From contig CALSMD010000001.1 in assembly GCA_943787365.1 (NCBI GenBank), positions 186,001-250,000 of the forward strand: a stretch of DNA of 64,000 nucleotides. The letters run 5' to 3'. Below are positions 1 through 64,000 of this stretch, piece by piece (position 1 is the stretch's first letter; each line of letters opens with the position of its first letter). Made by a program: the position numbers and the translations under genes. Source of the DNA: an uncultured Flavobacteriaceae bacterium (GTDB lineage Bacteria; Bacteroidota; Bacteroidia; Flavobacteriales; Flavobacteriaceae). The notes under the pieces are model-generated. The model searched no databases. It saw only the letters and a list, made by a program, of their open reading frames with translations, and was not told the DNA's origin.

Positions 1-262
1 TAATTCGCTGGGCGAATTTTTGATGGTAAATAGGGGAGGGCTTTGATTTTAAAGAGGCAGTAAGGGCTTCGTTCACCAATCGGTTTCTGACAGCTTTGTC
101 TTCTAAAGTTAAGCCTTTAGCTTTTTCTTTGGCGTTGAGTTCTCTGGGAACAATATCTAAAAGTAATACATCGACTCCAATATTGGCAAAATGGCAAGCA
201 ATTCCGCTGCCCATGATTCCAGATCCAATAATGGCAATTTTTTTGATTCGTCTTGTTTTCAT
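1..262 (-). CDS. 3-hydroxyacyl-CoA dehydrogenase, N-terminal part (gene continues off the left edge)
   Basis: The translation from the ATG at 262 begins MKTRRIKKIAIIGSGIMGSG, a Rossmann NAD-binding GxGxxG loop typical of 3-hydroxyacyl-CoA dehydrogenases of fatty-acid beta-oxidation. Only about 87 residues are present and the frame stays open at base 1. In Flavobacteriaceae this start, with an adjacent MarR gene, usually belongs to a long (about 800 aa) fused dehydrogenase/enoyl-CoA hydratase at the head of a beta-oxidation operon; that length is inferred here. It follows the marR stop by 19 bp on the same strand, so the two are probably co-transcribed. Confidence 0.85.
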   Translation of the reverse strand, partial: MKTRRIKKIAIIGSGIMGSGIACHFANIGVDVLLLDIVPRELNAKEKAKGLTLEDKAVRNRLVNEALTASLKSKPSPIYHQKFAQRI

Positions 263-281
263 CTAAGTATATATAGTGTTG

Positions 282-713
282 TTAGAATATTTTTTTATTT
301 GATATGAGGTTCATAATAGAATCCGATACTTCATAAAAGTGGTTCAGCTTTTCTTCTGAAATTTCAGTTTTGATCACGTTGTTAAACTTTAAAACAATTT
401 GTTTTACTTCCTCTCTGTTCTTAAGCCCTGATTCCGTTAGGTGTATCAGTACACCACGACCATCATTTGGATTGGGTAAGCGTTCAATTAAACTCAAGCC
501 TTCCAAGGTTTTTAAAATTCTGGAAAGACTTGTAGCTTCCATTCCCATTTTTGGTCCCAATGATGTTGAAGGTGTCCCATTTTGCGGATCCACACTTAAT
601 AGTGTGAAACCTGTTGCCATTGTGATTCCATTATCTGAAGCCTCTTCATTATACATTTTTTGAACCGCCAACCATGTGGTTCTCAAAACATAATCTATCG
701 TTTTATCTTTCAT
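282..713 (-). CDS. MarR-family transcriptional regulator
   Basis: This is a 143-residue winged-helix protein. The helix-turn-helix and wing are seen in the stretch GMEATSLSRILKTLEGLSLI followed by RLPNPNDGRGV, where the DxR wing motif is conserved in the MarR family. An in-frame TTG 24 bases upstream is rejected as start because it lies inside a TATCTTTG -7 promoter element (735-742); the ATG at 713 gives a leader of roughly 15 nt. The neighbouring dehydrogenase suggests that it represses fatty-acid degradation genes and responds to an acyl-CoA, which is an inference. Two palindromes upstream are likely autoregulatory operators. Confidence 0.88.
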   Translation of the reverse strand: MKDKTIDYVLRTTWLAVQKMYNEEASDNGITMATGFTLLSVDPQNGTPSTSLGPKMGMEATSLSRILKTLEGLSLIERLPNPNDGRGVLIHLTESGLKNREEVKQIVLKFNNVIKTEISEEKLNHFYEVSDSIMNLISNKKIF

Positions 714-734
714 GCGTATTTTAATATCTAAACT

Positions 735-742
735 CAAAGATA
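735..742 (-). promoter_or_regulatory. -7 element of the marR promoter
   Basis: On the minus strand the bases read TATCTTTG, matching the Bacteroidota TAnnTTTG -7 box. The -33 position expected 19-20 bp upstream falls inside the first operator palindrome, which has no good TTG. This fits a repressible promoter. Confidence 0.55.
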
Positions 743-752
743 GGTAAATATA

Positions 753-797
753 TTATGCATGCATAGTAAAAAGCAAAAAAGTTATGCATGCATAGTA
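753..797 (-). promoter_or_regulatory. Two palindromic operators of the MarR regulator
   Basis: The perfect 12-bp palindrome TATGCATGCATA occurs at 754-765 and again at 783-794, with identical flanks (a 15-bp match, 29 bp centre to centre). The pair lies over and just upstream of the -33 region of the marR promoter. MarR dimers bind palindromes of this size, so negative autoregulation is the natural reading; binding itself is not shown. Confidence 0.7.
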
Positions 798-938
798 TTA
801 TTTATTCATAGAAAGATATTTAAATCAGTAATGGGTACACAAATCCTAGAGAATTACTTAGTGGGATGACTTAAAGTCGGGAAATCGAAGATTCGACGAA
901 GTCAATCCTATCGTTTGGTTTTTGAAACTTATTCGGAA

Positions 939-965
939 CGCGAAGGATTCGCGCACCAGCGGGAG
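939..965 (+). repeat. REP-like hairpin ending in AGCGGGA
   Basis: The stem CGCGAA/TTCGCG with a 3-nt loop is followed by CGCACCAGCGGGAG. It belongs to a family of short hairpins with a GCGGG tail seen again at 1512, 1625, 55200 and 58308. It borders the small lipoprotein gene on its downstream side. Confidence 0.55.
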
Positions 966-990
966 TTTTATTTGCAGCTACGTAGATTTT

Positions 991-1458
991 TTATCCAGCC
1001 ATGAAATCTAATTTTAAATCAACTATTTTTAGATTTTTTATGCCAAATGAATAACTGTATGAGCTTTCTGGACACCAATCTAATTCTTCTTCATAAAACT
1101 CTTCGTAAACAAACAAAATAAATCTACTTTCAGATTGAGAATATGAAATTTTCATTTTGTCATAACATTCACATTTAAAGTCCTCAAATAACATTTTTTT
1201 TTCAAATTCTTTTCCGTTTCTTAATTCCGTCACGCTTATTCCATTTAGAAGACTTGTTAAATGCTTTCGGTTAAAATCAATTTCAAATTTTGATTTTAAC
1301 TCACTATACAGCGAATTAATTAAATTTTGGTCAAATATTTCTTTTTGTTGATTTAATTCAATTGTCTGATTTTGTTCAGCTATTTTAACTTTTTGATTTT
1401 CTTTTTGTTTACAAGAAAATATTAAAAATAAAATTACGATTAAAGTATGTGTTTTCAT
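991..1458 (-). CDS. Small hypothetical lipoprotein (accessory insertion)
   Basis: The product is 155 residues beginning MKTHTLIVILFLIFSCKQKE, with a hydrophobic signal and a lipobox ending in Cys16, so it is expected to be lipid-anchored. No known domain was recognised in the mature part, which is Lys/Glu/Ser rich. The open frame extends 43 codons further upstream, but that stretch is translated from a repeat hairpin (1512-1539), so the ATG at 1458 beside the signal sequence is chosen. The gene lies between repeat hairpins and separates marR from the acyl-CoA ligase, suggesting that it was acquired as a cassette. Confidence 0.6.
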   Translation of the reverse strand: MKTHTLIVILFLIFSCKQKENQKVKIAEQNQTIELNQQKEIFDQNLINSLYSELKSKFEIDFNRKHLTSLLNGISVTELRNGKEFEKKMLFEDFKCECYDKMKISYSQSESRFILFVYEEFYEEELDWCPESSYSYSFGIKNLKIVDLKLDFMAG

Positions 1459-1511
1459 ATGTTTCGTATCGCTATCGTTAGGCTTGCGATTTTTTTTTAC
1501 GTTTCCTTTCT

Positions 1512-1539
1512 CCTGCTGGCGCAAGCGTCTCGCTTGTGC
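1512..1539 (-). repeat. REP-like hairpin (reverse orientation)
   Basis: Read on the minus strand it is GCACAAGCG, a short loop, CGCTTGCGC, then CAGCAGG. It is the same design as the hairpin at 1625-1659 but inverted. Confidence 0.55.
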
Positions 1540-1624
1540 TATAAACAAACGATAACAATTCAGTATTTTTTTATATTTTCGATTCATTTATTATTTCTCT
1601 TTCATTTTTTCTTTTGCATACTGG

Positions 1625-1659
1625 GCACGAGCAAAAGATGCTCGCGCTAGCGGGGGGAC
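1625..1659 (+). repeat. REP-like hairpin with TAGCGGGG tail
   Basis: The sequence is GCACGAGC, AAAAGAT, GCTCGCGC, then TAGCGGGGGGAC. Its stem and tail match the hairpins at 55200 and 58308 in design. It forms the upstream border of the inserted lipoprotein gene. Confidence 0.6.
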
Positions 1660-1686
1660 TCAGAGTCAACGGAACTTAAACTAAAT

Positions 1687-3462
1687 TTAATCGTCTGTAT
1701 AAATTTTAGAAACCAAATCTTTGTAGAGGTCAAAAATAACACTGCGTTTCATTTTCATGGTAGGCGTGAGGTGCCCACCTTCAATACACCACACATCTGG
1801 AGTGAGCTCAAACCGTTTGATTTGTTCCCAATTCCCAAAGCCTTGGTTGGATTTGCTGACTTCTTTCTGGATGCGATCAATGATGATGTCAGACGCACAA
1901 ATTGCTTCTGGTGTGGGTTCAAGGTCGATGTTCTTTCTTACGATCCATTCTTTGATAAACTCAAAATTAAGCTGAATTAAGGCCGCTGGCATTTTTTTAT
2001 TTTCACCAATCACCATCACTTGTTCGATGAAATTAGATTCTTTCAAATCATTTTCAATTAGTGTTGGAATGATGTATTTCCCGCCCGAAGTTTTGAACAT
2101 TTCCTTTTTACGCCCCGTGATTTTAAGAAACCCATCGGGGTCAATTTCACCTTTATCACCTGTGTGAAAATAATCGCCACTCATGACTTCCGCGGTTTTT
2201 GTAGGATCTTTGAAATAGCCTACCATTACGTTTGGGCCTTTGATGAGAATTTCGCCATCCTCAGCAATTTTCACTTCCACATTAGAAATCGGTTTTCCAA
2301 CCGTTCCAATTTTAAAATGATGATCCGTATGCATTCCCACCGAAACGACTGGAGACGTTTCTGTAAGGCCATAGCCTTCCATAATCATCATTCCCGATGC
2401 ACAAAAAATACGTGCCAAGCGTGGGTGCAGGGCTGCACTTCCCGAAACCATGGTGTGCAACTCGCCACCGAGCGCGGCTTTCCATTTGCTGAAAATTAAT
2501 TTTCGAGCTATTTTTAATTGAAATTCATACCAAAATCCGTTGGCTTGGTACGGTTCGTAGCGTTCGCCTAGTTTGATGGCCCAGAAAAACAAGGCTCTTT
2601 TGATCCCTGTTAATTCGCTGCCTTTGGCGTTTATTTTATTAAATACTTTTTCTAACAAGCGTGGCACCACACTCATCAGGTTGGGTTTGATCTCCTGAGC
2701 ATTTTCGCCAATCTTCTCGATGCTTTCAGCAAAATAAATACTGATCCCTGCATGTTGATATATGTAGATCAATACACGTTCAAAAATATGACAGAGTGGT
2801 AAAAAACTAAGGACGCGCGTTGTCCCTTCCATTAAGGGGAGACGTGGCATACTTACCAACACATTTTCAACCACATTGTAATGAGACAACATCACGCCTT
2901 TTGGCTTTCCAGTCGTTCCAGAGGTATAAATAATAGTTGCTAAATCTGAAGGAATGACTTCTGCCTTTCGAGTTTCAACATCGGGTTGCGTACTTTCATC
3001 GGCACCCAGTTCAAATAATTCTGTATAATTTTCACAACCTTCAATTTCATCAAAACTAAATACCTTTTTCAGTTTTGTGTTGTCTTTTACTTTGAGAACC
3101 TTGTTATAAACCTCTTCATCGGATACAAAACAGTAAACAGCTTCACTGTGATTTAAAACATATTCATAATCGTCCGAAGAAATTGTCGGATAAATCGGGA
3201 TATTTTGCGCGCCAACTTGAAGCACTCCAACATCGACAATACACCATTCGGTACGGTTGGTTGTCGAAATGACGGCGATTTTATCATTTTTTTGAACGCC
3301 CATTTTTAGTAAGGCCCTACTGAGTGCATTTGCTTTATCGAGGTATTCTTTTGTGGATGTTTTCACCCATTCGCCATCTTTCTTAGAAACCAAAGCGGCT
3401 TCTAAATTATGAGTCTCTAATTGATAATAAGCAAAGTCAAATAGTCGCGTAATTGGTTTCAT
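1687..3462 (-). CDS. Long-chain fatty acid-CoA ligase (AMP-forming)
   Basis: This 591-residue adenylate-forming enzyme activates long-chain fatty acids with ATP and CoA. The P-loop-like motif YTSGTTGKPKGVMLSH is at about residues 180-195, the YGLTE motif at about 365, and the TGD and GRKKEMFKTSGGK motifs near 430-470. Its length matches the long-chain (FadD15-type) family with the large lid insertion. It probably feeds the beta-oxidation genes at the left edge, from which it is separated only by the small inserted lipoprotein gene. The ATG at 3462 is the only start that leaves the N-terminal helix intact. Confidence 0.93.
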   Translation of the reverse strand: MKPITRLFDFAYYQLETHNLEAALVSKKDGEWVKTSTKEYLDKANALSRALLKMGVQKNDKIAVISTTNRTEWCIVDVGVLQVGAQNIPIYPTISSDDYEYVLNHSEAVYCFVSDEEVYNKVLKVKDNTKLKKVFSFDEIEGCENYTELFELGADESTQPDVETRKAEVIPSDLATIIYTSGTTGKPKGVMLSHYNVVENVLVSMPRLPLMEGTTRVLSFLPLCHIFERVLIYIYQHAGISIYFAESIEKIGENAQEIKPNLMSVVPRLLEKVFNKINAKGSELTGIKRALFFWAIKLGERYEPYQANGFWYEFQLKIARKLIFSKWKAALGGELHTMVSGSAALHPRLARIFCASGMMIMEGYGLTETSPVVSVGMHTDHHFKIGTVGKPISNVEVKIAEDGEILIKGPNVMVGYFKDPTKTAEVMSGDYFHTGDKGEIDPDGFLKITGRKKEMFKTSGGKYIIPTLIENDLKESNFIEQVMVIGENKKMPAALIQLNFEFIKEWIVRKNIDLEPTPEAICASDIIIDRIQKEVSKSNQGFGNWEQIKRFELTPDVWCIEGGHLTPTMKMKRSVIFDLYKDLVSKIYTDD

Positions 3463-3480
3463 CGAATTGTAATAAGTTTG

Positions 3481-3492
3481 TGAGCATGCAAA
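3481..3492 (-). promoter_or_regulatory. Possible degenerate MarR operator upstream of the acyl-CoA ligase
   Basis: On the minus strand TTTGCATGCTCA matches the marR operator palindrome at 9 of 12 positions, including the central TGCATGC. It overlaps a plausible -7 region (TAGTACTTTG) 25-30 bp before the ligase start. The match is short and could be chance. Confidence 0.3.
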
Positions 3493-3544
3493 GTACTAAT
3501 TTTTAAAAGAGTATCAAATTTGATTCTTTAAAAATAAATACATC

Positions 3545-6500
3545 TTATTTTAAGGCCTCTAACCACAGTTTTGCATTCAAAAATCCTTCTAACCAAGGCG
3601 AGACATCATCAGTTCTGTTTTCAGGGTAATGTGCCCAATTCCACTGAAAGGTCGAACGCTCAATATGCGGCATTGTTACCAAGTGACGCCCTGTTGCATC
3701 ACACATCATGGCGGTGTTAAAATCGGAACCATTTGGGTTGTGGGGATAGGCATCGTAGGCATATTTACCGACAATGTTATAGTTGGACTCTTCATAAGGC
3801 AATTTAAACTTCCCTTCCCCATGAGATATCCAAACGCCAAGTGTACTTCCCTCCAAAGACGAAAGCATCACCGAATTATTTTTCTGAATGGTGACCGACG
3901 TAAACGCACTTTCGTGTTTTTGAGAATCATTGTATGTTAATTTCCCATGTTTTTCGTGTTCTGGGTTGATCAAATCCAATTCCATCCAAAGTTGACACCC
4001 ATTACAGATGCCGACAGATAACGTGTCTGGACGCTCAAAGAAATTTTTGAGAGCCAATTTGGCCTTCTCATTGTATTTAAACGCGCCTGCCCATCCTTTA
4101 GCCGAGCCCAAAACATCACTGTTGCTAAAGCCGCCAACGGCTCCAATAAACTGGATATGTTCAAGAGTTTCACGTCCCGAAATTAAATCGGTCATGTGCA
4201 CATCCTTCACGTCAAAACCAGCCAAATACATGGCGTTTGCCATTTCTCGTTCAGAGTTACTTCCTTTCTCTCTTATGATAGCGGCCTTTGGTTTGTTTGT
4301 TAGGTTGATATTAGGCAATTTCCCAGTGAACTGTTGTGGAAATTTATAGTTAAGTACTTGTGTTTTATAATTATCAAATCGATCTTTTGCCAATCCATTA
4401 GCCGTTTGTTTTTGATCGAGTAAATATGAGGTTTCATACCACACATCTCTTAATTCATTGATGTTTAAAGCTAAATCATCCGATGCGTTTTTAATGTTTA
4501 AAACAGGCTGATTTGTCACGGTTCCAAGTTCATAAAAATCAATAGACACTTTTGATAGTTCGGCTGCTACAGAGGCATCTACTGCTTGAAATACAATCCC
4601 TGAATTTTCGGAGAATAACAGTTTGATACTGTCTGCTTCTTCAAGGGAATTCAAATCCAAATCGGCTCCTAAATTGGTATCTGAAAAACACAGTTCTAAT
4701 AAAGTGGTGATCAATCCACCAGAAGCGACATCGTGACCTGCTACAATTTTATTGTTTTGAATCAACTCTTGAAGTGTATTAAATACCGTTTTCACATAAG
4801 CTGCACTTTGTACGTTTGGCGTTTCTGTTCCAATGGTATTTAAAATTTGTCCAAAGGCACTGCCGCCTAATTTAAAAGCATCTTGAGATATATTGATGTA
4901 ATAAATAGGACCTGCATTTTGTTTAAATAAAGGCTCTACCACTTTAGAAATCGCATTACAGTTTCCTGCCGCCGTAATAATAACCGTCCCTGGAGAGACC
5001 ACATCGCCTTCAGGATATTTTTGTTTCATTGAGAGTGAATCTTTTCCTGTTGGAACGTTGATTCCTAAGTCAATCGCAAATTCAGAAATGGCTTCCACCG
5101 CGCTGTACAAGCGTGCATCTTCTCCTTCATTTTTACAAGGCCACATCCAGTTGGCAGACAATGAGATACTATCTAAACCGTCTTTTAAAGGGGCCCAAAT
5201 AATATTAGTAAGTGCTTCAGTAATGGCAGCACGACTCCCAGCTTTGGGGTCAATAAGTGCCGCCACAGGCGCATGTCCTAAAGAAGTCGCAATCCCTTCT
5301 TGACTTGAATAATCCAAGGCCATCACACCCACATTATTGAGCGGGAGTTGTAAGGGGCCAACACATTGTTGTTTGGCAACTTTACCACCCACACAACGAT
5401 CGACTTTGTTGGTCAACCAATCTTTACAAGCGACAGATTCAAGTTTTAAAACGTCTTCAAGATAAATTTGAAATAAACTGCTGTCATAAGAAGCCGATTT
5501 GTAATTTCTGACAATGGTTTTATCTTCTAAAATCGTTTTAGGAGAGCTTCCAAACATGTCTTCTAAATTAAAATCCATAGGTTTATTTCCTGTAGATTTT
5601 GATTCAAATACAAAACGGTGATCGCCGGTTACGTTTCCCACCGTGTACATAGGCGAGCGTTCTCTGTCGGCAATTTTTTGTAAGGTATCAATATGTTTTT
5701 CAGCAATCACAAGCCCCATGCGTTCTTGAGATTCGTTGCCAATTAATTCTTTGTTTGAGAGGGTAGGATCGCCAACTGGAAGTTGATCTAAATCGATATG
5801 CCCTCCGGTATCTTCGACCAATTCTGACAAGCAATTTAAATGTCCACCTGCGCCATGATCGTGTATGGATACAATGAAATTCTCTTCACTTTCAATCATG
5901 CCTCGCACGGCATTTGCAGCACGCTTTTGCATTTCAGGATTCGAACGTTGTACGGCATTTAATTCAATTCCGCTTGATAATGCGCCTGTATCTGCAGAGG
6001 ATACAGCTGCGCCGCCCATTCCAATGCGGTAATTTTCGCCTCCGAGGATGACGATTTTATCATTTTTTTCAGGGGTGTCTTTCAGTGCTTGATCGGCTTT
6101 TCCGTAGCCAATCCCACCAGCTTGCATGATGACTTTATCAAATCCTAATCGTTGGGCGTCTTCCTGATGCTCGAATGTGAGCACCGACCCACAAATGAGG
6201 GGTTGACCAAATTTATTTCCAAAATCAGAAGCACCGTTAGAGGCTTTGATCAAAATATCCATGGGAGTTTGATAGAGCCAGTTCCGTTCTTTAAATCCAG
6301 CTTCCCAAGGTCGGTTGGAATTTAATCGCGAGTAAGAGGTCATGTAAACCGCTGTTCCTGCCAAGGGCAACGACCCTTTTCCGCCTGCGAGACGGTCTCT
6401 AATTTCGCCTCCAGAACCTGTTGCAGCCCCATTAAAAGGTTCTACAGTGGTGGGAAAATTATGCGTTTCAGCTTTGATGGAAATTACAGATTCAAAATCT

Positions 6501-7207
6501 TCTGTGGTATAGAAATCAGGTTTGTCAGCACTTTTAGGTGCAAACTGTTCTACGACGGGACCTTTTACAAAAGCAACATTATCTTTGTATGCTGATACGA
6601 TGGTATTCGGGTGTTGTTTAGATGTTTCTTTTATGAGTTTGAAAAGGGAAGTTGGTTTTTCTTCCCCATCAATTACAAAGGTTCCGTTAAATATTTTATG
6701 GCGGCAATGCTCCGAATTGACTTGTGAAAATCCAAAGACTTCCGAGTCGGTGAGGGGTCTGCCTATTTTTTTACTGACTTGATTGAGGTATTCAATTTCA
6801 TCGGCATTTAAAGACAGTCCTTCTTGCTGGTTGTAAGCAGAAATATCATTGATATTCAAAATCGGTTCTGGGGTGATGTCAATATCAAAACTCTGCTGGT
6901 GTAAGCCTTCAAATTTTTCTGAAATCATAGGATCAAAATCAGAAAAACCTTCTTCAATTGTATGAAATTCTTCGATTCGAATAATCCCTTCAATACCCAT
7001 GTTTTGGGTAATTTCGACGGCATTCGTACTCCAAGGCGTAATCATTGCTGCACGTGGGCCTACAAAAGTTGAATTGAGTGTTGTCTGTTCTATTTTTGGT
7101 TGGTCACCAAAAAGCCATTGTAGTTTGGCGATCGTTTCGGGAGTTAATTCGTTTACGGTTTGAACTGCAAATACCTTTGTATCTAGGGTACCAAAGAAAT
7201 GAATCAT
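3545..7207 (-). CDS. purL: Phosphoribosylformylglycinamidine synthase (FGAM synthase, large single-chain type)
   Basis: This 1220-residue enzyme converts FGAR, glutamine and ATP to FGAM, the fourth step of purine synthesis. An N-terminal PurS-like region is followed by tandem AIR-synthase domains (KAETHNFPTTVEPFNGAATGSGGE near residue 245; HDHGAGGHLNCLSELVED near 450). A C-terminal class I glutaminase carries the nucleophile in GICNGCQLW near residue 1070. The length is like proteobacterial PurL (about 1295) rather than the split PurLQS form. A TAAATTTG -7 box lies at 7238-7245. The gene stands alone, and purB lies about 30 kb away. Confidence 0.97.
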   Translation of the reverse strand: MIHFFGTLDTKVFAVQTVNELTPETIAKLQWLFGDQPKIEQTTLNSTFVGPRAAMITPWSTNAVEITQNMGIEGIIRIEEFHTIEEGFSDFDPMISEKFEGLHQQSFDIDITPEPILNINDISAYNQQEGLSLNADEIEYLNQVSKKIGRPLTDSEVFGFSQVNSEHCRHKIFNGTFVIDGEEKPTSLFKLIKETSKQHPNTIVSAYKDNVAFVKGPVVEQFAPKSADKPDFYTTEDFESVISIKAETHNFPTTVEPFNGAATGSGGEIRDRLAGGKGSLPLAGTAVYMTSYSRLNSNRPWEAGFKERNWLYQTPMDILIKASNGASDFGNKFGQPLICGSVLTFEHQEDAQRLGFDKVIMQAGGIGYGKADQALKDTPEKNDKIVILGGENYRIGMGGAAVSSADTGALSSGIELNAVQRSNPEMQKRAANAVRGMIESEENFIVSIHDHGAGGHLNCLSELVEDTGGHIDLDQLPVGDPTLSNKELIGNESQERMGLVIAEKHIDTLQKIADRERSPMYTVGNVTGDHRFVFESKSTGNKPMDFNLEDMFGSSPKTILEDKTIVRNYKSASYDSSLFQIYLEDVLKLESVACKDWLTNKVDRCVGGKVAKQQCVGPLQLPLNNVGVMALDYSSQEGIATSLGHAPVAALIDPKAGSRAAITEALTNIIWAPLKDGLDSISLSANWMWPCKNEGEDARLYSAVEAISEFAIDLGINVPTGKDSLSMKQKYPEGDVVSPGTVIITAAGNCNAISKVVEPLFKQNAGPIYYINISQDAFKLGGSAFGQILNTIGTETPNVQSAAYVKTVFNTLQELIQNNKIVAGHDVASGGLITTLLELCFSDTNLGADLDLNSLEEADSIKLLFSENSGIVFQAVDASVAAELSKVSIDFYELGTVTNQPVLNIKNASDDLALNINELRDVWYETSYLLDQKQTANGLAKDRFDNYKTQVLNYKFPQQFTGKLPNINLTNKPKAAIIREKGSNSEREMANAMYLAGFDVKDVHMTDLISGRETLEHIQFIGAVGGFSNSDVLGSAKGWAGAFKYNEKAKLALKNFFERPDTLSVGICNGCQLWMELDLINPEHEKHGKLTYNDSQKHESAFTSVTIQKNNSVMLSSLEGSTLGVWISHGEGKFKLPYEESNYNIVGKYAYDAYPHNPNGSDFNTAMMCDATGRHLVTMPHIERSTFQWNWAHYPENRTDDVSPWLEGFLNAKLWLEALK

Positions 7208-7339
7208 TCGTTTTGTTTTGGATATTATTCGATCCTACAAATTTAATGATTTTAAGAGTATTTTTGAATGATTTTATTTCCTAATTTATGGAGTTATTCA
7301 CCAGTTTTGAACATCCCCAAAAAGGATTATAAAACCATC

Positions 7340-8551
7340 TTATTTTTTCTCTAATAAAGCCATATAAAATCCGTCAAATCCAGTTTCGTGTGCCAGTATT
7401 TTTTTGTCTTTTATAAATGTAAAATCTTTTCCAGATTCTGATTTTAAAAAGGTTTTAACTTGAGTTTCATTTTCAGAAGGCAATACTGAACAAGTGGCAT
7501 AGACCATTTTTCCTTCTGGCTTTACCATTTTAGAATATTGTTGCAAAACCTCTTGTTGAGTTTTACGGATTCGGTCTATAAATTCAGGTTCTAGTTTCCA
7601 TTTTGAATCTGGATTTCGTCTTAAAACTCCCAATCCAGAACAAGGCGCATCAATCAATAAGCGATCCGCTTTTTCATGCAATTTTTTGATTGGTTTTGTA
7701 GAGTCAATCACTTTCATTTCAATATTATGGGCGCCATCACGACGGGCTCTAATTTTTAGTTTTTTCAATTTACTTTCGTAAATATCCATCGCTACGACGG
7801 AGCCTTTATTTTCCATCAATGCAGAAAGGTGTAAGGTTTTTCCACCTGCGCCTGCACAACAATCCACTACTTTCATGCCTGGTTTCACATCTAAAAAATC
7901 AGCAACTAATTGCGAAGAAGCATCTTGAACTTCAAACCAGCCATCTTTAAACGCTTCCGTTGTAAATACATTGGCGCGTTCTTTCAGTTGTAAGGCGTAA
8001 GGATACCCCTCAATTTCGATGGTTTCAATGCCTTCAGATTCTAATTTTAATTTTAAATCTGCTTTCGATGTTTTTAAGGTATTGGTTCTTAAAATAACAC
8101 TGGCTTGTTTATTTTGCATGGCCATTTCTTTGGTCCATTTGGCTTCGCCTAATTCTTTAACACCTAATTCATCAATCCAATCTGGAATGGATTCACGGTA
8201 TTTCCGGTCTTTGGAAAGTTCGTCAAAACGCCCTTTTATTTTTCTAGAAGGTGTGCCTTCAAAATATTTCCAATCGGGTAATTTCACTCCTTTAAGCGTT
8301 GCCCATACTGCAAACAAGCGCCAAGCATCATCTCTGCTAAATGGCTCTTTGATTTGCGCAATCTCTGCATACAAACGTTTCCAGCGTACGATATCATAAG
8401 TGGTTTCAGCCACAAATCCACGGTCGCGACTTCCCCAACGTTTATCACGTTTTAATAATTTCTGAATGACTTTGTCAGCATATTCTCCTTCATTAAAGAT
8501 CAGTAAAAGTCCGTCGATGACCGCAAAACATAAGTTTCTGTGTAAACGCAT
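7340..8551 (-). CDS. RsmB/NOP-type rRNA (cytosine-5) methyltransferase
   Basis: This 403-residue SAM-dependent RNA methyltransferase has the motif I-type loop DCCAGAGGKTLHLS near residue 230, motif IV DAPCSGLGVLRRNPD near 300 and motif VI ATCSVLPSENE near 350. The two catalytic cysteines of m5C RNA methyltransferases are in PCSG and TCS. An N-terminal NusB-like helical part is shortened compared with E. coli RsmB. The likely target is cytosine in 16S rRNA, but NOP-family members vary, so the exact position is not certain. Confidence 0.9.
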   Translation of the reverse strand: MRLHRNLCFAVIDGLLLIFNEGEYADKVIQKLLKRDKRWGSRDRGFVAETTYDIVRWKRLYAEIAQIKEPFSRDDAWRLFAVWATLKGVKLPDWKYFEGTPSRKIKGRFDELSKDRKYRESIPDWIDELGVKELGEAKWTKEMAMQNKQASVILRTNTLKTSKADLKLKLESEGIETIEIEGYPYALQLKERANVFTTEAFKDGWFEVQDASSQLVADFLDVKPGMKVVDCCAGAGGKTLHLSALMENKGSVVAMDIYESKLKKLKIRARRDGAHNIEMKVIDSTKPIKKLHEKADRLLIDAPCSGLGVLRRNPDSKWKLEPEFIDRIRKTQQEVLQQYSKMVKPEGKMVYATCSVLPSENETQVKTFLKSESGKDFTFIKDKKILAHETGFDGFYMALLEKK

Positions 8552-8649
8552 AAGTAAATTAGTTATAGCTGCAAAGTTACGTTTAATAATGCTAATTATT
8601 ACAGATAATATGTATATTGAGAATTCAATTTTTCTAAATAAAAACGATC

Positions 8650-9675
8650 ATGAAATACGCACTCTCCATCGGAATGTTCATCCTCTTTTTTACGGGGTGT
8701 AAGCATTCAAAAAAAACGCCTTCAACTCCATTTTCTAAATTGATTATTGAATCGGTGATTGAAGATTCTCTGCTCAATATTAGAGCTTTGGAAATTAATG
8801 AACAAACCTTAAAAGCTGTATCCTCTATTGGTGATGTCTATACTTATGATACAAAAACAGGACAAATGGCAGTCGAAAGGGTTTCGGAGGATACTCTAAA
8901 TTTTCGAGCTTCGGCAATCGTAGAGAATTCTTATTTTGCGTTAAGCATTGGAAGTCCAGCGTATTTATTTAAAAATCAAGAATTGGTGTATGAAGAAACA
9001 CATCCTGCTGCTTTTTATGATGCGCTTCATTTTTGGAATTCCAAAGAAGGCATTGCGATTGGTGATCCAACGGATGGTTGCATGAGTATGGTGATTACAA
9101 GAGATGGCGGACTGACATGGCAAAAAATATCATGTGATATACTACCTCCAGCAATGGAAGGTGAAGCCGCTTTTGCTGCGAGTGATACAAATATTGCGAT
9201 TGTAGGCGATCAAACTTGGGTGGCTACTGGCGGTCGATCGAGTCGTGTTTTATATTCTTCGGATAAAGGAATGACTTGGGATGTTTTTGAGACTCCAATT
9301 GTTCAAGGTCTTGAAACGACGGGTATGTATTCCATAGATTTTTATGATGCTCTAAACGGATTTGCCATTGGTGGGGATTATACAAAACCAAAAAGTCAAC
9401 ATTCCAATAAAATCCGTACAAAGGATGGCGGGAAAACTTGGGAAGTGGTGGCACAGGATCAAAGCCCGGGTTATCGAAGTTGTGTGCAATATGTGCCTAA
9501 CAGCAACGCAATGGGCTTGGTTGCCTTGGGTTTTGAGGGGGTCGATTACAGTCAAGACGGCGGTGCTACTTGGAAGCACCTTAGCGATGAAAGCTATTAT
9601 ACCCTTCGATTTTTAAATGACAGTGTGGCTTTCGCTGCTGGAAAAGGGAAAATTTCTAAACTGACGTTTAAGTAG
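8650..9675 (+). CDS. BNR/YCF48-like beta-propeller lipoprotein
   Basis: The 341-residue product starts MKYALSIGMFILFFTGCKH, a lipoprotein signal with Cys17. The mature part has repeated Asp-box-like strands (TRDGGLTWQKI, SSDKGMTWDVF, TKDGGKTWEVV, SQDGGATWKHL), characteristic of sialidase/YCF48-type beta-propellers. In Flavobacteriaceae such proteins are often labelled oxidoreductase or glycosyl hydrolase without proof. No catalytic residues were identified, so a binding or assembly role is equally likely. It is transcribed alone, convergent with the ABC transporter gene. Confidence 0.85.
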   Translation: MKYALSIGMFILFFTGCKHSKKTPSTPFSKLIIESVIEDSLLNIRALEINEQTLKAVSSIGDVYTYDTKTGQMAVERVSEDTLNFRASAIVENSYFALSIGSPAYLFKNQELVYEETHPAAFYDALHFWNSKEGIAIGDPTDGCMSMVITRDGGLTWQKISCDILPPAMEGEAAFAASDTNIAIVGDQTWVATGGRSSRVLYSSDKGMTWDVFETPIVQGLETTGMYSIDFYDALNGFAIGGDYTKPKSQHSNKIRTKDGGKTWEVVAQDQSPGYRSCVQYVPNSNAMGLVALGFEGVDYSQDGGATWKHLSDESYYTLRFLNDSVAFAAGKGKISKLTFK

Positions 9676-9711
9676 TGACAGTAATAGATCAGTTTGTTAA
9701 AGTTTAAACTT

Positions 9712-11535
9712 TTATTGAAACGACTGCATAGATACAAGGTTGTTGTAAACTCCTTTTTTGTCTAACAATTCTTGGTGTTTTCCTTGCTCTACTATTTGAC
9801 CTTTTTGCATCACGATGATTTCATCCGCATTCTGAATGGTTGAAAGTCGATGCGCAATCACAATAGAGGTTCTGTTTTTCATCATGTTTTCCAAGGCGAC
9901 TTGCACCAAGCGTTCGCTCTCTGTGTCCAATGCAGAAGTGGCCTCGTCCAAAATCATGATCGGAGGGTTCTTTAAGACGGCTCTGGCAATGCTCAAACGT
10001 TGTTTTTGACCTCCTGATAATTTATTTCCTGAATCTCCAATGTTGGTATCCATGCCTTCCGGTAAGTCTTTTACAAACTCCCAAGCATTCGCAATTTCTA
10101 AGGCCTTTAAAACTTCGTAGTCAGTGGCATCCTCTTTACCTAAACGCACGTTATTTTTAATGGTATCATTGAAAAGAATAGAATCTTGTGTGACCAAGCC
10201 CATTAGGTTACGCAAGGAGTGTTTTGTAAGCGTCCGAATATCTGTACCATCAATATCGATCTGTCCTTCATTCACATCATAGAATCGAGTTACTAAATTG
10301 GCGATGGTCGATTTTCCACTTCCAGATTGTCCTACAAGTGCGACGGATTTTCCCTTAGGAACTGAAATTGAAAAGTTTTTCAGAACATATTCATCCTCAT
10401 ATTTGAAGCTAATATTTTTTATTTCAATAGCAGACTCAAAATCAGTTTTAGTCAGAGCATTTGGGATGTCTTTTAAAGGCGATTCTGAGTTTAGAATTTC
10501 CATCACTCGCTCTGCTGCGGCATTCCCTCTCTTAACGCCATAACTTGCTTTGCTTATAGCTTTGGCGGGTGTTAGGATATTATAAGCCAATCCCATGTAA
10601 ACTAAGAACAAACTTGCGTCTAATGATTTTTCATTCAACACCATATTTCCTCCGTACCATAACAAGATAGCGATGACTGTAATACCTAAAAATTCACTTG
10701 TCGGACCTGCTAGATTTTGCTTGTTTAATAATTTATTTGAATACTTATAAAACCGTGTGGTAGAGGATTGGAATTTATTACTAAAAATCTTTTCACCGTT
10801 AAAACCTTTAATAACTTTAAGACCTGAAAGTGTTTCATCAACAATAGACAGGAAATAGCCTTGTTCTTTTTGAACTTTATTAGAATTTCGTTTTAACGAC
10901 TTCCCTATAAGTGAAATCAGAAATCCAGAGATTGGGATAAATATCAATACAAAAATTGAAAGTTTTGGACTGATTATAAACATGGATACAAGCGTGAACA
11001 GAATTGTGAGTGGCTCTCTTACGATCAGCTCTAGAATAGATAAAAACGAGTGTTGAATTTCTAAAACATCTGTAGAGATTCTAGACATGGTGTCTCCTTT
11101 TCGTTTTTCGGAATAAAAGGCTAATGGAAGACTGGTTACTTTGTCATACAATTCGTTTCTCATATCTTTTAAAACACCATTTCTTAAGAAGGTAATAAAA
11201 AACATTGCTAAGTAGCTAAAGAAGTTTTTTAATAAAAATGAACTTATCACAAATCCCACCATAAAAATAAGGACATCATCATTTCCTTCAGATTTTTTTA
11301 GGGTGATAAAATAGTTAAGATAGTCTTCTCCATAAGAGGTTAGATGTCTAAATCCTTCCCATTTGGGTTTAATGAAAAGTGCTTCGGAATCTCCAAATAA
11401 CACTTTAAGCATTGGAAATAAAGAAATCATCGATAAGGTCCCGAAAAATGCATAAAAGATGTTGCAAATAACATTCAGTAACGCATAAAATTTATAAGGA
11501 ATCGCATAGCGAAGAATCGGTTTTAAATAATTCAT
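9712..11535 (-). CDS. ABC exporter, MsbA-like (TM domain fused to ATPase)
   Basis: This 607-residue half-transporter has about six membrane segments in residues 1-330 and an ATPase domain from about 365. Motifs present are Walker A GQSGSGKST, signature LSGGQKQR, Walker B MILDEATSALD and H-loop AHRLST. By family it exports lipids, lipid A or drugs as a homodimer in the inner membrane; the substrate cannot be read from sequence. Its ATG overlaps the stop of the phosphohexomutase gene by one base, so the two are translationally coupled. Confidence 0.92.
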   Translation of the reverse strand: MNYLKPILRYAIPYKFYALLNVICNIFYAFFGTLSMISLFPMLKVLFGDSEALFIKPKWEGFRHLTSYGEDYLNYFITLKKSEGNDDVLIFMVGFVISSFLLKNFFSYLAMFFITFLRNGVLKDMRNELYDKVTSLPLAFYSEKRKGDTMSRISTDVLEIQHSFLSILELIVREPLTILFTLVSMFIISPKLSIFVLIFIPISGFLISLIGKSLKRNSNKVQKEQGYFLSIVDETLSGLKVIKGFNGEKIFSNKFQSSTTRFYKYSNKLLNKQNLAGPTSEFLGITVIAILLWYGGNMVLNEKSLDASLFLVYMGLAYNILTPAKAISKASYGVKRGNAAAERVMEILNSESPLKDIPNALTKTDFESAIEIKNISFKYEDEYVLKNFSISVPKGKSVALVGQSGSGKSTIANLVTRFYDVNEGQIDIDGTDIRTLTKHSLRNLMGLVTQDSILFNDTIKNNVRLGKEDATDYEVLKALEIANAWEFVKDLPEGMDTNIGDSGNKLSGGQKQRLSIARAVLKNPPIMILDEATSALDTESERLVQVALENMMKNRTSIVIAHRLSTIQNADEIIVMQKGQIVEQGKHQELLDKKGVYNNLVSMQSFQ

Positions 11536-13268
11536 TAGATCAGTTTCATATCTTTAATTATCGCATCAATTTTAGCATCGAGTACTTTTTCTGTTAGAGA
11601 AAACTCTGTTGAGCTAGATAAGTTAGTATTCACGCTAATATAAAACTTTATTTTAGGTTCTGTACCACTTGGGCGCAATGCCACTTTACTGCCATCTTCT
11701 GTAGTGTAAATTAACACATCGGCTTTGGGTATTGAAATGGGTTCCGTACTGTTTAAAGCTAAGTTTTTACAGATAGAGAGTTTAAAGTCTTCTACAGTCA
11801 CCACTTTTGAACCGTTGATAGAAGTTACCGGATTGTTTCGAGCAGATTCCATGATGTTGTTTATTTCTTGGCTGCCTTCAATTCCTTTTTTGGTGATAGA
11901 AATTAAGCGTTCTTTATAAAACCCATGCTCAACATAGGTGTTGATCAATTCATTAAAAAACGAACTGTCATTTGCTTTGGTATGGGCTGCAATTTCACAA
12001 GCCAGTAGGGTAGAAGTAACCGCATCTTTATCACGAACAAAATCGCCCACCATAAAACCGAAGCTTTCTTCGCCACCACCAATGAAATCCATTTCAGGAA
12101 AATCTTTTATCATTTTGGCAATCCACTTAAATCCTGTAAGTCCAATTTTGCACTCAACGCCGTAAGCTTCCACAAGTTTAGGGAGCATTGGAGAAGACAC
12201 AATAGTAGATCCTACAAATTGATTTCCGTTAATAGCTCCGTTATTTTTCCATAAATCTAACAAAAACTTGGTCATCATAACCATGGTTTGATTCCCGTTG
12301 AGCATCACCATTTTATTGTCAAAATTACGCACTGCAATTCCAAGTCGGTCACAATCAGGATCAGTTCCAATTACGATATCAGCATTGACTTCTTCCGCCA
12401 ATTCTAAGGCCATTTTCAGAGCTTCTGGTTCTTCAGGGTTTGGCGACTTCACTGTTGGGAAATCTCCGTCTGGTACGGATTGTGATTCAACAAGATGTAC
12501 ATTCGTATAACCTGCTCGTTTCAAGGTTTCTGGAACGGCTGTAATGGAAGTTCCGTGTAAGGCCGTAAAAACGACGGATACATTTTCTCTTGATGCTGGA
12601 GTATTCACTTCTAAGCTACCGTTTTTAACGGCTGCATTTATAAAAACGTCATCCACATCTTTTCCGATTAAATGAATCAACTCTTCTTTTGCAGAAAAAT
12701 TAATATCTGTGTATTTTAAAGAATTGATAAGGTTGATGATTTCGCCATCAAACGGAGGTACCAGTTGCCCGCCATCTTCCCAATACACTTTATAACCATT
12801 GTATTCTGGAGGATTGTGAGAAGCCGTTAAAACGATTCCACATTGACATCCTAAATATTTAAGAGCAAAAGATAATTCTGGTGTGGCACGAAGGTCTTCA
12901 AACAAAAACACTTCGATATTATTCGCAGAAAACACATCGGCTACAATTTTAGCAAAGGACTGACTGTTGTGCCTACAATCAAACGCAATCACCACTTTTA
13001 TGGGTTGATTGGGATAGGTTTGATGTAAATAATCACTGAGTCCTTGGGTGTTTTTTCCGAGGGTATATTTATTAATTCGGTTGGTGCCAACGCCCATCAC
13101 GCCGCGCATACCACCGGTTCCAAATTCTAGATTTTTATAGAAACTATCGTTGAGTTCTTCTGGGTTACTCGTTTGAAGTTGCTGAATTGTTTTCTTTGTA
13201 GCATCATCAAAAAAAGGGGATAACCAAGTGGCTAAATTTTCTTGAACTTGTAAATCTGTTTTAGACAT
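11535..13268 (-). CDS. Phospho-sugar mutase (phosphoglucomutase/phosphomannomutase family)
   Basis: This 577-residue alpha-D-phosphohexomutase interconverts hexose 1- and 6-phosphates through a phosphoserine. All four family loops are visible: TASHNPPEYNGYK (active serine, near residue 150), metal loop GTDPDCDR (near 305), sugar loop GGGEESFGF (near 400) and phosphate loop RPSGTEPKIKF (near 535). The length and motif spelling fit the PGM2/PgcA-like branch of Bacteroidota and Firmicutes. Substrate preference (glucose or mannose) is not decided. It is the upstream gene of a two-gene unit with the ABC exporter. Confidence 0.92.
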   Translation of the reverse strand: MSKTDLQVQENLATWLSPFFDDATKKTIQQLQTSNPEELNDSFYKNLEFGTGGMRGVMGVGTNRINKYTLGKNTQGLSDYLHQTYPNQPIKVVIAFDCRHNSQSFAKIVADVFSANNIEVFLFEDLRATPELSFALKYLGCQCGIVLTASHNPPEYNGYKVYWEDGGQLVPPFDGEIINLINSLKYTDINFSAKEELIHLIGKDVDDVFINAAVKNGSLEVNTPASRENVSVVFTALHGTSITAVPETLKRAGYTNVHLVESQSVPDGDFPTVKSPNPEEPEALKMALELAEEVNADIVIGTDPDCDRLGIAVRNFDNKMVMLNGNQTMVMMTKFLLDLWKNNGAINGNQFVGSTIVSSPMLPKLVEAYGVECKIGLTGFKWIAKMIKDFPEMDFIGGGEESFGFMVGDFVRDKDAVTSTLLACEIAAHTKANDSSFFNELINTYVEHGFYKERLISITKKGIEGSQEINNIMESARNNPVTSINGSKVVTVEDFKLSICKNLALNSTEPISIPKADVLIYTTEDGSKVALRPSGTEPKIKFYISVNTNLSSSTEFSLTEKVLDAKIDAIIKDMKLI

Positions 13269-13342
13269 GTAAAAAAATATTTTTGCAAATGTAAATATTT
13301 GCGAACATTTATGAATTGTTTTAAGCGCTTTTTAAGGATATT

Positions 13343-14290
13343 TTAAGCATCTGTAGCTTCAGATACAAGATAACGTTCTTTGTTTTGTCGGGATTGGAGG
13401 ACTATTTCGCCTAAAAATCCTGCTACAAAAAACTGTGTTCCAATCACCATGGTTGTCAAGGCGATGAAAAACTCGGGTCTGTTGGCAATCAAGCGTCCAG
13501 AAGGATTTAAGAATAATTTATCAATTCCTAGATAGGTTGCAAATCCCAATCCAATGATAAACATGATGACTCCTAAGAGTCCAAAAAAGTGCATAGGGCG
13601 TCTTCCAAACTTGGAAATAAACCAGATGGTAATCAAATCTAAAAATCCATTTATAAATCGTTCCATACCAAATTTTGTTTTTCCGTATTTTCTTGCTTGA
13701 TGAATGACTACTTTTTCTACGATGTTGGTAAACCCTGCATTGACCGCCAATACGGGGATATAGCGGTGCATTTCTCCATAGACATCAATAGTTTTTACAA
13801 CGTCCTTACGGTAGGCTTTTAGGCCACAGTTAAAGTCGTGAAGGGACAATCCAGATATTTTTCTGGCCGCCCAATTAAATAATTTTGAAGGCAGATTTTT
13901 AGCGAAAAAAGAATCGTAGCGTTTCTTTTTCCAACCACAAACGATGTCGTGATCGTGGTCTTTTATAAGTTGAAAGAGTTCTGGGATTTCATCTGGACTG
14001 TCTTGTAAATCCGCATCCATAGTGATGACAACTTCCCCTTTGGCTTTTGCAAACCCGGCGTGCAAGGCTTGAGATTTTCCGAAGTTTTTAGAAAATTTAA
14101 GTCCTAAAACTGCTGTGTTTTTGCTGCGTAGTTTTTGGATCACCTCCCAAGAATTGTCCGAGCTACCATCGTCTATAAAAAGAATTTCATAAGAAAAATG
14201 ATTGGATTGCATCACAGACACAATCCAATCATGGAGTTCTTCTAAAGAATCTTGTTCGTTAAGTAGTGGTATAACTACTGATATATTCAT
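13343..14290 (-). CDS. Family 2 glycosyltransferase (GtrB/DPM1-like), polyprenyl-phosphate type
   Basis: The product has 315 residues. Its GT-A domain begins MNISVVIPLLNEQDSLEEL, with the metal-binding acidic motif MDADLQDSPDE near residue 93. Two C-terminal hydrophobic segments (about 235-265 and 275-300) anchor it in the membrane, the layout of dolichol/undecaprenyl-phosphate sugar transferases such as GtrB and ArnC. It probably makes a lipid-linked sugar for surface glycans. It is followed 33 bp upstream on the same strand by a DUF4199 gene, a pairing common in Flavobacteriia. Confidence 0.9.
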   Translation of the reverse strand: MNISVVIPLLNEQDSLEELHDWIVSVMQSNHFSYEILFIDDGSSDNSWEVIQKLRSKNTAVLGLKFSKNFGKSQALHAGFAKAKGEVVITMDADLQDSPDEIPELFQLIKDHDHDIVCGWKKKRYDSFFAKNLPSKLFNWAARKISGLSLHDFNCGLKAYRKDVVKTIDVYGEMHRYIPVLAVNAGFTNIVEKVVIHQARKYGKTKFGMERFINGFLDLITIWFISKFGRRPMHFFGLLGVIMFIIGLGFATYLGIDKLFLNPSGRLIANRPEFFIALTTMVIGTQFFVAGFLGEIVLQSRQNKERYLVSEATDA

Positions 14291-14323
14291 TCTAATTACT
14301 TTTGAAAGTCAAAAGTAAAGAAT

Positions 14324-14854
14324 TTAAGCCTCTTTATTGTCAGTTTTCTTAACGATTAATGCGACGATCAGTCCAATTAATGAATAAAATGCCAGTCCAA
14401 AAACAAAATTCTTGAATTGCATACCTAATGAAAAGTTGTCATTTTTAGCAGCTTCTTCTAAGGCAACTTGCATTGCTTCTTGAGGCATTCCAAAACGTTC
14501 CATGGTCTGCTTGGTGACAACTAATATTTGCTCATTTATATAGGTGGCTGCTTCCGGATCGATAAACGTAAAAATAACAATTCCTAAGACTGTAGAAATA
14601 ATTGATCCGATTAAGACGGTAATAAAATAAGAAGTAAAAGCTTGTTTAAAGCTAATAAAACCATTTAATAATGTTCTAGATTTTATAGCTGAAATAACGC
14701 CGAAAGCGACGACGACTACAAATAAAATAATTCCAAGCCACCATTCAGTAAATAGATCAAGGTTGACAGCGTAAAGTAAGACGGTAATTAGTGATAAAAT
14801 TCCTCCTAAGTAAAGACCATTGTTAGTAGCAGATGATTTTGTTGTTGTTTCCAT
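14324..14854 (-). CDS. DUF4199 membrane protein
   Basis: This 176-residue protein has four predicted membrane segments (about residues 15-30, 38-55, 72-98 and 148-170) and the family signature around FISFKQAFTSYFITVLIGS. DUF4199 proteins are Bacteroidota inner-membrane proteins of unknown function. It lies just upstream of the GT2 glycosyltransferase in the same direction, so the two probably form one transcript. That suggests a link to envelope glycan synthesis but does not show it. Confidence 0.85.
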   Translation of the reverse strand: METTTKSSATNNGLYLGGILSLITVLLYAVNLDLFTEWWLGIILFVVVVAFGVISAIKSRTLLNGFISFKQAFTSYFITVLIGSIISTVLGIVIFTFIDPEAATYINEQILVVTKQTMERFGMPQEAMQVALEEAAKNDNFSLGMQFKNFVFGLAFYSLIGLIVALIVKKTDNKEA

Positions 14855-14947
14855 AATTTTTGTTGATTTTTGTTAAGTTATATTAATAAGACTCAGGCTT
14901 CAAAGATAAGTTACATTTTTAATTAAAAAAATAAAATTAATAAACTG

Positions 14948-14977
14948 TTGTAGTTTTGTAAAAAATATATAAATTTG
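14948..14977 (+). promoter_or_regulatory. Promoter of rpmE (TTG-N19-TAAATTTG)
   Basis: TTG at 14948-14950 and TAAATTTG at 14970-14977 are separated by 19 bp, the Bacteroidota housekeeping promoter. Transcription would start near 14984, which supports the rpmE start at 15011 over the upstream in-frame codon. Confidence 0.8.
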
Positions 14978-15010
14978 CAACTCGAAAAATCGAATTTAAT
15001 AGTTTACGCG

Positions 15011-15262
15011 ATGAAAAAAGATATACACCCAGATAATTACAGAGTAGTAGCATTTAAAGATATGTCAAATGAAGATGTATTTTTAACAAAGTCAACTGCA
15101 GACACAAGTGAAACTTTAGAAGTGGACGGTGTAGAATACCCATTAATAAAAATGGAAATCTCTAGAACATCTCACCCGTTTTACACTGGTAAATCTAAAT
15201 TAATTGATACTGCAGGACGTATTGATAAGTTCAAAACTAAATACGCAAAATTCAAGAAATAA
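15011..15262 (+). CDS. rpmE: 50S ribosomal protein L31 type B
   Basis: This 83-residue protein begins [20 protein letters not shown] and contains the [13 protein letters not shown] and [13 protein letters not shown] segments diagnostic of L31. The zinc-binding cysteines of the type A paralogue are absent, so it is the C-minus (type B, RpmE2) form. The chosen ATG at 15011 lies 34 bp after the promoter -7 box. The gene is monocistronic, with a terminator just downstream. Confidence 0.96.
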
Positions 15263-15286
15263 TTACATTTCTTTTAATTATACTAT

Positions 15287-15315
15287 AAAAGCCTTTCAAC
15301 AATTGAAAGGCTTTT
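15287..15315 (+). terminator. Rho-independent terminator of rpmE
   Basis: A perfect 13-bp stem (AAAAGCCTTTCAA / TTGAAAGGCTTTT) with a 3-nt loop is followed by a T-rich run, 24 bp after the rpmE stop. Its A-rich 5' side could also let it serve the opposite strand. Confidence 0.9.
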
Positions 15316-15339
15316 CTTATTTTTACACAAAGCTTTCGT

Positions 15340-16512
15340 ATGAATTATATACTTTTTGACGGTGAAAATAGAGAGGCCTTATTGCCATTTACCTATACAC
15401 GTCCTGTAGCCGATATCCGTATTGGGATTTTGACGATTCGTGAAAAATGGGAATTATTTTTAGGAGCCACCACCACCACAGTGACGGAGGATTATCTTTC
15501 TGATAAATATCCAATGGTTGAAATGGAGCAGAACATAATGATCAATGCGTCCTACACACCCAACGAAGCTTTAGTCCATCAAATTAAAAATTTAAAAGAA
15601 AATCAAGCTGTTTATGATGGCGACACGATGGTCGCTTTTTTCAGTTTGGAAGATCAAGAAATAGATATTGATTCCCTAGAGGTATTTCAATCTAAAGGAG
15701 AGCTTTTAAAAATTGAAACGACTTGGGATATTTTCTCCAAAAATGGGGCTGCAATACAAGCGGATTATAAGCTGTTAACAGCCGACAGAACATCCGAACC
15801 AATTCCTGAAAAAACGGTGGCTTTTAATCCAGAGGCTATTTTTATTGAAGAAGGAGCCAAGCTACCCCTTTGTGTGCTCAATGCCACAGATGGCCCTATC
15901 TATATCGGTAAAAACACCGAAATTATGGAAGGCAGTATGGTAAGAGGGCCTTTTGCACTTTGTGAAGGATCGACTCTTAAAATGGGAACTAAAATTTATG
16001 GACCCACCACTGTTGGACCCTATTCTAAAGTAGGCGGTGAGATTAATAATTCGGTGTTCTTTGGTTACTCTAATAAAGGACATGATGGGTTTTTAGGAAA
16101 TTCTGTTATTGGAGAATGGTGTAATTTAGGAGCGGATACTAATAATTCCAATCTAAAAAACAACTATGCTGAGGTACGCTTGTGGAGTTACGAGACTGAA
16201 AATTTCGCCAAAACAGGACTTCAGTTTTGTGGTTTGATGATGGGCGACCATAGTAAATGTGGGATTAATACCATGTTTAATACCGGAACTGTTGTGGGTG
16301 TGAGTGCTAATATTTTTGGAAGTGGTTTTCCTCGAAACTTCATTCCAAGTTTCAGTTGGGGCGGGGCTAAAGGTTTTGCAACCTATCTAACGTCCAAAGC
16401 TTTTGAAGTCGCTACAGAGGTGATGAAACGCCGTGGATTGGAATTCTCGGCACAAGAATCCGCTATTTTAGAACACGTGTTTGAACTGTCTGCAACCTAT
16501 AGAACCGATTAG
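15340..16512 (+). CDS. GlmU-like sugar nucleotidyltransferase / left-handed beta-helix protein
   Basis: This 390-residue protein has an N-terminal nucleotidyltransferase-like part (residues 1-170) beginning MNYILFDGENREALLPFTYTRP. A C-terminal hexapeptide-repeat beta-helix follows (GKNTEIMEGSMVRGPFALCE onward). It matches the Flavobacterial 'GlmU family protein', related to N-acetylglucosamine-1-phosphate uridyltransferase. The canonical N-terminal pyrophosphorylase G-x-G-T-R-M loop is not evident, so catalytic activity is uncertain. Its 3' end overlaps the convergent peptide-binding lipoprotein gene by 4 bp. Confidence 0.85.
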   Translation: MNYILFDGENREALLPFTYTRPVADIRIGILTIREKWELFLGATTTTVTEDYLSDKYPMVEMEQNIMINASYTPNEALVHQIKNLKENQAVYDGDTMVAFFSLEDQEIDIDSLEVFQSKGELLKIETTWDIFSKNGAAIQADYKLLTADRTSEPIPEKTVAFNPEAIFIEEGAKLPLCVLNATDGPIYIGKNTEIMEGSMVRGPFALCEGSTLKMGTKIYGPTTVGPYSKVGGEINNSVFFGYSNKGHDGFLGNSVIGEWCNLGADTNNSNLKNNYAEVRLWSYETENFAKTGLQFCGLMMGDHSKCGINTMFNTGTVVGVSANIFGSGFPRNFIPSFSWGGAKGFATYLTSKAFEVATEVMKRRGLEFSAQESAILEHVFELSATYRTD

Positions 16513-18131
16513 TTTTTCTGAACGTTTTTTAGTTCTAATAAATTGGTGGGATTAATTCCTAGCCCTCTCACATCGATAGATGTAAACCGAATGACTTCAT
16601 CATAAAACAATACGACTACCGGCGCTTTTTTGATCACTAATGCATCCATTTTTTGATACAGATGGAGGCGCTTCTCCTGATCTATTTCTAGCAGTGCTTC
16701 CTCATACCATCTGTCAAACTGTGCATCTTTAAAGTGGGTGTAATTAGGGCCATTGGGCGCGAAATTACCACTGTAAAATAAAGATAAATAATTCTGAGCA
16801 TCTGGATAATCGGCGACCCAACTCGCTCTAAATAAATCTATTTTCCCGTTTGATTTAGCAGATTTCAAAGACGATGGCGGCATCACATCAATACGAATGG
16901 TTAAACCAATGGATTGTAATTCTCGTTGAATAAATTCACTAAAACTTAAATAATTAGAAATGGTGGTCAACGTAATTTCAGGTTGCGGATTGCCAGATTC
17001 ATTTCGATAAGTTTCTAGTAGCTGCTTTGCTTTTTCGGGTTGATAGTCATAGCCTACATTTTCATTATGCCCTGGAAGTCCTTTTGGAATAAATCCGCCC
17101 ATTCCAGGGATCCCAATGCCGTTTCTAAGGTACCTCATCATTTTGGTGCGATCAAATCCGTAATTCACAGCTTGTCGAATCAATTCACTTTGATATTCAG
17201 AAACTTCGGAATCCATATAAAACCCAAAATATTCTGTATTTAAATAGGGTGCTCTGAGCATTTTCACGCTTGATGCGTAGCTCGGTTTTAAGACGCCATC
17301 GGCACGAAGAATGTCATCTTTATAAGAAGCATCTAAGCCTGTTATGTAGTCAATATTTCCTTGAATAAATTGTAGAAATTCACTTTGCTTGTCTGCTAAA
17401 AACGTAATAGATACCGCTTCTAAATACGGCAATTTTTCACCTGCTTGATTGGTTTCAAAATAGCGGTTGTTTTTCCTGAAAATTAATTTAATATTTTCTT
17501 CCCATCGTTTAAATTTATAAGGACCGGTTCCAATGGGATTCGACCTGAAATCCGCCCCGTAATGCTCCACAACCTCTTTGGGCACAACACTGCAATACTT
17601 CATCGTTATGAGTCCTAAAAACGCAGGAAACGGTGACTTTAAAGTGATCTGAAAACGCTGTGCATCCAATGCTTTATAAGACTCCACATTTTGAAGCACC
17701 CAACCTCCAGGCGAAGCCAATTTAGGGTCTCTCAAGCGATCAAAGCTATAGACAAAATCGTTGGCAGTTACTGTGCGTGTTTTGTCAGTTCCAAACAAGC
17801 TATGTGTATGAAAATAGACATCTTCTCTAAGATTGAAAGTATATACTTTTGCATTTTCTGAAATCTCCCACGAACTCGCGATGGCTGGCACCACATCCAT
17901 TAAAGAATCCATTTGAACTAAGCCGTTAAACAATTGATTGATCGCAGAAATATCGGCGTTGTCTTTTGCAAACGCAGGGTCTAAAGAGCCAATATTTTTA
18001 TGTTCATTGTATCTAAAAACCTGTTTGGTTTTAGCGTCAATATCGCTAGTGTTGCACCCTAAAAATAAGGAGCTAAAAAAAAGAACACTTCCGATTCGAA
18101 GCCAGAAGTAATTAGATGCTTGCTTTGTCAT
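16509..18131 (-). CDS. Peptide ABC transporter substrate-binding lipoprotein (SBP family 5)
   Basis: This 540-residue extracytoplasmic solute-binding protein of the OppA/DppA family carries a lipoprotein signal ending LFLGCNTS. Family features are NIGSLDPAFAKDNAD near the start of the mature part, the conserved stretch DFVYSFDRLRDPKLAS and SNPIGTGPYKFKRWEENI. It should bind oligopeptides or similar ligands at the cell surface or in the periplasm. No permease or ATPase gene adjoins it, so it is an orphan; its partner complex must be elsewhere. It is divergently transcribed from mtaB with a shared 45-bp control region. Confidence 0.9.
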   Translation of the reverse strand: MTKQASNYFWLRIGSVLFFSSLFLGCNTSDIDAKTKQVFRYNEHKNIGSLDPAFAKDNADISAINQLFNGLVQMDSLMDVVPAIASSWEISENAKVYTFNLREDVYFHTHSLFGTDKTRTVTANDFVYSFDRLRDPKLASPGGWVLQNVESYKALDAQRFQITLKSPFPAFLGLITMKYCSVVPKEVVEHYGADFRSNPIGTGPYKFKRWEENIKLIFRKNNRYFETNQAGEKLPYLEAVSITFLADKQSEFLQFIQGNIDYITGLDASYKDDILRADGVLKPSYASSVKMLRAPYLNTEYFGFYMDSEVSEYQSELIRQAVNYGFDRTKMMRYLRNGIGIPGMGGFIPKGLPGHNENVGYDYQPEKAKQLLETYRNESGNPQPEITLTTISNYLSFSEFIQRELQSIGLTIRIDVMPPSSLKSAKSNGKIDLFRASWVADYPDAQNYLSLFYSGNFAPNGPNYTHFKDAQFDRWYEEALLEIDQEKRLHLYQKMDALVIKKAPVVVLFYDEVIRFTSIDVRGLGINPTNLLELKNVQKN

Positions 18132-18154
18132 TATAGATGTTAATTGTAAATTTG
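18124..18154 (+). promoter_or_regulatory. Promoter of mtaB (TTTG-N19-TAAATTTG)
   Basis: TTTG at 18124-18127 and TAAATTTG at 18147-18154 are separated by 19 bp. The -33 box lies inside the first codons of the divergent lipoprotein gene. Confidence 0.75.
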
Positions 18155-18176
18155 TCCACTTGGTAAAAGTACAAGA

Positions 18177-19511
18177 ATGATTGATAGAAAAAAAGTCGCT
18201 TTTTACACTTTAGGGTGTAAATTAAATTTTTCCGAAACTGCAACGATTGCACGGAACTTTCAAGACGAAGGTTTTGATCGTGTTGAGTTTTCTGAATATG
18301 CGGATATTTATGTCATCAATACCTGCTCTGTAACCGAGAATGCTGACAAGCGTTTTAAAACGATTGTGAAGCAGGCACAGCGTTCAAATCCAGAAGCATT
18401 TATAGTCGCCGTGGGGTGCTATGCACAATTACAACCCGAAGAATTGGCGGCAGTCAATGGCGTTGATTTGGTATTAGGTGCCACCGAAAAATTTAAAATA
18501 ACCGATTATTTAAACGAACTGACTAAAAATGAGACGGGTGCGATTCACTCGTGTGATATTGAAGATGCCGATTTTTATGTGAGTAGTTATTCTGTTGGCG
18601 ATCGCACGCGCGCCTTTTTAAAAGTTCAAGATGGCTGTGATTATAAATGCACCTATTGCACCATTCCGTTGGCGCGTGGGATTTCTCGATCGGATACGCT
18701 TCAAAATGTATTGGACAATGCCAAAAAAATAGCAGATCAAGGGATTAAGGAAATTGTCTTAACTGGTGTCAATATTGGAGATTACGGCAAAGGCGAATTT
18801 GGAAATAAAAAACACGAACATACCTTTTTTGAATTGGTTCAGGAATTGGATACTATTGAAGGCATTCATCGCTTGCGAATTTCATCTATTGAACCGAATT
18901 TATTAAAAGATGAGACCATTGATTTTGTTGCGCAAAGCAATTCATTTGTGCCTCATTTTCACATTCCTTTACAGAGTGGAAGCAATGTAATGCTCAAAGC
19001 AATGCGAAGACGTTATATGAAAGAACTCTATCAAGATCGGGTAGGACATATCAAAACTGTGATGCCAGATGCTTGTATTGGGGTGGATGTGATTGTTGGA
19101 TTTCCTGGCGAAACAGATGAACTATTTTTAGAGACTTACAACTTTTTAAATGCCTTAGACATTTCATATCTACACGTATTTACGTATTCCGAACGGCCAA
19201 ATACCCATGCGGCGACGCTGCCCGATGTCGTGCCAAAAGCGGTACGATCGAAACGCAGTAAAATGCTCAGAGGCTTGTCTGCCAAAAAACGACGAGCTTT
19301 TTATGAAAGTCAGATCGGGAGTAAGCGGACCGTGTTATTTGAAGGGGAAAATAAAGAAGGGTATATTCATGGGTTTACCGAGAATTATGTCAAAGTAAAA
19401 GCTCCATGGAATCCAGAATTCGTCAATACGTTGCACAAGATTACGCTGACTGAAATTGATTCAGATGGATTGCTAAGGTTTGAATTTGAACAAGTGTTTG
19501 CAACTACTTAG
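18177..19511 (+). CDS. mtaB: tRNA (N6-threonylcarbamoyladenosine-C2)-methylthiotransferase
   Basis: This 444-residue radical-SAM methylthiotransferase adds the 2-methylthio group to t6A37 of tRNAs. The N-terminal UPF0004 domain supplies three cysteines (TLGCKLN, INTCSVTENAD, VGCYAQL). The radical-SAM cluster motif CDYKCTYC lies near residue 155 and a C-terminal TRAM-like region starts near 380. The TLGCKLNFSE spelling is the MtaB rather than the MiaB or RimO subtype. It is expressed from a strong promoter overlapping the divergent neighbour. Confidence 0.95.
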   Translation: MIDRKKVAFYTLGCKLNFSETATIARNFQDEGFDRVEFSEYADIYVINTCSVTENADKRFKTIVKQAQRSNPEAFIVAVGCYAQLQPEELAAVNGVDLVLGATEKFKITDYLNELTKNETGAIHSCDIEDADFYVSSYSVGDRTRAFLKVQDGCDYKCTYCTIPLARGISRSDTLQNVLDNAKKIADQGIKEIVLTGVNIGDYGKGEFGNKKHEHTFFELVQELDTIEGIHRLRISSIEPNLLKDETIDFVAQSNSFVPHFHIPLQSGSNVMLKAMRRRYMKELYQDRVGHIKTVMPDACIGVDVIVGFPGETDELFLETYNFLNALDISYLHVFTYSERPNTHAATLPDVVPKAVRSKRSKMLRGLSAKKRRAFYESQIGSKRTVLFEGENKEGYIHGFTENYVKVKAPWNPEFVNTLHKITLTEIDSDGLLRFEFEQVFATT

Positions 19512-19804
19512 ATGCGAATTCCTACAGGAAGCATTTTTCTGTAACGACGGTTTCCACGAATAAATTTTGCTACAGGGGGGCTTGTAGGAACTACACTGAT
19601 ATTTTTTTCACTAATATTCTCTAAAACGACCTTTAAAAAGCTTTCAAGAAATTCATCAGACTTTAAAACTTCAGGAATGTTTAGTTTTGTTAAGAAAATT
19701 TTTCGTTCTTGTTGAGAATATTCTAGGGTAGCCATTTCCCCACCAACATTTAATTCATATTGGCGTAAAAAAGCATTGTCTATTAAATTAGAAGCGTCAA
19801 CCAT
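19508..19804 (-). CDS. Small GNAT-like N-acetyltransferase (YjdJ/CG type)
   Basis: The 98-residue product resembles the short GNAT family (Acetyltransf_CG): an N-terminal strand pair around ELNVGGEMATLEYSQQERKIFLTKLNIPE, a helix, and the terminal PTSPPVAKFIRGNRRYRKMLP where the family has a conserved V-x-P-x-C/S-P signature. Here serine stands in place of the usual cysteine. The substrate is unknown. Its end overlaps mtaB by 4 bp in convergent orientation. A CAAATTTA at 19846-19853 reads as a TAAATTTG -7 box for it. Confidence 0.75.
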   Translation of the reverse strand: MVDASNLIDNAFLRQYELNVGGEMATLEYSQQERKIFLTKLNIPEVLKSDEFLESFLKVVLENISEKNISVVPTSPPVAKFIRGNRRYRKMLPVGIRI

Positions 19805-19888
19805 ATTAAAGTGTTTTTCAGTAGGTTTATGATAATTCTAGAATGCAAATTTACAAAAAATATTCTAACTAGTTAATATATTCGCAGA

Positions 19889-20560
19889 GTGCATCAAAAT
19901 GAAAATAAAATACCCGTCTATTTTTTACCTGGGTTAGCAGCGAATCCTAGTATTTTTAAAAATATTCAATTAGATCCTGATAGGTTTGAAATTCATCTTT
20001 TAGAATGGATGATCCCTTATCATGAGGAGACTATTTCAGAATATGCTTTGCGTTTCTGTTCTAAAGTTATTCATGCAAATGCTGTTTTGGTAGGCGTCTC
20101 TTTTGGTGGCATCATAGCGCAAGAAATGAATTTAGTGCATAACTTTAGAAAAATAATTATCATTTCAAGTGTTAAAACCCGAAAAGAACTGCCGCTTCAC
20201 CTTCAATTGGCAGGCAAAACAAAAGTTTATAAATTAGTACCCACGAGTCTTTTTGCTCAAAATATTGATTTATTATCTAAATATGCATTCGGAAAACCGA
20301 TAGTAAAGCGCTTGGATTTATACAAACAATACTTATCCATTACAGATAAACGTTATTTAGATTGGGCGATCAAACAGGTGGTATCTTGGAATCAAGAAAA
20401 GAGTGACCCCAATTTAGTTCACATCCATGGAAATAAGGACATTATTTTCCCGATTGATAATATCGAAAATTGTATTGTTATCGAGGGCGGAACACATATT
20501 ATGATTTTAAATAAATTTAAATGGTTGAACGAAAATTTACCCAATTTGATTCTTGGTTGA
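19889..20560 (+). CDS. Alpha/beta hydrolase
   Basis: This 223-residue protein has an alpha/beta-hydrolase fold: oxyanion strand VYFLPGLAANPSIF, nucleophile elbow GVSFGG near residue 70, catalytic acid in NKDIIFPID near 185 and histidine in GGTHIMI near 203. The substrate is unknown. The frame opens with a GTG; no in-frame ATG precedes the first conserved strand, so GTG at 19889 is taken. It is divergent from the small acetyltransferase and followed after 50 bp by the lytic transglycosylase. Confidence 0.85.
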   Translation: MHQNENKIPVYFLPGLAANPSIFKNIQLDPDRFEIHLLEWMIPYHEETISEYALRFCSKVIHANAVLVGVSFGGIIAQEMNLVHNFRKIIIISSVKTRKELPLHLQLAGKTKVYKLVPTSLFAQNIDLLSKYAFGKPIVKRLDLYKQYLSITDKRYLDWAIKQVVSWNQEKSDPNLVHIHGNKDIIFPIDNIENCIVIEGGTHIMILNKFKWLNENLPNLILG

Positions 20561-20610
20561 TATTGGCTTCACTTTTTTTTGTATTTTTAAACCATTAAAC
20601 CCATACTGTT

Positions 20611-21534
20611 ATGTACTACCTTAAAAATATTTTTTTTACTATTGGAACACTGTCTTTGATTGGATTTTTGGTTTTGGCTTTTACAAGCCAACCTGTTCTT
20701 GAAGATGGTCACGATACTTTGGAAAACGATTATAACGTTTATGCACTAGAAATTCCAGAAGCTCTTGATTTTTCTGGGGAAGCCTTGCCTATTCATACGC
20801 CTGATATTCGGGAGCGTATAGACCGTGAGCTGCTTGTAAACACCTATTGGCAGTCCAATGGATTGTTATTATTTAAACGCTCTCACCGCTATTTTCCTGT
20901 GATTGAGCCGATTTTAAAATCCTACGGAATTCCAGATGATTTCAAATATTTAGCACTTATAGAAAGTGGATTACAAAATGTAACGTCTCCTGCGGGGGCG
21001 AAGGGGTTTTGGCAAATCATGGAACCAACGGGTAAAGAATATGGTTTGGAAATCAATGACAACGTTGATGAACGTTACCATTTAGAATTATCGACACACG
21101 TGGCTTGTAACTACTTTTTGAAAGCCAAAGAGAAATTTGGAAATTGGACCCTAGCGGCGGCGGCTTACAACGCTGGTATTCGCGGAATCGCAAATCAACT
21201 TGAAAAGCAACAGGTTTCAGGGTATTATGATTTGTTGTTAGGGGAGGAGACGGGTCGGTACGTGTTTCGAGCAGTTGCACTAAAAGAAATTATAGAACAC
21301 CCCAAAAAATACGGTTATAATTTCTCAGAGAGTGATTTGTATGCACCCATTCCAACCTCCACGATCCAATTAGACACAGCCGTAACGAACTTTGTGCAGT
21401 TTGCAAATAAATTGGGACTCAACTACAAACAGCTAAAACTTCACAATCCTTGGTTGAGGGAAGGGTTTTTAAATAATAAATCCAGAAAGGTATATACTTT
21501 AGAGATTCCTGAAAAAGGGTATTATACAAACTAA
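20611..21534 (+). CDS. Membrane-associated lytic transglycosylase (SLT domain, MltD-like)
   Basis: The 307-residue product has an N-terminal membrane/signal segment (residues 5-24) and a transglycosylase SLT domain. The catalytic glutamate is in ALIESGLQN near residue 116, and the family motifs SPAGAKGFWQIM and AAAAYNAG follow. It cleaves peptidoglycan glycan strands, making 1,6-anhydromuramyl ends, in the periplasm. The C-terminal part (YKQLKLHNPWLREG) resembles the linker before LysM repeats, but no full LysM is visible. Confidence 0.92.
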   Translation: MYYLKNIFFTIGTLSLIGFLVLAFTSQPVLEDGHDTLENDYNVYALEIPEALDFSGEALPIHTPDIRERIDRELLVNTYWQSNGLLLFKRSHRYFPVIEPILKSYGIPDDFKYLALIESGLQNVTSPAGAKGFWQIMEPTGKEYGLEINDNVDERYHLELSTHVACNYFLKAKEKFGNWTLAAAAYNAGIRGIANQLEKQQVSGYYDLLLGEETGRYVFRAVALKEIIEHPKKYGYNFSESDLYAPIPTSTIQLDTAVTNFVQFANKLGLNYKQLKLHNPWLREGFLNNKSRKVYTLEIPEKGYYTN

Positions 21535-21537
21535 AAC

Positions 21538-22104
21538 TTAACGTCGCTTCCCACCACGTTGTTGTCCACCAAAATGTTGATTGGGCATCGAAGCTTTTTT
21601 CATCTGTTGCTTCATCATTTTGATTTGTTCAGACAACATATCTCTCTTGTCTAATTTTTGTGCTTCCTGCAATAAGTTTTGAGCTTCTAACTTCCGGCGC
21701 TTCGTAAAAGCAATTCCTGCTAGATTTAATTTAGCCATTGCTAAATCATGATCCATCGATAAACCGAGGCTGATCGCGTTTTTAAAGTATTTCTCAGCAT
21801 CGTTCATATTTGTTTGAGACACCATAATCCCTTTTAGGAAGTTATAATAGCCTTGTTGCTTTTTCGTCAATGCTGATTTTGGATTCTTAATTTTGTTGAG
21901 TAAGCGCTCTGTCCCTGGAAAATCTTGTTTTCTAAGTTTTAGAAATGCCAAAAGAATCATCTCATTTTTAAAATAGAAAAACACAAAGACCAAAGCTAGG
22001 AGAATGAGCATGATGCCATTTCCAACATAGGTTTCTATAATTTGATAAACGCCATACGTAATGATAGCAGCGGCAAGGAATAATTTTATATTTTTGTTGA
22101 ACAT
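21538..22104 (-). CDS. Membrane-anchored TPR-like protein
   Basis: This 188-residue protein has two N-terminal membrane segments (about residues 8-24 and 28-46) and a helical region with tetratricopeptide-like repeats (GYYNFLKGIMVSQTNMNDAEKYFKNAISLG and the next repeat). The C-terminus is basic and Gln/Gly rich. Homologues in Flavobacteriaceae are annotated as DUF2892- or TPR-containing; the function is unknown. It is convergent with the transglycosylase gene, 3 bp apart. Confidence 0.7.
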   Translation of the reverse strand: MFNKNIKLFLAAAIITYGVYQIIETYVGNGIMLILLALVFVFFYFKNEMILLAFLKLRKQDFPGTERLLNKIKNPKSALTKKQQGYYNFLKGIMVSQTNMNDAEKYFKNAISLGLSMDHDLAMAKLNLAGIAFTKRRKLEAQNLLQEAQKLDKRDMLSEQIKMMKQQMKKASMPNQHFGGQQRGGKRR

Positions 22105-22171
22105 ATCTAAGTTTATTTATTTAGCGAGTACAAAGGTAGTAAAAACAAATCAAAATTATTTTAAAATTAGG

Positions 22172-22202
22172 TTTGTCAAAGTAAAAACTCTTTGTATATT
22201 TG
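22172..22202 (+). promoter_or_regulatory. Promoter of rpmH (TTTG-N19-TATATTTG)
   Basis: TTTG at 22172-22175 and TATATTTG at 22195-22202 with a 19-bp spacer form a consensus Bacteroidota promoter. The rpmH start follows after a leader of about 70 nt. Confidence 0.85.
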
Positions 22203-22279
22203 CACCGCGCTTTAAGTAAGGACTTGAGCGCATTTTTTAAAGATAACAACACTACAAAAAGTTTTAAAAATATACTAAA

Positions 22280-22438
22280 ATGAAAAGAACGTTTCAACCA
22301 TCGAAAAGGAAAAGAAAAAATAAACATGGTTTTAGAGAAAGAATGGCTTCTGCCAATGGGAGAAAAGTTCTTGCTAGAAGACGTGCAAAGGGAAGAAAAA
22401 AAATCAGTGTATCTTCTGAACTTCGTCATAAAAAATAA
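22280..22438 (+). CDS. rpmH: 50S ribosomal protein L34
   Basis: The 52-residue, very basic protein begins [20 protein letters not shown] and contains [19 protein letters not shown], the universal L34 signature. It is preceded by a consensus promoter and followed by a terminator, so it is monocistronic here, without the rnpA and yidC neighbours seen in Gammaproteobacteria. Confidence 0.98.
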
Positions 22439-22462
22439 TGATTAACAATTGTTAACATATTA

Positions 22463-22492
22463 AAGGTATTGCTAGTCGCAATGCCTTTTTTT
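22463..22492 (+). terminator. Terminator of rpmH
   Basis: The stem AAAGGTATTGC / GCAATGCCTTT (one G-T wobble) with a 5-nt loop ends in a T run, 25 bp after the stop. Confidence 0.85.
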
Positions 22493-22550
22493 ATATCCAA
22501 ACGTTACTTAATTTTGTATCTTATTATACTACAATCAATTACATTAAAAA

Positions 22551-25401
22551 ATGCCTAAAAATAAAGATCTTAAATCCATTTTAATTATAGGTTCGGGACC
22601 CATCGTCATCGGACAGGCTTGTGAATTTGACTATTCCGGAACACAAGCATTGCGCTCGCTTAGAGAAGATGGGATTGAAACCATTCTGATCAATTCAAAT
22701 CCAGCAACCATCATGACGGATCCAGCGATGGCCGATCATGTGTATCTACTACCATTAACCACCAAGTCAATTATCAAAATTTTAAAAGACCATCCTCAAA
22801 TTGATGCGGTATTACCGACCATGGGAGGACAGACGGCTTTAAACCTTTGTATTGAAGCGGACGAAAAAGGAATTTGGGCCGATTTCGATGTGGATATTAT
22901 AGGGGTCGATATTGATGCTATTAATATTACAGAAGACAGAGAGAAGTTCCGTGAGTTGATGCTTAAGATTGGGATTCCAATGGCGCCACAAGCGACAGCA
23001 ACTTCTTTCTTAAAAGGAAAAGAAATTGCACAAGAATTTGGTTTTCCACTCGTCATTAGAGCTTCTTTCACTTTAGGAGGTGATGGTGCTGCCATTGTAC
23101 ATAAAGAAGAAGATTTTGATGAATTACTAACCCGTGGATTGGAAGTTTCTCCCATTCATGAAGTGATGATTGACAAGGCTTTATTAGGTTGGAAAGAATA
23201 TGAATTAGAATTGCTAAGAGATTCTAATGACAATGTCGTCATTATTTGTTCGATTGAAAATATGGATCCTATGGGGATTCATACAGGGGACTCTATCACA
23301 GTGGCTCCCGCGATGACATTAAGTGATCGTACCTATCAACGTATGCGTGATATGGCCATCCACATGATGCGCAGTATTGGCGATTTTGCAGGCGGATGTA
23401 ACGTTCAGTTTGCAGTGTCTCCAGATGAGAAAGAAGATATTATTGCCATCGAAATTAATCCACGAGTATCGCGTTCTTCGGCATTAGCCAGTAAAGCAAC
23501 GGGCTATCCCATTGCAAAAATTGCAGCTAAATTAGCTTTAGGGTATCACTTAGATGAATTAAAAAATCAAATTACAAAATCAACTTCGGCATTATTTGAA
23601 CCGACCTTGGATTATGTGATTGTTAAAATTCCACGATGGAACTTTGATAAATTTGAAGGCTCCGATCGAACCTTAGGATTGCAAATGAAATCTGTTGGAG
23701 AAGTCATGGGGATTGGACGCTCGTTCCAAGAAGCACTTCACAAAGCAACTCAATCGCTCGAAATTAAACGAAATGGTTTAGGTGCCGACGGCAAAGAAAA
23801 TAAAGATTACAATCAAATTATTGAAAAACTAACCATGCTTCATGGGACCGTGTGTTCATTATTTATGATGCCATTCAGATGGGAATTCCACTGAGTCGTA
23901 TTCATGAGATCACTAAAATTGACATGTGGTTTTTGAAACAATATGAGGAATTACATTTGCTTAAAAATGAAATTTCTACTTTTAAAATAGACACCATAGA
24001 AAAACCGTTATTGCTTGAAGCAAAACAAAAAGGGTATGGCGATCGTCAGATAGCCCATATGTTAGGCTGTTTGGAAAGTCAAGTGTATAACAAACGAGAA
24101 GAATTAGGCGTCAATCGGGTTTATAAATTAGTGGACACTTGTGCTGCTGAGTTTGAAGCCAAAACCCCTTATTACTATTCAACCTTTGAAAGTGATATGG
24201 AAACCGCTGATGGCAAACGTTATTCAGATAATGAAAGTGTTGTTTCCGATAAGAAAAAAGTGATTGTATTAGGTTCGGGTCCCAATCGAATTGGTCAAGG
24301 AATTGAATTTGATTACTGTTGTGTACACGGTGTGTTAGCGGCTGCAGAGTGTGGCTATGAAACCATTATGATCAACTGTAACCCAGAAACGGTTTCGACT
24401 GATTTTGATACGGCTGATAAATTATATTTTGAACCTGTATTTTGGGAACATATTTACGACATCATCAAACATGAAAAACCGGAAGGGGTGATTGTTCAGT
24501 TGGGAGGTCAAACGGCTTTGAAACTTGCTGAAAAATTAACAAAATACGGCGTAAAAATATTAGGAACCAGTTTTGAATCTTTGGATTTAGCGGAAGACAG
24601 AGGCTTGTTTTCCAATCTTTTGAAAGACAATAACATTCCGTATCCAGAATTTGACATTGCCACCACGGCCGATGAGGCAGCTGCGATTGCTGATGTATTG
24701 GATTTTCCAATCTTAGTGCGTCCGTCTTATGTACTTGGAGGACAGGGAATGAAAATTGTAATTAACAAGGAAGAGTTAGAAAAACACGTTGTTGAATTAC
24801 AAAGCAGAATGCCAGGCAATCAGTTGTTATTAGATCATTATTTGGATGGCGCAATTGAAGCTGAAGCCGATGCGATTTGCGATGGTGAAAATGTGTATAT
24901 CATTGGAATCATGGAGCATATTGAACCTTGTGGAATTCACTCAGGCGATAGTAATGCAACCTTGCCACCGTTTAATTTAGGCAATTTAGTAATGCAACAA
25001 ATAAAAGACCATACCAAAAAAATTGCCTTAGCGCTGAATACGGTCGGTCTTATTAATATACAGTTTGCGGTGAAAGATGATATGGTTTATATCATTGAAG
25101 CCAATCCAAGAGCGTCTCGTACGGTTCCATTTATAGCGAAAGCCTATGGAGAACCCTATGTGAATTATGCGACTAAAGTGATGTTAGGTGAGAAGAAAGT
25201 CACAGATTTTGATTTCAACCCACAGTTGGAAGGCTATGCCATCAAACAACCTGTATTCTCGTTTAATAAATTTCCAAATGTCAACAAACAACTGGGCCTG
25301 AAATGAAAAGTACAGGAGAAAGTATCTTCTTTATAGACAGTCTTAAGGACGATGAATTTTATAATCTATATTCTAGAAGAAAAATGTACTTGAGTAAATA
25401 A
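22551..25401 (+). pseudogene. carB: Carbamoyl-phosphate synthase large subunit, interrupted by two 1-nt deletions
   Basis: The locus encodes the large subunit that makes carbamoyl phosphate for arginine and pyrimidine synthesis, with two ATP-grasp halves (IGSGPIVIGQACEFDYSG at the start; LGSGPNRIGQGIEFDYCC in the second half). The frame breaks twice. Near 23833 the expected ...EKLTHASWDRVFIIYDA is recovered only if AACCATG is read as AACCCATG. Near 25296, GGCCTGAAATGA must be GGCCCTGAAATGA to continue to MKSTGESIFFIDSLKD...YLSK. The span of 2851 nt plus the two missing bases is exactly 951 codons, the normal length for this family in Flavobacteria. Both lesions shorten a CCC run to CC, so sequencing error is at least as likely as true inactivation. 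Confidence 0.85.
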
Positions 25402-25464
25402 ATTTTTCATTCTGATTTCTATGACATGTATTGAAAAGAAGAGGTTGTTTAAAATTAGAATTTC

Positions 25465-25544
25465 TGTCATTCTGAATTTATTTCAGAATCTCAATTAACT
25501 GAAATTCATTTTGTTTTAGAATCTGAAATAAATTCAGATTGACA
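25465..25544. repeat. CTGAA/TTCAG palindrome pair (inverted repeat downstream of carB)
   Basis: Arms of 26 nt at 25465-25490 and 25519-25544 are inverted copies of each other with two mismatches, and each arm is itself palindromic (TCTGAAT...ATTTCAGA). The structure sits between the convergent carB and yceI genes and may also terminate transcription. It belongs to the same family as the repeats at 36918, 40966 and 41358. Confidence 0.7.
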
Positions 25545-25576
25545 AATCTGAGCTTTTTTTATGGCTACCTTAATGA

Positions 25577-26113
25577 TTATTTTTTCATCAACTCAAAGTC
25601 AAAAACAACAGTAACGCTGTCCGCAATTTTTGAACTGACAATGCTTGGAATTTCAATATCAAAATCATTTGGAGTTATTTCAAACGATCCTTTAAAGTTG
25701 AACGAATTTTTAGAAGGTATGATTTCCACAGAAACATTTTCAAGTGGTTTTGTAACCCCATGAAAACTCAACGTCCCGTTGATACTATAGGTAGTTTGAA
25801 TGTTTTCTATAGAAAAACCAGTGAGCTCTCCTTTAAAAATAGCTTTGGGAAATTCATCTGATTCCGCATAATTTTCATTAAAATGCTCTTCCATAAGCGC
25901 ATTTTTAAAACGGAATCCTTTGACGAGGGCGAGGGCTGCAAATTGCCCATTGGCTGTATTTAAAATTGCGGTCACATTAGTATTGGTCGCCTTTATTTCT
26001 TCAAAGGCTTCAACACTAGCTTCAAAATTGAGCAGCCCTGATTTGGTGAGGTATTTCTCTTGAGAAAACCCAATAACAGAAGCAAAGGCGAATAGTAGGT
26101 ATATATGTTTCAT
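25577..26113 (-). CDS. YceI-family secreted protein
   Basis: This 178-residue protein has a signal peptide (MKHIYLLFAFASVIGFSQ) and a YceI lipocalin-like barrel: the family strands KYLTKSGLLNFEASVEAFEEIKATN, FRFKNALMEEHFNENYAESDEFPKAIFKG and TYSINGTLSFHGVTKPL are clear. YceI proteins bind isoprenoid chains such as quinones in the periplasm. The open frame starts nine codons earlier, inside the preceding cytochrome gene; the ATG at 26113 beside the signal peptide is preferred. It lies 16 bp after the cytochrome stop, so the two form an operon. Confidence 0.9.
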   Translation of the reverse strand: MKHIYLLFAFASVIGFSQEKYLTKSGLLNFEASVEAFEEIKATNTNVTAILNTANGQFAALALVKGFRFKNALMEEHFNENYAESDEFPKAIFKGELTGFSIENIQTTYSINGTLSFHGVTKPLENVSVEIIPSKNSFNFKGSFEITPNDFDIEIPSIVSSKIADSVTVVFDFELMKK

Positions 26114-26129
26114 CTTCTTATTTTTTAAG

Positions 26130-26495
26130 TTATTCAGCAAATCCTTCTGTTTGCCACTGTATAATTAAATCAATAGATGCTTGTGGCATTCGCGATCCGC
26201 CGAGGGGCATAAAGCCGCCTTCACCAGATTGCTTGTTGATACGATCTATAAGATTTGTGTTTTCAATAGAACTTTGAACTTCGCCAAGTGTTGTTAAAGG
26301 CACTCCAGCACCATTGATTGGTGGATTGGAATGACAAGCAATACAGTTGGAGTCAAATACAGTCTTAATGTGTTCTGTGTACGTAATCACTATTTCTGGA
26401 TCTACTTGCTCTATCAGATCACTTTCACTCGCATTTGTACAAGAGAGCATCAAAAAGGCAAACGTAATTGTAACAATAAATGATGTAATTTTCAT
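26130..26495 (-). CDS. Monohaem c-type cytochrome lipoprotein
   Basis: The 121-residue product has a lipoprotein signal (FAFLMLSCTNA) and one haem-attachment motif CIACH at residues 51-55. A distal methionine is likely in GGFMPLGGSRMP. It is expected to be anchored in a membrane facing the periplasm and to carry one haem. It is the first gene of a two-gene unit with yceI, which suggests a shared redox or quinone-related role; that is inference. Confidence 0.85.
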   Translation of the reverse strand: MKITSFIVTITFAFLMLSCTNASESDLIEQVDPEIVITYTEHIKTVFDSNCIACHSNPPINGAGVPLTTLGEVQSSIENTNLIDRINKQSGEGGFMPLGGSRMPQASIDLIIQWQTEGFAE

Positions 26496-26596
26496 AGGGA
26501 TGGATAAATTTATAAATTCAAATTTAATTCTTTTTTTGTTTAGTCAATATATAATTCAATATTAATCTTTATTTTTGTTTAACTATATTGGTGTTT

Positions 26597-26974
26597 ATGA
26601 GAAACAAAATAATATTTAGTATAATTATAGTATTTGGTATAATAATTGCATACAATTATATGTATCCAGACCACCGATCCATTAGTGAAGAAACGGTTAG
26701 TTATACGTTAGATGCAGAATCTCTTTTTAATGAATTTACAGAGGATTCTCAACAAGCAGAATTAAAATATTTAGATCAAACGATTATAGTTTCAGGGGTT
26801 ATAACCTCTATAAACGCAAATAGCGTTACAATTAGTAATAAAATTTATGGTCAATTTGAGACTCTAAATAGTGATTTAAAAGTAAACGATTCGATTGCAG
26901 TTAAAGGCCGTTGCATCGGATATGATGATTTATTAGAAGAGATTAAACTCGATCAATGTAGTATTATAAAATAA
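26597..26974 (+). CDS. OB-fold (tRNA_anti-like) membrane-anchored protein
   Basis: This 125-residue protein has a single N-terminal membrane segment (IIFSIIIVFGIIIAYNYMY) and an OB-fold of the tRNA_anti-like family (DQTIIVSGVITSINANSVTISN ... LKVNDSIAVKGRCIGYDDL). The ATG at 26597 is preferred over an upstream TTG three codons earlier. It is followed 3 bp later by the ankyrin gene. The function of this family is unknown. Confidence 0.75.
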   Translation: MRNKIIFSIIIVFGIIIAYNYMYPDHRSISEETVSYTLDAESLFNEFTEDSQQAELKYLDQTIIVSGVITSINANSVTISNKIYGQFETLNSDLKVNDSIAVKGRCIGYDDLLEEIKLDQCSIIK

Positions 26975-26977
26975 TAT

Positions 26978-27484
26978 ATGAAGTACCTGTTACTTATTTT
27001 AGCTTTCAATTTTTCATTGGCACAAACTGATGTGTTTGACTGTGCACGTACAGGAACAGCTGAAGAAATGGACGTCTTTTACACTACAAATCCAAAAATA
27101 GTAGATTCACTAAACAACAGAGGAAGTTCGCCACTCACCTTAGCGGCTTATTATAACAACCTTGAAGTTGCCAACTACTTAATAAATAAAGTTGACAACA
27201 TCAACGGAAATAGTAAAGATGGTACGCCTTTAATGGCTGCAGTGGTCAAAGGACATGTAGAAATTGCCAAAGCCTTGATAGATGCCGGAGCAGATCCCAA
27301 CCTTACCGATGCCAACGGTGCTACTGCTTTGCACTATGCGGTGATGTTTAACAATCAAGAACTCGCCACCCTATTAATGGACGCAGACGCCAGCGCTTTT
27401 ATGAAAAACAATGTCGGCCAATCCCCTTTAGATTTTGCAAAAATGCACAACGATAAAACCTTAAACACAATTTTAAATAAATAA
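26978..27484 (+). CDS. Secreted ankyrin-repeat protein
   Basis: The 168-residue protein has a short signal peptide (MKYLLLILAFNFSLAQ) followed by about four ankyrin repeats (GSSPLTLAAYYNNLEVANYLI, DGTPLMAAVVKGHVEIAKALI, GATALHYAVMFNNQELATLLM and a last partial one). It is probably periplasmic and acts through protein binding. It is packed between the OB-fold and DOMON genes, with 3- and 17-bp gaps, so all three are likely one transcript. Confidence 0.88.
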   Translation: MKYLLLILAFNFSLAQTDVFDCARTGTAEEMDVFYTTNPKIVDSLNNRGSSPLTLAAYYNNLEVANYLINKVDNINGNSKDGTPLMAAVVKGHVEIAKALIDAGADPNLTDANGATALHYAVMFNNQELATLLMDADASAFMKNNVGQSPLDFAKMHNDKTLNTILNK

Positions 27485-27501
27485 TCCTTAATACAAATAC
27501 T

Positions 27502-28260
27502 ATGAAAAAAATTACTTTTATTTTAACATTATTAATTTCCTCTTACGGTTTCGCGCAAAACGTTTCCACAGGCGTTGTGCAACTTGCATCTGATTTCACC
27601 GTCAATTTTCAAGTGAATGGTACGACTAACAAAGTTACTATGACCATGGTGGGACCTTCTAATGTTTGGTTAGCGGTTGCTCTAAATACAAGTGTTGGAA
27701 ATTCAATGGGTTCTGGAGGCGAAGATGTGATTCTATATGACAGTACAGGTCTAAAAGACCGTAATTTAACAGGAGGTCAAAATGCTCCAAATGTTGATGC
27801 TTCTCAAGATTGGACAGAATCAAGTAATACAGTAACCAGTGGCGTACGTACAATTGTAGCGACTAGAGACCTAAATACTAATGATAGCAATGATTATGTG
27901 TTTACGACCACAAACAACACAGCCCTTCCATTGCTTTGGGCAAAGGGTACTTCTACTACTTTAGGATATCATGGTGCTAGAGGTGGCGTTACTTCTACAT
28001 TGGGTACTGAAGCAATTGCTGTAATGCCAGAATTTGATGTGTATCCAAATCCAGCAGATTTAGAACTGAATGTAGAGTTTCCAGCGAGCATACAAAAAGC
28101 AACCGTTGCGGTGTACACTGTTTTAGGAAGCTTGGTTTTTCAAGCTGAAATGGACCAGTGGAATTCAAAAATCAATACGTCTGAGTGGAGTGCAGGAGTT
28201 TTTATTATGAACATTAGCACCCCTGATTTTTCTCAATCAAACCGTATTATTAAAAAATAA
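27502..28260 (+). CDS. DOMON-like domain protein with type IX secretion sorting domain
   Basis: This 252-residue secreted protein has a signal peptide ending YGFAQ. Residues 20-165 resemble a DOMON domain (VTMTMVGPSNVWLAVALNTS, EDVILYDSTGLKDRNLTGG, WAKGTSTTLGYHGARG), a fold that binds haem or sugar. The C-terminal 75 residues are a T9SS type A sorting domain (FDVYPNPADLELNVEFP ... FIMNISTPDFSQSNRIIKK). It should be exported through the Por machinery and attached to the cell surface. The DOMON call rests on pattern only. Confidence 0.8.
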   Translation: MKKITFILTLLISSYGFAQNVSTGVVQLASDFTVNFQVNGTTNKVTMTMVGPSNVWLAVALNTSVGNSMGSGGEDVILYDSTGLKDRNLTGGQNAPNVDASQDWTESSNTVTSGVRTIVATRDLNTNDSNDYVFTTTNNTALPLLWAKGTSTTLGYHGARGGVTSTLGTEAIAVMPEFDVYPNPADLELNVEFPASIQKATVAVYTVLGSLVFQAEMDQWNSKINTSEWSAGVFIMNISTPDFSQSNRIIKK

Positions 28261-28280
28261 CAACGATATATTATAATTTT

Positions 28281-28316
28281 AAAAACCATTAGATGTATTT
28301 CTAATGGTTTTTTTTT
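28281..28316 (+). terminator. Terminator after the DOMON/T9SS gene
   Basis: The perfect stem AAAAACCATTAGA / TCTAATGGTTTTT with a short loop is followed by T residues. It ends the OB-ankyrin-DOMON unit before the next gene at 28328. Confidence 0.9.
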
Positions 28317-28327
28317 AACTTTAACCA

Positions 28328-29179
28328 ATGAAAAAATCTCTTACTTCCCTGTTTTTACTTTTTAGTGTGATTCTTTTTTCTCAAGAAGATTTATTGAGTG
28401 AAATTGATACAGATGACCAAGCTCCTGTATATGCTTCGGCAGTATTCAAAGGGTTGAAGGTGATTAATTTTGAGTCCACAAAGTTAGTAGCCAAAAAAGG
28501 GTTTAACTTTATTGTATCGCACCGATTTGGAACGGTCAAAAATGGTTTTGAAAATCTTTTTGGATTGGACGAAGCCGTGACGCATTTGAACTTTGTGTAT
28601 GGAATTTCAGACAACTTTAATGTCAGTGCTTCTAGAAGCTCTAATCAAAAGATCTATGAAGTTGGTACTAAGTTTGGATTGCTTAAACAGCAAGAAGGTA
28701 AAATGCCATTTACAATCGTAGGATACGCCTCCATTTTAGCAAACACGGCACTGGATACGGACAACTTGCCTAAGTTGATTTTTGAGCACCGTTTGAGTTA
28801 TGTGGGACAATTATTGATTTCTCGTAAAATAACAAAAGAACTCTCTCTTTTAGTGGCTCCTACATTTTTTCATGACAACTACGTGATTGATGATTTACAA
28901 GAAAACTCTCAGTATGCAGTGGCATTTGGAAGCCGTTATAAGTTAGGAAAACGTTGGTCGGTGAATATGGAATATGGCATGCATTTGAACCGAAGCGCTA
29001 CTTCATTATACAACAACCCGTTTTCTATTGGAGTCGATTTAGAAACTGGAGGGCACATTTTCCAACTACATTTCACCAATTCTCAATCCATGAATACCAA
29101 CGGCGTTTTTGGAACCAGTACGGGTGATTGGGGCGAAGGCGATGTGTATTTTGGATTTAATCTAGCACGCTCGTTTTAA
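28328..29179 (+). CDS. DUF5777 outer-membrane beta-barrel protein
   Basis: This 283-residue protein has a signal peptide (LFLLFSVILFSQ) and alternating beta strands ending in the aromatic-terminated GDVYFGFNLARSF, typical of an outer-membrane barrel. It matches the DUF5777 family of Bacteroidota (FKGLKVINFESTKLVAKKGFNFIVSHRFG). The function is unknown. In many genomes this family lies near YceI and cytochrome genes, as here. Confidence 0.8.
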   Translation: MKKSLTSLFLLFSVILFSQEDLLSEIDTDDQAPVYASAVFKGLKVINFESTKLVAKKGFNFIVSHRFGTVKNGFENLFGLDEAVTHLNFVYGISDNFNVSASRSSNQKIYEVGTKFGLLKQQEGKMPFTIVGYASILANTALDTDNLPKLIFEHRLSYVGQLLISRKITKELSLLVAPTFFHDNYVIDDLQENSQYAVAFGSRYKLGKRWSVNMEYGMHLNRSATSLYNNPFSIGVDLETGGHIFQLHFTNSQSMNTNGVFGTSTGDWGEGDVYFGFNLARSF

Positions 29180-29196
29180 ATAGTGTCCCATAACAG

Positions 29197-30384
29197 TTAG
29201 TTTTCAAAGTCTATTTTAGTCACAATTTTTGGAATTTCACGAAGTTGCATTTCATTTTCGAGCTTATCAACTTGGTCTTTTAAATCTTTGGTTAAGATCT
29301 GTTTATTTCGCTTTTCCATAGGAGGATTTAGCTTTTCAGCATTTTCAAACTTAATAACATTTTCTAAAATATCTCTTGGGAGTTGTGTGCCAGCCTTGCT
29401 TAAAGTGTCTAAAAATTCACGTGCAAAAAACTCATCAATTTGAATACGCCTTTTGGTAGTGTGTGCAAATTTACCAATGATTCTACAAACATTATCGCGA
29501 TCTTCAGGGCTTAGCTTGTCAGCAAACTCATACTCTTCAATTTTCTTTAAACTTAAAATAATAGGTTCTAGAGCATCTTTGGTAATAATAAACACGTTAT
29601 AATCGCCAATATTGTAATGAAACTGATCAATGACATCTAAGGTGTTAGAAGGGATTACTAAAAACAAATCATTTTTCACATTATCATGCTTAGCATATTT
29701 TTTCAAACTTTCAGTTTGTAGCTTGATATATTTTGGGAAGTTTGTCAAATCGTCATTTGCGGGACTTTTAGCATCAAACACAACCAACTGATCCATGATT
29801 TCAATAGAATTATCAGGTTTGTTTCTGGGATGCGGAAAGTCTTCTTGACTGATGTAAGTAATAATGTTATTTCTACATATTTGTTGAATATGGTTTTGAA
29901 CATCTTTTTCGTGTTCAGACCATTTGTGTTTCATCTTCTCTAAAAAAACTTCCTTTTCTTTAACACGTTCATCGTTTAAACGGGCTTTCTCTTTTTCTAA
30001 AGAGTGCTGAAGGGTCACAGTAGCAGCAATGTTTTTATTCGATTCAAGTTGTCTGCCTTCTTCTGCTTTTTGTAATGAAATCGTTTCCCCTTTCAAATTA
30101 TTTCGCTCAATTTCGAGTCGTTTTATACCTTCTTCTAATTTTGCTTTTTCAATTTTAAGTTGTTCAAAGGCTTCTGTTTTTGCAGAAGCAATTTCTAACT
30201 GTTTATTTAAATTGGAAAGATTTGTTTCTTTTTCAATGCCTTCTTTTTCTAACTGTGAGATTCTAGAATCTTTCTGTTCTAATTGTTGTTCCAATTGCAG
30301 CTCAATACTGGTATTGGGTCGTTTTAAATATAAAGCCAGTAAAACAAAGCCAATCACAATACAAGCCAGAATGATAAATTCCAT
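29197..30384 (-). CDS. Coiled-coil membrane protein with RmuC-like domain
   Basis: The 395-residue protein has one N-terminal membrane helix (residues 3-19), a long coiled coil (about 30-160) and a C-terminal domain. The order is that of the RmuC family: a region like MDQLVVFDAKSPANDDLTNFPKYIKLQTESLKKYAKHD with an Asp...D-A-K core, as in nuclease-like folds. Similarity to classical RmuC is weak, and the charged motif is D-A-K rather than the usual D-x-K spacing with a following glutamate. It may be a DNA-recombination limiting nuclease or a divergent relative. Confidence 0.55.
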   Translation of the reverse strand: MEFIILACIVIGFVLLALYLKRPNTSIELQLEQQLEQKDSRISQLEKEGIEKETNLSNLNKQLEIASAKTEAFEQLKIEKAKLEEGIKRLEIERNNLKGETISLQKAEEGRQLESNKNIAATVTLQHSLEKEKARLNDERVKEKEVFLEKMKHKWSEHEKDVQNHIQQICRNNIITYISQEDFPHPRNKPDNSIEIMDQLVVFDAKSPANDDLTNFPKYIKLQTESLKKYAKHDNVKNDLFLVIPSNTLDVIDQFHYNIGDYNVFIITKDALEPIILSLKKIEEYEFADKLSPEDRDNVCRIIGKFAHTTKRRIQIDEFFAREFLDTLSKAGTQLPRDILENVIKFENAEKLNPPMEKRNKQILTKDLKDQVDKLENEMQLREIPKIVTKIDFEN

Positions 30385-30448
30385 AATAGATAAGTTAAAC
30401 CTTTTAAAAAGGTGTTTGGTTAAAAGAAAATCAAAAGAGATGAATCTC

Positions 30449-30946
30449 TTAGGCTAAATTAAGATATTTTTTCTGAACAAAATTAAACCCAAGAATCATC
30501 ACACCAGAATAAAAGAAATCTCCTAAAAGTGAATTTCTAAAAAATGGAATTGCAAGGGTGTAGCATTCGATGAAACCTGTTAAGTTTTTTGGATAAGACA
30601 GAAGCCATACGCCAAAATTAGTAATGACGAAAAAACTAACACTGCCTAAGAGAATTGTAAAGACACTCGGTTTTTTGGTTTGGGTTCCAATAAAACTGAC
30701 CCCTAAAAAGGCAGCATATACAAAGATTGAAATGGAATGAAACCCTAGAAACAAATCCGATAATATCATGATAAAAATTGGCACTAAATACGCCATAGAT
30801 TTATTGGTAAAATAAAGACCACCAAAAAGAGCAATTGCGGTAATAGGAGTGAAATTTGGGAGGTGGGGCATCAGTCTAAATAAAATAGCAACAAGCATAA
30901 ATGCTATTATAACGATTTGTTTTTTAGACAAGTAGGTATTTGACAT
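30449..30946 (-). CDS. DUF6580 integral membrane protein
   Basis: This 165-residue protein has about five membrane segments and the family-typical start LFRLMPHLPNFTPITAIALFGGLYF and the motif MILSDLFLGFH. DUF6580 proteins resemble the S-components of ECF vitamin transporters in size and topology, but no ligand is known. It is divergent from the cobalamin-riboswitch-controlled btuB gene, sharing a 340-bp intergenic region, which hints at a cobalamin or cobalt link. Confidence 0.8.
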   Translation of the reverse strand: MSNTYLSKKQIVIIAFMLVAILFRLMPHLPNFTPITAIALFGGLYFTNKSMAYLVPIFIMILSDLFLGFHSISIFVYAAFLGVSFIGTQTKKPSVFTILLGSVSFFVITNFGVWLLSYPKNLTGFIECYTLAIPFFRNSLLGDFFYSGVMILGFNFVQKKYLNLA

Positions 30947-31011
30947 AGGAATTATTTTCTACAAAAATAATAATAATTCGATTAATTCCATCTATATGTA
31001 TTAGAATTTTT

Positions 31012-31019
31012 TACATTTG
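31012..31019 (+). promoter_or_regulatory. -7 box of the btuB transcript
   Basis: TACATTTG matches TAnnTTTG, about 30 bp before the riboswitch begins. No clear -33 TTG is present at the expected distance. Confidence 0.45.
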
Positions 31020-31044
31020 ACCCGAATTTTGGTTTGGATATTTG

Positions 31045-31210
31045 CTTTATGAATATTCAATTAAAAGGGAATCTGGTTAAAATCCAGAGCTGTTCCCGCA
31101 ACTGTATACTTAGTTTTGCGTTTGCAAAATGCTTTTGATACTATTCTTTGTCACTGGAAATTTCTGGGAAGACTCATCAAAAGACGTAAGCCAGGAGACC
31201 TGCCTTATTC
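31045..31210 (+). promoter_or_regulatory. Cobalamin (B12) riboswitch
   Basis: The leader contains GGGAATCTGGTTAAAATCC, CAGAGCTGTTCCCGCAACTG and the B12 box GTAAGCCAGGAGACCTGCC at 31187-31205, all conserved elements of the AdoCbl riboswitch. It lies 80 bp upstream of the btuB-like receptor gene. By family knowledge it turns expression off when cobalamin is plentiful. The rest of the intergenic stretch (30947-31289) shows only the promoter box and a small hairpin near 31248-31263. Confidence 0.95.
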
Positions 31211-31289
31211 AAAAAACAATGTTAAACTTTCGGGATAGAAGTTTTCATACTAAAAAGTATGCCTTATTATCTCGAGTAATTAAATTTAA

Positions 31290-33137
31290 ATGACCTACAA
31301 ATCCTACGTATTAATCGCACTATTTCTATGTGCTCAAACTCAAATCAGTGCTCAAACCGTTTCTGAAGAATCTCTTGATGAAGTGGTCGTCACCGATTCT
31401 CGTTTTAAATTAAAACGTGAAAATTCTGGTAAAACAGTGATTAAAATTTCTCAACAAGAAATAGAAAACAACCAAGGGCGAACCATTTCAGAATTAATTA
31501 ATACTAAAAGTGGAATCGAAATTAATGGCAGTCGAAGCAATGCCGGGCAAAATTTAGGAGTCTATGTTCGTGGTGGACGAAACCGTCAAGTGTTGGTTTT
31601 AATTGATGGCATTCAAGTGAGTGATCCGTCTCAAATCTCTGGAGGTTATGATTTTAGATTGCTTAATCTTAATCAAATCGAATCCATTGAAATTATCAAA
31701 GGAGCTGCAAGTACACTGTACGGCAGTGGTGCCGCCGCCGCCGTTGTCAATATTACAACCAAAGCTGCCAATGCAAAAAAAATAAGTGCTTTTATTTCCT
31801 CGAGTATAGGAACAAATCAAACGGAATCCGATCAAAACTATAACATAGCAGATTTTAATAACAGCGTCGCTTTTAGTGGCACAGTTAATAAATTCACGTA
31901 CCGAGCTGCTTTTAACAATCAATTTTCGGATGGTCTTTCTGCTGCAATTAGCGATACCAATGAGAAAGATGCGTATTCTAAATATGGTCTAGACGCCAAC
32001 CTTGGCTATCAATTCAGTACTGCTTTTTCTTTAAATGTGTATGGAAATTTAACAGATACAAAATCAGATATTGATGGCTATGATGCGAGTTTTAATTTTG
32101 TGGATACCAACGATGAATTTAACAGCAAACAAGCGCGTGTAGGATTGTCATCTCAATTCAAATACAATAAGGGAAGTCTTAATTTGAATGCAGCCTTTAG
32201 TGAATATGATAGAGAATTTGTTTCTACGTTTCCATCGCTGTATAAATCCAAAAACCTTGTGTTAGATGTGTATAATAAATATGTGTTTGACGATGCATTT
32301 TTTACGATTATTGGACTGAATGTTATTGAAAATAATGCCACCTTCACGACTGATGAAACCTTTGATATTACAGATCCTTATGCTAATTTTGTGTATGTTT
32401 CAGACTTTGGTTTTCACATGAATGCAGGGGTGCGTTTGAACAATCACAACGCATACGGATCTCATTTTATATATAATTTTAATCCATCCTTCACGCTTAA
32501 ATCGAATAAGGGATATACAAAATTTTTCGGGTCTTACAGTACTTCTTTTATCACGCCTTCCTTATCTCATTTGTATGGAAATTTTGGAGCAAACCCTAAC
32601 TTAGAACCAGAAGAAAATTTAACCATAGAAGCGGGGATAGCTTTTAAATTGAATGACAATTTCAGAATTTCTGGGTTGTTCTTTAATAGGGAAGAAAAAA
32701 ACACGGTTTTATGGATTGATGGCGGATATCTGAATGCGGCGGATTTATTACACGCAAAAGGCGTTGAGATTGAATTGAAAGCAACACTTTTAGAAAAACT
32801 ATCTATTGAAACCAACTATACCTTTGTTGAATATAAAGAAGCGTTGGCACGTAGAATCCCTAAACACAAAGCGAATGTTCAATTGGGTTACGAAGTTTCA
32901 AAAACCACCTTTGCATCTTTGTCTTACCAATATACAGACGATAGATTTGAAAATAGTTTCGTACCGAATTTAGAGAGTTTTAGCGTATTGAATTTCTATA
33001 TCAGTCATAGTGCCTTAAAAAATAAAGTGACATTTTTTGCCGGTCTTGATAATCTTTTAAACGAAGCTTACGAAGACATTCCTGGCTATGCAACCAAAGG
33101 GCGAAATGTGAGATTAGGGTTTAATCTTACCCTTTAA
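31290..33137 (+). CDS. btuB: TonB-dependent cobalamin receptor
   Basis: This 615-residue outer-membrane receptor has a signal peptide ending QISAQ, a TonB-box region (LDEVVVTDSRF), a plug domain (ISELINTKSGIEINGSRSNAGQNLGVYVRGGRNRQVLVLIDGIQVSDP) and a 22-strand barrel ending in GRNVRLGFNLTL. Size and plug match BtuB. The upstream cobalamin riboswitch supports uptake of B12 or corrinoids rather than iron. No btuCDF genes are in the window. Confidence 0.93.
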   Translation: MTYKSYVLIALFLCAQTQISAQTVSEESLDEVVVTDSRFKLKRENSGKTVIKISQQEIENNQGRTISELINTKSGIEINGSRSNAGQNLGVYVRGGRNRQVLVLIDGIQVSDPSQISGGYDFRLLNLNQIESIEIIKGAASTLYGSGAAAAVVNITTKAANAKKISAFISSSIGTNQTESDQNYNIADFNNSVAFSGTVNKFTYRAAFNNQFSDGLSAAISDTNEKDAYSKYGLDANLGYQFSTAFSLNVYGNLTDTKSDIDGYDASFNFVDTNDEFNSKQARVGLSSQFKYNKGSLNLNAAFSEYDREFVSTFPSLYKSKNLVLDVYNKYVFDDAFFTIIGLNVIENNATFTTDETFDITDPYANFVYVSDFGFHMNAGVRLNNHNAYGSHFIYNFNPSFTLKSNKGYTKFFGSYSTSFITPSLSHLYGNFGANPNLEPEENLTIEAGIAFKLNDNFRISGLFFNREEKNTVLWIDGGYLNAADLLHAKGVEIELKATLLEKLSIETNYTFVEYKEALARRIPKHKANVQLGYEVSKTTFASLSYQYTDDRFENSFVPNLESFSVLNFYISHSALKNKVTFFAGLDNLLNEAYEDIPGYATKGRNVRLGFNLTL

Positions 33138-33147
33138 TAATCAACAG

Positions 33148-34554
33148 CTAATCAAGATACATCTCTTGTGAATGTGGTTTAAACGAATTCGAATCTAGGA
33201 TTGGGTTGATACCATGAACATCAATCGCAAACCTTCCAGCTTGAATTGCTGCGAGGGCAGCGGCGAGCAAAGGTTCATTGACATCTCCTAAAACACCATA
33301 ATTTGAAACGGTTTCTTTCACTTCAATAGTTGGTGTCAATCCCGTGGACGGAACTGCTTGGTCGTCTTTGTTTACGGTGATGGCGACCAACGGTTGTAGC
33401 GCATATAAATGACCCGAATTGGCGCCTTGTCTTTGAAAATCTGGAGAATCATAAAGCGTTATAGATGCTTGCGATTTCCCAACAGTTTTAGTACCAATTT
33501 GCACCACATCGATATAGGATCTTAGGCTGTTCACAATCATTTCACTTGCGGATGCCGAACTTCCTGTGGTGATGACATATACTTTGTCTAGACCCACCGA
33601 GTTAATGGCGTCTCCTTCTGATAGCGTGCTTGTGAAATCGTAATTGGTATTGTTACTCTGTAAGTCGCTATTGTACTGTAGTTTCGCGAAAATTCCATTA
33701 GAAAGACCTGTAATCATACTCCCTAAAGCGGTCGCAGAATTTACACTCCCTCCGGGATTGTAGCGCAAGTCCAATATCAATTTTTGAATGTTTTGTGCTT
33801 GAAATTCTCCAAAAGCGGTATTCAGTTGTGCGTCATAATCGGCCACAAACCCGTTGTACATTAAATAGCCTATGTTTTCATTGTTTACAGTGATTACTTC
33901 TGATTTGAAAATTGGGTTTTCAGAATAAACGGTTTTGGTAAGTGTGATTGTTTCTGTTCCGTCTGTAAGACTGTCATCTTCTGGAACATCTGTTCCGTTT
34001 GTATTGTATGTTGCTAAATGAATGGTATAAGTTTCACTGCTTAAAAGCGTACGAAGATTATCTTCTGTTAGGGTGACACCATCAATTTTATTAAAAACGT
34101 GCCCTCGGGTCAAAGTGGTTGCACTCGCGTTGCTATTTGGTTGTACCAAACGCACAATTCCAAACGCATCGCTAGAACTCCCTGGTGCATAATAGAAATT
34201 AAATTCAGCGCCATTGGTTTTAGTAACCCCACTAAATTGTTGTTCAAGAGCAATATAATCATTTGTAATCCAACTAAAACGATCGACCGTTTCTCGGTTA
34301 TAAATTAAACTTTCAAACAAACCTTCAGGGCTTTCATAGCCGTTTAAAAAACTTTGATAGTCACTGTCTGACCCAAAACGATCGTTGGCCAAGTTTGGAC
34401 TGTCATCTTTGTAGAGATAGGCAAAATTCATTGCTTTCCAAACAAAATTTTTGATATCTGAGTTTCCTGAAGCGGTATCATCATTATCTTCAAAACAACT
34501 GAAAGTAAGACTAAAAACAAGGGAAAGAAGTGCGAATTTAAAAATGGAGTTCAT
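33148..34554 (-). CDS. S41-family peptidase lipoprotein (C-terminal processing type)
   Basis: The 468-residue lipoprotein has a signal ending LTFSCFED. It carries a PDZ-like region (about residues 110-200) and a peptidase S41 domain with LILDLRYNPGGSVNSA, the nucleophile in TGSSASASEMI near residue 335 and the general-base lysine in TVGKSQASI near 360, forming the Ser-Lys dyad. It should process or degrade periplasmic proteins. It is convergent with btuB (10 bp) and divergent from the ECF sigma gene. Confidence 0.9.
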   Translation of the reverse strand: MNSIFKFALLSLVFSLTFSCFEDNDDTASGNSDIKNFVWKAMNFAYLYKDDSPNLANDRFGSDSDYQSFLNGYESPEGLFESLIYNRETVDRFSWITNDYIALEQQFSGVTKTNGAEFNFYYAPGSSSDAFGIVRLVQPNSNASATTLTRGHVFNKIDGVTLTEDNLRTLLSSETYTIHLATYNTNGTDVPEDDSLTDGTETITLTKTVYSENPIFKSEVITVNNENIGYLMYNGFVADYDAQLNTAFGEFQAQNIQKLILDLRYNPGGSVNSATALGSMITGLSNGIFAKLQYNSDLQSNNTNYDFTSTLSEGDAINSVGLDKVYVITTGSSASASEMIVNSLRSYIDVVQIGTKTVGKSQASITLYDSPDFQRQGANSGHLYALQPLVAITVNKDDQAVPSTGLTPTIEVKETVSNYGVLGDVNEPLLAAALAAIQAGRFAIDVHGINPILDSNSFKPHSQEMYLD

Positions 34555-34755
34555 AAATAAGGTTTAAATTGTTTGGTTACTTATCAAAGTAACTTTTATT
34601 ATTGCTTTTAAAATGGGTGATTTGAAGCCTTTTTTTTATAGCTTTGAATCTTAGACGTCTAAATTAAACTAATTATTAGAAAACAAAAATTATTTCACAT
34701 TCTTGTAACAAAAAAAAACATGAGTCGTCTTTAATTTATAAGCTCCCAACCTACG

Positions 34756-35271
34756 ATGAACGAAAGAGAATATTTAAAAATTGTCACTCCTTTTAAGGAT
34801 AAAATTTTCCGAGTGGCGAGACGTTTGTTGGTATCGGTTGAGGAAGCAGAGGATGCGACACAAGAAGTTCTTTTGAAATTATGGAACAATCGGCAAAAAT
34901 TTAAGGACTATAACAGTCCTGAAGCATTTGCAATGACAATGACAAAAAATTGGTGCTTTGATCGATTAAAATCAAAACAAGCACAAAATTTAAAAATAGT
35001 ACATAACAATTATGAAGACCATTCACAATCCTTACAAAAATCAATAGAGGTTAATGACAGTCTTCGCTGGGTAGAGAAACACATGGAAGCGTTGCCCGAA
35101 AAACAAAAATTAATATTACAACTCAGAGATATTGAACAGTATGAGTTTAATGAAATAGCAAAAATACTAGACATGTCCGAAGCCACCATCAGAGTTTCAC
35201 TGTCGAGAGCAAGAAAATCAATAAGAGAAAAATTAACAAAGACCCATAATTATGGAATTAAAAAACATTGA
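34756..35271 (+). CDS. ECF-type RNA polymerase sigma factor
   Basis: The 171-residue protein has sigma region 2 (VEEAEDATQEVLLKLWNNRQKF ... AMTMTKNWCFDRLKSKQ) and region 4 with a helix-turn-helix (LPEKQKLILQLRDIEQYEFNEIAKILDMSEATIRVSLSRARKSIREKL). The product redirects RNA polymerase to a small regulon. It heads an operon with a membrane protein and two DUF4252 genes and overlaps the next gene by 20 bp, as sigma/anti-sigma pairs commonly do. Confidence 0.95.
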   Translation: MNEREYLKIVTPFKDKIFRVARRLLVSVEEAEDATQEVLLKLWNNRQKFKDYNSPEAFAMTMTKNWCFDRLKSKQAQNLKIVHNNYEDHSQSLQKSIEVNDSLRWVEKHMEALPEKQKLILQLRDIEQYEFNEIAKILDMSEATIRVSLSRARKSIREKLTKTHNYGIKKH

Positions 35272-35740
35272 AAGTCTTTTAGAAAAGTACGAAGAAGGGC
35301 AGACAAGCTTACAAGAAGAAGCACAGTTAAAACACTATTTTACAACTGAAACTGTGGCGCCTCACTTGGAAGTTTACCGCTCACTATTCACTTATTTTGT
35401 ATCGGATAAGCAGCTTTCCTATCAAAGACCTTTACCCGCGACACGCCGCAACTCCAACAAATACCGTTGGTTTGCATCGGCTGCTGTCGTCACCATTATG
35501 TTTACTGCTTTTATGACGCTCACCTCAAAGGATGAATTTATCAAGCTCTCTAATGAAGAACAATTTGCTTATAATGAAACCTTGAAAGCCTTTGATTTAA
35601 TTTCGAATCAGATGCATAAAGGAGCAGCACCCTTAAATGCTTTAAACATGATTTCTACTTCTTTTGAACAAGGGCAACAAAATGTTGTTTTTTTAGAAGA
35701 ATTTAATAACTCGACCAACAAAATATTTAACATTAAATAA
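35252..35740 (+). CDS. Putative anti-sigma factor (single-pass membrane protein)
   Basis: This 162-residue protein has a charged cytoplasmic N-terminus (about 65 residues), one membrane segment (FASAAVVTIMFTAFMTL near residue 75) and a C-terminal extracytoplasmic part. The layout, and its 20-bp overlap with the ECF sigma gene, are those of a membrane anti-sigma factor. No canonical zinc-binding H-x3-C-x2-C motif is present, so the assignment rests on context. Confidence 0.7.
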   Translation: MELKNIESLLEKYEEGQTSLQEEAQLKHYFTTETVAPHLEVYRSLFTYFVSDKQLSYQRPLPATRRNSNKYRWFASAAVVTIMFTAFMTLTSKDEFIKLSNEEQFAYNETLKAFDLISNQMHKGAAPLNALNMISTSFEQGQQNVVFLEEFNNSTNKIFNIK

Positions 35741-35760
35741 TTAAATCTAAATTTAAAAAA

Positions 35761-36327
35761 ATGAAAAAAATTGTAGTAATTCTTAGTTTGCTTATGGCTC
35801 CGATAGCCATCTCAGCGCAAAGCATATTTGAAAAATATGAAGATCAAGAACATGTGACTTCTGTGGTTGTGAACCAAAAGATGTTTAAAATGTTGGCCAA
35901 TATTGATATTCAAACCAATGATCCCGATTCTGATGCTTTTATAAACCAAGTCAAAATGCTGGATAATTTAACTGTTTTTACAACCGATAATATGGATGTT
36001 TCAAATTCCATGAAAAAAGATGTTGAGAAATACATCAAAAGTTCCAAGCTCGAGGAGCTCATGCGAATCAAAGATGGCGATCAAACCGTTAATTTCTTTG
36101 TTTTAGAAGGTAAAGACGATAACCATGTAAAAGAACTCCTCATGTTTGTGAATGGCTTGGGAGATCTCACCAAAAATGAAAACATCTCTATTAATGGGAA
36201 ACAACGTGTGATTGAAACGGTTCTGTTATCTCTCACTGGAGATATTGATTTACGTCAAGTTTCAAAACTCACAAATCAGTTGAATGTCCCCGGTGGAGAG
36301 CAACTTAAAAAAGCAACTAAAAAATAA
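35761..36327 (+). CDS. DUF4252 secreted protein (first of pair)
   Basis: This 188-residue protein has a signal peptide ending IAISAQ and a DUF4252 domain (EHVTSVVVNQKMFKMLANID ... KLEELMRIKDGDQTVNFFVLEG). The family is Bacteroidota-specific and typically follows an ECF sigma gene. Its role is unknown, though signalling or envelope sensing has been supposed from context. It abuts the second DUF4252 gene with no gap. Confidence 0.85.
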   Translation: MKKIVVILSLLMAPIAISAQSIFEKYEDQEHVTSVVVNQKMFKMLANIDIQTNDPDSDAFINQVKMLDNLTVFTTDNMDVSNSMKKDVEKYIKSSKLEELMRIKDGDQTVNFFVLEGKDDNHVKELLMFVNGLGDLTKNENISINGKQRVIETVLLSLTGDIDLRQVSKLTNQLNVPGGEQLKKATKK

Positions 36328-36867
36328 ATGAAGACGCTCCTTAAATTTTCAACAATTTTTGGTGTATTCCTTGTTTTAGGATGTTCACCTGAATTAACAC
36401 TACAAACCTATTTTGTAGAGCACCAAGAGGCCTCTGGTTTTATGTCTGTGGACATTCCGATGTCCTTTCTAAATCCCGATAAAATTGAGCTTTCAGACGT
36501 TCAAGAAGAGGCGATTGATTCCATCGACAAACTCAATATGCTTGCCTATAGTTTGAGTGATGGAACTGAGGAAGAATTTAATGCTGAATTGGCTAAAGTC
36601 AAAACCATTTTAAAAGCAGAAAAATACAACGATCTGATGCGTGGTGGCAATTCTACAGACGGGAAACTCTACATTAAGTATATAGGAGAAGATTCCGAAA
36701 TAGACGAACTCATTGTGTTTGGTTTTTCTCAAGACAATGGATTTGCCATCATCAGAGTTTTAGGGGACAATATGGAGCTCTCTAAAATTTTGAAACTCGA
36801 GACAGTTGTGGATCAGTTTGATACTGAAAACGCAAATGTCGAAGATTTTATGAAATTCTTACTGTAG
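36328..36867 (+). CDS. DUF4252 lipoprotein (second of pair)
   Basis: The 179-residue protein begins with a lipoprotein signal (FLVLGCSPE) followed by a diverged DUF4252 domain (KLNMLAYSLSDGTEEEFNAELAKVKTILKAEKYNDLMRGG). It is paralogous to the preceding gene but lipidated, so the pair may work as one soluble and one membrane-attached partner. It is the last gene of the sigma operon. Confidence 0.82.
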   Translation: MKTLLKFSTIFGVFLVLGCSPELTLQTYFVEHQEASGFMSVDIPMSFLNPDKIELSDVQEEAIDSIDKLNMLAYSLSDGTEEEFNAELAKVKTILKAEKYNDLMRGGNSTDGKLYIKYIGEDSEIDELIVFGFSQDNGFAIIRVLGDNMELSKILKLETVVDQFDTENANVEDFMKFLL

Positions 36868-36890
36868 GATACAACTTTAATTTAATCTAG

Positions 36891-37007
36891 GAGGCTATCT
36901 AAAAAGACTTTACTTTGTCAATCTGAACTTGTTTCAGATTCTGAAATAAACCTGCCTACCGTCAGGCAGGTTCAGAATGACAGATGTTCTACTTTTTAGA
37001 CAGCCTC
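36891..37007. repeat. Long nested inverted repeat (MITE-like) between convergent genes
   Basis: Outer 16-nt arms (36891-36906 and 36992-37007, one mismatch) enclose inner arms (GTCAATCTGAAC at 36918 and GTTCAGAATGAC at 36970) and a central CCTGCCT/AGGCAGG stem (36951-36970). The whole 117 bp can fold into one hairpin and lies between the DUF4252 and purB stops. It may serve as a bidirectional terminator or be a relic of a miniature mobile element. Confidence 0.65.
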
Positions 37008-37027
37008 TTTTAGAGTTTTTAACTCCC

Positions 37028-38371
37028 TTATATCCCTGTGTAGTTAGACGGTGTAATGGCTTTTAACTCTGTTTTAATGGAGTCACTAACTTCAAGGGTA
37101 TCAATAAAATTAGAGATCGAAGTTTTGGAAATAGCTTCGTTGGTGCGTGTCAATCCTTTCAGTGCTTCATAAGGATTTGGAAATCCTTCACGTCTTAAAA
37201 TTGTTTGAATCGCTTCTGCCACAACCGCCCAATTTTTTTCTAAATCTTCTGCAATTTTAGAAGGGTTTAATAATAATTTTTGCAATCCTTTTAAGGTCGA
37301 TTTGAAGGCGATGATGGTATGTGCAAACGGCACTCCCACATTTCTTAAAACCGTACTATCCGTTAAATCACGTTGCAATCTTGACACAGGAAGCTTGGCT
37401 GATAAATGCTCAAAAATCGCATTGGCAATTCCTAAATTCCCTTCGCTGTTTTCAAAATCAATGGGATTGACTTTATGGGGCATCGCCGAACTGCCGACTT
37501 CCCCTTCTTTAATTTTTTGTTTGAAATAATCCATAGACACATAGGTCCAGAAATCACGGTCCAAATCGATGATAATGGTGTTGATGCGTTTTAAGGCATC
37601 AAACGACGCAGCCATGTGGTCGTAATGTTCAATTTGTGTGGTTGGGAAGGAGTGGTGAAGTCCTAGTTTGTCTTTTAAAAAGTTGTTTGCAAATGCTTGC
37701 CAATCAATGTTTGGGTAAGCCACTTTATGTGCATTAAAATTTCCTGTGGCACCCCCAAATTTCGCAGCATTCGGAATCGATTTTAAAGATTCAAATTGCG
37801 CCTCTAAACGGGTTACAAACACTTGAATTTCTTTTCCTAGGCGGGTAGGTGAGGCGGGTTGCCCGTGCGTGCGTGCCAATAACGGAATTTCTTTCCAATC
37901 GTTGACCAATTCTTTTAAGCAATTTGTTAAGGTGTTGTATTCTGGGATATAGACCGCTTCAATCGCGTCTTTGATGCTTAAAGGAATGGCGGTATTGTTT
38001 ATATCTTGAGAAGTCAATCCGAAGTGAATAAACTCTTTATATTCAGAAATTTGAAGGGCATCAAATTTGTCTTTTATAAAATATTCAACTGCTTTCACAT
38101 CGTGGTTTGTAATGCTTTCAATGTCCTTAATTGCTTGTGCATCTTTGGATGAAAACTCCGTGTAAATGGCTCTTAAATCTTTAAAATGATCCGAATTGAA
38201 ATTTTTTAATTGCGGTAAAGGAATTTCACAAAGCGCAATAAAATATTCTATCTCAACTAAAACTCGGTATTTGATGAGGGATTCTTCAGAGAAAAACCCT
38301 GCCAATGCATCAGTTTTTGATCTGTAGCGACCGTCAATTGGAGAAATAGCATTTAGCATGGATATAGACAT
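37028..38371 (-). CDS. purB: Adenylosuccinate lyase
   Basis: This 447-residue lyase catalyses two steps of purine synthesis (SAICAR to AICAR, adenylosuccinate to AMP). The fumarase/aspartase superfamily signature GSSAMPHKVNPIDFENSEGN is near residue 290, and THGQPASPTRLGKE near 165 supplies the catalytic histidine. The long E. coli-like form (about 456 aa) is indicated. A HEAT-like gene lies upstream in the same direction. Confidence 0.96.
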   Translation of the reverse strand: MSISMLNAISPIDGRYRSKTDALAGFFSEESLIKYRVLVEIEYFIALCEIPLPQLKNFNSDHFKDLRAIYTEFSSKDAQAIKDIESITNHDVKAVEYFIKDKFDALQISEYKEFIHFGLTSQDINNTAIPLSIKDAIEAVYIPEYNTLTNCLKELVNDWKEIPLLARTHGQPASPTRLGKEIQVFVTRLEAQFESLKSIPNAAKFGGATGNFNAHKVAYPNIDWQAFANNFLKDKLGLHHSFPTTQIEHYDHMAASFDALKRINTIIIDLDRDFWTYVSMDYFKQKIKEGEVGSSAMPHKVNPIDFENSEGNLGIANAIFEHLSAKLPVSRLQRDLTDSTVLRNVGVPFAHTIIAFKSTLKGLQKLLLNPSKIAEDLEKNWAVVAEAIQTILRREGFPNPYEALKGLTRTNEAISKTSISNFIDTLEVSDSIKTELKAITPSNYTGI

Positions 38372-38464
38372 AGTTGTTGTATTTTTTTGAAGCTACAAAT
38401 ATAGGGCTTTTCAATCGAAGTAATTCGACTTGCTTTTAAGTTTTTAGGAACTTTTAAGTGTCAA

Positions 38465-39049
38465 TTATATAAGAAATTCATGGGTACTCAATTTAATTTG
38501 ATTCAGAATTTTTCGAGCACGTGCCTTGTATCCTGAACTTCCAGTATGATAATCCCGCTCTAAAATAATTTTTAATTCGGGGTGGATCCAAGTAAATTGA
38601 AACCCTAGCCAATATAAACTTTGCATCGCATAGGCTTTTGGCGCTATTTTATGGTCTCCTATCAGATAGTCAAAGTTCACTGCAATAATACGTTCTAAGT
38701 GAACTGGTTTTAAGCGTTGTTTTAGGGGTTTAATTTTTTTATCTAGATAATATTCAATGAGGTACTCACAGATTTTAGCGATGGGACGCACAGCTGAATC
38801 TAAATATACGTCTCCCATTTTCGATGTAAACACATCGATATACGGAAGTATGATGGAAGGATTTTTTTTGGTAACAAACTCCAAAACCCATGCAGCTCGA
38901 CAAGATATTTTTGAATCAACTTCAAACAGAATTTTTAAAAGAACTGGAATTAATTTTTGATTTTCAATCACCATTTGAGCGTATTTCGCCCTGTTTTCGC
39001 GACTGTGATTCACGTATGAAAGTTCCTTTACTAAGTTTTCGTAGGTCAT
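38465..39049 (-). CDS. Helical repeat (HEAT-like) protein next to purB
   Basis: The 194-residue protein is all-alpha in character, with repeat-like pairs such as LIPVLLKILFEVDSKISCRAAWVLEFVTKKN and PIAKICEYLIEYYL, resembling HEAT or armadillo repeats. It has no signal or membrane segment, so it is cytoplasmic. Flavobacterial homologues are often mislabelled adenylosuccinate lyase because they sit upstream of purB; nothing in the sequence supports lyase activity. Confidence 0.65.
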   Translation of the reverse strand: MTYENLVKELSYVNHSRENRAKYAQMVIENQKLIPVLLKILFEVDSKISCRAAWVLEFVTKKNPSIILPYIDVFTSKMGDVYLDSAVRPIAKICEYLIEYYLDKKIKPLKQRLKPVHLERIIAVNFDYLIGDHKIAPKAYAMQSLYWLGFQFTWIHPELKIILERDYHTGSSGYKARARKILNQIKLSTHEFLI

Positions 39050-39214
39050 AACTTAATTTTAAAAGGGTGTTGACTTCAACACAATAAGCCTTAAAAGTAA
39101 ACAAAATTTAATTCAACTCAAAACCGTCCCCAAAACGCCCACTGGGTTTTAAACTCTCAAAACTAACGCTAGTTAAACTAAATTTTAATAACTTTATACT
39201 TTAATCAAATTGTA

Positions 39215-39688
39215 ATGACTCGTAAGAAAAAAATAATAGTTGGTGTAGTGATTGTGTTTGTAATCGCACAATTTTTTCAACCGAACAAAAACCAAGGAAA
39301 TCTGGAGTCCATTGATCTTTTTTTAGTGGAAACACAAGCTCCTAAAGAAGTGAAACAAATTTTACAACAAGCCTGTTTTGATTGTCATAGCAGTTCTACA
39401 AATTATCCATGGTACAATTCGATCACCCCCGTAAATTACTGGTTAAACAGCCATATTAAAGAAGGTCAAAAACATTTTAATGTTTCCAAATGGGCCAGTT
39501 ATTCAACCAAGAAAAAAGACCATAAGCTGGAAGAATTAATAGAGGAACTTGAAGAAGGTGAGATGCCGTTGGCGTCTTATACTTGGACGCATTCGGAAGC
39601 GCAATTGACAGAAACTCAAGTGCAAATTCTTATGGATTGGGCCAGCAGCGTTCGGTCCAATTACAGTCTTCACAACGACCACGACTAA
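39215..39688 (+). CDS. Haem-binding domain protein (c-type motif, membrane anchored)
   Basis: This 157-residue protein has an N-terminal membrane segment (IIVGVVIVFVIAQFF) and one haem motif CFDCH at residues 54-58, followed by SSSTNYPWYNSITPVNYWLNSHI, the signature of the Haem_bd family. It should face the periplasm. The stop is 11 bp before the glycosyltransferase start, but a functional connection is not evident. Confidence 0.88.
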   Translation: MTRKKKIIVGVVIVFVIAQFFQPNKNQGNLESIDLFLVETQAPKEVKQILQQACFDCHSSSTNYPWYNSITPVNYWLNSHIKEGQKHFNVSKWASYSTKKKDHKLEELIEELEEGEMPLASYTWTHSEAQLTETQVQILMDWASSVRSNYSLHNDHD

Positions 39689-39699
39689 TTTTGAGCCCT

Positions 39700-40938
39700 A
39701 TGCAGTCCACCTTACTTGTAATCGGATTTGTGTATCCAGAACCCAACTCCTCGGCGGCGGGCACGCGGATGCTTCAATTGATAGAAGCCTTTCAAGCGCA
39801 AGACTATCAAATTACGTTTGCTACGACATGCAAAAAGTCAGACAATGCGTTTGATTTAGAATCCATAGGGGTGACCGTTGTTGAAATTGAACTCAACCAT
39901 TCGAGTTTTGATGTATTTATAAAAGAGTTGAATCCCGCGATAGTTCTGTTTGATCGGTTTATGACAGAAGAACAATTTGGCTGGCGTGTCAGTGAACAGT
40001 GCCCCGATGCTTTAAAGATTTTAGATACAGAAGATTTGCATTTTCTTAGAAAAGGACGTCAAAAGGCGTTCAATTCAAATCAAAAAATGGATGCTACATT
40101 TTTGACAAACGATACCGCCAAACGCGAAATTGCCAGTATTTATAGAAGTGATTTATCGCTAGTGATTTCCGAAACTGAAATGGAGATTTTAACAGTTACC
40201 TTTAAAATCGATCCTGCTATTTTGTGTTACCTCCCTTTTATGATTTCATCTGAAAATTGCGAACCCCGTACAGATTGTAAGCCCTATTCTGAGAGACGTG
40301 ATTTTGTCTCCATAGGAAATTTTTTACATCCCCCAAATTTAGATGTCGTACGGTATTTGAAAAAAGACATTTGGCCCAAAATTAAAAAAGAACTCCCAGT
40401 AGCAAAACTCCATATTTATGGCGCTTACGACACTCCAAACATCAAAGAAATGCACAATGAAAAAGAAGGGTTTTTGGTACATGGATTTGTAGAGAATGCG
40501 TTTGAGGTTTTAAATTCTGCTAAAGTTTTATTGGCACCGCTTCGTTTTGGGGCGGGTTTGAAGGGTAAACTCATTCAGGCCATGCAAACGGGAACGCCTT
40601 GTGCCATGTCGTCTGTGGCGGCGGAGGGCATGTTTGGCAGCATGAAACCCAATGGGGTTATAGAAGATACTGCCGATGCGTTTATAGCGCGTACTGTGGC
40701 GACGTATTCCAATGCCACTGAATGGGAGGGCTTTCAACAACAGGGGTTTTCCGTTCTTAAAAACAGATTTGAAAAAGCTGAACATCAAACACGATTTTTG
40801 AATCGAGTGAAAGCACTTCAGAGTAATCTCAATACCCACCGTGCTCAAAATTTCATCGGACAAATGCTCAGCCACCACCAAATGCAAAGCACAAAGTATA
40901 TGGCGCGCTGGATTGAAGCGAAGAATTCGACGCCTTAA
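39700..40938 (+). CDS. Glycosyltransferase (GT-B fold, GT4-like)
   Basis: The 412-residue protein has a GT-B layout: N-terminal MQSTLLVIGFVYPEPNSSAAG and a C-terminal nucleotide-sugar domain with FVSIGNFLHPPNLDVVRYL, HGFVENAFEVLNSAKVLLAPLRFGAGLKGKLIQAMQTGTP (E/G-rich donor site) and SSVAAEGM. The open frame extends 39 codons upstream inside the haem-binding gene; the ATG at 39700 is preferred because conserved sequence begins there. Donor and acceptor are unknown. Confidence 0.85.
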   Translation: MQSTLLVIGFVYPEPNSSAAGTRMLQLIEAFQAQDYQITFATTCKKSDNAFDLESIGVTVVEIELNHSSFDVFIKELNPAIVLFDRFMTEEQFGWRVSEQCPDALKILDTEDLHFLRKGRQKAFNSNQKMDATFLTNDTAKREIASIYRSDLSLVISETEMEILTVTFKIDPAILCYLPFMISSENCEPRTDCKPYSERRDFVSIGNFLHPPNLDVVRYLKKDIWPKIKKELPVAKLHIYGAYDTPNIKEMHNEKEGFLVHGFVENAFEVLNSAKVLLAPLRFGAGLKGKLIQAMQTGTPCAMSSVAAEGMFGSMKPNGVIEDTADAFIARTVATYSNATEWEGFQQQGFSVLKNRFEKAEHQTRFLNRVKALQSNLNTHRAQNFIGQMLSHHQMQSTKYMARWIEAKNSTP

Positions 40939-40965
40939 ATACCTGAAACCTCTCCCTTATGTTTT

Positions 40966-41006
40966 GTCATCCTGAACTTGTTTCAGGATCGTTTCAGGAT
41001 CATTTC
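40966..41006 (+). repeat. CTGAA/TTCAG palindrome upstream of the GIY-YIG gene
   Basis: GTCATCCTGAACTTGTTTCA is followed by GGATCGTTTCAGGATCATTTC, the common Bacteroidota intergenic palindrome. The same palindrome, inverted, starts each unit of the 48-bp array on the other side of the nuclease gene. Confidence 0.7.
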
Positions 41007-41057
41007 ATATCCAAAAAACCCTTATATTTACACCTAGCCCCAAACTCAACTCCAACC

Positions 41058-41381
41058 ATGCCAAAACGCTTCTATCACAACTACTGGGTATACATCCTCG
41101 CCAGCAAACCCCGCGGCATTTTATACATCGGATTCACTGGTGGAATAGACGATCGTATGGAACGTCACATGAGAAATGAAGGCAGTAAATTTACTGCAAA
41201 GTATAATGTAAAACAATTGGTGTACTTTGAAGAATTTCAATATGTATGGGATGCAATTGCTTGAGAAAAACAATTAAAAAATTGGCATAGAGAATGGAAG
41301 ATTAATTTAATTGAAGAGAGTAATCCGAATTGGGATAATTTATGGAAGCCATTAGGGGACCCTGAAACACGTTCAGGGTGA
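41058..41381 (+). pseudogene. GIY-YIG endonuclease with in-frame stop codon
   Basis: The translation MPKRFYHNYWVYILASKPRG continues through LYIGFTGGIDDRMERHM, with the GIY-YIG motif in its YVYIL...LYIGFT form. At codon 69 (41262-41264) a TGA interrupts; after it the frame continues with the conserved EKQLKNWHREWKINLIEESNPNW and ends at 41381 inside the tandem repeat. The family has Arg at the stop position, so one substitution (CGA or AGA to TGA) explains it. The truncated 68-residue product would lack the conserved C-terminal half. Intact homologues are small standalone nucleases common in Bacteroidota. Confidence 0.8.
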
Positions 41382-41549
41382 CAAGTCTGGTTGTTTTGGT
41401 TTTGCGACCCTGAAACACGTTCAGGGTGACAAGTCTGGTTGTTTTGGTTTTGCGACCCTGAAACACGTTCAGGGTGACAAGTCTGGTTGTTTTGGTTTTG
41501 CGACCCTGAAACAAGTTCAGGGTGACAAGTCTGGTTGTGTTGGTTTTGC
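41358..41549. repeat. Four tandem 48-bp repeats built on a CTGAA/TTCAG palindrome
   Basis: Units start at 41358, 41406, 41454 and 41502, each 48 bp, and begin GACCCTGAAACACGTTCAGG followed by GTGACAAGTCTGGTTG and a T/G-rich tail. The fourth unit has a few changes (ACAAG for ACACG; TGTGTT for TGTTTT). An open frame on the minus strand through the array is an artefact of the repeat. There are no variable spacers, so it is not a CRISPR array. Confidence 0.95.
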
Positions 41550-41555
41550 GACCCC

Positions 41556-42329
41556 CTACCTTTTTCTATTGCGACTCAGAATTTTATATTCTTCGTAGCA
41601 TTCGCTAATCGCATCTAATATTTGCAGGTCATTAGCAGTTCTTATGAAGTCGGCAGAGTAGTTACATTCACTGATTAGAAGGTCTAAATCAATTTTATCA
41701 ACCTGTAATAAAGCAATCAGCATTTCTCTGTCAAAACGAGACGCGAGTAAGTTTCTAATCTCATCTTGCTTTTTCATTTCTCTCAGTTTTCGCATTTCGC
41801 GAGGCTTTTTACCAAATATATTGTGTAAGAAATCAGCAGGATTAAAAATAGCCCCTAAAACTTTGGTCACCATACTTGGAGATCGGGAAGTAGATTCATA
41901 CCCACTATTAAGCCCTGAAATACTGTAACGCACATTTTGTTGAATTGGGACTTGCTTGATATCGACTTCAAGATATCCGGTAAGTTTTAGTTTATTGACA
42001 TTCACTTCTTCAAGAGCAAATGCCAATTCTGTAAGTTCAATGGTTGTAGAAGTACCATATTTGACCCAGTCATTACTGACTTTTACTTTGATCGATTTAT
42101 AGCCTAAATAGGAGAGGTGCAAGGTGTCATTGGCTTTCGCGCGAATCTCAAATTGCCCCTCAGTATTGGTAGTTGTTCCAATCACCTGATTCAGGTTGAC
42201 AATATTCACACTTTCCATGGCCCCTAAATTTTCAGCATTTACAATCTTCCCTTTGACAGTATTGTAAATTTGAGCTGTCCCAAAAAAGGGAAGCACTAGG
42301 AGTAATAAAAGTGTGAAATATGATTTCAT
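41556..42329 (-). CDS. CarboxypepD_reg-like domain protein
   Basis: This 257-residue secreted protein has a signal peptide ending FFGTAQ. A carboxypeptidase-regulatory-like beta-sandwich (VKGKIVNAENLGAMESVNIVNLNQVIGTTTNTEGQFEIRAKANDTLHLSYLGYKS) fills residues 20-100, and an uncharacterised helical C-terminus follows. The domain is the one found at the N-terminus of SusC/Oar receptors, but here there is no receptor. The ATG at 42329 is chosen at the signal peptide over an upstream in-frame codon. Confidence 0.85.
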   Translation of the reverse strand: MKSYFTLLLLLVLPFFGTAQIYNTVKGKIVNAENLGAMESVNIVNLNQVIGTTTNTEGQFEIRAKANDTLHLSYLGYKSIKVKVSNDWVKYGTSTTIELTELAFALEEVNVNKLKLTGYLEVDIKQVPIQQNVRYSISGLNSGYESTSRSPSMVTKVLGAIFNPADFLHNIFGKKPREMRKLREMKKQDEIRNLLASRFDREMLIALLQVDKIDLDLLISECNYSADFIRTANDLQILDAISECYEEYKILSRNRKR

Positions 42330-42418
42330 TTTTTCGATTAAGGATATAAAAGTAGTAAACAAATACTACACTAATATTGTCAATCTCAACTTTGACTAAT
42401 AATTAACACATTGGTTTA

Positions 42419-44257
42419 TTATCTACGGCTTTTTCTTGCTCTTGAAAAATCGCCACCACCACTTGGTTTAAAGTCTGATGAACGTCGTGGAGATCTGCTG
42501 CTAGACGAATCGCTGTCGCTTCTGCGTCCTCTACTTTCAGATTTGAACCCAGAAGAAGAACCTTTAGAACGGTCATTACGACCTCTTCCGCGGCCACCTC
42601 CGTAGCCGCCTCCACCACCAGAACGACGACCACCGCCACCACGATTGCGATCGCGACTCTTTTTTTCTGTGACTTCAACGTTGATAAAGCGTCCGTCTTG
42701 TTTGAAGTCTGTAAAGAATTCTAAGACTTTATCTTTATGAGCAGCATCCGTGTTAAAAAACGCAAAACTGTCTTTAACATCTACTTTATAAAGATCGTCT
42801 TGATTCAGTTGTAAGGTATCTCTTAAGAAATCTTTTAACTTCATCCAATCGTATCCATCTTTGCTTCCTATGTTGATAAAGAAACGCGCCGAATTGTTAT
42901 CAGAACGGTAATTATCATCGGAAGTACTTCCAGATTGTGATTTTAAATCTTTAGATTTTTTATAATAATTAAAGAAACGTGTAAATTCAGCAGAAAAGAA
43001 TTTCTTGATCAATTCATCTTTAGTAACATCTTCAAATAAACTATTGATGTCATTCAAATACGGCTCAATTTCTTGATTGATTTCTGTATCGTGAATTTTA
43101 CTAGCAAGAGCTTTCAATTGAACTTCACAAATTTCCATACCATTAGGCACTTCTTTTTTGATAAATTCTTTTTGAATGATCCGTTCGATACTTTTAATTT
43201 TTCGAACTTCACTCTTAGAAGCAATCACCATAGAAATTCCCGTTTTTCCGGCACGACCTGTTCGACCGCTTCGGTGGGTATAAATTTCTATTTCATCTGG
43301 CAATTGATAATTAATAACGTGTGTAATATCGTCCACATCAATTCCACGTGCTGCAACATCGGTTGCAACAAGCATTTGAATTTGCTTAGCTCTGAATGAC
43401 TTCATGACCACGTCACGCTGGTTTTGACTTAAATCACCATGTAAGGCACCAGCATTGTAACCATCTTCAATAAGTTGTTCCGCTACTTTTTGAGTATCTC
43501 TTTTGGTTCTACAGAATATAACTGAAAATATTTCTGGATTGGCATCGGCTAAACGCTTCAACGCTTGGTAACGATCTCTTGCTCCAACTACGAAATATTC
43601 GTGAGAAACATTTTTACTTCCCATGTTTTTGTGACCAACTGTGACTTCTGTCGGGCTGTCCATGAATTTTTTAGCAATTAAAGACACTTCTTTTGGCATG
43701 GTTGCCGAAAAGAGCCATGTGCTTTTTTCTTCTGGTGTGTAAGATAAAATTTCTGTAATATCTTCAAAGAAGCCCATGTTCAGCATCTCATCAGCCTCAT
43801 CCAAAACTGCATATTCAATTTTGGAGATATCAACCAATCGTCGGCTAATCATATCTTTCATTCTCCCTGGAGTTGCTACAATAATTTGCGCTCCTCTTTT
43901 TACTTGATTGGCTTGGTCTGTAATGCTAGCACCACCATAAATTGCAGTCACGTTAAGTCCTTTACAGTGCTTACCATACAATTTCATCTCGTTGGTAATC
44001 TGTAAACAAAGCTCTCTTGTTGGAGATAAAATAAGACCTTGAGTCGTACGACTGTTGATGTCGATTTTCTGTAGCATTGGAAATCCAAAAGCAGCTGTTT
44101 TACCAGTTCCTGTTTGTGCCAAAGCAACGAGATCTCTGTCTTCGTCTAATAATAATGGGATTGTTTTTTCTTGTACTTCACTCGGCGTTTCAAAACCTAA
44201 GTCTGTAATGGCTTGAACTAAATGATCTTCTAGTCCAAGTTCTTTGAATGCATTCAT
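42419..44257 (-). CDS. deaD: DEAD-box RNA helicase (DeaD/CsdA type)
   Basis: The 612-residue ATP-dependent RNA helicase has all superfamily 2 motifs: Q-motif, AQTGTGKTA (I), PTRELCLQI (Ia), VLDEADEM (II), FSATMP (III), ARGIDVDD (V) and HRSGRTGRAGKTG (VI). A DbpA-like RNA-binding domain lies near residues 470-560 and a Gly/Arg/Ser-rich tail follows (RGGGGRRSGGGGGYGGGRGR). It probably acts in ribosome assembly and mRNA decay, often cold-induced. The long structured leader upstream fits post-transcriptional control. Confidence 0.93.
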   Translation of the reverse strand: MNAFKELGLEDHLVQAITDLGFETPSEVQEKTIPLLLDEDRDLVALAQTGTGKTAAFGFPMLQKIDINSRTTQGLILSPTRELCLQITNEMKLYGKHCKGLNVTAIYGGASITDQANQVKRGAQIIVATPGRMKDMISRRLVDISKIEYAVLDEADEMLNMGFFEDITEILSYTPEEKSTWLFSATMPKEVSLIAKKFMDSPTEVTVGHKNMGSKNVSHEYFVVGARDRYQALKRLADANPEIFSVIFCRTKRDTQKVAEQLIEDGYNAGALHGDLSQNQRDVVMKSFRAKQIQMLVATDVAARGIDVDDITHVINYQLPDEIEIYTHRSGRTGRAGKTGISMVIASKSEVRKIKSIERIIQKEFIKKEVPNGMEICEVQLKALASKIHDTEINQEIEPYLNDINSLFEDVTKDELIKKFFSAEFTRFFNYYKKSKDLKSQSGSTSDDNYRSDNNSARFFINIGSKDGYDWMKLKDFLRDTLQLNQDDLYKVDVKDSFAFFNTDAAHKDKVLEFFTDFKQDGRFINVEVTEKKSRDRNRGGGGRRSGGGGGYGGGRGRGRNDRSKGSSSGFKSESRGRRSDSDSSSSRSPRRSSDFKPSGGGDFSRARKSRR

Positions 44258-44282
44258 TTTTTTAATTTAGTATTCGATAAAT

Positions 44283-44375
44283 TTCTAAGTGTTACTTAGA
44301 AGGGGTATCGAACATACCTAAACCAAGTTCCTTGTAACACATCCTCACCCTGAGGAATTTCAAGTTGCAAAGGTA
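44283..44375 (-). promoter_or_regulatory. Promoter and structured leader of the DEAD-box gene
   Basis: On the minus strand TACCTTTG (44368-44375) is a -7 box, which would start a leader of about 100 nt. The leader contains two perfect hairpins: CCTCA/TGAGG with a 3-nt loop (44343-44355) and TTCTAAGT/ACTTAGAA with a 3-nt loop (44283-44301). Long 5' leaders are known to control cold-shock helicase genes; this function is inferred. Confidence 0.5.
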
Positions 44376-44387
44376 ATACTAATTAAT

Positions 44388-44963
44388 TTAATGCATATTT
44401 AAATAGTTTACCAATTTTGAAACGGCTTTTCCTCGGTGTCCAATCCGATTTTTCTCAGCCAAAGAAAGTTCAGCAAAGGTCTGTTTGTAATCTGTAGGTT
44501 TAAAGATGGGGTCATAGCCAAAACCGTCCGTTCCTATTTTTTTATGGGTAATTTCTCCTTCACAAATCCCTTCAAAACTTATCAGTTTTCCTTGAAAATG
44601 TATTGCAATCACGGTTTTGAACCGTGCAGAGCGATTGTCTTTTGAATCTAATTCTGATAATAACAGATTCATATTGTCCTCTGCATTGCGTTGAGGGCCA
44701 GCATAGCGTGCAGAAAAAACTCCTGGTGCGCCATCCAAAGCAAGCACTTCCAATCCTGTGTCATCGGCAAAACAATCAAGACCATAATGTTCTTTAATAT
44801 AATCTGCTTTTTGAATGGCATTGCCCTCAATAGTATTTTGAGTTTCGGGAATGTCTTCCGTACAGCCAATTTCTTCCAGACTTACCAGTTTTATGTGGGA
44901 GGGGATCAAGGCTTGAACCTCTTTGATTTTATTGGGGTTATTGGTAGCGAATACAATATTCAT
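44388..44963 (-). CDS. rdgB: Non-canonical purine NTP pyrophosphatase (RdgB/HAM1)
   Basis: This 191-residue enzyme hydrolyses ITP, dITP and XTP to monophosphates, cleaning the nucleotide pool. Signature segments are MNIVFATNNPNKIKEVQAL, DDTGLEVLALDGAPGVFSARYAG, KTVIAIHF, TDGFGYDPIF and GHRGKAV at the C-terminus. The open frame extends 27 codons upstream, but homology starts at the ATG at 44963. It lies just downstream of rlmH in the same direction. Confidence 0.95.
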   Translation of the reverse strand: MNIVFATNNPNKIKEVQALIPSHIKLVSLEEIGCTEDIPETQNTIEGNAIQKADYIKEHYGLDCFADDTGLEVLALDGAPGVFSARYAGPQRNAEDNMNLLLSELDSKDNRSARFKTVIAIHFQGKLISFEGICEGEITHKKIGTDGFGYDPIFKPTDYKQTFAELSLAEKNRIGHRGKAVSKLVNYLNMH

Positions 44964-44979
44964 ATGTAGTGGTGTTAAA

Positions 44980-45453
44980 TTAACGGTGGTGATAAGGTTC
45001 ATTTTTGAGAATCGTAAACCCTCTGTAGAGTTGCTCAATAACAAAGAGTCGAACCATTTGATGTGAAAACGTCATTTTTGAAAGTGCCAAGGTTCCAGAT
45101 GCTTTTTGATAGACGGCTTCCGAAAACCCATAAGGCCCTCCAATCACTAGCACCAATTGTTTGATTCCTGAATTCATCTGTTTTTGAAGAAAGGAAGAAA
45201 ATCCAACAGAGTTCATTTCTTTGCCATTCTCATCCAATAATATCAATCGGTCTGTGGCATAAATTTTGCTGAGAATTAATTTACCCTCTTCTTCTTTTTG
45301 AAGTTTTTTAGATAAATTTTTACTGTTTTTCAGGTCTGGAATAATTTCAAACGAAAATCGCACATAATGCGACAATCGGTTTTGATAGACGGAAATAAGG
45401 TGGTTCAGTTCAGTTAAATCTGTTTTCCCTATGGCAATGAGTTTAATTTGCAT
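44980..45453 (-). CDS. rlmH: 23S rRNA (pseudouridine1915-N3)-methyltransferase
   Basis: The 157-residue SPOUT enzyme methylates pseudouridine 1915 of 23S rRNA. The SAM-binding knot is visible in LVIGGPYGFSEAVY and the terminal LFVIEQLYRGFTILKNEPYHH is the RlmH signature that closes the active site. Length and motifs match the family (155-160 aa). It is 16 bp upstream of rdgB and divergent from nadC. Confidence 0.95.
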   Translation of the reverse strand: MQIKLIAIGKTDLTELNHLISVYQNRLSHYVRFSFEIIPDLKNSKNLSKKLQKEEEGKLILSKIYATDRLILLDENGKEMNSVGFSSFLQKQMNSGIKQLVLVIGGPYGFSEAVYQKASGTLALSKMTFSHQMVRLFVIEQLYRGFTILKNEPYHHR

Positions 45454-45542
45454 GTCCCAAAGTTAATTTTTTTTTAAATAAGGTTTTAGAATTATGAATG
45501 TATTTGCGTTACAATTCATATTTTAGCTTCAAAGTTACAAAC

Positions 45543-46400
45543 ATGATCACCAACGAACAATTTAAAAACGAAGTACAATTAATAATAGCCAATGCAGTCC
45601 GAGAAGATGTAGGGGATGGAGATTACAGTTCTCTAGCATGTATTCCTTCGGATGCTGTTGGCAAAGCAAAGCTTTTAATAAAAGATAATGGCGTGATTGC
45701 GGGCGTCAATTTTGCCAAGCAAGTCTTTCAGTATGTCGATCCGAACCTGCGTATAGAAACGCTTATCAACGATGGGGAACAAGTTAAGTTTGGGGATATC
45801 GCTTTTTATGTGGAAGGATCTAAACAATCCATCCTCAAAGCCGAACGTATTGTTCTCAATGCAATGCAGCGCATGAGTGCGGTAGCTACAAAAACACATT
45901 CCTATGTTGAAATTCTAAAAGGAACCAACACCAAAATTTTAGATACACGTAAAACAACTCCAGGATTTAGAGCCTTAGAAAAATGGGCTGTCGCCATTGG
46001 TGGAGGTGTCAACCATCGGTTTGCATTGTATGACATGATTATGCTGAAAGACAACCATATTGATTTTGCAGGCGGAATTACCAAAGCAATTTCAACAACC
46101 AAAGAGTATTTAAAGAAACACCAATTGGACCTTCAAATTGTGGTGGAAGCCCGTGATTTAGAAGAAATCGAAGAGATTTTAGAGAATAAAGGCGTTCATC
46201 GAATTTTAATTGACAACTTCAATTATACCGATACACAAAAAGCAATCAAACTGATTGGAGACAAATGCCAGACGGAATCCTCAGGAGGCATTGATGAAGT
46301 CACCCTTCGGTTTTATGCAGAATGTGGCGTGAATTACATTTCCTGTGGTTCTTTGACCCACTCTGTTTCAAATATGGATTTAAGCCTCAAAGCAATTTAA
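45543..46400 (+). CDS. nadC: Nicotinate-nucleotide pyrophosphorylase (carboxylating)
   Basis: This 285-residue quinolinate phosphoribosyltransferase makes nicotinate mononucleotide in de novo NAD synthesis. Diagnostic segments are REDVGDGDYSSLACIP, NAMQRMSAVAT, LDTRKTTPGFRALEKWAV, GGGVNHRFALYDMIMLKDNHI and SSGGIDEVTLRFYAECGVNYIS. The start at 45543 (MITNEQFKNEV) is chosen over an upstream in-frame ATG. Its stop overlaps the next gene's ATG as TAATG. Confidence 0.95.
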   Translation: MITNEQFKNEVQLIIANAVREDVGDGDYSSLACIPSDAVGKAKLLIKDNGVIAGVNFAKQVFQYVDPNLRIETLINDGEQVKFGDIAFYVEGSKQSILKAERIVLNAMQRMSAVATKTHSYVEILKGTNTKILDTRKTTPGFRALEKWAVAIGGGVNHRFALYDMIMLKDNHIDFAGGITKAISTTKEYLKKHQLDLQIVVEARDLEEIEEILENKGVHRILIDNFNYTDTQKAIKLIGDKCQTESSGGIDEVTLRFYAECGVNYISCGSLTHSVSNMDLSLKAI

Positions 46401-47338
46401 TGAGTAAAACTACAGAAGATAAACTAGATAAAATTCCAATTCTAAATTGGATCGCAAAACTCCTAAAGCGAATTCAGCTTCCTGGATCTCAAGGTTTTTC
46501 TTTCTATGATTTGTTAGAAATGTATGTGATTGGTATTTTTAAAGGAGCACTTACAACACGCGCGAGTGCCATTGCATTTAGTTTTTTTACAGCCATATTT
46601 CCTTTTTTGTTGTTCATTATTATTCTGATACCCTACATTCCTTTTGATAATTTTAAAGTGGATTTTTTAGAGTTTTTAGATTCTATTTTACCGCCTCAAA
46701 CATCCGATTTTTTCAATCAAAATATTTTTGAAAACATCAATGATAGGAGTACAGGAGGTTTGCTTTCAACCGTCTTTCTTGTCTCTATGTTTTTGATGGC
46801 TAACGGCGTAAATGCCGTGTTTTCAGGATTCGAAAATTCCTACCACCAACAACTCAATCGCAATTTTATTAAACAATATTTTTATGCTTTTGGAGTTGCC
46901 ATCATTCTTGTCATTCTTTTAATCCTGACGGTTATTGGATTTGGATATGCTCAAATTTATTTAATTCATCCCATAGTCGAAAGGTTCGGTTCTGGCGATG
47001 CGAGCAACGAGCTTTTTTGGATTACAAAAGCAAAGTATTTCTTTTTTGTAATTATGATTTATCTCAGTATGGCCAGCTTATATTACTTCGGAACTAAAGA
47101 CGGAAAGTTGTCTAGTTTCTTTTCTGTAGGAGCCCTGTTTACCACCTTTTTAATACTTGTGAGCTCTTATTTATTTGGTCTTTATATTAATAATTTCTCT
47201 ACCTATAATGAATTATATGGTTCCATTGGGGGTTTATTAATTCTCCTATTCTACTTTTGGTTGAATGCAAACATTATCCTTCTAGGTCATGAATTGAATT
47301 CGTCTCTTCAACTTCTAAAGAAAAAATGCACGCCATAG
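46400..47338 (+). CDS. YihY/virulence factor BrkB family membrane protein
   Basis: The 312-residue protein has six membrane helices and the YihY signature ALTTRASAIAFSFFTAIFPFLLFIIILIPYIPF and GSIGGLLILLFYFWLNANIILLGHELN. The function is unresolved; the old label ribonuclease BN is wrong for this family, and a transport or lipid-related role is suspected. Its ATG overlaps the nadC stop, and its 3' end overlaps priA by 13 bp, so nadC, this gene and priA form one operon. Confidence 0.9.
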   Translation: MSKTTEDKLDKIPILNWIAKLLKRIQLPGSQGFSFYDLLEMYVIGIFKGALTTRASAIAFSFFTAIFPFLLFIIILIPYIPFDNFKVDFLEFLDSILPPQTSDFFNQNIFENINDRSTGGLLSTVFLVSMFLMANGVNAVFSGFENSYHQQLNRNFIKQYFYAFGVAIILVILLILTVIGFGYAQIYLIHPIVERFGSGDASNELFWITKAKYFFFVIMIYLSMASLYYFGTKDGKLSSFFSVGALFTTFLILVSSYLFGLYINNFSTYNELYGSIGGLLILLFYFWLNANIILLGHELNSSLQLLKKKCTP

Positions 47339-49791
47339 AAGTCTTTTTTATCGATGTTATTTTACCGCTTTCCTTAGAGCGGAATTTCACCTACGCCATC
47401 ACCAAAGCGGAAGCAGACTTTATTAAAAGAGGGGTCAGAGTTGCGGTCCCTTTTGGAAAAAACAAAGTCTATACAGGCATCGTCTATAACATACATCACA
47501 ATGCACCTACAGCTTATGAAGCGAAATCGATTCACAGTATATTAGATGAAAGTCCTGTGGTCAACCAGTTTCAATTTAAATTGTGGGAGTGGATGTCAAG
47601 TTATTATTTGTGTAGCATGGGAGAAATCATGCGTGCCGCAATGCCCAATGCTTTTTTGTTGGAAAGTGAAACGATTATCTCATTAAACCCATCCACAGAG
47701 TTTGAAGTAAACAGCTTAAAGGACGATGAGTATTTGGTGTGTGAAGCACTGCAACAACAATCCAGTTTAAAGGTCGATGAAATCAATGCGATTATTGACA
47801 GAAAAAATTCGTTCCCAGTTTTAAAACGTCTTCTCGATCAAAAAGTGATTGCTTTAGAACAGGAATTATCTGAAAAATACAAGCCTAAATTAATTCGTTG
47901 CGTACGTTTACATCCCAATTATCAGCATGAAAACGCCTTGCAAGAACTTGTGGAGATGCTGAAAAGTGCGTCCAAACAACGGGAGATTGTTTTAAGTTAT
48001 TTTAATTTAGCGAACGCTACCAAACAAATCAAAGTAGCGGATCTTAAGACCAAAAGCAAAGCGACTTCTACTCAAATTAAAACATTAATAGATAAAGGCG
48101 TTTTTGAAGAGTATCATTACCAAACCGATCGCATTCAGTTTCAAGATTCAGAGGATGGTGCTTCAACAGAACTAAATACCTATCAAGAAACCGCTTTAGA
48201 AGAAATTGATGGTCTTTTTGAAACACAAAATATTGTATTACTTCATGGGGTAACGTCTTCGGGGAAAACCGAGATTTATGTCAAAATGATAGAATCGATT
48301 TTAGCCGAAGGAAAGCAGGCTCTCTATTTAGTGCCTGAAATTGCATTGACGTCGCAGTTGGTGCAGCGTTTGCAAAAATACTTTGGGAATCAAATTGCGG
48401 TTTATCACTCGCGCTATTCACAAAATGAACGTGTTGAAGTTTGGAATCATGTCTTAAATCAGTCCGAGAATGCACGTGTTGTCATTGGTGCACGCTCCTC
48501 TGTTTTTCTTCCCTTTAGTAATTTAGGACTCGTCATTGTCGATGAAGAACACGAGCAATCCTATAAGCAATTTGATCCTTCGCCACGTTACCATGCAAGA
48601 GACACAGCGATTGTGTTAGCGGCTCTATTTAAGGCAAAAACACTTTTGGGATCCGCCACGCCGAGTCTTGAAAGTTTTTACAATGCCACCAAAGAACATA
48701 AATTTGGGTACGTAGCGATCACTAAACGTTTTAACAATGTCTTAATGCCAGAAATTGAACTGGTAGATTTGACAGATAAATACAAGCGAAAACGCATGAA
48801 AGGTCATTTTAGTGACCGATTGATTGCAGAGATAAAAGAGACTTTAGAGGCGGAATCTCAAGTCATTTTGTTTCAAAACAGGCGTGGATATTCTCCCGTA
48901 GTATCCTGTAATACTTGCGGACACACCCCAGAATGTCCAAATTGTGATGTGAGTTTGACCTTTCATCAATATAGAAATCAACTCCGATGCCATTATTGCA
49001 GCCATACCATGGCAATGCAACAATTTTGTGGCGCCTGTGGAGGGGTTGAAATTGACAGTAAAGGCTTTGGGACGGAACAAATTCAAGAAGAAATAGAGGT
49101 GTTATTTCCAGAGGCTAAAGTGGCTCGGATGGATTTGGATACCACCCGAGGAAAATACAGTTACGATCGCATTATAGCCAGCTTTGAGAACAAAGAGGTT
49201 GATATTTTAGTGGGAACGCAAATGGTTACCAAAGGGCTTGATTTTAGACACGTAAAATTAGTAGGTGTTTTGAATGCCGATCAATTGATTAATTTTCCTG
49301 ATTTTAGAGCGCATGAACGGAGTTTTCAGCTGTTGCAACAAGTTGCAGGGCGTGCAGGCAGAACCGATGAAAGGGGCAAAGTGATCATTCAAACCTACAA
49401 TCCGCATCATACCATCTTGCAACAAGTATCTATAAACGATTATGATTCCATGTTTGTAGAGCAGCTAGAAGACCGTCGTATTTATAAGTATCCTCCTTAT
49501 TGCCGCATCATTAAATTGACTCTTAAACATAAGGACTATAATAAAGTAAACGAGGGTGCTGAATGGTTGGCAATCAGTTTAAGGCATGTGTTTAAAGACA
49601 ATGTCTTAGGACCTGAATTCCCTGTAGTTTCAAGAATACGGAATCAATATCATAAAAACATTTTACTTAAAATACCTCAAAATCAATCGCTGGTAAAAAC
49701 GAAGTCAGTGCTTCAGAAAATTAAAATGAGTTTTTCTAGTACGAGAGATTTCAGAGCGGTTCGCTTGCTTATTAATGTAGATAATTACTAA
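47326..49791 (+). CDS. priA: Primosomal protein N' (replication-restart helicase)
   Basis: The 821-residue PriA reloads replisomes at stalled forks. It has an N-terminal DNA-binding part (VILPLSLERNFTYAI), Walker A GVTSSGKTEIYVK near residue 310, DEEH box VDEEHEQSYKQ near 405 and eight zinc-ligand cysteines between CNTCGHTPECPNC and CGACGG (residues about 525-570). Helicase motifs follow (VGTQMVTKGLDF, QQVAGRAGR). It overlaps the YihY gene and its end overlaps the convergent LytTR regulator by 4 bp. Confidence 0.96.
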   Translation: MHAIEVFFIDVILPLSLERNFTYAITKAEADFIKRGVRVAVPFGKNKVYTGIVYNIHHNAPTAYEAKSIHSILDESPVVNQFQFKLWEWMSSYYLCSMGEIMRAAMPNAFLLESETIISLNPSTEFEVNSLKDDEYLVCEALQQQSSLKVDEINAIIDRKNSFPVLKRLLDQKVIALEQELSEKYKPKLIRCVRLHPNYQHENALQELVEMLKSASKQREIVLSYFNLANATKQIKVADLKTKSKATSTQIKTLIDKGVFEEYHYQTDRIQFQDSEDGASTELNTYQETALEEIDGLFETQNIVLLHGVTSSGKTEIYVKMIESILAEGKQALYLVPEIALTSQLVQRLQKYFGNQIAVYHSRYSQNERVEVWNHVLNQSENARVVIGARSSVFLPFSNLGLVIVDEEHEQSYKQFDPSPRYHARDTAIVLAALFKAKTLLGSATPSLESFYNATKEHKFGYVAITKRFNNVLMPEIELVDLTDKYKRKRMKGHFSDRLIAEIKETLEAESQVILFQNRRGYSPVVSCNTCGHTPECPNCDVSLTFHQYRNQLRCHYCSHTMAMQQFCGACGGVEIDSKGFGTEQIQEEIEVLFPEAKVARMDLDTTRGKYSYDRIIASFENKEVDILVGTQMVTKGLDFRHVKLVGVLNADQLINFPDFRAHERSFQLLQQVAGRAGRTDERGKVIIQTYNPHHTILQQVSINDYDSMFVEQLEDRRIYKYPPYCRIIKLTLKHKDYNKVNEGAEWLAISLRHVFKDNVLGPEFPVVSRIRNQYHKNILLKIPQNQSLVKTKSVLQKIKMSFSSTRDFRAVRLLINVDNY

Positions 49792-50504
49792 TCCACAATC
49801 ACATCCAAAGCTTGTGTCAATTGTGCCTTTCGAGTTCTGCTTAAGGGAAGTTTCATTTTTTCAATCTCTACATGTCTGCTATCGTAACGTTCCACTTTTT
49901 TCAAATTGACAATATAGGATTTATGGATTCTTAAGAACAGTCCTTTTGGGAGTTCGTTTTCAAAGGCTTTCATGGTCGAAAGAATAACGAAGCTTTTGTT
50001 ATTAGTTATTAATTTCACGTAGTCACCGAGAGCTTCAATCCATTTGATCTCGTTGATGTATATTTTACGTTTTTTAAGATTGCTCTTTACAAAAATATGC
50101 TCTCCATCATAATCTTGGAAATTTTCTTTCATTTTTGCTTGCAATACAGTTTTAGCAATGGCTTCGTTAAAACGTTTTTTAGAGGCTGGTTTTGCTAAGT
50201 AATCGATTGCATTGTATTCGAATGCTTTAAAGGCATGAGATGCATCTTCACTTATTATGATAACGTAAGGAGTCTTGAGTTCGGGAGTGTCGATGTAACT
50301 GTCTAAGAGATCAAATCCATCAGAAACAGAAAGGTTGACCTCCATTATAATAAGGTCTATAGGGGTTGTGAGAAGGAATTTTTTAGCTTCAACTACAGAT
50401 GTGAATTTCCCCATCAAATTAAGAGAAGGGTGGTTGTTAATTAGTCTTAATGTGGCTAATCGTTGTGTAGAATTATCGTCAACAATTATACAGTTTAAAG
50501 TCAT
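49788..50504 (-). CDS. LytTR-family response regulator with Glu at the phosphorylation site
   Basis: The 238-residue protein has a receiver domain (residues 1-115) and a C-terminal LytTR DNA-binding domain (FVKSNLKKRKIYINEIKWIEALGDYVKLITNNKSF ... IHKSYIVNLKKVERYD). The acidic pair is present in IIVDDNS and the conserved lysine in YLAKP. The phospho-acceptor aspartate is replaced by glutamate in LIIMEVNL (about residue 55), so it may be constitutively active or phosphorylation-independent. The upstream in-frame TTG is rejected for ATG 50504. No histidine kinase gene is adjacent. Confidence 0.9.
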   Translation of the reverse strand: MTLNCIIVDDNSTQRLATLRLINNHPSLNLMGKFTSVVEAKKFLLTTPIDLIIMEVNLSVSDGFDLLDSYIDTPELKTPYVIIISEDASHAFKAFEYNAIDYLAKPASKKRFNEAIAKTVLQAKMKENFQDYDGEHIFVKSNLKKRKIYINEIKWIEALGDYVKLITNNKSFVILSTMKAFENELPKGLFLRIHKSYIVNLKKVERYDSRHVEIEKMKLPLSRTRKAQLTQALDVIVD

Positions 50505-50620
50505 CGGGGTTGTGTTATCAGTCGTTATCAATTACAATTATACAAAAAATAAATCGATTAAACTCTTAAAACACCGATTAACGAGTAAAATTAATTTCGT
50601 TTAAATAATGTTATATAATG

Positions 50621-50651
50621 TTGTTCAGACAACAATTAATACTTACTTTTG
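50621..50651 (+). promoter_or_regulatory. Promoter of the rpsF operon (TTG-N20-TACTTTTG)
   Basis: TTG at 50621-50623 and TACTTTTG at 50644-50651, with 20 bp between, lie 33 bp before the rpsF start. The short leader leaves little room for a large S6:S18 autoregulatory structure. Confidence 0.75.
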
Positions 50652-50683
50652 CAGCCATTAAAAATCAAATAATAATAAAATTT

Positions 50684-51022
50684 ATGAATCATTACGAAAC
50701 TGTTTTCATCTTGAATCCCGTTTTATCTGACACACAGATAAAGGAAACAGTAAAGAAATACGAGGACTTACTCGTTTCTAAAGGAGCAAAGATGGTATCG
50801 AAAGAAGATTGGGGGCTAAAGAAATTAGCGTATCCAATCCAAAACAAAAAAAGTGGCTTTTACCACTTATTTGAATTTACAGCACCTGGAGAGGCTATTG
50901 GCCCTTTAGAAGTAGAATTTAGACGTGACGAGCGTTTTATGCGTTATCTAACTGTTAGTTTAGATAAACATGCAATCTCATGGGCTGAAAGAAGAAGAGT
51001 TAAACTTAAAGAAAAAGCGTAA
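50684..51022 (+). CDS. rpsF: 30S ribosomal protein S6
   Basis: This 112-residue protein begins [20 protein letters not shown] and has the S6 fold signature segments [23 protein letters not shown] and [10 protein letters not shown]. The ATG at 50684 lies just after the promoter; the upstream in-frame codon is in the promoter itself. It heads the conserved rpsF-rpsR-rplI operon. Confidence 0.98.
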
Positions 51023-51024
51023 TT

Positions 51025-51318
51025 ATGTCTATAGAACAACAAGCCAAAGGAAAAAAAGATGGTGAAATCAGATATTTAACGCCTTTAAATATTGACACCA
51101 ACAAAGCTAAAAAATACTGTCGTTTCAAAAAATCAGGTATCAAGTATATCGATTATAAAGATCCAGATTTTTTAATAAAATTTGTAAACGAACAAGGTAA
51201 GTTATTACCAAGACGTTTAACTGGAACCTCTTTAAAGTTTCAAAGAAAAGTGTCTGTTGCTGTCAAAAGAGCAAGACATTTAGCCTTGATGCCTTATGTA
51301 GCCGATTTAATGAAATAA
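51025..51318 (+). CDS. rpsR: 30S ribosomal protein S18
   Basis: The 97-residue protein contains the S18 core [62 protein letters not shown]. The N-terminal 20 residues are longer than in E. coli, as usual in Bacteroidota. It starts 2 bp after rpsF ends. Confidence 0.98.
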
Positions 51319-51331
51319 AACTATTATAACT

Positions 51332-51781
51332 ATGGAACTTATATTAAAACATGACGTAGAAGGATTGGGGTTTAAAGACGATGTTGTAACAGTGAAAAAC
51401 GGTTATGGTAGAAATTCTTTAATTCCGGGTGGTAAAGCCATTCTTGCTACGGTATCTGCTAGAAAAGTATTAGCAGAAAACTTAAAACAACGCGCATTCA
51501 AAGAAAAGAAAATAGTAGATGAAGCCGAAGCAATTGCTGAAGCTTTAAAAGCTTTAGAAATCAAAATAGCAGCGAAAGTTGGTAGTGGAGATAAATTATT
51601 TGGATCTGTTAACAATATTGATTTAGCAGCAGCTATTGAAAAAGCAGGCCATTCAATTGACAAAAAATTTATCAATGTTACCGGTGGTAATGTAAAACGT
51701 CTTGGTAAATACAATGCGATCATTCGTCTTCACAGAGATGTAGCAGTTGATTTTCCTTTTGAAATTATTGCAGCTAAATAA
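51332..51781 (+). CDS. rplI: 50S ribosomal protein L9
   Basis: The 149-residue protein has the N-terminal rRNA-binding motif MELILKHDVEGLGFKDDVVTVKNGYGRNSLIPGGKA, a connecting helix and the C-terminal domain of L9. It ends the operon and is followed by a strong terminator. Confidence 0.98.
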   Translation: MELILKHDVEGLGFKDDVVTVKNGYGRNSLIPGGKAILATVSARKVLAENLKQRAFKEKKIVDEAEAIAEALKALEIKIAAKVGSGDKLFGSVNNIDLAAAIEKAGHSIDKKFINVTGGNVKRLGKYNAIIRLHRDVAVDFPFEIIAAK

Positions 51782-51827
51782 CAATTATATATTGTTAATA
51801 AAACGTTAATAAATTGAATTTTTATTT

Positions 51828-51857
51828 AAAGCCTACACGTAAGTGTAGGCTTTTTTT
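51828..51857 (+). terminator. Terminator of the rpsF-rpsR-rplI operon
   Basis: The stem AAAGCCTACAC / GTGTAGGCTTT with a 4-nt loop is followed by TTTTT, 46 bp after the rplI stop. Confidence 0.92.
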
Positions 51858-51898
51858 GTTGTAATTTAGCAGCTTAATCATAAACAAACTTTAATAAA

Positions 51899-54800
51899 AT
51901 GAAACAAATTTCTACACTTTTAATATTCATTTTTACTTGTACACTGTGCTTCTCTCAGGTGACAACTTCAAGTATTAAGGGGTTAATCTCCGATGAAACC
52001 AATGCTGGCTTACCAGGAGCAAACGTTGTTGCAGTGCACACGCCAACAGGGACAACTTACGGAGCCGCCACCAACATTGACGGGCGATTTAACCTTGTCA
52101 ACCTTAGAGTTGGCGGACCTTACACAATTACGGTTAGTTATGTAGGCTACAAAGACCAATCGTTTACAGATGTATTCTTGACCTTAGGGAAAACAGAGAA
52201 TTTAACATTAGCATTAACACTTGATGCTGGACAATTGGATGCAGTGGTGATTACTGCAAACACTTCTAAAGGTGTTTTTGGAAGCGACCGTACAGGTGCT
52301 GAAACCAATGTAGGCCGTAGAGAATTGACAACACTTCCTACAATTTCTAGATCTGCTTCTGACTTTACACGTTTAGAGCCAACAGCAAGTAACGGTTCTT
52401 TTGGAGGACGTAACGACCAGTTTAATAACTTCTCTTTAGATGGAGCTATTTTCAACAATCCTTTTGGATTGGATGCAGCAACTCCTGGAGGGCAAACAAA
52501 TTCACAGCCGGTATCTTTAGATGCCATCGATCAAATACAAGTATCGACTGCGCCTTACGATGTAACGCAATCTGGATTTACAGGAGCAGCGGTGAATGCA
52601 GTGACGAAGAGTGGATCGAATGAATTTAAAGGAACTGTTTATGGTTTCTATAGAAATGAAGACATGACGGGTTCTAAGATCAAAGGACAGGAAATTTTTG
52701 TTCCAAGTCTTACGCAACAGCAAACTGGGTTTAGTATTGGTGGGCCGATTGTGAAAAACAAATTATTTTTCTTTGCCAATTACGAGCAAGATGAACGATC
52801 AGATTTAGGACAGGCATGGTTACCAAACACTGGATCTGGAGCGGTCAACGAATCTGTTGTTTTAGAATCTGACTTGATAGCTGTACAAAGTGCTTTAGCG
52901 AATTTAGGATATGATACAGGTACTTACCAAGGCTTTACGCACGAATCTGCATCTAGTAAAGGTATTTTCAAACTAGACTGGAATGTGAATGACAACAACC
53001 AATTAGCCGTTATATACAACTGGTTAGATGCTTCACAAGAAAAACCTGCACATCCATCTGCACTTGGAGTAAGAGGGCCGAGCGCGACAACGCTTCAGTT
53101 TCAAAACTCAGGATACCAGATTAACAATAAATTGCAATCCGTTCAATTGGAATTGAATTCTAGATTATCAGATGAAGTCTCTAACAAACTTCAAGTTGGT
53201 TATACAAATTTTGATGATTTCAGAAACCCAATGTCTTCTGCAGCGCCTGCAATTACAATTCAAAATGGTGCTGGACAAAATTACATTATTGCCGGTCATG
53301 AGCCATTTTCAGTCAACAACGTATTGAATCAAAAAGTGTTTCAGTTTTCTAATAATATGACGATTTCTAAAGCAAACCATACCTATACAGTTGGGTTCTC
53401 TTTTGAGAAATTTGAATTTGACAACTCATTTAACTTAGGAGCTTATGGCTATGGAAATGATGATGGATATGTAGGTGCTTTTGGTGCTTTTGGATCTATG
53501 GGAGATTTCTTAGCAGCTTCTACAAACGGATTGTTATCTGAAGCTTTAGCAAATGCACAAACTGTTAAAAATGCTGATTCATGGGCTTTAGCTGAAACAA
53601 ATGTTGGACAATTGGCATTTTACCTTCAAGATGAATGGGATGTAAATGACAACTTCAAATTAACTTACGGCTTGCGTTTTGATAAGCCTTTGTTTTTTGA
53701 TTCTGCTCAAAAAGCACAGGAAGTGATTGATGTCTCTTTTTACCAACCAGAAATTCCTTATGTAAATCCTAATACAGGAGAAGTTCAATTATTGGACAGC
53801 ACACAAATGCCATCAAACGATTGGTTAGTCTCTCCACGTGTTGGATTTAACTATGATGTAAAAGGAGATAGTACGATCCAATTAAGAGGAGGGTCTGGTT
53901 TATTTACAGGACGTTTTCCTTTTGTATGGTTAGGAAACCAAATCGGAAACCCTAATTCATATTTCTACCAAATGGTAGATCCTGATTATAAGTTCCCACA
54001 AGTTTGGAGAACGAATTTAGGATTGGATCACAAATATGACAATGGTTTGATTCTTACAGCAGATGTATCTTACACAAAAGATATGAACGGTGCACAAGTA
54101 CAAAACTGGGGACTTACAACGCCATCAGGGACTTTAGCAGGTGTGGATAACAGACCTTATTACACAGACGCTGACAAAATTAACAACGCTTATGTATTTA
54201 CAAATTCTGATAAAGGACGTATTTGGAATGCATCATTCAAAGCACAAAAAACGTTTGACAATGGTTTATATACCATGTTAGCTTATAGCTATTTAGATTC
54301 AAAAGATGTCAACTCCATTGAAGCTGAAATTACAGGAGATGCATTTGATTTCAACCCCGTTGTTGGGGATGTAAATTCAGATGAATTATCGTACTCTAGA
54401 TATGGAGATACGCACCGTGTCATTGGAGTTGTAAGTAAAAAATGGAACTACGGAACCAACAAAAAATGGGGAACTACGCTTTCTACTTTCTTTGAATATT
54501 CTCGTGGAGGTCGTTTTAGCTATACCTATGCAGGAAACATTAACGGCGATACATCGTTTCAAAATAATGACCTTTTATATGTGCCAACATCTGCAGAGAT
54601 TCAGCAAATGCAGTTTGACCCTACGGGAGATCCTGGACAAGCAGCAGCTTTTGACAATTACATCGCACAAGACGATTATTTAAGTGGTCGTAGAGGGCAA
54701 TATGCAGAGCGTTACGGCGCACAAGCACCATGGAGAGGCCGTTGGGATGTGAAATTTTTACAAGATTATAAAATCAAAATTTCTGAAAACAAAACCAACA

Positions 54801-55024
54801 CCATCCAGTTCAGTGTCGATGTTTTAAACTTTGGAAACTTAATTAGATCAGAATGGGGCTTAGTACAACAGCCAAACAACACGTCTCCAGTAGGAGTGAG
54901 TGTTGATCCAGCAACTTTGGTACCAACTTATACATTCAATCCGAACCAAACAGAAACGTTTGGATACGATTCTAGTTTAGCGTCAAGATGGCAAATGCAA
55001 TTTGGATTGCGCTATATCTTCTAG
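51899..55024 (+). CDS. Oar-like TonB-dependent receptor (CarboxypepD_reg N-domain)
   Basis: This 1041-residue outer-membrane protein has a signal peptide ending LCFSQ, a carboxypeptidase-regulatory domain (SSIKGLISDETNAGLPGANVVAVHTPTGTTYGAATNIDGRF), a plug (residues about 120-260, SASDFTRLEPTASNGSFGGRNDQFNNFSLDGA) and a long barrel ending in MQFGLRYIF with the terminal aromatic residue. It matches the Oar/Omp-like branch of SusC-type receptors. The substrate is unknown; no SusD partner is adjacent. Its 3' end is the site at which two foreign modules have inserted, and the first 22 bp after its stop codon are the repeated core. Confidence 0.93.
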   Translation: MKQISTLLIFIFTCTLCFSQVTTSSIKGLISDETNAGLPGANVVAVHTPTGTTYGAATNIDGRFNLVNLRVGGPYTITVSYVGYKDQSFTDVFLTLGKTENLTLALTLDAGQLDAVVITANTSKGVFGSDRTGAETNVGRRELTTLPTISRSASDFTRLEPTASNGSFGGRNDQFNNFSLDGAIFNNPFGLDAATPGGQTNSQPVSLDAIDQIQVSTAPYDVTQSGFTGAAVNAVTKSGSNEFKGTVYGFYRNEDMTGSKIKGQEIFVPSLTQQQTGFSIGGPIVKNKLFFFANYEQDERSDLGQAWLPNTGSGAVNESVVLESDLIAVQSALANLGYDTGTYQGFTHESASSKGIFKLDWNVNDNNQLAVIYNWLDASQEKPAHPSALGVRGPSATTLQFQNSGYQINNKLQSVQLELNSRLSDEVSNKLQVGYTNFDDFRNPMSSAAPAITIQNGAGQNYIIAGHEPFSVNNVLNQKVFQFSNNMTISKANHTYTVGFSFEKFEFDNSFNLGAYGYGNDDGYVGAFGAFGSMGDFLAASTNGLLSEALANAQTVKNADSWALAETNVGQLAFYLQDEWDVNDNFKLTYGLRFDKPLFFDSAQKAQEVIDVSFYQPEIPYVNPNTGEVQLLDSTQMPSNDWLVSPRVGFNYDVKGDSTIQLRGGSGLFTGRFPFVWLGNQIGNPNSYFYQMVDPDYKFPQVWRTNLGLDHKYDNGLILTADVSYTKDMNGAQVQNWGLTTPSGTLAGVDNRPYYTDADKINNAYVFTNSDKGRIWNASFKAQKTFDNGLYTMLAYSYLDSKDVNSIEAEITGDAFDFNPVVGDVNSDELSYSRYGDTHRVIGVVSKKWNYGTNKKWGTTLSTFFEYSRGGRFSYTYAGNINGDTSFQNNDLLYVPTSAEIQQMQFDPTGDPGQAAAFDNYIAQDDYLSGRRGQYAERYGAQAPWRGRWDVKFLQDYKIKISENKTNTIQFSVDVLNFGNLIRSEWGLVQQPNNTSPVGVSVDPATLVPTYTFNPNQTETFGYDSSLASRWQMQFGLRYIF

Positions 55025-55025
55025 T

Positions 55026-55047
55026 ATTAATTCAATCTTATTTTATA
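55026..55047 (+). other. Core recombination site, copy 1 (left junction, at receptor 3' end)
   Basis: This 22-bp sequence, starting ATTAATTCAATC and ending TTATTTTATA, begins one base after the receptor stop codon. Identical copies lie at 58134-58155 and 60871-60892. Upstream sequence is unique to this copy (the true receptor end); downstream sequence equals that after copy 2. This is the pattern of a left attachment junction. Confidence 0.75.
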
Positions 55048-55050
55048 TAA

Positions 55051-55079
55051 ATGCGTCCTAATTAGGGCGCATTTTTTTT
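55051..55079 (+). terminator. Terminator after the Oar-like receptor (copy in left end A)
   Basis: The stem ATGCGTCC / GGGCGCAT (one G-T wobble) with loop TAATTA is followed by eight T residues. A second copy lies at 58159-58187 within repeat A. Thus each integrated module brings a terminator to the receptor or to its own right end. Confidence 0.85.
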
Positions 55080-55199
55080 GCATAGTGTAGTGATTTGTTA
55101 TGTTGTATAAGCACCTAATTTAGTAAATACAAACTAAGTTTTAAACTAAAACTAGTTTTGTAAAAGTGTCTTTTTTAGCTCAGTTCTTTGTTACCACCA

Positions 55200-55228
55200 C
55201 ACGAAAGGATTCGTGCGGTAGCGGGGAC
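55200..55228 (+). repeat. REP-like hairpin at the shared/unique boundary of module 1 left end
   Basis: The stem CACGAA/TTCGTG is followed by CGGTAGCGGGGAC. Sequence identity with module 2 stops at the tail of this hairpin. Confidence 0.65.
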
Positions 55229-55276
55229 TTTCCAGATATGCCTTAACTTTGATTAAGCAACTGATTAGCTATGAGC

Positions 55277-55296
55277 TATATACGGTGTTGGCAAAC
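55277..55296 (+). repeat. Cassette end repeat, downstream side of the lipoprotein gene
   Basis: TATATACGGTGTTGGCAAAC is an inverted counterpart of the repeat at 56519-56540. The 44 bp before it (55241-55284) match 56664-56706, where the next cassette ends, in the same orientation. Confidence 0.65.
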
Positions 55297-55300
55297 GTTT

Positions 55301-56503
55301 TTAATTGCAGTCACATATATCATCAAAATTGTATAATAAAAAATCATAACCACCACATTGAGAATAAACACTTATATGATTATCTAGATGATTTGTTCCA
55401 GCGACACTTAAATAATTATCAACTAGAAGTGTTAATGCGCAAGTATTTTCTAAATCATTTTCAGTAAATGGATTTATAGAAACTATTTTAGATGTATATG
55501 CTAAACTCTCTAATCCATTTAATGTTGTTAAAGATGGATTATGATCCATTTGAAAGCAAAAATCTCCATTACTTCCATAAATCTCTGCTAAATTGGAAAA
55601 ACCTTCTAAACTATTTAAAACCAGATTGTGATTAATGTTAACTATACCTATCCTTTCAAGTGAAGGGAAATTAAACGATTCTAATGAATTATTTTCACCT
55701 AAATCTAGACCTGTCATGTCAACTACATTTTCAAAACCATTTATAGTTATAAGGGAATTACAAAAAGTAATACTTAGATATCCAAATTCAGTAAGCATAT
55801 TAAAATTACCTAAATTTATTAGAGAGTGACATTGATGTAAAATAAGCCTATCAATTTTATTATTGATATTATTTATGCTTTCTATTGATAGTAATTCTAA
55901 ATTATTAGAAATGTGTATTTCTGAATTAATTTCCGTTGTATCTGTATCAATAATGTCACTTTCAAAAGTTGTGGTTAAATTATTAAGCCCATTAAGATTT
56001 TTCAAATTATCATTAAATTGAATATTTAAATACGATATGGTTGTTAAAGATTCAAACCCTTCAAAATTAATTAGGCTTTCATTATGTCTAATATTTAATT
56101 CATCAAGTTTGCTGACATTCCCTATGCCTTCAAAATTAACAAGATTGTCACAATTTGTTACTATCAACCGTTCAACATTTTCTAAGTTTTGTAAGCCATT
56201 TAAATTAGCAATATTTGCATTTGTAATTATTAAATGGTCTATAGATTTTAAACAAGCAAGAGAAGATAAGTCACTAACATTTGAAACTCTTAAAGTTCCA
56301 TTTATATGTGTATATCCAAGAGTCTGAAAATCTGCTAATTGTTCTTCACTATTAAACGAATAGAAATCTTCTTCAGCAATAACTATTCCTTCATTATCAC
56401 ATAATATATTTGATGGAGAATCTATGTTTTCATCAGAATTATTTGAACAACTTATGGTAATAACTAATGTAATTAAGAATAAGAATAATTTGTTTTTTTT
56501 CAT
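55301..56503 (-). CDS. Leucine-rich-like repeat lipoprotein (module 1 cargo)
   Basis: The 400-residue lipoprotein has a signal MKKNKLFLFLITLVITISCSN. The mature part is made of irregular repeats of about 20-24 residues (LNGLQNLENVERLIVTNCDN, FEGIGNVSKLDELNIRHNES, FEGFESLTTISYLNIQFNDN), like leucine-rich or receptor-L-domain solenoids of Bacteroidota surface proteins. It is probably surface exposed and binds a ligand. The frame opens at 56527, but the ATG at 56503 fits the signal. The gene is AT-richer than the core genes and is bounded by inverted repeats at 55277 and 56519. Confidence 0.75.
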   Translation of the reverse strand: MKKNKLFLFLITLVITISCSNNSDENIDSPSNILCDNEGIVIAEEDFYSFNSEEQLADFQTLGYTHINGTLRVSNVSDLSSLACLKSIDHLIITNANIANLNGLQNLENVERLIVTNCDNLVNFEGIGNVSKLDELNIRHNESLINFEGFESLTTISYLNIQFNDNLKNLNGLNNLTTTFESDIIDTDTTEINSEIHISNNLELLSIESINNINNKIDRLILHQCHSLINLGNFNMLTEFGYLSITFCNSLITINGFENVVDMTGLDLGENNSLESFNFPSLERIGIVNINHNLVLNSLEGFSNLAEIYGSNGDFCFQMDHNPSLTTLNGLESLAYTSKIVSINPFTENDLENTCALTLLVDNYLSVAGTNHLDNHISVYSQCGGYDFLLYNFDDICDCN

Positions 56504-56518
56504 CTTATTTTTTTTAAT

Positions 56519-56719
56519 GTTTGCCAACGGTTTTGTATATGGCTCGTAGCGTGCAAATTATGAAATTATTTTCGGATTAAGCACGAGCCGAATTTTTTAA
56601 TTTTTCTTATTATCTTTTTTCTCAATAAGCCAAATTAAAAAATTTGGCGGACTAGCAAATATACCTTAACTTTGTTTAGTCAACTAACTAGATATGAGCT
56701 ATATACGTTGTTAGCAACT
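56519..56719. repeat. About 200-bp imperfect palindrome separating two gene cassettes
   Basis: The outer arms are GTTTGCCAACGG...GTATATGGCTC (56519-56545) and GAGCTATATACGTTGTTAGC plus AAC (56697-56719). Inside is a second long hairpin, GCCGAATTTTTTAATTT at 56587 against AAATTAAAAAATTTGGC ending at 56648, with one mismatch, and CTTATT/AATAAG next to the loop. The design recalls integron attC sites (imperfect palindrome between cassettes) but the end motifs do not match the GTTRRRY/RYYYAAC consensus exactly. Confidence 0.65.
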
Positions 56720-56723
56720 GGCA

Positions 56724-57290
56724 TTACTTACAATTCTTTATAATTGAATTCATTTTTGTTTTGAGTTTTGTCCACTCAATAGACGACCAATCTTTATCTT
56801 TCATATTGTCGAAATATCTTTCTATTTCCTTTTTTAAATCATCTCTAAAATTATTTGCATCAATTATCTTTTTTTCGTAATCCAATTTTACTTTTAAATC
56901 TCTTCTTATTCTCCATCCACCAGTTGTTTCTCCTTGATGTAAAATACCACATCTAATATGCTTATAAAATTGAAATGGAATATCATTTCCTGTGAAATCT
57001 TTAAATAAATTAGAACGATTGAAAAAACCACAAAATGCTAATGGTGAAGAAGGTGATTTAGACCAACCTCTATAAAAAGATTCATAAGTCTCAATTAGAA
57101 GACAACAACTTGCCATTATGTTGAAACCACTCTTATTCAACTTATTCTCTCCAGGTGTAATATATCTTTGAATAAGTCTAAGCTTTAATGATTCTGCGAT
57201 GATTTTTTTGTCCTCATTTGATTTAGACTTTATTCGTTTATTATATTCACCAATTGTAAAATTTGGATGAGCAATTATAAAAGATTCCAT
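56724..57290 (-). CDS. Unknown protein with HEPN-like R-x4-H motif (module 1 cargo)
   Basis: This 188-residue protein is soluble and mostly helical. No family was recognised with certainty. The segment HIRCGILHQGETTGG (near residue 113) has the R-x4-H arrangement of HEPN-domain RNases and toxins, preceded by helices (NIMASCCLLIETYESFYRGW) typical of the four-helix HEPN bundle. If so, it could be a ribonuclease toxin or defence effector. Only 7 bp separate its start from the upstream MORN-like lipoprotein gene, so the two are co-transcribed. Confidence 0.55.
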   Translation of the reverse strand: MESFIIAHPNFTIGEYNKRIKSKSNEDKKIIAESLKLRLIQRYITPGENKLNKSGFNIMASCCLLIETYESFYRGWSKSPSSPLAFCGFFNRSNLFKDFTGNDIPFQFYKHIRCGILHQGETTGGWRIRRDLKVKLDYEKKIIDANNFRDDLKKEIERYFDNMKDKDWSSIEWTKLKTKMNSIIKNCK

Positions 57291-57297
57291 ATGTTAA

Positions 57298-57765
57298 TTA
57301 TTTTCTTTCTTCATACATAAATTTTCCATTGTTGTCCCAAACTTTCCAGACACCAGTCTCTCTTCCATTTTTGTATTCACCAATATCCCAAACTTGACCA
57401 TTTTCATACCAACTTTTCCAATTTCCATTTTTTTTGCCATCTTTATAATTTACTTCAAAGAATAATTGACCATTTGAATACCAAGATTTTGAAATTCCCG
57501 TTTGAATTCCTTTTTTGTATTCTCTCTCTAAAAATATAATTTCTGGTGAATGCCATTTTCTAAATATACCATCTCTCTTACCATTTATAAAATTACATTC
57601 GTACTTTAATTTGCCATTATCAAAATAATCAACAACCAGCCCATTTACAAGACTCATATCATACTTGAAATATGCGATTTCGTCAACTACATTGATGTCT
57701 TTTAAACTAATTTTATCACTTTGACAGCTACAAAAGATAATGAATATCAATATTATTTTTTTCAT
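57298..57765 (-). CDS. MORN-repeat (YwqK-type) lipoprotein (module 1 cargo)
   Basis: The 155-residue lipoprotein has a signal MKKIILIFIIFCSCQSD. It has about five repeats of the MORN-2/YwqK type (YFDNGKLKYECNFINGKRDG, WYSNGQLFFEVNYKDGKKNG, WYENGQVWDIGEYKNGRETG, WDNNGKFMYEE). Databases often call such proteins toxin-antitoxin system YwqK family antitoxins, a name with little experimental support outside Fusobacteria. It precedes the HEPN-like gene by 7 bp. The ATG at 57765 is chosen at the signal peptide. Confidence 0.8.
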   Translation of the reverse strand: MKKIILIFIIFCSCQSDKISLKDINVVDEIAYFKYDMSLVNGLVVDYFDNGKLKYECNFINGKRDGIFRKWHSPEIIFLEREYKKGIQTGISKSWYSNGQLFFEVNYKDGKKNGNWKSWYENGQVWDIGEYKNGRETGVWKVWDNNGKFMYEERK

Positions 57766-57781
57766 AAGATGCTCTTTGCTT

Positions 57782-57799
57782 GTTGCTAACTCGTTATAT
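57782..57799 (+). repeat. Cassette end repeat, upstream side of the MORN-like gene
   Basis: GTTGCTAACTCGTTATAT is the inverted counterpart of ATATACGTTGTTAGCAAC at 56701-56718. The two copies enclose the MORN/HEPN gene pair. Confidence 0.6.
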
Positions 57800-57907
57800 G
57801 TCAACAAAAGGGTGTGTTAACGGTTATATATTCCGGGATAACACAATGTTTTAGTTGTTATTATTCGTAACTGATTTTAGTACAAGCATCTTGCTTGCCC
57901 CCGCATC

Positions 57908-58013
57908 TATAATTCAAATAAAACAATCGCTTACAACGGGTCAAGCTGCTTATGAAGATTTAGATTTGGGGTCTAAAATCTATCAAACTTATGAAATAGT
58001 TTATAAACTTTAA
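57908..58013 (+). pseudogene. Relic of an unidentified gene 3' end in right end B
   Basis: An open frame reads ...QIKQSLTTGQAAYEDLDLG then SKIYQTYEIVYKL and TAA at 58011-58013. The terminal hydrophobic/aromatic alternation looks like the last strand of an outer-membrane barrel. There is no start or upstream part. An identical relic occurs in copy 2 at +2737 bp (60645-60750). Confidence 0.45.
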
Positions 58014-58133
58014 AAAAAAGTATCCATTAATTTATGTAAACAGCTGTAAATAAATCAATTTTATTAATTTACAGTCGCATGGTTCACTTAAAACTTGAAT
58101 TTTTGCAATTTGGATTACGGTCTATCTTCTAGC

Positions 58134-58155
58134 ATTAATTCAATCTTATTTTATA
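58134..58155 (+). other. Core recombination site, copy 2 (junction of the two modules)
   Basis: This is the same 22 bp as copies 1 and 3. Here the upstream flank equals that of copy 3 and the downstream flank equals that of copy 1, as expected for the junction of two tandemly integrated elements. Confidence 0.75.
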
Positions 58156-58335
58156 TAAATGCGTCCTAATTAGGGCGCATTTTTTTTGCATTGTGTAGTG
58201 ATTTGTTATGTTGTATAAGCACCTAATTTAGTAAATACAAACTAAGTTTTAAACTAAAACTAGTTTTGTAAAAGTGTCTTTTTTAGCTCAGTTCTTTGTT
58301 ACCACCTCACGAAAGGATTCGTGCGGTAGCGGGGA
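58134..58335 (+). repeat. Module left end A, copy 2 (202 bp)
   Basis: It is a copy of 55026-55227 at an offset of 3108 bp with two substitutions. It overlaps right end B by the 22-bp core. It includes a second terminator (58159-58187) and ends with the REP-like hairpin at 58308. Confidence 0.95.
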
Positions 58336-58511
58336 TCGCTTATTATTTCTTTACTTTTATCTTCAACCAACACTGGTAATTCTCTTTCGCATTGCTCAGC
58401 AATTTCTTCAGGTTTGTCTTCCCAAACTAAACCGTACCGTTTTTTCTCTAATTGCTGTAATTTGGCAATGAGTTGTTCTTTACTATAATTATCGTATTTA
58501 TTCTTTGCCAT
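58299..58511 (-). pseudogene. Truncated N-terminus of a type III restriction-modification methylase (Mod)
   Basis: The open frame codes for 70 residues. The first 57 or so (MAKNKYDNYSKEQLIAKLQQ, then KRYGLVWEDKPEEIAEQC, ending near DKSKEI) resemble the conserved N-terminus of type III Mod/site-specific adenine methyltransferases of Bacteroidota. The remaining residues (SDPRYRTNPFVRW) are translated from the REP-like hairpin. The catalytic parts (DPPY and FxGxG) are missing, so it cannot be a functional enzyme. It abuts the AbiEii stop with no gap, so the methylase once belonged to the same operon. Confidence 0.72.
58308..58336 (+). repeat. REP-like hairpin at the shared/unique boundary of module 2 left end
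   Basis: The stem CACGAA/TTCGTG is followed by CGGTAGCGGGGA. It truncates the methylase gene: the coding homology stops where this hairpin begins. Confidence 0.65.
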
Positions 58512-59579
58512 TTATGCTGTTTTTATTTCGTAAATCTTGAACCAATAAAAAAATGCTTCAGGATTAGATTTTTTAAGTTTGTTTAGTTTGTTGTTCATTG
58601 GTTCGTTTATTTGCCATTCTTTCATTTGTATTTGGGTGTCATACTTTTCAATTTCTGTTTTCTCATATTTTATTAATGTGATGAGATAAGCTGTTTTAGA
58701 TGCTTGAGTAATTGCTTTTTCAATATGATAACTTTCAGAAAAAATATAAGCTCGTATTCTTTGTATTCCCAACTGTAATTCTTCGAAATTCCCTATTCCA
58801 TCTATTCCTCTACTTGCAATACAAAGGGAAGTTTGGTAAATATCTTCAATTACATCTTGTTCATTACAATCATTAATATTTCTGTATGACAATTCAGTTT
58901 TTGCAAATTGGTAAAATGTGTTTTTTATAATATTTAAGTCAATTACTTTATCAAATAAATTCCCTACATCATATAATTGCTTTATGATTTCCATACTCAT
59001 ACTGTTTTCACTTTTAAAGTATGGTATTCCTGTGGTATTGGGAGCAAAGGCAGTGAGCTTGTCTCCCAAAATATCTTCCAAACAGGGAAGGTTTACAAGT
59101 AATGGTTTGTTAATAATCGGTACAAAATTAGATTCTATAGGCAGTTGGATTATTTTTTTGTAATCCGCCTTTTCAAATAATATATCAAGTAAAATATAAT
59201 CTTCTGTTTTGTTTGATTTATGAAATGGAGTGTAGTAGAATTTAAAATGTGCTTTTGTGATTTTTGAATTTGTGTTTCGGTGTTGTAATTCTTTTCGTAA
59301 AAAACCTTGCTCGGTTGCCAAAGAATCTAATATGTCGTTTAGCCCAATATCCTCTTTAGGCAAAATAATATCAATGTCAATAGAAAGTCTTTTAGTAGAA
59401 TTGAAATGTAACATTAAAGCAGTTCCTCCTTTGAATACAAAGTCCAATTTTTGTTTCACAAGACCTTCTAATAGAATCAATGCTCGAATAACCTTTTCGA
59501 CAAGAATTTTATCAGCATTTTTATTTGCTTTTGAAACCTGATTAATCCATTCTATTGATATTTCTTTTTGATTTATCAT
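58512..59579 (-). CDS. AbiEii/AbiGii-type nucleotidyltransferase toxin
   Basis: This 355-residue toxin of the type IV AbiE system has the nucleotidyltransferase signature FKGGTALMLHFNSTKRLSID, with the GG-T loop and D-x-D (DIDIILP) near residues 45-75. A central region like PCLEDILGDKLTAFAPNTTGIPY is typical of AbiEii. By family knowledge the toxin transfers nucleotides to tRNA acceptor stems or other targets, giving abortive infection or stasis. It follows the antitoxin by 21 bp. The ATG at 59579 places the conserved helices correctly. Confidence 0.88.
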   Translation of the reverse strand: MINQKEISIEWINQVSKANKNADKILVEKVIRALILLEGLVKQKLDFVFKGGTALMLHFNSTKRLSIDIDIILPKEDIGLNDILDSLATEQGFLRKELQHRNTNSKITKAHFKFYYTPFHKSNKTEDYILLDILFEKADYKKIIQLPIESNFVPIINKPLLVNLPCLEDILGDKLTAFAPNTTGIPYFKSENSMSMEIIKQLYDVGNLFDKVIDLNIIKNTFYQFAKTELSYRNINDCNEQDVIEDIYQTSLCIASRGIDGIGNFEELQLGIQRIRAYIFSESYHIEKAITQASKTAYLITLIKYEKTEIEKYDTQIQMKEWQINEPMNNKLNKLKKSNPEAFFYWFKIYEIKTA

Positions 59580-59589
59580 AAACTATAAA

Positions 59590-59615
59590 TTGGCAGTAAA
59601 TTAATTTTGTTGCCG
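59590..59615. promoter_or_regulatory. AbiEi operator-like site, copy between the antitoxin and toxin genes
   Basis: This 26-bp site, with arms TTGGCAGTAAATTAATTT and TTGCCG, is the exact reverse complement of 60383-60408. It overlaps the last codons and stop of abiEi. Both copies are preceded by AACTATAAAT and followed soon by TAGAATT in the same orientation. Confidence 0.6.
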
Positions 59616-60305
59616 TAAATTAGAATTAATATATGTTTTAAGTTCTTCTTTTTTTCCTCTCCTGTTGGCATAACGTAACAACTTACTTTTATTGATTGAG
59701 TATTTTGAAAAAGCTTCATTATAAATAGTTCTCATTTCATTACCTTGATATGCCGAAAAGATGATTTCATCACAAAAAACATCTACTAATATTTTTTCTA
59801 AAGAAGAAGTGTTTATTCCATCTATGTTTTGTGTAGGAGCTTCAGTTATTAGTGTTTTAACAATTATTAAATTATTGTTCTCTGTTATGTATTTTTCAAA
59901 AACATCTTTTGAAGGTTCTAAAAAGACTGAGTATTTGTTTTCTTTTAAATAAAGAAATATGGCTTGTGTTGCTTCTTTCTCAACTTCAATTAATAAATAG
60001 AATTGATTGGCTTGATGCAGGGTAAATTCATTAAGAATAGAAGAATTCCAGATGCAAGATTCTAAATATGGAAAATGTTTTTTTATTTTTTTACTTAGAA
60101 TTTTTTCTTTTGAAGAAATCTCAGGAATAAAATAATTCATTGCTCCAAGAGTAAATATTCCTTTTCCAATTCGTTTAAGAACACCTTGTTTTATCAAAGT
60201 AAATACTCGCCAATTGATAGTCGTTTGACTAATATTGGGTTCAAACCCTTTAAAGAAATTAGCAATGTCAGTTGTTTCAAAGCTTTTTCGATTTTTGAAA
60301 AACAT
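59601..60305 (-). CDS. AbiEi-type antitoxin / transcriptional repressor
   Basis: The 234-residue protein has an N-terminal winged-helix region (IANFFKGFEPNISQTTINWRVFTLIKQGVLKRIGKGIFTLG) followed by an AbiEi-like alpha/beta domain, as in the DUF6577 antitoxins of Bacteroidota. It should neutralise the downstream AbiEii toxin and repress the operon. Its promoter carries a 26-bp imperfect palindrome on the -33 box. The gene is very AT-rich, unlike the core genes, consistent with transfer. Confidence 0.82.
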   Translation of the reverse strand: MFFKNRKSFETTDIANFFKGFEPNISQTTINWRVFTLIKQGVLKRIGKGIFTLGAMNYFIPEISSKEKILSKKIKKHFPYLESCIWNSSILNEFTLHQANQFYLLIEVEKEATQAIFLYLKENKYSVFLEPSKDVFEKYITENNNLIIVKTLITEAPTQNIDGINTSSLEKILVDVFCDEIIFSAYQGNEMRTIYNEAFSKYSINKSKLLRYANRRGKKEELKTYINSNLRQQN

Positions 60306-60361
60306 TGTTAATTTTTCAATATGTAACTTGTCTTTAGCGATAGTATTTCTTTTTAACTCAG

Positions 60362-60408
60362 CAAATGTACAAAACTATAAATCGGCAACAAAATTAATTT
60401 ACTGCCAA
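60362..60408 (-). promoter_or_regulatory. Promoter and operator of the AbiE operon
   Basis: On the minus strand TTTTG (60389-60393), a 19-bp spacer and TACATTTG (60362-60369) form a consensus promoter. The 26-bp operator-like palindrome at 60383-60408 (arms GGCAAC...CTGCC around AAATTAATTT) lies directly over the -33 box. AbiEi antitoxins are known to repress by binding inverted repeats, so this fits negative autoregulation. Confidence 0.65.
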
Positions 60409-60616
60409 TTATTAGAATTCTGTTAGCGTGGGGAAGATTAAGCTCTTTTGGTTTTTATGTGTTGGCTTTTGTGTAGGCAAAAACCAAATGTGCTTAATGT
60501 GCGGCTGGCTTTTTTCGGTATGAAACACAACTAGTTATATGGAGAACAAACCTCCTGTTTATACGTCTCTATTTCCGGATAATAGGAACTTTTGGTTTCT
60601 TTATCCAAAATCAAAT

Positions 60617-60892
60617 GTACAAGCATCTTGCTTGCCCCCGCATCTATAATTCAAATAAAACAATCGCTTACAACGGGTCAAGCTGCTTATGAAGATTTAG
60701 ATTTGGGGTCTAAAATCTATCAAACTTATGAAATAGTTTATAAACTTTAAAAAAAAGTATCCATTAATTTATGTAAACAGCTGTAAATAAATCAATTTTA
60801 TTAATTTACAGTCGCATGGTTCACTTAAAACTTGAATTTTTGCAATTTGGATTACGGTCTATCTTCTAGCATTAATTCAATCTTATTTTATA
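60617..60892 (+). repeat. Module right end B, copy 2 (276 bp)
   Basis: It is the same as 57880-58155. It ends the second module and borders the promoter of the DUF6495-hisS genes. The 635-bp stretch 60306-60940 holds the AbiE promoter, a region with an imperfect hairpin (TTTGGTTTTT against AAAAACCAAA near 60447-60488) and this repeat; no gene is seen. Confidence 0.95.
60871..60892 (+). other. Core recombination site, copy 3 (right junction)
   Basis: It is identical to copies 1 and 2. The downstream flank (AATTTGCACACTGC) is unique and gives the promoter of the next gene, so this is the native right flank. Confidence 0.75.
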
Positions 60893-60898
60893 AATTTG
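60891..60898 (+). promoter_or_regulatory. -7 box of the DUF6495-hisS promoter, formed partly by the core site
   Basis: TAAATTTG begins in the last two bases of core copy 3. The TAnnTTTG box therefore lies across the integration junction, and the -33 region is supplied by the element or, in the native state, by the receptor 3' end. Confidence 0.5.
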
Positions 60899-60940
60899 CA
60901 CACTGCAAATAGGACACATTTTTTTTAACTATAATCAAGG

Positions 60941-61411
60941 ATGAAATACACAAGACTTACCAAAGAACAGTTGGAGGAATTAAACCAAGAGTTTATTAAT
61001 TTTTTAGCAACGCAATCCATCACGGCAGATGAATGGAAAGAGATCAAGGAACAGAAGCCCGAAGTGGCAGAAGAGGAATTGGATATTTTTAGCGACTTGG
61101 TTTGGGAAGGCGTGTTGTCAAAAGTGGAGTATCTAGAAAATATAGCGCCGCAGCACATGTATCTGTTTAAAGTGGATGCATCGCAGTTGCGATTGATTGG
61201 ACTCAAAATAAAAAAAGAGGACATTGATTTGACCACCAAAGAAGGGTTTGGGTGGTTAAGAGAAAATTTGATGTCAGACGAGGTCGAATTGTTCAATGCC
61301 GATAAAACGCTTGAAGCCGATAAAAACACAAAAATATTTGAACTTATCGTGCAAGGGTCTAACATCACAAAAGGCGATCTTTATAAGTATTTAGAAGATC
61401 TAATTGGATAG
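60941..61411 (+). CDS. DUF6495 family protein
   Basis: This 156-residue acidic cytoplasmic protein matches a family restricted to Flavobacteriia (MKYTRLTKEQLEELNQEFINFLATQSITADEW ... LVWEGVLSKVEYLENIAPQHMYLF). The function is unknown. It lies 40 bp upstream of hisS in the same direction, an arrangement frequent in the order. The reverse-strand frame of similar length is an artefact. Confidence 0.82.
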   Translation: MKYTRLTKEQLEELNQEFINFLATQSITADEWKEIKEQKPEVAEEELDIFSDLVWEGVLSKVEYLENIAPQHMYLFKVDASQLRLIGLKIKKEDIDLTTKEGFGWLRENLMSDEVELFNADKTLEADKNTKIFELIVQGSNITKGDLYKYLEDLIG

Positions 61412-61451
61412 GTTCATAAAAAGAGAGATATTTGTTAATTAAAGCAAAACC

Positions 61452-62822
61452 ATGGTATCTAAACCACGCATATCTAAAGGAACGCGAGATTTTTCTCCAA
61501 AGCAGTTGGCAAATCGCGACTACATTTTTAGTACCATAAAATCAAATTTTAAAAAATTTGGATTCCAGCCCATTGAAACACCGAGTTTTGAATTGGCGGA
61601 AACCTTATTGGGGAAATATGGAGAAGAAGGAGATCGCCTCATTTTTAAGATTTTAAACTCTGGCGATAAAGTCAAAAAAGCAGATTTGCAAGCCCTTGAA
61701 GATGGCAACTTAGCACGCTTTTCAAATTCACTCACAGAGAAAGCTTTGCGCTACGATCTGACTGTGCCTTTTGCACGTTATGTAGCACAATACCAAAACG
61801 ATATTGTATTCCCATTCAAACGCTATCAAATTCAACCCGTTTGGCGGGCCGATCGTCCTCAAAAAGGACGGTTTCAAGAATTTTATCAGTGTGATGCGGA
61901 TGTGGTCGGCTCCAAATCCTTATGGCAAGAAATTGAATTCATTCAACTGTATGACGCCGTTTTTTCAGATTTAAACCTAAAGGGCGTTACCATAAAAATA
62001 AACAACAGAAAAATATTAGCAGGCATCGCCGAATTGATTGGTGCTCAAGACAAGCTCATCGATTTTACGGTCGCTTTGGATAAGCTTGATAAAATAGGAG
62101 CGGAAAAAGTTAAAGAAGAAATGCTTAAAAAAGGCATCACTTCTGAAGGCATTTCTAAACTCGAACCTCTTTTTAATTTGACAGGTGATTTCTCAGATCA
62201 ATTACAATCTTTAAAATCAATTTTAAGCACTTCTACGGAAGGCATAAAAGGCGTAGAAGAACTAGAGTTTATTGCGTCTTCTGTGGCTGCATTAGGGCTT
62301 AAAACTGCCAAACTACAAATGGATGTTACCCTAGCACGGGGTCTTAATTACTACACAGGTGCTATTTTTGAAGTGGCTGCACCAGAATCTGTACAAATGG
62401 GTTCCATTGGTGGCGGTGGTCGTTACGATGACCTTACGGGTATATTTGGACTCAAAGATGTGAGTGGGGTAGGGATTAGTTTTGGATTGGACCGAATTTA
62501 TTTGGTCTTGGAAGAATTAAACTTATTTCCAACAGATAAAACACTATCCACCAAAGTACTTTTTATCAATTTTGGAACTTCAGAAAGTTTGTACAGCTTA
62601 AAAGCGATTACAGCCTTGAGATCAAAATCCATTGCCACTGAATTATATCCGGATGCTGCGAAGCTAAAAAAGCAAATGATATATTGCAACAAGCGCGAAA
62701 TACCTTATGCAGTCATGGTTGGAGAATCGGAAATAGAACAGAATAAATACTTGTTAAAAGACATGAATTCTGGGGAGCAGCAATTGGTTGCTTTAGAGGA
62801 ACTTATGAAAATCGTTTCTTAA
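61452..62822 (+). CDS. hisS: Histidyl-tRNA synthetase
   Basis: The 456-residue class II enzyme charges tRNA-His. Motif 2 is seen in QIQPVWRADRPQKGRFQEFYQCD, histidine A-type motif LARGLNYYTGAIFE near residue 300, motif 3 in GVGISFGLDRIYLVLEE and a C-terminal anticodon-binding domain. It starts MVSKPRISKGTRDFSP. It is the second gene after DUF6495. Confidence 0.97.
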   Translation: MVSKPRISKGTRDFSPKQLANRDYIFSTIKSNFKKFGFQPIETPSFELAETLLGKYGEEGDRLIFKILNSGDKVKKADLQALEDGNLARFSNSLTEKALRYDLTVPFARYVAQYQNDIVFPFKRYQIQPVWRADRPQKGRFQEFYQCDADVVGSKSLWQEIEFIQLYDAVFSDLNLKGVTIKINNRKILAGIAELIGAQDKLIDFTVALDKLDKIGAEKVKEEMLKKGITSEGISKLEPLFNLTGDFSDQLQSLKSILSTSTEGIKGVEELEFIASSVAALGLKTAKLQMDVTLARGLNYYTGAIFEVAAPESVQMGSIGGGGRYDDLTGIFGLKDVSGVGISFGLDRIYLVLEELNLFPTDKTLSTKVLFINFGTSESLYSLKAITALRSKSIATELYPDAAKLKKQMIYCNKREIPYAVMVGESEIEQNKYLLKDMNSGEQQLVALEELMKIVS

Positions 62823-62826
62823 TATT

Positions 62827-62858
62827 TTTGCAAAAAACACCTCCTTTTCTTATATTTG
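62827..62858 (+). promoter_or_regulatory. Promoter of toxin-antitoxin pair 1 (TTTG-N20-TATATTTG)
   Basis: TTTTG ends at 62830; a 20-bp spacer with ACCTCCTTTT is followed by TATATTTG at 62851-62858. Spacers of the second and third copies are of identical length and share AAAAA...CCTCTTTTCC. Confidence 0.85.
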
Positions 62859-62877
62859 GATTATAAACATTAAAAAA

Positions 62878-63069
62878 ATGACCACAATTACGATTGAAAA
62901 CGGCAAAGATCTTCCCCAAAAAACATTTAGCAATTGGGAAGAACTGCGAAATATATTGAATTTTATGGCGCTTCAGTTTAAGCAAACTAAAGAATCTTCT
63001 ACCATACCCGAAAATCTAAAAGAGAAACCATTATCAGCTTTCAACTACCTGACTGATGAAAGTTTATGA
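62878..63069 (+). CDS. Putative antitoxin of pair 1
   Basis: This 63-residue protein begins MTTITIENGKDLPQKTFSNWEELRNIL, a short beta strand and helix pattern shared with the antitoxins of pairs 2 and 3. It overlaps the downstream toxin gene by 14 bp, usual for type II systems, in which the antitoxin is made first. No named family was recognised; the antitoxin role is inferred from order and repetition. Confidence 0.65.
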   Translation: MTTITIENGKDLPQKTFSNWEELRNILNFMALQFKQTKESSTIPENLKEKPLSAFNYLTDESL

Positions 63070-63292
63070 AACTGACACAGCAGTTGCCTATTTAAAAAAG
63101 AGAGAACTCATTAAACCGTATCTCAAAGCCAAACAATACTTTGAGCAAGGACATACTCGAATGGTTAAGCTAAAACTATTACAACCTAACAAAAATAAAG
63201 AATACCAATTTAGGATAAACGATAAATATCGTGCTCGTGGTTTTTACAAAGAAAACGGTTTTTTGGTCACTGAAATATCCGACCATCAGTAA
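63056..63292 (+). CDS. RelE/ParE-like toxin of pair 1
   Basis: The 78-residue protein has the compact alpha-beta pattern of RelE/ParE toxins: N-terminal strand and helices (YLKKRELIKPYLKAKQYFEQG), then strands MVKLKLLQ, KEYQFRINDKYRARGF and FLVTEISDHQ at the C-terminus, where RelE-type proteins have R-x-x-x-Y-R and an I-x-H end. Mode of action (mRNA interferase or gyrase poison) cannot be told. It overlaps its partner's 3' end. Confidence 0.68.
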   Translation: MKVYETDTAVAYLKKRELIKPYLKAKQYFEQGHTRMVKLKLLQPNKNKEYQFRINDKYRARGFYKENGFLVTEISDHQ

Positions 63293-63326
63293 AACTTCAA
63301 GAGATATTCCCCCACCCAAACAAAAA

Positions 63327-63358
63327 TTTGCACAAAAACCCTCTTTTCCATATATTTA
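63327..63358 (+). promoter_or_regulatory. Promoter of toxin-antitoxin pair 2 (TTTG-N20-TATATTTA)
   Basis: TTTG ends at 63330 and TATATTTA covers 63351-63358, exactly 500 bp after the corresponding bases of pair 1. The final A is the only deviation from the -7 consensus. Confidence 0.75.
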
Positions 63359-63377
63359 ACTGTTAATAATAAAAAAA

Positions 63378-63569
63378 ATGACGACAATTACTATCAAAGA
63401 CGGACAAAAATTACCAAAAACTGAGTTTGGAACAATCAAAGATTTTCTAGAATGGGCTGTTGATCATTTTCAAGAAGAAATACCTTTGTCAGAAAAAACT
63501 ATCAAGAAAGCAGCAAAAGCCAAGAAAGAAATTTCATCGCCAAACTCAACTTTTAAACCGGCATTATAA
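63378..63569 (+). CDS. Putative antitoxin of pair 2
   Basis: This 63-residue protein, MTTITIKDGQKLPKTEFGTI and onward, is a paralogue of the pair 1 antitoxin. The C-terminus is Lys/Ala/Ser rich (TIKKAAKAKKEISSPNS). The stop overlaps the toxin ATG as TAATG at 63567-63571. Confidence 0.65.
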   Translation: MTTITIKDGQKLPKTEFGTIKDFLEWAVDHFQEEIPLSEKTIKKAAKAKKEISSPNSTFKPAL

Positions 63570-63805
63570 TGCTCGTGTTCGATAATGAAAATGCTCGAAA
63601 AGATTTACAAAAATTTCAATTAACCAAGCAATACAAAAAAGCTTGTGATTATATTCGTGATGACCAATATTATAAGGTTCAATTAAAACTGCGGAAACCG
63701 AAATCAAAAGGTATTTACCAGTTTAGAATTTCTAAAAAATACCGTGCCTTTGCTATCAAAAAAGAACAAACTTTATTTGTTTTTGAAATCTCCGACCATC
63801 AGTAA
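63569..63805 (+). CDS. RelE/ParE-like toxin of pair 2
   Basis: The 78-residue protein shares the pattern of the first toxin (VQLKLRKPKSKGIYQFRISKKYRAFAI ... FVFEISDHQ) but is diverged in its N-terminal helices. The pair is therefore an old duplication, with identical length and C-terminal residues. It is translationally coupled to its antitoxin. Confidence 0.68.
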   Translation: MLVFDNENARKDLQKFQLTKQYKKACDYIRDDQYYKVQLKLRKPKSKGIYQFRISKKYRAFAIKKEQTLFVFEISDHQ

Positions 63806-63813
63806 AACAAAAA

Positions 63814-63845
63814 TTTGCCCAAAAAACCTCTTTTCCGTATATTTG
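63814..63845 (+). promoter_or_regulatory. Promoter of toxin-antitoxin pair 3 (TTTG-N20-TATATTTG)
   Basis: TTTG at 63814-63817 and TATATTTG at 63838-63845 with a 20-bp spacer; consensus Bacteroidota promoter, 487 bp after that of pair 2. Confidence 0.85.
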
Positions 63846-63865
63846 GACTGTAAATAATAAAAAAA

Positions 63866-64000
63866 ATGACCACAATTACCATAAAAGAAGGCAACGCTTT
63901 ATCCCGTTCTGTATTTTGAACATTTGAAGATCTCATTGAGGAGTACTACGCTTCCAAAGGAGTTGTGTTATTACATCAAATTGATCTAGAAGACTTGCCA
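63866..64000 (+). pseudogene. Third antitoxin copy with in-frame stop, cut by window end
   Basis: The frame reads MTTITIKEGNALSRSVF, then TGA (63917-63919), then TFEDLIEEYYASKGVVLL to the window end. In pair 2 the stop position is Gly (GGA), so a single G-to-T change would give the TGA. After the stop the sequence still looks coding. Whether a toxin follows cannot be seen. Confidence 0.7.

Follow-up and report, generated by a model that had tools for sequence, protein, structure and literature searches.

The locus described here raises the question of how two tandem modules came to lie between a receptor gene and the hisS operon of an uncultured Flavobacteriaceae bacterium. In the 64-kb stretch of DNA that we analyzed (the window), a TonB-dependent receptor gene (51899..55024, plus strand; identified from the list of open reading frames (ORFs) and by Pfam matches to OMP_b-brl_4 with 165 bits, CarboxypepD_reg and TonB_dep_Rec_b-barrel), for which we keep the label "Oar-like" from an earlier sequence-only reading, hosts the target. 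The downstream flank is a DUF6495 gene (60941..61411, plus strand; PF20105), followed by hisS (identified by Pfam tRNA-synt_His). As that reading had reported, the 22-bp core ATTAATTCAATCTTATTTTATA occurs in exact copies at 55026, 58134 and 60871, flanked in turn by the receptor end and module end A, by module end B and A, and by B and the hisS-operon promoter; a search of both strands of the 64-kb window allowing up to 3 mismatches returned no further copy. We consider it likely that the modules are docking sites for exchangeable gene cassettes in an integron-like capture system, and that the second module arose by unequal crossing-over.

Comparison with relatives bore out a true insertion. 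The empty site that the sequence-only reading had called for, running from the receptor end through the core and a terminator to the start of DUF6495, was found in 8 of 18 genomes of the genus; two were filled (the window's own genome and its sister), one had only a receptor remnant before the core, one lacked the receptor there, and 6 were not aligned at the receptor-DUF6495 site. The three identical 22-mers stood, and the true extent of the repeat proved wider: a direct repeat of 84-86 bp surrounds the insertion, starting in the receptor at TGCAATTTGG, ending with the T-run of the receptor terminator and including a 52-bp stretch identical within the copies. Duplication of the receptor 3' end by end B, as also proposed earlier, is part of this repeat. 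Judged by alignment, the 22-bp core is its invariant middle, and it was equally conserved in several empty sites and in the filled site. Since the core is just the middle of the repeat and is kept in empty sites, the flank pattern follows from any target-duplicating insertion combined with unequal crossing-over, and the earlier proposal that the core served as crossover site of a B-core-A circle was not supported.

The three copies of the target repeat, all on the plus strand, differ in what they have kept. Copy 1 (54996..55079, 84 bp) comprises the receptor 3' end, core 1 (55026-55047) and the terminator; it retains the terminator stem and is missing the promoter-like TAAATTTG. Copy 3 (60841..60926, 86 bp; core 3 at 60871-60892) retains TAAATTTG and has a decayed terminator stem. 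Copy 2 (58104..58187, 84 bp; core 2 at 58134-58155) is a recombinant of the right half of copy 1 and the left half of copy 3. We therefore favor a scheme, with a presumed order of events, in which a first platform entered once, in the common ancestor of the window genome and its sister, and its entry, probably by a target-duplicating mechanism, would have doubled about 85 bp of receptor end and terminator. The repeats would then have decayed complementarily, the left copy keeping the terminator and the right copy the promoter-like box, and unequal crossing-over between the direct repeats would have made module 2, by itself yielding the B-core-A middle copy; cassettes and one attI type may have been exchanged afterwards. 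The microhomology TTTTTGCA is present at both insertion junctions; an event starting from it is suggested, but such a match is weak in AT-rich DNA and carries no weight here. A paralogous receptor as donor of the copied 3' end was rejected, as a query including the copied end gave no second strong match in the own genome.

The module ends are consistent with duplication. End A of module 1 (55048..55227, plus strand) contains the terminator, the minus-strand 3' half of the final attC-like site and a REP-type hairpin (about 55200-55226), and matches end A of module 2 (58156..58335, plus strand; hairpin at about 58308-58334) at 178 of 180 positions. End B of module 1 (57880..58133, minus strand), made up of leader B1 (57880-58034), an AT-rich hairpin and the copy of the receptor 3' end, is identical to that of module 2 (60617..60870, minus strand) over 254/254 positions. 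An identical B and an A differing at 2 positions are as expected after duplication and speak against the reading in which two B-core-A circles integrated successively into receptor-core-promoter, whether a trans-acting integrase or a single homologous crossover via the 52 bp joined them. This reading agrees with the flank order and with the existence of empty sites, the copies share about 50 bp, which is probably sufficient for homologous recombination, and the modules carry different attI types, as independent arrivals would have. Nevertheless, we regard it as unlikely: several empty sites conserve the core equally, cargo was seen directly to be replaced in place between unchanged A and B, and B-core-A occurred nowhere else among the matches listed for the genomes of 60 relatives, nor in plasmid or phage records. 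An integrative element would be recognized by an integrase, or by B-core-A at other sites or free, and neither appeared, in the module ORFs or among the matches listed; the empty sites are what such an element shares with our data. The idea that a phage, plasmid or viral element uses the core as its att site was likewise rejected, with 0 exact matches of the core in viral contigs and B-core-A absent from plasmids and phages.

What the ends enclose resembles a row of cassettes on the minus strand. Module 1 begins with an attI-like site of type 1 (57788..57879, junction A|GTT at 57790), followed by a first cassette with a gene for a MORN-repeat protein (57298..57807; MORN_2, 61.5 bits), whose likelier start is a later ATG at about 57765, and a second gene of 188 aa from the ORF list (56724..57290; no Pfam match). 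An attC-like site (56519..56718; covariation; 91.8 bits with our covariance model R1, of which it is one of the 15 founding sites) separates it from the second cassette, a 408-aa LRR-like, lipoprotein-like gene from the ORF list (55301..56527; LRR matches under the Pfam cut-off). The attC-like site of this LRR cassette (55073..55295, minus strand; R1, 33.5 bits, E 0.00019) is split by the REP hairpin and cut short where the receptor terminator lies, and its 5' box matches the cassette start in a run of 10. Module 2, also read on the minus strand, carries an attI-like site of type 3 (60529..60616, junction A|GTT at 60531), an AbiEi-type antitoxin (DUF6577; 59601..60305; PADLOC AbiEi 297.4 bits, PF20217) and an AbiEii-type nucleotidyltransferase toxin (58512..59579; PADLOC AbiEii 446.7 bits, Pfam AbiEii), a pair that by these profile matches qualifies as an AbiE type IV toxin-antitoxin system. 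Next to them, a 70-aa ORF (58299..58511, minus strand; no Pfam match) runs into the REP hairpin and is possibly a truncated DNA-methyltransferase N-terminus; it gave a single match to plasmid sequence, a weak one (46.8% over 46 residues, E 5e-3). No clear attC belongs to module 2 in the window genome. An Rfam scan gave nothing beyond two sub-threshold microRNA matches. The modules carry unlike attI types, a difference that exchange of cassettes by itself leaves unexplained.

Two further features pointed to cassettes. In 13/13 hand-anchored cassettes the start is the reverse complement of the cassette's own end, in runs of 8-10 nt (0/20000 permutations). Since in most of these cassettes the match had already caught the eye before the anchors were picked, an automatic run on 76 cassettes (73 from other genera) serves as the independent test; it took only R1 sites with a placeable AAC and GTT and cassettes of 150-4000 bp. 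A run of at least 8 was found in 68/76 (8/76 failed), and the mean score of 6.38 of 7 compares with 2.78 inside a single physical attC and 2.60 in random pairs (0/5000 permutations). Such complementarity fits circularization at G|TT, by which integrons are recognized. The stems of the attC-like sites covaried at 8/14 pairs, with 28 cells changed on both sides (0/500 shuffles) and 91.9% of cells paired, so that on this evidence they qualify as imperfect palindromes with paired boxes of the attC kind. Most attC candidates for R1 came from a pattern chosen by eye, and the weight rests on the covariation, the start-end comparison and later R1 tests. The R box read GTTR in 75/76 and the canonical GTTRRRY in 2/76, and therefore departs from the canonical integron box; its layout is GTTR followed by some six free bases and, at position 11, an invariant A (GTTR-N6-A).

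These features bear on a reading with no special gene-capture system, in which a random insertion was followed by tandem duplication through homologous recombination. Unequal crossing-over is an ordinary event, and REP hairpins at cargo borders together with a Y1 transposase suggest that some rearrangement was driven by REP or IS elements. Random insertion leads one to expect neither the start-end complementarity nor the covarying palindromes, nor a single orientation behind attI-like sites, nor a difference from the sister genome that falls exactly at a junction, and we consider this reading highly improbable; for the cargo it is refuted by the start-end tests and the sister junction, and it may still hold for the origin of module 2. 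With respect to the hairpins, they sit at the cargo borders, the one in A is a member of a REP family, and the window's own genome encodes a Y1 REP-associated transposase. The REP hairpin as a mobile module end was rejected: it marks cargo truncations and leaves A and B unexplained.

The sister genome, 98.4% identical in the receptor region, has the same A, B and attI, but its module 1 cargo is replaced by other cassettes, and its module 2 contains extra cassette DNA exactly at the attI A|GTT (window position 60531). The change that this comparison demonstrates between the two genomes lies in the cassettes that the modules contain. Exchange at exact A|GTT junctions between such close relatives, and an intact IntI-like gene in the sister genome, with an attI-like sequence at its 3' end, make us doubt, while granting some possibility, that the platforms are fossils, with cassettes that a recombinase since lost had gathered long ago and that today change solely through homologous recombination and REP or IS activity. 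In favor of fossils, an IntI-like gene was not found in the window's own genome (88.8% complete) and is present in 5/18 genus genomes, one copy with stops; the attC is truncated at A, and an IS1182 copy lies inside an attC of the sister genome. Returning to the docking-site reading, each module would be an orphan platform consisting of leader B1, an attI-like site and minus-strand cassettes ending in attC-like palindromes, with no recombinase of its own; B would carry the leader next to the attI-like site, and A would represent the 3' half of the final attC-like site. A Xer/IntI-like recombinase encoded elsewhere (in the sister and relatives) would act in trans to integrate and excise cassette circles at A|GTT, and B1 may act as a promoter. 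That a recombinase would need to act in trans had been foreseen, as one option, by the sequence-only reading, and we found no integrase inside the modules (from a list of the ORFs of at least 60 aa and a Pfam scan of the five main cargo ORFs). What the sequences establish is how the cassettes are built, that the cargo turns over, that empty sites exist and that attI-like sites occur as orphans.

The attI-like sites link the modules to a wider system. The type 1 site (57788..57879) shares 92% identity over 79 bp with the sequence at the 3' end of the IntI-like gene in the sister genome, and attI-like sites occur many times per genome without an adjacent recombinase. For 47 such sites in the genus, an attC lay within 4 kb downstream on the same strand in 23 and on the opposite strand in 0, the attC counted for module 2 belonging to module 1; the other 24/47 had no attC match downstream. 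Leader B1 is a dispersed repeat found ahead of cassettes; B1-like leaders also precede genes without an attI-like site, and B1 is therefore not platform-specific. The idea that platforms generally mimic a gene end was rejected, as no such mimicry was seen behind secA or trpA, where only a repeated terminator recurs.

Elsewhere, a Xer/IntI-like tyrosine recombinase adjoins such cassette arrays. At 12 recombinase loci with usable downstream sequence, a downstream attC on the same strand was present in 9, weak in 1 and absent in 2; the array-wide R1 search covered 28 sources and left out, among others, the stretch L102 of a long array. An apparent attI beside a recombinase gene, with cassettes there, was thus seen outside, not in, the window itself. 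Three tested recombinases scored 210.0, 219.4 and 206.5 bits with TIGR02249 (cut-off 265), and all passed NF040815 (220.8 to 237.3 vs 220). In the comparison with IntI4 (2a3v) a break falls at residues 194-243, with 4 query residues between the pieces, and the IntI-specific additional segment of a canonical IntI is therefore lacking; a stretch of about 90 extra residues precedes the SAM-like domain. The canonical IntI cut-off was reached in 0/199 family genomes, in a search whose controls were without any known carrier of a canonical integron. R1 found attC-like sites in 69/80 family genomes and none in 3/18 genus genomes (G015, G016, G017); across the phylum R1 matched in 16/80 genomes and the recombinase in 31/80, with only partial overlap. 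R1 site counts are lower bounds, as the initial passes scored a limited number of candidates in each genome (150 or 33).

The system shares with integrons (IntI - attI - attC) a recombinase gene beside an attI-like site, one-direction cassettes, two-box imperfect palindromes, a G|TT junction type and cassette starts and ends complementary as in a circle, known here from sequence alone. It differs in a recombinase without the IntI-specific segment, the GTTR-N6-A box, a shared reading direction of recombinase and cassettes, and attI-like sites repeated per genome with no recombinase alongside. In Spirochaete-type integrons, which have a canonical IntI with the additional domain, reverse orientation means that the recombinase is read in the cassette direction. 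Such a reverse-orientation intI is mentioned for them in the literature (PMC9668308). The shared direction is found in our arrays also; unlike in those integrons, the additional segment is absent. Relative to XerA/XerC-D and the NF040815 'tyrosine recombinase/integron integrase', whose cut-off they pass, our recombinases have the N-terminal extra stretch and neighbor cassette arrays. Some elements use tyrosine integrases to insert at tRNA-gene or protein-gene 3' ends. As in these, a direct repeat re-creates the gene end at both borders; unlike in these, there is no integrase inside, the repeat is explained by target duplication, no other integrated copy was found among the matches listed, and other platforms lack the gene-end mimic. 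CALIN are described as clusters of attC sites lacking an integrase (PMC9024848); the platforms resemble them in having attC arrays without an adjacent intI and differ in the attI-like site and leader in front.

Taken together, we think there is a good chance that Flavobacteriaceae possess a family-wide integron-like system, with a recombinase lacking the IntI-specific segment, GTTR-N6-A attC sites, large chromosomal arrays and many orphan attI platforms per genome, each with its own leader, behind core genes and loaded in trans with defense and other cargo, and that standard integron detection would likely miss it. To our knowledge, many orphan attI platforms per genome are new for integrons, and we found no description of such a system in Flavobacteriaceae in the integron literature of an open-access library. 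For Bacteroidetes, a published account reports that previously only integrases without cassettes had been seen, and names one complete integron, in Salinibacter ruber (PMC9024848). Integrons are held to be rare in this group; if the arrays work as integrons, an abundant marine-and-other family has an overlooked gene-capture system, part of whose cargo is defense-like (AbiE, TIR). If true, the system runs without the segment held essential for integron integrases, and its arrays make the purpose of that segment directly testable. Several orphan attI sites per genome would also change the picture of one integron as one docking site.

Behind an Oar-like receptor gene, a 22-bp core occurs exactly at 55026, 58134 and 60871, with no further place at three or fewer mismatches on either strand of the window. 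Inspection of all three copies bore out the flanks assigned to them by the sequence-only reading, which had proposed that two circular elements (right end B, core, left end A) integrated successively at a receptor-core-promoter site. We found that the repeat exceeds 22 bp: the target repeat around the core measures 84, 84 and 86 bp and runs from TGCAATTTGG in the last codons of the receptor to the T-run of the receptor terminator, the 22 bp being the portion common to all three copies. Family matches back the names of receptor, rplI, hisS, secA, trpA, DUF6495 and the REP-associated and IS1182 transposases. Behind hisS (62878-63805) lie two tandem gene pairs, toxin-antitoxin-like by eye, with internal repeats in their surroundings.

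Empty sites of the kind this reading called for exist: in 8 of 18 genus genomes, receptor end, core, terminator and DUF6495 start follow one another without an insert, and the core in relatives' empty sites is identical or nearly so. Six of the 18 were not aligned, and the filled sites are those of the window's own genome (a 2.30-Mb assembly, 88.8% complete, with the window at 186-250 kb of contig C1) and of G009, its closest genome (a single contig, 2.7 Mb). G013 has a mere receptor remnant ahead of the core, and G012 has rplI immediately ahead of it (gene identified by eye). In two relatives (L018, L022) the receptor is absent or cut to its last codons while core and terminator remain, so the receptor itself was lost at the site. 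At empty sites a TAAATTTG box overlaps with the terminator stem; by its consensus, we take this box to be the promoter of the next operon. Where the site is filled, the stem survives and the box is lost in the left and middle copies, and the right copy retains the box and has lost the stem; this complementary decay fits a duplicated target. Set against relative G003, the copied receptor end has two differences and the real receptor end has two at other positions, a pattern that looks like descent of both from a single ancestral end; a recent origin of the copied end from a distant donor appears less likely, on a comparison that covers a short stretch.

Every cargo gene of both modules, the two insertions between the cores, is on the minus strand: a MORN-repeat gene, a 188-aa gene and an LRR-like gene in module 1, and an AbiE pair in module 2. 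Palindromes between them start AAC..CGTATA and finish TATAC..CGTTR, and a pattern search of 18 stretches gave 14 distinct ones on the cargo-gene strand. When 15 palindromes were aligned, stem pairs formed in 91.9% of cells, and both sides had changed in 8 of 14 pairs (28 cells), a covariation equalled by 0 of 500 shuffles. R1, a covariance model of this attC-like site, detects one site at 56519-56718 and a weak match at 55073-55295 that spans end A; end A is the 3' half of this last attC-like site, broken by a REP hairpin and truncated at the receptor terminator. The hairpin at the border of A recurs at L042:6960-12240 with multiple copies of the gene for a REP-associated tyrosine transposase, one pair of which disrupts an Rhs/YD-like region (read by eye).

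An integron-type cassette joins its start and end into a single palindrome when circular, so the sequence following G|TT has to be reverse-complementary to the cassette's own end box. Start and end matched in 13 of 13 hand-anchored cassettes, both module 1 cassettes included, with 8 to 10 consecutive bases identical (0/20000 permutations). Since the match had been spotted by eye beforehand in most of these, the test was repeated automatically on R1 sites from 28 sources (108 sites giving 76 cassettes, 73 from other genera). A run of 8 or more was present in 68 of the 76 and 8 failed; beyond GTT the cassettes agreed on average at 6.38 of 7 positions, a value attained by 0 of 5000 permutations, while random pairs averaged 2.60 and the two boxes within a single physical attC 2.78. 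The box reads GTTR in 75/76, with A invariant at position 11, but only 2/76 fit the canonical GTTRRRY.

The left edge of module 1's end B (57787-57865) shares 92% identity with G009 sequence that overlaps the 3' end of a tyrosine recombinase gene (387 aa); downstream of this gene a cassette array runs in the same direction. This recombinase and two relatives pass the NF040815 cut-off ("tyrosine recombinase/integron integrase"); against TIGR02249 (integron integrase) the three score 206-219 bits and do not reach the cut-off of 265. Aligned to the IntI4 structure, the query match is interrupted at a segment of about 48 extra residues in IntI, in place of which the query has 4. PMC9668308, in part of its text, treats the IntI-specific domain as a defining characteristic needed for integron-mediated recombination; with this segment missing, the recombinase is not an IntI under that definition. 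A section of PMC8138268 describes an integron-like subgroup in which the insertion is not conserved throughout. By inference, the recombinase would act like IntI. At E 1e-40 the gene is present in only 5 of 18 genus genomes, one copy with stops, and was not found in the window's own genome (88.8% complete).

The sisters differ where cassettes would dock. In module 1 both have an identical attI ending ATATAACGA|GTTAG, and the cassettes beyond differ: MORN in the window, a TIR-domain gene in G009 (PADLOC ThsB, 83.8 bits). The module 2 junction reads CATATAACTA|GTTGTGTTTCATACC in the window's genome and CATATAACCA|GTTGGCAATAATATC, a 123-aa gene, an IS1182 copy and ...ATACAAACAC|GTTGTGTTTCATACC in G009, so the genomes differ by DNA exactly at the junction. 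A and B, by contrast, are almost unchanged (176-179 of 180 and 253-254 of 254 positions identical). The IS1182 copy sits inside the attC of the 123-aa gene's cassette (by eye). IS1182-family elements lie in or adjoin attC-like sites in the sister genome (L039:9652-11900, L062:13650-15350; junctions by eye), as if attC served as an IS target.

Docking sites occur well beyond this locus. The attI-like type 1 of module 1 occurs at 21 places spread over 5 of the 18 genus genomes, and type 3, the module 2 kind, at 26 places in 9 of the 18. An attC match lies within 4 kb downstream on the same strand for 23 of these 47, a count that includes the module 2 site, whose counted attC is module 1's; none lies on the opposite strand, and 3/47 have a same-strand match upstream. 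Such sites stand behind secA in both sisters, with different cargo, and behind trpA in G009. The leader B1, within B, precedes docking sites and also genes without one; with its terminator it stands ahead of ordinary genes too (L040 12017, 12854; L041 7826) and is a dispersed terminator-leader repeat.

At E 1e-4, R1 matched 69 of 80 family genomes; in a sample of 80 from across the phylum it matched 16. The complete flavobacterial genome G031 has 60 attC-like sites, all on one strand, in four stretches searched, forming two long arrays (L102-L106; G031:C1 2212000-2245000 and 2745000-2800000), one of which finishes beside the IntI-like recombinase gene. For 12 recombinase loci the downstream sequence was usable; a same-strand attC matched there in 9, weakly in 1 and not in 2. 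Canonical IntI above cut-off was found in none of 199 family genomes, in a search run with no positive control and with matches scored piecewise. Searches of open-licence papers, mostly on integrons and with PMC9024848, PMC2426708, PMC8618304 and PMC8352920 among those consulted, turned up no description of such arrays in Flavobacteriaceae, an absence that is no proof.

As an origin of the second module, successive integration of circles would account for the flanks and empty sites, and we regard it as unlikely. If copies 1 and 3 underwent unequal crossing-over, exactly the observed middle copy would result, and A and B are as alike between the two modules as between the two species. The modules' differing attI types would require a further exchange, for example homologous recombination through B1. 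The repeats and flanks of the sequence-only reading stand, and its interpretation was partly right: the find is an integron-like system, not a new class of integrative element.
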